Below are positions 1 through 18,495 of a DNA stretch of 18,495 nucleotides, piece by piece (the stretch's first letter is position 1; every line of letters starts with the position of its first letter). The translations under genes and the position numbers were made by a program. The DNA lies in NCBI GenBank assembly GCA_012841845.1, contig DUTZ01000429.1:1-18495 (forward strand), given 5' to 3'. Source of the stretch: Actinomycetales bacterium (lineage in GTDB: Bacteria > Actinomycetota > Actinomycetes > Mycobacteriales > Mycobacteriaceae). The notes beneath the pieces were generated by a model. It did no database searches, had not been told where the DNA came from, and saw nothing but the letters and a program-made list of their open reading frames with translations.

Positions 1-312
1 GCAGATCGGGGCGGCGACCCGCCGCTCGAAGCGCGTACCGAGGAGTTGGGGGACCAGGGTGAGGGCCGCGTGTGCGGACAGGAGGCCACCGACGACCCGG
101 GCCCGCTCCGTCCGCCGGCCCGCCCAGAGAGCGGCCCCGGCCTCCGCGACGAGGACCGGGACGCTCGCGGCCGAGACGAGTCGGCCCGTGCGTCCGTCCG
201 CGATCCGACCGCCGGCGACCAGGTCGTGGGGAAGTCGTCCGGAGAGGACGAGCAGATGGGGGACACAGCCGGCGAGGAGCGATCCCGCCGTCACGACCGC
301 CGCGGGGTGCAT
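1..312 (-). CDS. Small hydrophobic membrane-protein fragment, 3' end outside window
   Basis: This is an open frame of 104 codons with no stop, running off the left edge of the window, so the protein is incomplete at its C-terminus. It starts with ATG at 312, three bases after the TGA of the ACT-domain gene upstream on the same strand. That spacing argues for translation coupled to that gene and for a two-gene operon. The visible part is rich in Ala, Val, Leu and Gly. Apolar stretches lie at about residues 4-24, 46-62 and 73-90, separated by Arg-rich loops (GRRTERAR near 61-68), as in a small multi-pass membrane protein. I do not recognise the family and assign no function. The start and frame are fairly sure because coding continues in the strand and spacing expected of an operon. 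Confidence 0.6.
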
Positions 313-315
313 GTC

Positions 316-963
316 TCAGGCCGCGTGGAGGGTCCGCAGGATGCCCGTGAGGTAGCCCAGGCGGGCGATCTCGGACGGTCGGAACGACGGGCCGCCCGGG
401 CGGCCCACCACGAGGACGTGGCCGAAGGCCAGTGGTGCGGCGGCCAGCGCGGTGTCCATGGAGGTCCACTCCTCGGGAACGGTGGACTCGTCGAGCCCGG
501 TCGCGTGCTCCAGTCCCTCGAGCGCCGGGACGTCGTCGCCCTCCCACAGCGGTGCGGACTCACCGCGCGCGACCAGACGACAGCCATTGCCGGTGACCTC
601 GACCACGATGGCCCACCCGACACGCAGGACGGCGGGGAGTTCGTCGGCGAGCATCTGCGGCGCGCCGGCCCCGGCGTCGGACACGGCGTCGATGAGCTCG
701 AGCTCGCGATGAGCGTCGAGGACCCCGCCGAAGGGTCGGAGCGAGTCCACCGCCACGCCGTCGAGGCGCTCGGCCGCGGTGATGAGCGCGTCGGGCATGG
801 TCGCGTGCGGGACGTTGACCACGATGTCGTCCACGGCGACGCCGTCGAAGCGGTCCACGACGTCCAGGCTGACGATGTCCGCACCCACGCTGCCCAGGGC
901 CACGGCGAGCGACCCGAGGCTGCCGGGCCGGTCGGGCAGGGACACGCGGAGCAGATAGGTCAT
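316..963 (-). CDS. ACT-domain amino-acid-sensing protein (Rv3013-like)
   Basis: A 215-residue soluble protein. The N-terminus ([20 protein letters not shown]) is a classic ACT domain: a beta strand, then the DRPGSL turn that usually binds an amino-acid ligand, then a helix. Residues 1 to about 75 form this domain. The rest, including a [17 protein letters not shown] segment near the C-terminus, may be a second regulatory domain that I cannot name. No catalytic domain is attached, so it is probably a stand-alone amino-acid sensor. M. tuberculosis has an ACT protein (Rv3013) divergent from gatC in the same place. A longer reading frame reaches 1023, but the ATG at 963 begins exactly at the ACT strand and has a -10-like CACAAT six bases upstream, so I chose it. 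The ligand and partner are unknown. Confidence 0.82.
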
Positions 964-969
964 GGAGCC

Positions 970-1001
970 ATTGTGCCGCACCGAATCCGGCTGACTAGGC
1001 T
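970..1001. promoter_or_regulatory. Divergent promoters for the ACT gene and gatC
   Basis: On the plus strand TTGTGC (971-976) and TAGGCT (996-1001) form a sigma-A-like pair with a rather long 19-nt spacer (18 if the -35 is read as TGTGCC at 972-977). The predicted gatC transcript starts near 1008. On the minus strand CACAAT (975 to 970) lies six bases before the ATG at 963, which would give a leaderless transcript. The two promoters overlap, so the genes could interfere with each other. The hexamer matches are partial and read by eye. Confidence 0.45.
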
Positions 1002-1039
1002 GGGCCGGTACCGACCACGCCACGGAAAGGGCAGGACAC

Positions 1040-1336
1040 GTGACCTCGATCTCACGCGAGGACGTCGCGCACCTGGCCAGGCTCTCGCGCCTGGACCTGA
1101 GCGACGCCGAGCTCGACGCCTTCGCCGGTCAGCTCACCGACATCCTGGACCACGTGCAGGCCGTGTCCGAGGTGGCCGCGGACGACGTCCCGGCGATGAG
1201 CCACCCGACCGCGATCTCCAACGTGTACCGCGACGACGAGGTGCGCCCCGGCCTCACCCCGGAGCAGGCGCTCGACCAGGCCCCGGCCGCCGACGAGCAG
1301 CGCTTCGAGGTCCCGCAGATCCTCGGGGAGGAGTGA
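1040..1336 (+). CDS. gatC: Asp/Glu-tRNA amidotransferase subunit C
   Basis: A 98-residue protein, the usual length for GatC. It wraps between GatA and GatB and stabilises the complex that amidates Glu-tRNA(Gln) and/or Asp-tRNA(Asn) in the cytoplasm. The N-terminal motif [20 protein letters not shown] is the family signature. [15 protein letters not shown] and, at the end, the arginine-bearing [11 protein letters not shown] region follow in the expected order. The start is GTG at 1040, nine bases after a GGAAAGG ribosome site (1024-1030). An upstream promoter (971-1001) makes this the first gene of the gat operon. The stop lies two bases before the ATG of gatA, so the two are co-translated. 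Identification is firm. Confidence 0.97.
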
Positions 1337-1338
1337 CG

Positions 1339-2808
1339 ATGACCGGAACCACCGACCTGACCACCGCCACGGCGGCGGAGCTCGCCGCCCGGATCGCCAC
1401 CCGCGAGATCTCCTCGGAGGAGGTCACGCGCGCCCACCTCGACACGATCGGCGAGGTCGACGGCGAGATCAACGCCTTCCTCCACGTGGGCGCCGACGAG
1501 GCGCTCGACGCCGCCCGCGCCGTGGACGCCCGCATCGCCTCCGGTGAGCGGGTCGGCCCGCTGGCCGGCGTCCCGGTGGCGCTCAAGGACGTCTTCACCA
1601 CCACCGACGCGCCCACCACGTGCGGCTCGAAGATGCTCGAGGGCTACCGGGCGCCGTACGACGCGACGGTGACGGCGAAGCTGCGCGAGGCGGGCCTGCC
1701 GATCCTCGGCAAGACCAACATGGACGAGTTCGCGATGGGCTCCTCCACCGAGAACTCCGCGTACGGGCCCACGCTCAACCCGTGGGACCACTCGCGGACG
1801 CCGGGCGGCTCGGGCGGCGGCTCGGCCGCGGCGCTCGCCTCGTACCAGGCGCCCATCGCGATCGGCACCGACACGGGCGGCTCGATCCGCCAGCCGGCCG
1901 CGCTCACCGCGACGGTCGGCGTCAAGCCCACCTACGGCACCGTCTCCCGGTACGGGCTCGTCGCCTGTGCGTCCTCACTCGACCAGGGCGGTCCGTGCGG
2001 TCGGACCGTCGAGGACACGGCGCTGCTGCACCAGGTAATCGCCGGGCACGACCCGCGGGACTCCACCAGCCTCGACGTGCCGATCGCCGACATGGTGGCC
2101 GCCGCCCGCGAGGGCGCGTCGGGCGACCTGTCGGGCGTCCGGGTCGGCGTGGTCAGGGAGTTCGCCGGGGAGGGCTACCAGGAGGGCGTCGAGGCGTCGT
2201 TCCGGGCCGCGGTGGAGACCCTGACGGGCCTCGGTGCCGACGTCGTGGAGGTCTCGTGCCCGAACTTCCGGTACGCGCTGCCCGCCTACTACCTCATCCT
2301 CCCGTCCGAGGTCTCCAGCAACCTCGCCCGCTTCGACGCCATGCGCTACGGCCTGCGTCTGGACGAGGGCGGCATGTCCGCCGACCAGGTGATGTCGGCG
2401 AGCCGCGAGGCCGGGTTCGGCGACGAGGTCAAGCGCCGCATCATGCTGGGCACCTACGCGCTGTCGGCCGGCTACTACGACGCGTTCTACGGGCAGGCGC
2501 AGAAGGTCCGCACGCTCATCGCGCGCGACTTCGCGGCCGCGTACGAGCAGGTGGACGTCCTGGTCTCGCCCACGACGCCCACCACGGCGTTCCCGCTGGG
2601 GGAGAAGGTCGACGACCCGGTCGCCATGTATCTGTTCGACCTGTGCACGCTCCCGCTCAACCTCGCCGGGCACTGCGGGATGTCCGTGCCGTCGGGGCTG
2701 GCGGATGGGCTGCCCGTGGGACTGCAGATCATGGCGCCCGCGCTGGCCGACGACCGCCTCTACCGCGTGGGCGCGGCCTACGAGGCGGCCCGGGGCGCGA
2801 TCGCGTGA
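1339..2808 (+). CDS. gatA: Asp/Glu-tRNA amidotransferase subunit A (glutaminase)
   Basis: A 489-residue amidase-signature enzyme. It releases ammonia from glutamine (or asparagine) and passes it to GatB. The Ser-cisSer-Lys catalytic triad is complete: Lys83 in ALKD, Ser158 in TPGGSGGGS and Ser182 in [10 protein letters not shown]. The glycine/serine-rich core and the [11 protein letters not shown] motif are typical. The same frame stays open back to position 46, which is an artefact of high GC content. The ATG at 1339 gives the correct family length, sits two bases after the gatC stop and has GGGGAGGAG as ribosome site (1325-1333). It is the second gene of the operon. The third subunit, gatB, is displaced downstream of an exporter and pfkA. 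Identification is firm. Confidence 0.98.
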
Positions 2809-2818
2809 CGGGGTCCGC

Positions 2819-4207
2819 GTGACGGTGATCCCCGAGCGGGACGCCTGGAAGGCGCTCGCCGCGCTGGTCATCGGGTTCTTCATGATCCTGGTCGACCAGA
2901 CCATCGTCGCCGTCGCCACCGAGGCGTTCGTCACCCAGCTCGGGGCCTCGACGAACCAGGTCATCTGGGTCACCAGCGCCTACCTGCTCGCCTACGTCGT
3001 CCCGCTGCTGTTCACCGGGCGGCTCGGCGACCAGATCGGACCCCGCACCGTAGCGATCGCCGGGCTCGTGCTGTTCACCGGCGCGTCGCTGTGGTGCGGG
3101 CTCGCCGGCAGCGTCGAGGAGCTCATCGTCGCCCGGGTGGTGCAGGGCCTGGGGGCGGCGCTACTCACGCCCCAGTCGCTGAGCGTCATCAACAAGATCT
3201 TCCGGCCGGACCGCCGGGGCGCGGCCATGGGCACGTGGGGGGCCGTGGCCGGGATCGCCTCGGTGGTCGGCCCCGTCGCGGGCGGCGTGCTGGTGGACTC
3301 CCTGGGCTGGCGGTGGATCTTCTTCGTCAACATCCCCTTCGGGGTCCTCGCGGTGATCCTGGTGTGGCTGTGGGTGCCGCGGCTGCCCACGACGCGGCAC
3401 CGCTACGACGGCGCGGGCATCGTCCTGTCGGCCCTGGGCATGTTCCTGCTGGTCTACGGGATTCAGCAGGGGGAGTCGCACGGGTGGGACACGCCGACGC
3501 TCGCGCTCATCGCCGCCGGCGTGGTCGTGCTCGTCGCCTTCGTGTGGTGGCAGTCGCGGGTCCGCACCGAGCCGCTGGTGCCGCTGCGGTTGTTCCGCGA
3601 CCGGAACTTCTCGCTCGGCAACACGGCCGTCACCACGATCGGGTTCGTCACCGCCGGCACCATGGTGCCGTTCATGTTCTACCTCCAGACGGTCCGCGAG
3701 CAGACGCCCACCCAGGCCGGCCTCATGCTGCTGCCGATGGCGCTCGTCGCGGGCTTCCTCGCCCCGCTGGTCGGGCGCCTGGCGGACCGCTTCGACCCGC
3801 GGTTGTTCACCGCGGTCGGCTACGGCTCCTACGCGGTGGCCCTGGCGTGGGTCGCGCTCATCCTGGGCTCCGACGTCCCGGTGTGGGTGCTGCTCATCCC
3901 CATCGGGCTCATGGGCGTGGCCAACGGCTGCGTGTGGGCCCCCACCTCGTCCACCGCCATGCGGCGGCTCGACCCGGCGATCGCCGGCGCCGGCTCGGGC
4001 GTCTACAACACCACCCGCCAGGTCGGGGCCGTGCTGGGCTCGGCCGCGATCGGCGCGCTCATGCAGACCCGCATGGCGGCGACCGGGGACGCCGCGCAGG
4101 GGATCGCCGAGGCGATGTGGCTGCCCGCCGTCGTCGTCCTGGTGGGCGGCGTGGCCACCATGTTCTTCCGCACGACACCCCCACCCCCGCGCGGGAGCCG
4201 CGGGTGA
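2819..4207 (+). CDS. MFS drug exporter, DHA2 (EmrB/QacA) type
   Basis: A polytopic membrane protein of about 462 residues, probably with 14 helices, as in proton-coupled drug:H+ antiporters of the DHA2 class. Supporting motifs are VDQTIVAVA in helix 1, WVTSAYLLAY in helix 2, motif A (GRLGDQIGPRT) in the loop between helices 2 and 3, VQGLGAALLTPQSLSVI in helix 4, and the antiporter motif C region (VGPVAGGVLVDSLGWRWIFF) in helix 5. The substrate cannot be read from the sequence. The start is uncertain. GTG at 2819, ten bases after the gatA stop, places about ten residues before helix 1; GTG 2825 is an alternative. No clear ribosome site is present, so translation is probably coupled to gatA. 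Its place between gatA and pfkA is an insertion relative to the mycobacterial order. Confidence 0.88.
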   Translation: MTVIPERDAWKALAALVIGFFMILVDQTIVAVATEAFVTQLGASTNQVIWVTSAYLLAYVVPLLFTGRLGDQIGPRTVAIAGLVLFTGASLWCGLAGSVEELIVARVVQGLGAALLTPQSLSVINKIFRPDRRGAAMGTWGAVAGIASVVGPVAGGVLVDSLGWRWIFFVNIPFGVLAVILVWLWVPRLPTTRHRYDGAGIVLSALGMFLLVYGIQQGESHGWDTPTLALIAAGVVVLVAFVWWQSRVRTEPLVPLRLFRDRNFSLGNTAVTTIGFVTAGTMVPFMFYLQTVREQTPTQAGLMLLPMALVAGFLAPLVGRLADRFDPRLFTAVGYGSYAVALAWVALILGSDVPVWVLLIPIGLMGVANGCVWAPTSSTAMRRLDPAIAGAGSGVYNTTRQVGAVLGSAAIGALMQTRMAATGDAAQGIAEAMWLPAVVVLVGGVATMFFRTTPPPPRGSRG

Positions 4208-4213
4208 ACACTC

Positions 4214-4239
4214 GGTGACCTCCGGCAGGTGAGGTCGCC
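4214..4239 (+). terminator. Hairpin after the exporter gene, upstream of pfkA
   Basis: The arms at 4214-4222 and 4231-4239 pair over nine positions with one G-U pair, around an eight-base loop. No T-tract follows. It may end the gatCA-exporter transcript without a U-run, as is common in actinobacteria. Because it ends eight bases before the pfkA -10 box and covers the -35 position, it could instead be an operator. Confidence 0.4.
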
Positions 4240-4246
4240 CCACCCC

Positions 4247-4252
4247 TAGACT
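4247..4252 (+). promoter_or_regulatory. pfkA promoter -10 box
   Basis: TAGACT fits the actinobacterial -10 consensus TANNNT. Transcription would start near 4259, leaving a leader of about 19 bases that contains the ribosome site GAGAGGA (4264-4270) before the GTG at 4278. No good -35 is visible; its expected place falls within the preceding hairpin. Confidence 0.45.
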
Positions 4253-4277
4253 GCGGGGGAACCGAGAGGAGCACGAC

Positions 4278-5312
4278 GTGCGAGTAGGCGTACTCACCGC
4301 CGGCGGAGACTGTCCCGGCCTCAACGCGGTCATCCGAGCGCTGGTCCGGACCTGCAACGCGGAGTACGACACCCCGGTCCTGGGCTTCCAGGACGGGTGG
4401 TCGGGGCTGGTCTACGACAGGGCCATGCCGCTGTTCGACGACGAGTCGATCGACCGCATCCTGCTGCGCGGCGGGACGATCCTCGGCACGGGCCGTCTCA
4501 ACCCGGACATCCTCACGGCCAGCCTCCCGGAGATCCGCAACACGCTCGAGCGTCACGCGCTCGACGCGCTGGTGGCGATCGGCGGCGAGGGCACGCTCAA
4601 GGCCGCCCGCTGGCTCACCGAGAACGGCATCCCCGTGGTGGGCGTGCCCAAGACGATCGACAACGACGTCGGGGGCACCGACTACACCTTCGGCTTCGAC
4701 ACCGCGGTCTCGATCGCCTCGGACGCCATCGACCGCCTGCACACCACCGCCGAGTCGCACGAGCGCGTCATGCTCGTCGAGGTGATGGGCCGGCACGCCG
4801 GCTGGATCGCGCTGCACGCGGGCCTGGCCTCGGGCGCGCACATGATCGTCATCCCCGAGGTGCCGTTCGACATCGACTTCGTGTGCAAGGTCATGAAGCG
4901 CCGGTTCCAGATGGGCGAGGCCTACGGCATCTGCGTGGTGGCCGAGGGCGCGACGCCCGCCGAGGGGACCGGCATGTCGCTCTCCGACGGCGGGGTGGAC
5001 CAGTTCGGCCACCAGGTCTTCACCGGCGTCGCCGACCAGATGGCGACGGCCATCAAGGAGCGCATGCAGCGCGACGTCCGCACCACGGTGCTCGGCCACA
5101 TCCAGCGCGGCGGCACCCCCACCGCGTACGACCGCGTCCTGGCCACCCGCTTCGGGATCCACGCCGCCCACGCGGTCCACCGCGGCGACTTCGGTCAGAT
5201 CGTGGCCCTGCGGGGCGAGCTCATCGAGATGGTGTCGGTCGCGGACGCGGTCCGTGACCTCAAGGTGGTGCCCGAGGCGCGCTACCGGGAGGCCGCGAGC
5301 CTGTTCGGGTGA
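4278..5312 (+). CDS. pfkA: 6-phosphofructokinase, actinobacterial type
   Basis: A 344-residue cytosolic phosphofructokinase that converts fructose 6-phosphate to fructose 1,6-bisphosphate in glycolysis. Visible motifs are the phosphate-binding GGDCPG (9-14), [14 protein letters not shown] (102-106), the catalytic loop PKTIDNDV with Asp128 and Asp130, EVMGRHAGW and, late in the protein, [11 protein letters not shown]. Gly105 corresponds to E. coli Gly104, whose glycine goes with ATP use; pyrophosphate enzymes have Asp there. Lys125 sits where E. coli has Gly124, and that lysine is usual in pyrophosphate enzymes. The Gly/Lys combination is known from actinobacterial ATP-dependent enzymes, so I favour ATP. 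The GTG start has a good ribosome site and a likely promoter of its own. The gene lies between gatA and gatB, as in mycobacteria. Confidence 0.96.
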
Positions 5313-5337
5313 GTGAACCGGCCGCGGGGCCCCGACG

Positions 5338-5343
5338 TACGAT
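5338..5343 (+). promoter_or_regulatory. -10 box for a leaderless gatB transcript
   Basis: TACGAT (TANNNT consensus) ends seven bases before the ATG at 5351. That spacing puts the transcription start on the start codon itself, as in many actinobacterial leaderless mRNAs. There is no purine-rich ribosome site before 5351. A weak TGAACC (5314-5319) lies 18 bases upstream as a possible -35. Confidence 0.5.
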
Positions 5344-5350
5344 GACGGAC

Positions 5351-6853
5351 ATGACTTCCGCGCCCGCCCCCGTGGACTACGCCGACGTGATCGCCGCCTA
5401 CGACCCCGTGATGGGGATGGAGGTGCACGTCGAGCTCCACACCGCCACCAAGATGTTCTGCGGCTGCCCGACCGCCTTCGGCGCGGCGCCCAACACCCAG
5501 GTCTGCCCGGTGTGCATCGGGCTGCCCGGGGCGCTGCCGGTGGCCAACGAGCAGGGCGTGGAGTGGGCCATCAAGATCGGTCTGGCCCTGAACTGCTCGA
5601 TCGCGCCGTACAGCCGGTTCGCGCGGAAGAACTACTTCTACCCGGACCAGCCGAAGAACTACCAGATCTCGCAGTACGACGAGCCGATCGCCCACGACGG
5701 GTACCTCGACGTCCAGCTCGAGGACGGCACCACGTGGCGTGTGGAGATCGAGCGCGCGCACATGGAGGAGGACACCGGCAAGTCCACCCACATCGGGTCG
5801 GCGACCGGCCGCATCCACGGCGCCACCCACTCGCTGCTCGACTTCAACCGGGCCGGCGTGCCGCTCATCGAGATCGTCTCCAAGCCGATCGTGGGCGCGG
5901 GGGAGCGGGCCCCCGAGATCGCGCGCGCCTACGTCACGGCCCTGCGCGACCTGCTCAAGAGCCTCGACGTCTCCGACGTGCGGATGGACCAGGGCTCGAT
6001 GCGTTGCGACGCCAACGTCTCGCTCATGCCCAAGGGCGCGACCGAGTTCGGCACCCGCACCGAGACCAAGAACGTCAACTCGCTACGCAGCGTGGAGACC
6101 GCCGTGCGGTTCGAGATGTGCCGCCAGGCCGGCGTGCTCCAGGCCGGCGGCGAGGTGATCCAGGAGACCCGACACTTCCAGGAGGCCGACGGCACCACGA
6201 CCGCCGGGCGCCGCAAGGAGACCGCGGAGGACTACCGGTACTTCCCGGACCCGGATCTCGCCCCGGTCGAGCCGTCCGCCGAGCTCATCGAGCGGATCCG
6301 CGCCGAGCTGCCCGAGCTGCCGTGGGTGCGCCGCGCCCGCGTCCAGGCGGAGTGGGGGGTCTCGGACGAGGAGATGCGCGACCTCGTCAACGCCGGGGCG
6401 CTGGACCTCATCCTGGCGACGGTCGACGCCGGCGCCCCGCCGGCCGAGGCCCGCTCGTGGTGGGTCTCCTACCTCACACAGCAGGCCAACAAGCGCGGGA
6501 CCGACCTCGCGGGACTCGCGATCACGCCCGCGCAGCTCGCGCGCGTGATCGAGCTGGTGTCCGCGGGCACGCTCACCAACAAGCTCGGCCGGCAGGTCGT
6601 CGACGCCGTCCTCGACGGCGAGGGCGAGCCGGACGCGATCGTGGCCGACCGCGGGCTCGAGGTGGTCCGCGACGACTCGGCCCTGCAGAAGGCCGTCGAC
6701 GACGCCCTGGCCGCCCAGCCGGACATCGCCGACAAGATCCGCTCCGGCAAGGTGCAGGCCGCCGGCGCGATCGTCGGTGCGGTGATGAAGGCGACCCGGG
6801 GCCAGGCCGATCCGGCCCGGGTCAAGGAGCTCGTCATCGCGGCCTGCAGCTGA
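5351..6853 (+). CDS. gatB: Asp/Glu-tRNA amidotransferase subunit B
   Basis: A 500-residue protein, normal for GatB. It phosphorylates the mischarged Glu or Asp on its tRNA and transfers ammonia from GatA to form Gln-tRNA(Gln) or Asn-tRNA(Asn). The zinc cysteines are all present: Cys37 and Cys39 (FCGC), Cys52 and Cys55 (VCPVC). The kinase-site motifs [20 protein letters not shown] and [15 protein letters not shown] follow. Further markers are [27 protein letters not shown] and [14 protein letters not shown]. The C-terminal YqeY-like tail ends with [17 protein letters not shown]. The frame opens at GTG 5309, which overlaps the pfkA stop (GTGA), and includes ATG 5342. ATG 5351 is preferred because it gives the usual N-terminus and suits the -10 box at 5338. 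It converges with the lppZ-like gene seven bases away. Confidence 0.96.
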
Positions 6854-6860
6854 CGGCGGC

Positions 6861-7889
6861 TCAGACCCGCGCCTCGCCCCCGCCCCCGGCGTCGGGGAGG
6901 ATGACGGCCCGGTCGTCGGTCCCGACGGGCTCGCCGCCGTTCTTGTTGGTGGTGCCCGCCAGGAGCACGCCCTCCGTCAGCGCGGTGAGGCCGGTCAGGC
7001 GCCCGTAGCGCTCCTCCGCGCGGGACTCGGGCTGCCCCTGCGCCGCGCCGCCGGAGGTCGCGAGCGTGTCGACCCGCTCGGCGTCCGGCAGGGCCACGGA
7101 GAGCGAGTCGGGCAGGGCCGCGCAGCCGCCGACCGCGCGCTGCTCCGGCCAGGTCCACACGACCCGGTCGGGGGTCCGGGCCACGACGCCACGGTCGGTG
7201 GTGGCGGTGAGGAACACCTCGTCGTCGACCGTGCACAGCCCCCGGACCTCGCCGAGGTCGCGGGCCAGGACCTCGGGCCGCTCGGCGCGGCCGACGCCGG
7301 TGAAGTCGGGGAAGCGCAGCAGCTCCCCGCCGACCGCCACGGTGAGGAGGTCGTCGACGAAGGCCAGACCGCCGGAGGCGGCCGGGGCGAGCTCGGCGAC
7401 GGTGCGGGGGGCGTCGCCGCGGGCGAGCCGCTCGACCCGGGTCGGCCCGTCACCCACCACGAGGACGTAGACCAGACGGTCCTCGGCGAAGTCGGGGGAG
7501 GGGGCGACGGCCGCGACGCGTCCGCCCCGGGGGTCGACGCGGCCGAAGTCCTCCGGGTCGGCGTCGACGGAGACGACCCGGATGCGGCCGCCCTCCTCGG
7601 CGAGGAGGGCCTTCTCCCCGATCCCGGCGACCGCGACCGCCGGCTCGAGGCAGGTGGCGATGACCGCGGGGTCGGGGTCGTCGCACGGGCCGGGCTCGGC
7701 CGGCTCCTCCGCCGGCTCCGAGGTGGTCGGGGGCTGGTCGGGTTCGCGCTGGCCGGGTGGTGCGGAGGGCGGCGGCGCGCCCATGCCGGGGCCCTGGGCC
7801 GGGGTGAACGGCGAGTCGAGGCGGTCGTCGAACCGGGCGCAGCCGGAGACGGCCAGTGCCACCACCAGCCCGAGCGCGACGGATCTCAT
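6861..7889 (-). CDS. lppZ: LppZ-like lipoprotein, putative beta-propeller sugar-dehydrogenase relative
   Basis: A 342-residue exported lipoprotein. The signal sequence (MRSVALGLVVALAVSGC) ends in a lipobox with Cys17 as the lipid-anchored residue. A low-complexity Pro/Glu linker follows to about residue 75. The rest has repeated short beta-strand units such as GEKALLAEEGGRIRVVSVD, GLAFVDDLLTVAVGG and GLTALTEGVLLAGTTNKNG, consistent with a six-bladed propeller of the glucose/sorbosone dehydrogenase (PQQ-dependent) group. The gene lies in the position of lppZ (Rv3006). The sequence is divergent and I cannot place PQQ- or calcium-binding residues, so enzymatic activity is not shown. The frame extends upstream to 8006, but ATG 7889 begins the signal peptide and has TACGCT seven bases before it. 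It is divergent from the DoxX gene. Confidence 0.8.
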   Translation of the reverse strand: MRSVALGLVVALAVSGCARFDDRLDSPFTPAQGPGMGAPPPSAPPGQREPDQPPTTSEPAEEPAEPGPCDDPDPAVIATCLEPAVAVAGIGEKALLAEEGGRIRVVSVDADPEDFGRVDPRGGRVAAVAPSPDFAEDRLVYVLVVGDGPTRVERLARGDAPRTVAELAPAASGGLAFVDDLLTVAVGGELLRFPDFTGVGRAERPEVLARDLGEVRGLCTVDDEVFLTATTDRGVVARTPDRVVWTWPEQRAVGGCAALPDSLSVALPDAERVDTLATSGGAAQGQPESRAEERYGRLTGLTALTEGVLLAGTTNKNGGEPVGTDDRAVILPDAGGGGEARV

Positions 7890-7896
7890 GCCGACC

Positions 7897-7952
7897 AGCG
7901 TACGGCGCGGCCGCCGTGTCGCCCGCGTGGCGTCCGTAATGCCGCCTATGGT
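7897..7952. promoter_or_regulatory. Divergent leaderless promoters for lppZ-like and DoxX genes
   Basis: The two genes face away from each other across 69 bases. On the minus strand TACGCT (7902 to 7897) ends seven bases before the lppZ-like ATG at 7889. On the plus strand TATGGT (7947-7952) ends six bases before the DoxX GTG at 7959. Neither start has a ribosome site, so both messages probably begin at the start codon. No convincing -35 box is seen for either. Confidence 0.5.
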
Positions 7953-7958
7953 CGGGAC

Positions 7959-8831
7959 GTGACTTCCTCCACGCCCGGCGACGACTCCCGTACCGAGATC
8001 ATCCACGACGTCGACTATCCGCTCGACGTCCCGACGACCTCGGGCTCCGGCATCGGAAGCAGCGGTGCCGAGAGGGCGGCCGCGTCCACCTCCTCGGGGG
8101 CGGCGACCAGCCGCATGCCCGCGGCGTCGGCCCGGGACGCCGGCGCCGACTCCGGGACCGACACGTCCACGCGCGCGTTCGCCACCGACACCGGCGGGTA
8201 CGACGCATCCGGCCCGCTGCCGTACGGCGACCAGCCCACGACGGTCGAACCGACCCGCCGGGCCGAGGCCCCCGGGCGCGGCACCGCCGATCTCGGGCTG
8301 TTCCTGCTGCGGGTGACGGTGGGCGTGCTGCTGGCCCTGCGCGGGCTGCAGAAGCTCTTCGGGGTGTTCTCCGGCCCGGGCATCGACGGCTTCACGGCGA
8401 TCCTCACCGACGCCGGGTTCGAGCAGGCCCGGATCCTCGCCGTGGCCGGCGGGGCGCTGGAGCTCATCGGCGGCGTCATGCTGGTCGTGGGGCTGGCGAC
8501 CCCCGTGGCGGCCGCGGGGCTCCTCGGCCTGGTGGGGCTCGGTGCCGCGATCCGCCTCACCGGGCCCGAGACGGTGGCCCTGCTCGGCGAGACGACCCGC
8601 GGGCTGGACACGTCGATCCTCTACGGCGTGGCGCTGCTCGCCCTGCTGTTCGCCGGACCCGGCCGCTGGTCGGCCGACCGCCGGTGGGCCTGGTCGTACC
8701 GGCCGCGGTTCAGCGGCCTCGTCTGGCTCCTCGTGGCGCTCGCGGCGGCCGCGCTCGTCTGGTACTTCCTCAACGGCACCAACCCGCTCACGTCGGTGGT
8801 GGACAGCGCGCCGGTCACCGCCGGCGAATAG
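7959..8831 (+). CDS. DoxX-family membrane protein with long disordered N-terminus
   Basis: A 290-residue protein. Residues 1 to about 108 are rich in Ser, Ala, Gly, Thr and Asp with no apolar segment, so this part is probably a disordered cytoplasmic tail. DoxX follows: helices near 111-132 (with the LRVTVGVLLALRGLQKLFG motif), 157-179, 181-200 and 219-235. A further C-terminal helix lies near 252-271. M. tuberculosis DoxX (Rv3005c), in the same neighbourhood, is part of a membrane complex with SodA and the thiosulfate sulfurtransferase SseA that resists oxidative stress. A related role is possible but cannot be seen here. The GTG start is supported by the -10 box six bases upstream. The gene ends 13 bases from the convergent ilvD. 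Confidence 0.88.
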   Translation: MTSSTPGDDSRTEIIHDVDYPLDVPTTSGSGIGSSGAERAAASTSSGAATSRMPAASARDAGADSGTDTSTRAFATDTGGYDASGPLPYGDQPTTVEPTRRAEAPGRGTADLGLFLLRVTVGVLLALRGLQKLFGVFSGPGIDGFTAILTDAGFEQARILAVAGGALELIGGVMLVVGLATPVAAAGLLGLVGLGAAIRLTGPETVALLGETTRGLDTSILYGVALLALLFAGPGRWSADRRWAWSYRPRFSGLVWLLVALAAAALVWYFLNGTNPLTSVVDSAPVTAGE

Positions 8832-8839
8832 CCCGCCGG
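8821..8839. terminator. Possible hairpin between convergent DoxX gene and ilvD
   Basis: CCGGCG (8821-8826) and CGCCGG (8834-8839) are perfectly complementary around a seven-base loop holding the DoxX stop codon. The structure is the same on both strands, but there is no T-tract on either side, so a terminator role is only suggested by its position between converging genes. Confidence 0.3.
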
Positions 8840-8844
8840 GGCCC

Positions 8845-10683
8845 CTACTCGGGCAGGACCCGCACGGCCCCCTTGTCGGCCGACGAGGCCATTGAGGCGT
8901 ACGCGCGCAGCGCGGTGGAGACCGTGCGTTCGCGGCTGGTCGGGCGCCACGGCAGCGGCCCCTTCTCCTCCCGGCGGCGGGCGAGCTCGTCGTCGTCGAC
9001 CTCCACGCTGATGGAGCGGGTGGCCACGTCGATCGTCACCACGTCGCCGTCGCGGAGCAGGCCGATGGGGCCGCCGGCGGCGGCCTCCGGGGCGATGTGG
9101 CCGATGGACAGCCCCGAGGAGCCGCCGGAGAAGCGGCCGTCGGTGATGAGCGCGCACTTGGTGCCCAACCCGGCGCCCTTGATGAACGCCGTGGGGTGCA
9201 GCATCTCCTGCATGCCCGGCCCGCCCGCGGGGCCCTCGTAGAGCACCACGAGCACCTCGCCGGCCTGCAGGGTCTTGTCGAGGATCACCGAGACGGCCTG
9301 CTCCTGGGACTCCACGACCCGGGCGGGGCCACTGAAGTGGAAGTGCTCCTCGGAGACGCCGGCCGTCTTGAAGATCGCGCCGTCCGGGGCGATGTTGCCG
9401 CGCAGGACCGCCAGGCCGCCCTCGGCGGTGGCCGGGTGCTCGACGGAGTGGATGCAGCCGTTCTCGGCGTCCGTGTCGAGCGACTCCCAGCGGTTGTCGG
9501 TGGAGAACGGCTCGATGGTGCGGACCCCGCCCGGGGCGGCGTGGAACAGCTCGATCGCCCGCTCGGTGGCCGTGCCGCCGCGGATGTCCCAGTCGGCGAG
9601 GTACTGCTCGAGCGAGGGGGAGTGGACCGAGTGGACGGACGCGTCGAGCAGGCCGCCGCGGTGCAGCTCGCCGAGGATCGCGGGGATGCCGCCGGCGCGG
9701 TGGACGTGCTCCATGTAGTAGTCGGAGTTCGGGGCGACCTTGGCCAGGCACGGGACCCGGCGCGAGATCTCCTCGATGTCGTGGAGGTCGAAGTCCACCT
9801 CGCCCTCCTGCGCGGCGGCGAGGATGTGCAGCACCGTGTTGGTGGAGCCACCCATGGCCACGTCGAGGGCCATGGCGTTGGAGAAGGCGGCCTTGGTGGC
9901 GACGGAGCGCGGCAGGACCGAGTCGTCGTCGTCCCGGTAGTAGCGGCGGCACAGGTCGACGACGAGGCGGCCGGCCTCGGCGAAGAGTTCCCGCCGCGCG
10001 CTGTGCGTGGCGAGCGTGGAGCCGTTGCCGGGCAGGGACAGGCCCAGGGCCTCGGTGAGGCAGTTCATCGAGTTGGCGGTGAACATGCCCGAGCAGGAGC
10101 CGCAGGTGGGGCAGGCCGAGCGCTCGATGGAGTCCAGGCCGTCGTCGTCGACCGCCGAGTTGGCGGAGGCGGAGATCGCCGTGATGAGGTCGGAGCCGGC
10201 CTTGACCACGCCGTCCACGACCACGGAGAAGCCGGACTCCATCGGGCCGCCGGAGACGAACACGGTGGGGATGTTCAGGCGCATCGCCGCGTTGAGCATG
10301 CCCGGGGTGATCTTGTCGCAGTTGGAGATGCACACCAGCGCGTCCGCGGTGTGCGCGTTGACCATGTACTCCACCGAGTCCGCGATGATCTCGCGGCTGG
10401 GCAGGGAGTAGAGCATGCCGGCGTGGCCCATCGCGATGCCGTCGTCCACCGCGATGGTGTGGAACTCGCGGGCGACGCCGCCGGCCGCGGTGATCTGCTC
10501 GGCGACGATCTCGCCGACGTTCTTGAGGTGCACGTGGCCCGGGACGAACTGGGTGTACGAGTTGGCGACGGCGATGATCGGCTTGCCGAAGTCGGCGTCG
10601 GTCATCCCGGTGGCGCGCCAGAGCGCGCGGGCGCCCGCGGCGTTGCGTCCGGCGGTGCTGGTGCGTGACCTCAGGGGCGGCAT
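8845..10683 (-). CDS. ilvD: Dihydroxy-acid dehydratase
   Basis: A 612-residue iron-sulfur enzyme of full family length. It dehydrates dihydroxyisovalerate and dihydroxy-methylvalerate to the 2-keto acids that precede valine and isoleucine. Hallmarks are [13 protein letters not shown] (Asp81), [12 protein letters not shown] (Cys122, Asp123 and Lys124, the probable metal-bound carboxylated lysine), [19 protein letters not shown] (cysteines 191, 194 and 197) and the C-terminal [20 protein letters not shown] with the catalytic serine region. The ATG at 10683 is preceded by GAGGAACGAGG (10698 to 10688). It lies next to ilvBNC but on the opposite strand, with a PH-domain gene between, so it is transcribed separately and is not under the ilvB attenuator. 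Identification is firm. Confidence 0.98.
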
Positions 10684-10717
10684 GGGACCTCGTTCCTCGT
10701 CGTGGACGGACCCGTCG

Positions 10718-10723
10718 ATTCTA
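10718..10723 (-). promoter_or_regulatory. ilvD promoter -10 box
   Basis: TAGAAT read on the minus strand is a close match to TATAAT. Transcription would start near 10711, giving a leader of about 28 bases with the ribosome site. The matching -35 position would fall inside the 3' end of the PH-domain gene; CTGACA (10741 to 10736) is too close (12-base spacer) to be a normal partner. Confidence 0.5.
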
Positions 10724-10737
10724 CGCCGCGCCCCCTG

Positions 10738-11154
10738 TCAGGCCTGGTACGGGTCGCGGATGCGGCCGCGGCTCGCCTCGGACAGGCGGGGCAGGTCGTG
10801 GAACGACACACCGCCCATCGGCAGCGAGTCCTCCCCGGTGGTGACGAGACGCGCGAAGCCGCTCTTGGGGAACATGACGCCCTTGACGTCGTCCCACGGC
10901 ACGCTCCGGGACGACCTCCAGGTCGACAGGTGGACCCCCTCGTCGTCGACCCGGGTCCGGGTGCGGGCCACCCACCACCCGAAGCCGAGGGGGACGAGCA
11001 CCAGCCATCCGAGGGCCACGGGGTAGGCGGCGACCGGCCAGAGGATCGCCAGGACGAGGATGCCCACGACGAGGTACGACATGGGGTTGACGCGGAAGAG
11101 CGCGCGGTCCCGGGGGGTCGACTCCGGGACGGGGGGTCTGATCGAGGAGCTCAT
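10738..11154 (-). CDS. PH-domain membrane protein, CFP-6 (Rv3004) like
   Basis: A 138-residue protein with two adjacent membrane helices at about residues 24-42 and 44-60. A bacterial PH-like domain follows (TRVDDEGVHLSTWRSSRSVP, then WDDVKGVMFPK and LPMGGVSFHDLPRLSEA). This matches the low-molecular-weight antigen 6 (CFP-6, Rv3004) family, which lies next to ilvB in M. tuberculosis. Its function is not known. The frame is open up to 11421, but that upstream part overlaps the ilvB promoter, leader and terminator and has no coding character. ATG 11154 is the natural start: GAGACT, a -10-like hexamer, lies about ten bases upstream. The stop codon lies close to the ilvD promoter, so read-through into ilvD is possible. 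Confidence 0.82.
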   Translation of the reverse strand: MSSSIRPPVPESTPRDRALFRVNPMSYLVVGILVLAILWPVAAYPVALGWLVLVPLGFGWWVARTRTRVDDEGVHLSTWRSSRSVPWDDVKGVMFPKSGFARLVTTGEDSLPMGGVSFHDLPRLSEASRGRIRDPYQA

Positions 11155-11176
11155 GATGTGCCCCAGTCTCGCACGG

Positions 11177-11189
11177 CCCACGATGTGGG
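11177..11189. repeat. Inverted repeat in the ilvB / PH-gene divergent promoter region
   Basis: CCCAC-GAT-GTGGG is a perfect five-base palindrome with a three-base centre. It lies 16 bases upstream of the ilvB -35 box and 22 bases upstream of the PH-gene start, which is a plausible place for a regulator to bind. It is short, so chance occurrence in GC-rich DNA cannot be excluded. Confidence 0.3.
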
Positions 11190-11205
11190 ATCGCGGTTCC
11201 ACGAG

Positions 11206-11235
11206 TTGACGCTGCCGCCGGCGTCCGCCTACGCT
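11206..11235 (+). promoter_or_regulatory. ilvBNC promoter
   Basis: TTGACG (11206-11211) and TACGCT (11230-11235) with an 18-base spacer make the second-best sigma-A promoter in the window. The -10 box ends seven bases before a GTG at 11243, so the transcript should begin at or next to the first codon of the leader peptide. Confidence 0.75.
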
Positions 11236-11242
11236 GGGGCGC

Positions 11243-11290
11243 GTGAACACCTGGAACGGTCTCGTACTCGGCCGGCGCGTCGGCGCCTGA
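11243..11290 (+). CDS. ilvBNC leader peptide (attenuator peptide)
   Basis: A 15-codon reading frame, GTG to TGA, encoding [15 protein letters not shown]. It lies between the ilvB promoter and an intrinsic terminator. Four of the 15 codons are branched-chain (Leu, Val, Leu, then Val), three of them consecutive (11261-11269), and one is GTA, an uncommon Val codon in this DNA. This is the design of attenuator peptides: a ribosome short of charged Leu- or Val-tRNA stalls there, and the RNA downstream refolds. The transcription start predicted from the promoter coincides with the GTG, so the peptide is probably translated from a leaderless mRNA. It is too short for ordinary gene calling. The role is inferred from layout and known ilvB leaders of corynebacteria. 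Confidence 0.75.
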
Positions 11291-11319
11291 GCCGTTACCT
11301 GGCTTCCCGTCGACGCGCA

Positions 11320-11355
11320 CCCTCGCCGGCCCCCTCTGGCCGCCGGGGGTTTTTT
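11320..11355 (+). terminator. Attenuator terminator upstream of ilvB
   Basis: The arms 11320-11331 and 11338-11349 pair at 11 of 12 positions (one C-C mismatch, one G-U pair) around the loop CCCTCT, and six T residues (11350-11355) follow. It is the only GC hairpin with a T-run that I found in the window. It lies 30 bases after the leader-peptide stop and 47 bases before the ilvB start. Two upstream segments, 11270-11277 and 11279-11285, can pair with the 5' arm (11324-11331) and could act as antiterminator. Confidence 0.8.
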
Positions 11356-11402
11356 GTTGCCCCCGACACAGGCCTCCACGACCAGCACGAAGGACACTTG
11401 AA

Positions 11403-13294
11403 GTGAGCGCACCAACGGCACATCCCGGACCGCGTCCGGGCGCAGAGCAGAAGGCCCGGTCCGCGGCCCCCGAGCGCATGACCGGGGCCCAGGCGGTCGT
11501 CCGGTCCCTCGAGGAGATCGGCACCGACGTCGTCTTCGGCATCCCCGGCGGGGCGATCCTCCCCGTCTACGACCCGCTGTACGACTCGGTCAAGGTCCGG
11601 CACGTGCTGGTCCGCCACGAGCAGGGGGCCGGGCACGCCGCCACGGGCTACGCCCAGGCGACCGGCCGGGTCGGCGTGTGCATGGCCACCTCCGGGCCCG
11701 GCGCCACGAACCTCGTCACCCCGCTGGCGGACGCCCAGATGGACTCCGTGCCGGTCGTGGCCATCACCGGCCAGGTCGGCACCCCGCTCATCGGCACGGA
11801 CGGCTTCCAGGAGGCCGACATCTCCGGCATCACGATGCCGATCACCAAGCACAACTTCCTCGTGTCGCACGGCGACGACATCCCGCGGGTCATGGCGGAG
11901 GCGTTCCACATCGCCCAGACCGGCCGCCCGGGCGCGGTCCTGGTGGACATCCCCAAGGACGTCCTCCAGGAGGAGATGACCTTCTCGTGGCCGCCGGAGA
12001 TGAAGCTGCCCGGCTACCGCCCCGTGACCAAGCCCCACGGCAAGCAGATCCGTGAGGCGGCCCGGCTCATCGCCAAGGCCTCCCGCCCGGTGCTCTACGT
12101 GGGCGGTGGCGTGATCAAGGCCGACGCGGCGCCCGAGCTGCTCCAGCTCGCCGAGCTCACCGGCATCCCGCTGGTCACCACGCTCATGGCGCGCGGCGCG
12201 TTCCCGGACTCGCACCGGCTGCACTACGGCATGCCCGGCATGCACGGCAGCGTCGCCGCGGTGGCCGCGCTGCAGAAGTCGGACCTGCTCGTCACCCTCG
12301 GCGCCCGGTTCGACGACCGCGTGACCGGCCGGCTCGACACCTTCGCCCCCGAGGCCAAGGTGGTCCACGCCGACATCGACCCGGCGGAGATCGGCAAGAA
12401 CCGCGCCGTGGACGTGCCGATCGTCGGCGACATCAAGGAGGTGCTCGTCGAACTCGTCGAGACGCTGCGCGGCGAGCGCGAGTCGGGTGCGCTGCGCGCG
12501 CCGGCGGACTGGGTCGCCCAGCTCGACGAGATCCGGGGCGAGTACCCGCTCGGCTACGGCCCCCAGTCGGACGGCTCGCTGAGCCCCGAGTACGTGATCG
12601 AGCGGCTCAGCGCCGCCGCCGGCCCGGACGCGATCTACTGCGCGGGCGTGGGCCAGCACCAGATGTGGGCCGCCCAGTTCGTGCAGTACGAGAAGCCGCG
12701 GACGTGGCTCAACTCCGGCGGCCTGGGGACCATGGGCTACTCGGTGCCCGCGGCGATGGGCGCCAAGTTCGGCCGCCCGGACGCCGAGGTCTGGTCGATC
12801 GACGGCGACGGCTGCTTCCAGATGACCAACCAGGAGCTGGCCACCTGCGCCATCGAGGGCGCCCCGATCAAGGTCGCGCTCATCAACAACGGCAACCTGG
12901 GCATGGTCCGCCAGTGGCAGACGCTCTTCTACGACGAGCGCTACTCGCAGACCGACCTGTCGACGCACTCGATGCACATCCCCGACTTCGTCAAGCTGGG
13001 CGAGGCCCTGGGGTGCGCGGCCCGGCGCGTGGAGCGGGCCGAGGACGTCGACGAGGCGATCGCGTGGGCGCGGGGGATCGACGACCGGCCCGTGCTCCTC
13101 GACTTCATCGTCGGCGCGGACGCGCAGGTGTGGCCGATGGTCGCGGCCGGCACGTCCAACGACGAGATCATGGCGGCGCGGGACATCCGCCCGCTGTTCG
13201 ACGACACGGACTCGGCGGCCGACGAGCCGGCCGAGATCCACGAGGCGACCGAGCGGGTCGACGCCGCCGTCATCGCCGCCCAGGAGGAGGAGAA

Positions 13295-13298
<4 letters not shown>
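11403..13298 (+). CDS. ilvB: Acetolactate synthase, large (catalytic) subunit
   Basis: A 631-residue thiamine-diphosphate enzyme that joins pyruvate with pyruvate or 2-ketobutyrate, the first committed step to valine, leucine and isoleucine. Glu73 in [10 protein letters not shown] is the cofactor-activating glutamate. [20 protein letters not shown] and VVAITGQV follow. The thiamine-diphosphate/Mg motif begins at GDG (468-470) and ends at Asn495-Asn496 ([13 protein letters not shown]). The first 30 or so residues are variable and Ala/Pro-rich. The GTG start at 11403 has GAAGGA eight bases upstream (11389-11394). Expression is likely controlled by the attenuator at 11243-11355. Its last codons hold the ribosome site of ilvN and the two genes overlap by four bases. 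Homologous to ilvB1 (Rv3003c). Identification is firm. Confidence 0.98.
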
Positions 13299-14849
<1,551 letters not shown>

Positions 14850-14880
14850 GAGTCGCGGTAGCGATCACCGGACGGGCCGG

Positions 14881-14886
14881 TAGGGT
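14881..14886 (+). promoter_or_regulatory. Possible -10 box for the lipoprotein gene
   Basis: TAGGGT fits TANNNT and would start transcription near 14893, before the hairpin at 14902. No clear -35 is present. The gene could also be read from ilvC, 90 bases upstream. Confidence 0.35.
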
Positions 14887-14901
14887 CCAGCGGGATCGGT
14901 C

Positions 14902-14924
14902 CGTCGGGGATCGACACCCCGACG
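14902..14924 (+). terminator. Perfect hairpin between ilvC and the lipoprotein gene
   Basis: CGTCGGGG (14902-14909) and CCCCGACG (14917-14924) form a perfect eight-base stem with the loop ATCGACA. No T-run follows; instead the ribosome site GAGGAGGA (14927-14934) comes three bases later. It may end the ilvBNC transcript, or sit in the lipoprotein mRNA leader and affect translation. Confidence 0.45.
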
Positions 14925-14939
14925 ACGAGGAGGACCGCC

Positions 14940-16544
14940 GTGCGCCACATCATCCGAGGTGTGGGTGCGGCGGTCCTCGCCGTCTCCCTCGCCGCCACCA
15001 CCGTGGCGTGCACCTCCTCCCCGGAGGGCGAATCGGTCGCCGCGGCGGCCTTCGAGGGCACGCGCGTGGCCGCGGACCCCGACGCGACGGGCGCCGACGC
15101 CGCCCGCCTGCTCGTGGACTCCGCCCCGATCGCCGTGGTGTCCGCCCCCGACGACGCGGCCATCGCCCGTGCCGCCTCGGTGGCGGTGGGTCTGCGCGCC
15201 CCCATGCTGACCGCCGAGAAGGACGCCGGCGAGGCCGTCTCCGAGGAGCTGGACCGGCTCGGCGTGGAGCGGGTGCTCCGCGTGGGCGACGCGGACGTCC
15301 CGGACGGCTCCTACGAGGTGGTGGACGCGCCCGCCGGCCGCGAGGAGCTCGAGGAGCTCACCGGGCTGGAGTTCGCGGACGAGCAGGAGCCGGCGGCGGC
15401 CCGGGTCCCCGAGACGGTGGCGGACCTGGACCCCGGGGAGCCCGCCCTCCTCGTCGTCGGGGACGTGCCCGGCCCAGAGGGGGCGGAGGGCGAGCCGTTC
15501 TCCGCGCTCGACGCGGCGTGGACGGAGGACGACGCCCCCCGGGTGCTCGTCCACGACGAGACCTCCGTGGCGTCCGTCGCCACCGCGGTGGCGGCCGGCG
15601 CCGCCGTGTCCCACCTCGGGGCCCCGGACCCGCGGGTCGACGGCGACTCCGTCGAGGCCGTGAGCGGGGCGGACGCCGTCCTCGCGCTCGGCCCGGGCTG
15701 GGGGAGCGAGGACCAGCTGCGCGACCGGGTGGAGAAGGCCCGGACGGTGCCCGAACTCCCCGGCGGCGGCCAGCTGCTCTTCCCCGGGCGTCGGTTCGTG
15801 GCAGCCTACGGCTCGCCGATCACGCCGGCCCTGGGCATCCTCGGCGAGCAGGGGGCCGAGGAGAGCGCGGCCCGGGTCCAGCGGCTCGTCGACGAGTACC
15901 AGCCGTTCTCGCCCGAGCCGGTGATCCCGGCGTTCGAGATCATCGCGACCGTCGCCTCGACCTCACCCGGCCCGGACGGGAACTTCACCAACGAGTGGCC
16001 CGTCGAGGAGTTCGTCCCGCTCGTCGAGGCGATCACCGACGCCGGTGGCTACGCCGTGATCGACCTGCAGCCCGGGATGGCGGACATGCTCGACCAGGCC
16101 AAGCTCTACGAGGACCTGCTCAAGCGCCCGAACGTGGGCCTGGCCCTGGATCCGGAGTGGAAGCTCGAGCCCGGGCAGCAGCCCGGCGCCCAGATCGGCA
16201 GCGTGGACGCCGAGGAGATCAACCGCGTCGTGCACTGGCTGGCGGACCTCACCCGGGAGACCGGCGGGCCGCAGAAGCTGCTCATCCTCCACCAGTTCAA
16301 CATGTCCATGATCGCCAACCGTGAGGACATCGACACCTCGCGCCCCGAGCTCGCGATCTCGCTGCACGCCGACGGGCACGGCACCCCGGAGATGAAGTTC
16401 GAGACGTGGGACGTCCTGCGCAGCGGGCTCCCGTCGGACATCTGGATGGCGTGGAAGAACTTCTACGACGAGGACACTCCCACCTTCACCCCGGAGCAGA
16501 CGATGGACGTCGAGCCCCGGCCCTGGTTCGTCTCCTACCAGTAG
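14940..16544 (+). CDS. Exported lipoprotein with CWB2-like and barrel-like regions, function unknown
   Basis: A 534-residue protein. The signal peptide ends in a lipobox (TVAC) with Cys24 as the lipidated residue, so it is anchored outside the membrane. Residues 50-130 (IAVVSAPDDAAIARAASVAV, then RAPMLTAEKDAG and LDRLGVERVLRVGDADVP) resemble cell-wall-binding repeat 2, and a weaker second copy may lie at 165-255. Residues 275-534 look like an alpha/beta barrel: strands end in YAVIDLQPG (Asp375), VGLALDPEW (Asp404, Glu406), LLILHQF (His451), LAISLHADGHG (His476, Asp478) and IWMAWKNFYDED. A glycosidase-like fold is possible, but I cannot name a family, and the acidic residues are only candidates. 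The start is GTG 14940, five bases after GAGGAGGA. It follows ilvC but has no evident link to that pathway. Confidence 0.8.
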   Translation: MRHIIRGVGAAVLAVSLAATTVACTSSPEGESVAAAAFEGTRVAADPDATGADAARLLVDSAPIAVVSAPDDAAIARAASVAVGLRAPMLTAEKDAGEAVSEELDRLGVERVLRVGDADVPDGSYEVVDAPAGREELEELTGLEFADEQEPAAARVPETVADLDPGEPALLVVGDVPGPEGAEGEPFSALDAAWTEDDAPRVLVHDETSVASVATAVAAGAAVSHLGAPDPRVDGDSVEAVSGADAVLALGPGWGSEDQLRDRVEKARTVPELPGGGQLLFPGRRFVAAYGSPITPALGILGEQGAEESAARVQRLVDEYQPFSPEPVIPAFEIIATVASTSPGPDGNFTNEWPVEEFVPLVEAITDAGGYAVIDLQPGMADMLDQAKLYEDLLKRPNVGLALDPEWKLEPGQQPGAQIGSVDAEEINRVVHWLADLTRETGGPQKLLILHQFNMSMIANREDIDTSRPELAISLHADGHGTPEMKFETWDVLRSGLPSDIWMAWKNFYDEDTPTFTPEQTMDVEPRPWFVSYQ

Positions 16545-16558
16545 GCACCGCCCGGTGG

Positions 16559-16581
16559 GCGCGGGCTGGTGGCCCCCGCGC
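16559..16581 (+). terminator. Likely terminator hairpin after the lipoprotein gene
   Basis: GCGCGGG (16559-16565) pairs perfectly with CCCGCGC (16575-16581) around a nine-base loop. A smaller competing stem, CGCCC/GGGCG (16549-16561), overlaps it. No T-run follows, so any termination would be of the U-less kind. Confidence 0.45.
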
Positions 16582-16605
16582 GGTAGACCCGGCACCACCC
16601 CCGAC

Positions 16606-16635
16606 TTGATACCCCCTGGGGTATCTGCATATCCT
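16606..16635 (+). promoter_or_regulatory. Promoter of the ten-helix membrane protein gene
   Basis: TTGATA (16606-16611) and TATCCT (16630-16635) with an 18-base spacer form a near-consensus sigma-A promoter. Transcription would start near 16642. The first palindrome (16608-16625) covers the -35 and most of the spacer, and the second (16643-16660) begins at the expected start site, so a bound repressor would block both. The ribosome site is GGAGAGAGG (16669-16677), before ATG 16685. Confidence 0.8.
16608..16625. promoter_or_regulatory. Palindromic operator 1, CsoR/CstR type
   Basis: GATACCCCCTGGGGTATC is an 18-base palindrome with perfect eight-base arms and a two-base centre. The pattern TACCC-N4-GGGTA is that of operators bound by the CsoR/RcnR/FrmR/CstR (DUF156) repressor family, which sense Cu(I), Ni, formaldehyde or persulfide. 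No such regulator gene is in the window. Confidence 0.75.
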
Positions 16636-16642
16636 CCTCTCA

Positions 16643-16660
16643 GATACCCGCTGGGGTATC
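16643..16660. promoter_or_regulatory. Palindromic operator 2, CsoR/CstR type
   Basis: GATACCCGCTGGGGTATC repeats operator 1 with one change (C to G at the fifth C) that breaks one base pair of the palindrome. Its centre is 35 bases from that of operator 1. Being placed at the transcription start, it would suit cooperative repression with operator 1. Confidence 0.72.
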
Positions 16661-16684
16661 ACTCGACTGGAGAGAGGCCCGTCC

Positions 16685-17914
16685 ATGCACCGCGTGTTCA
16701 CCTCGGACTACCGACCGCTGTACTTCCTCTCGGCCCTCGGGGCCGGGGGCATGTCGGTGTCCGTGTTCATGTACCTCATGTTCCTCGTGCCGCACCCGGA
16801 CACCCCGGTGCCGACGTTCGAGGACATCGCGAAGGTCTACGCCGAGGGGTCGCTCGCCGCGGCCGCCGGCGTCTCCGTGGCGCTGGCGCTCATCGCCGGC
16901 TTCGCGACGCTCCACGTGTTCCTGCTCGTGGCCAACATCGCCGCCTACCGCCGCTTCGTGGCCTCGCCGGCCTTCGAGCAGCTCCGGACGACCAACGCCG
17001 AGGTCGGCCTCATGGCCGTGCCTCTGACGTACGCCATGGCCGTCAACGTGGCCTTCGTCCTGGGCGCCGTCTTCGTCCCCGGCCTGTGGTCCGTGGTGGA
17101 GTTCCTGCTCCCCGTGGCGCTCGTCGCGTTCGTCGCCATCGGCGCCTACGCGCTGGCCCTGTTCGGCCGCTACCTCACGCGCATCCTCGTCCACACCGGC
17201 TTCGACGCCGAGGACACCAACCACTTCAGCCAGGTGCTGCCGGCGTTCGCCTTCTCGATGATCGCCGTGGGCTTCTCCTCCTCGGCCGCGATGAGCCACG
17301 TCACCGCGACGTCGGTCCTGGGCATGCTGGGCACCCTGTTCTTCCTGCTCGCCGCGATGATGTGGGTGGTCGTCAAGCTGCCCGTGAGCTTCGGGGCGAT
17401 CCTCCGCAAGGGCATGGCCGTCGAGGCGGGCCCGACCCTGTGGATGGGCATCCCGATCCTCACGCTCGTCGGCATCGCGTTCGTCCGCTTCTCCTCGGGC
17501 ATCGCCCACAACTTCATGGACACCACGCTCGACCCCAGGATCACGTTCGTCGTGCTCGGCGGGCTCGTCGCCGCGCAGCTCGTCATGGGCCTGGTCGGCT
17601 GGATGGTCATGCGCCGCCAGGGCTACTTCGCGACCTTCGTGCGCGGCGAGAAGTCCTCGATCCCCTCGTACGGGCTCATCTGCCCCGGCGTCGCGCTGAG
17701 CGTGCTCGCGATGTTCTTCCTCCACTGGGGCCTGGTCAAGACGGGTGTCGTGCACCAGTTCTCCGCCGCCCACTGGCTGCTCCTGCTGCCGGTCCTCTAC
17801 GTCCAGGTGGTCACGGTGGTCACGATGCTGCGGCTCAACCGCAAGCTGCTCGTCGGCGGCCCCGGGTTCGCCCCGCGCCCCGCGGCGCAGGAGAAGGCGG
17901 CCGTCGCCGCCTGA
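16685..17914 (+). CDS. Ten-helix membrane protein under a CsoR/CstR-type operator, TDT/SLAC1-like
   Basis: A 409-residue inner-membrane protein with about ten helices, near residues 13-35, 57-87, 106-130, 138-162, 183-203, 208-231, 250-271, 285-309, 329-350 and 362-384. The helix number and length fit the tellurite-resistance/dicarboxylate (TDT, SLAC1) group, which includes sulfite exporters, but I see no decisive motif. NCBI's name 'TsoY family (seleno)protein' may apply; that is from memory and unverified. The protein has a single cysteine, Cys333, in LICPGVALS at the start of helix 9, which suggests a functional site. The promoter carries two CsoR/CstR-type operators. There are no Cys/His-rich metal sites, which argues against copper transport and leaves reactive sulfur species as a plausible signal and substrate. 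Start ATG 16685 has a strong ribosome site. Function is inferred, not shown. Confidence 0.8.
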   Translation: MHRVFTSDYRPLYFLSALGAGGMSVSVFMYLMFLVPHPDTPVPTFEDIAKVYAEGSLAAAAGVSVALALIAGFATLHVFLLVANIAAYRRFVASPAFEQLRTTNAEVGLMAVPLTYAMAVNVAFVLGAVFVPGLWSVVEFLLPVALVAFVAIGAYALALFGRYLTRILVHTGFDAEDTNHFSQVLPAFAFSMIAVGFSSSAAMSHVTATSVLGMLGTLFFLLAAMMWVVVKLPVSFGAILRKGMAVEAGPTLWMGIPILTLVGIAFVRFSSGIAHNFMDTTLDPRITFVVLGGLVAAQLVMGLVGWMVMRRQGYFATFVRGEKSSIPSYGLICPGVALSVLAMFFLHWGLVKTGVVHQFSAAHWLLLLPVLYVQVVTVVTMLRLNRKLLVGGPGFAPRPAAQEKAAVAA

Positions 17915-17920
17915 CCCCCG

Positions 17921-17938
17921 CGCGCGGTTCAGCGCGCG
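17921..17938. terminator. Possible bidirectional hairpin between convergent genes
   Basis: CGCGCG (17921-17926) and CGCGCG (17933-17938) form a six-base stem with a six-base loop that contains the stop codon of the minus-strand gene. There is no T-tract. Its position between two converging genes is the main support. Confidence 0.35.
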
Positions 17939-18495
17939 AGGATCCGCCCGGCCACGTGGTTCCCGGCCATGCCGTGGACCCCGGGGCCGGGCGGCGTCGA
18001 CGCCGAGGCGTGCCAGATCCCGGGTAGGCCCGTCGCGTAGGGGTCGCGGCGGGGCACCGGCCGCGCGAGCAGGCCGGCCAGATCGACCCGGCCCGCCGCG
18101 ATGTCGCCCCCGGCGTAGTTGGCGTTGTGCTCGACCATCCGCGACGCGGGCGTGCAGTGGGCGGCCAGCACCACGTCCCGGATCCCCGGCGCGACCTCCT
18201 CGAGCGCCCGCAGGACGTCCTCGGTCACGTCGCGGTCGGAGTGGGTGGGCACGTGCGCGTAGGTCCACAGCGGTCGGCGCCCGTCGTCCGCCACCCGGTC
18301 GGGGTCGGCGACCCACGGCTGGGAGACCAGGACGACCGGCCGTTCGGCGTGGTGCCCGGAGGCGACGGCCCGCTCGGTCGCCGCGATGTCGGCGGCCGTG
18401 CCGCCGAGGTGGACGGTCCCGGCGCCGGCCAGGCGGGCGTCGCGCCACGGCACGGGGCCCGACAGGACGAGGTCGACCTTGGCGGCGCCCCCGCC
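17929..18495 (-). CDS. FAD-dependent oxidoreductase, phytoene-desaturase-like, C-terminal part
   Basis: This is the last 188 residues of a protein whose N-terminus lies outside the window, so no start can be given. An in-frame GTG at 18453 is internal, because coding continues upstream of it (GGGAAKVDLVLSGPVPWRDA). The segment GTVHLGGTAADIAATERAVA and, later, RPVVLVSQPWVADPDRV, LWTYAHVPTHSDRDVTEDVL, MVEHNANYAGGDIAAG and RPVPRRDPYATGLPGIWHAS are typical of the C-terminal half of the phytoene dehydrogenase/CrtI-like amine-oxidase superfamily. The final GVHGMAGNHVAGRIL is the usual end, where the FAD is closed in. The substrate is unknown; the FAD-binding GxGxxG region is not in view. It converges on the ten-helix gene with a 14-base gap. 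Confidence 0.9.
   Translation of the reverse strand, partial: GGGAAKVDLVLSGPVPWRDARLAGAGTVHLGGTAADIAATERAVASGHHAERPVVLVSQPWVADPDRVADDGRRPLWTYAHVPTHSDRDVTEDVLRALEEVAPGIRDVVLAAHCTPASRMVEHNANYAGGDIAAGRVDLAGLLARPVPRRDPYATGLPGIWHASASTPPGPGVHGMAGNHVAGRILAR

Follow-up and report, generated by a model that had tools for sequence, protein, structure and literature searches.

Paired CsoR/CstR-type operators at a tsoY promoter suggest control of a TsoY-family membrane protein within a sulfide/persulfide regulon

Two almost identical palindromes bracket a promoter-like site ahead of the membrane-protein gene tsoY in the window (the whole stretch of DNA that was analysed, 18,495 nucleotides), raising the question of which regulator would act there, which signal would release it and what part TsoY would play in the response. 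Both palindromes are 18 bp long, are assigned to no strand and lie 35 bp apart from centre to centre: the distal candidate operator, GATACCCCCTGGGGTATC (16608..16625), has 8/8 arm pairs flanking a 2-bp centre, and the proximal one, GATACCCGCTGGGGTATC (16643..16660), has 7/8. Each fits the pseudo-palindrome ATACC-N6-GGTAT of CsoR/CstR-type (DUF156) operators exactly. When the window was searched with GATACCCN4GGGTATC at up to three mismatches, three matches were obtained, two of them exact, compared with a shuffled mean of 0.57 (three or more in 2 of 200 shuffles). A promoter scan of positions 16500-16750 returned a single site, TTGATA-18-TATCCT, with 9/12 consensus matches (mean in shuffles 0.0); its -35-like hexamer (TTGATA, 16606..16611, +) and, after an 18-bp spacer, its -10-like hexamer (TATCCT, 16630..16635, +) are assigned by consensus match only. 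The distal palindrome overlaps the -35 hexamer, the -10 hexamer sits between the two palindromes, and the proximal palindrome, 3' of the -10, probably lies near or over the presumed transcription start. A likely ribosome-binding site, GGAGAGAGG (16669..16677, +), was recognised by reading the sequence. The preliminary description of this DNA had reported one perfect palindrome and one with a single mismatch, 35 bases apart, bracketing a near-consensus promoter with one of them over the -35, and all of these elements were recovered. The palindrome pair on the tsoY promoter is real and above chance.

The gene itself, tsoY (16685..17914, +), encodes a 409-aa membrane protein with about 10 hydrophobic segments by hydropathy. 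Its score against NCBIfam model NF047644, the TsoY family, was 473 bits (cut-off 150); the Sec equivalog model NF047643 gave 65 bits (cut-off 250), and no Pfam family matched above cut-off. It looks monocistronic, because the next ORF taken as a gene (17929-18495) sits on the opposite strand. The sole cysteine of the protein, Cys333 (TGC codon, 17681..17683, +), is part of CPGV; its column held Cys in 70/70 rows of alignment A1 (in which the first row, database protein P0001, is not quite identical to the protein translated from the window) and in the 121 rows of a larger alignment (the P0001 sequence twice, P0002-P0120). On the 5' side of the tsoY promoter, an ORF of 534 aa (14940-16544, +) reads as lipoprotein-like and matched no Pfam or NCBIfam family. 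Named TsoY homologues are known in Actinomycetota, Bacillota and Pseudomonadota, and tsoY is rare and patchy among the Actinomycetota sampled: matches above cut-off numbered 1/200 in the order of the window's genome (G000), 1/394 in the class sample, 4/396 in the phylum sample, 4/396 in the order of G917, 3/186 in the family of G918 and 1/60 in the family of G1180, in samples that overlap and count G000, G917, G918 or G1180 themselves.

Conservation of the operator was assessed at eight Cys-type tsoY loci (window, L016, L033, L034, L035, L072, L073 and L074), of which L073 (the same gene as L015) was excluded, being truncated 42 nt 5' of the reference motif. An operator with at most one mismatch precedes tsoY in six of the seven orthologues having at least 100 nt upstream, and the five site-bearing orthologues besides the window encode proteins with 39-66% identity to its TsoY. 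Sites are paired in four of these six (35 bp apart in the window, 36 in L033, 36 in L072 and 33 in L074, where both sites carry one mismatch) and single in L016 and L035. The remaining orthologue, L034, has the highest identity to the window protein (67%) among the six compared and no full site within its 100 nt upstream, where the contig ends; only the right half, GGGGTACC, is present at the contig edge. Simple shuffling of each upstream region, repeated 2000 times, never produced an exact site and produced a one-mismatch site at most once. At the Sec-type loci L021-L023, TACCN6GGTA was absent from about 4.1 kb each.

The genome of the window (2,730,117 bases in 606 contigs, completeness listed as 78%) contained eight exact copies of the core ATACCCN4GGGTAT and none of the reversed pattern, where base composition of the window (12 fixed bases) predicts 0.0003 per window and 0.04 per 2,730,117 bp; with up to two mismatches, the counts were 28 and 7 (reversed). 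The genome search that the preliminary description had suggested yielded candidate targets besides tsoY. In a window of 72% G+C the palindromes might have arisen by chance or serve some unrelated protein that binds GC palindromes, the more so as some sites have no clear target, but the excess of observed over expected and reversed sites and their retention before tsoY orthologues speak against such an origin, which we regard as most improbable.

The genome-wide scan covered six tsoY genomes (G1322 and G1332, also with tsoY, were left out) and gave a total of 38 exact sites (8 in G000, 6 in G917, 12 in G918 and 4 in each of G920, G1067 and G1180), against 0 for the reversed control in each genome. 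The flanks of all 38 sites were read, and every site was assigned to the gene judged most likely. As a raw count by operator position, 18/38 adjoin HMM-supported sulfide/persulfide genes, and 5/38 precede tsoY (two in the window, plus L016, L033 and L035). The other 15/38 fall into neither group, three of them (L042, L048, L061) without clear target. The operator is common to targets besides tsoY, as had been proposed. HMM-supported genes with an operator encode MBL-rhodanese (five sites: L010, L031, L043, L045, L066), Pyr_redox_2 flavoproteins (L067, L049 and, with two sites, L068), TauE (L005, L052), thioredoxin or thioredoxin-rhodanese (L041, L062, L064) and rhodanese (L060). The L049 and L068 flavoproteins are weakly similar to a type III SQR model whose cut-off L067 exceeds; against this selenoprotein model L067 (289-1548, -) reached 576.6 bits (cut-off 525), and it is taken to be a form without Sec because its ORF has no in-frame stop. 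CoA-disulfide-reductase-like genes (L030, L069, L070), which complete the 18, scored below curated cut-offs, and those of L030 and L069 are each divergent from a CstR-like gene; a one-mismatch site at L012 precedes thioredoxin-like and CoA-disulfide-reductase-like ORFs (by reading). Between them, proteins of the SQR, PDO, rhodanese and TauE types convert sulfide and persulfide to sulfite or thiosulfate and carry sulfite out of the cell, and many of the operator-linked genes belong to these types.

Further sites lie at genes for small MCxPxxC proteins (four sites: L004, L047, L050, L053), an IPNPxFGR membrane-like protein (three sites: L039, L046, L063), SLAC1 (one site: L065), methyltransferases (two sites: L011, L040) and peroxiredoxin (one site: L007), and, by reading, between PIG-L-like and methyltransferase-like ORFs (L006). 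PIG-L (LmbE-type) genes adjoin the operator at L068 (1564-2382, +; by Pfam) and at L006 (by reading), and database protein P0310 combines SLAC1 and PIG-L domains in one chain. The small cysteine-rich protein, with MCxPxxC followed by a TTWxGCGxH-like stretch, is encoded 3' of the operator in G000, G918, G1180 and G1067; ORFs of this type are L004:1347-1541 (+), L047:1555-1719 (+), L050:1252-1440 (-), L053:1576-1692 (+) and L062:1597-1779 (+). Of these, L047 and L050 were compared with Pfam and L050 also with NCBIfam, in each case without a match. The IPNPxFGR protein, of 160-168 aa and membrane-like, is encoded 3' of the operator in three genomes (L039:984-1490, L046:985-1491 and L063:1025-1507, all on the - strand) and matched no Pfam family (L039, L046 tested).

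The window contains no regulator gene, and the repressor had been expected to be encoded elsewhere; three DUF156 genes (L001, L002 and L003; 75 to 104 bits, cut-off 22.8) were indeed found in the same genome, all on other contigs. The lack of any such gene, which the preliminary description had named as a refutation, is thereby contradicted. In a DUF156 alignment of 12 rows from the six genomes, C-H-C is present in 4/12 (L001, L029, L054, L055) and the copper His is missing in 8/12 (L002, L003, L030, L031, L056, L057, L058, L059); L058 and L059 are probably one gene split across two contigs, the L059 row being truncated ahead of the first Cys. L001 is a copper-type, CsoR/RicR-like protein (150 bits to RicR, below the cut-off of 175), and its gene adjoins two genes for HMA-domain proteins, one of them a P-type ATPase. 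Were L001 to bind the pair, Cu(I) would induce tsoY, and the L001 promoter does hold a related element, ATACC-N7-GGTAC. This element is, however, longer by one base, and the exact 16-mer was absent from the contigs of all four CsoR-type genes (in G000, G918, G1067 and G1180). In addition, no CsoR-type gene was found in the tsoY genomes G917 and G920, and the operator marks largely sulfur genes. Copper CsoR control of tsoY was set aside, and induction by copper is very unlikely.

L002 and L003 are CstR-like, with both cysteines kept and Asn or Gly in place of the copper His. In PDB searches the top match of L003 was 7mq1 (49 bits), and L002 matched 6ahx (46 bits) and next 7mq1 (45 bits); 7mq1 was deposited as CsoR and is presumably pneumococcal CstR. 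In G000 both genes are preceded only by two-mismatch operator sites, and either protein could act on the tsoY operators. The location of L002 beside an NDMA-dependent alcohol dehydrogenase gene (465 bits, cut-off 440), together with the two-mismatch site before it, might suggest that L002 is the regulator and that formaldehyde or a similar compound is the signal. Yet L002 scored 38 bits against the FrmR model (cut-off 133), it has both cysteines and, like 7mq1, Asn at the copper-His position, and the operator sites mark sulfur genes. FrmR-type control was set aside, and an aldehyde or other electrophile is very unlikely to be the inducer. One DUF156 gene, CstR-like, was found in each of G917 and G920 (G920 is nearly one contig, with 2,282,684 bases of about 2.3 million listed; G917 is a MAG of completeness not given, where 'one' means one found). 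In both genomes an exact palindrome lies between this gene and a divergent CoA-disulfide-reductase-like gene, and palindromes occur upstream of both the CstR-like gene and tsoY.

The CsoR/CstR-type assignment of the preliminary description was upheld by this genome comparison and narrowed to the CstR (persulfide) branch on three grounds: in six genomes the 16-mer is a marker of sulfide/persulfide genes, exact copies are absent from each contig with a CsoR-type gene (four found), and the only DUF156 gene found in two tsoY genomes is CstR-like. Judged from the operators, the promoter-like site, the regulator genes, the regulon membership and the conservation before tsoY, all of them read from sequence, it is highly probable that tsoY belongs to a sulfide/persulfide regulon and is under the control of a CstR-type persulfide repressor. 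From these we infer the repressor binding, its inducer, a role for one of the CstR-like paralogues and the activity of TsoY, as follows. The two palindromes would be paired operators of a persulfide-sensing DUF156 repressor with two cysteines. In the absence of reactive sulfur, the reduced repressor would occupy both sites and block the tsoY promoter at its -35 and start region. Once its cysteines had been modified by persulfide or polysulfide, the repressor would come off the DNA, upon which tsoY would be transcribed along with persulfide dioxygenase-rhodanese, TauE and other scattered regulon members. TsoY would then be a membrane component of the persulfide response, most likely moving small sulfur species (sulfite, thiosulfate, hydrosulfide or persulfide) with the aid of its one conserved Cys, a position taken by Sec in some relatives.

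A persulfide-sensing DUF156 repressor of sulfur-detoxification genes is known in Staphylococcus aureus CstR, and the regulator proposed here would resemble it in both respects; the S. aureus system is a local operon in a firmicute, unlike the scattered sites found here, and to our knowledge tsoY is not among its targets. The closest published parallel is Streptomyces coelicolor ScCsoR, which, in the excerpted text of its description (PMC7533328), occupies two ATACCn6GGTAT sites, at -48 and -9, in the persulfide dioxygenase (PDO) promoter, represses PDO, rhodanese, a sulfite transporter and itself, and binds DNA less well in the presence of polysulfide. By analogy, the distal operator in the window would lie over the -35 and its proximal partner over the stretch 3' of the -10. 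Shared with ScCsoR are the paired ATACCn6GGTAT operators, a two-cysteine DUF156 repressor and, by operator position, targets of the PDO, rhodanese and sulfite transporter types; the pairs here are spaced 33-36 bp compared with 39 in the ScCsoR PDO promoter, and the sites are scattered, unlike the four-gene ScCsoR circuit, in which tsoY was not seen in the same text. Candidate targets beyond that circuit are tsoY, CoA-disulfide-reductase-like, SQR-like, thioredoxin and unknown genes. Thermus thermophilus TTHA1953, according to the excerpted text (PMC10318464), is a DUF156 regulator that its authors aligned with CstR; scattered sulfur targets are common to it and the proposed regulon, but its operator, TACNNTACNNNNGTANNGTA, and its Sox targets differ. 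No paper linking this operator or CstR to tsoY was found in the open-licence PMC literature. The operator type is already known, and what would be added is tsoY as its predicted target. An uncharacterised TsoY (seleno)protein family would thereby be tied to sulfide/persulfide homeostasis and its function made directly testable, and the same operator points to two further unknown proteins, MCxPxxC and IPNPxFGR.

The SLAC1/TDT family (PF03595) includes the sulfite exporter Ssu1, and, like its members, TsoY is polytopic. In a Pfam search no PF03595 match to TsoY was obtained up to E = 1, so that the gathering cut-off was not reached, and a PDB search with the TsoY profile gave nothing up to E = 10. 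The class sample gave four TsoY matches below the cut-off of 150, at 20.6-26 bits, of which the best three were SLAC1 proteins and the fourth a TrkH protein; matches of 18-22 bits in other samples included a sugar transferase and proteins without family. Local hhalign comparison of TsoY with one SLAC1 group gave a weak signal: P was 0.008, against 0.15-0.38 for reversed controls, but the probability was 5%, which falls short of establishing a relationship; the mixed set gave P 0.014, and a second SLAC1 group showed no signal (P 0.27). In global mode, decoys equalled or beat SLAC1 (0.039 and 0.089 vs 0.23). Reciprocal HMM tests placed 1/120 proteins of the first SLAC1 group above 10 bits with the TsoY HMM (17.2) and 2/120 TsoY proteins above 10 bits with the HMM of that group (best 14.4), with no decoy above 10 bits. 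Set against reversed and shuffled sequences as controls, the SLAC1 homology of TsoY is only suggestive, and a sulfur-species permease is a reasonable possibility that falls somewhat short of being probable. In G918 an operator was found at one SLAC1 gene.

Selenoprotein TsoY (NF047643) belongs to the same family as the window protein, which is the Cys form. A single in-frame TGA was present in 3/4 over-cut-off TsoY matches of the phylum sample (396 genomes), and the TGA-coded residue of the Sec-type loci L021-L023 aligns with Cys333, in UALV or UAFV (3/3). In a 2026 review (PMC13188914), selenoprotein TsoY is entered with the motif UxxV, the excerpted text giving no function. Unlike the window, the Sec-type loci carry ArsR-type regulators: in L021, tsoY comes after an ArsR-rhodanese fusion gene and a DsrE protein gene, and in L022 and L023 ArsR-type and DsrE-like ORFs lie near it (by reading). 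The Sec-form neighbourhood is a second sulfur-linked regulatory context. A fuller model, in which TsoY is a distant SLAC1-like permease that exports sulfur species via its Cys or Sec as a member of the persulfide response, and passed independently to the control of two sulfane-sulfur sensors unrelated to each other, CstR (Cys form) and an ArsR-rhodanese-type regulator (Sec form), is tentative and rather doubtful. Plasmid relatives of TsoY (L026-L028, 39-46% identity) have as neighbours FAD-dependent oxidoreductases or a transporter of the BCCT or SulP type. On a Pseudosulfitobacter plasmid (L027), tsoY lies near a BCCT transporter gene and near an ORF (7711-8220, -) whose annotation, L-2-amino-thiazoline-4-carboxylic acid hydrolase, is that of a cysteine-forming enzyme.
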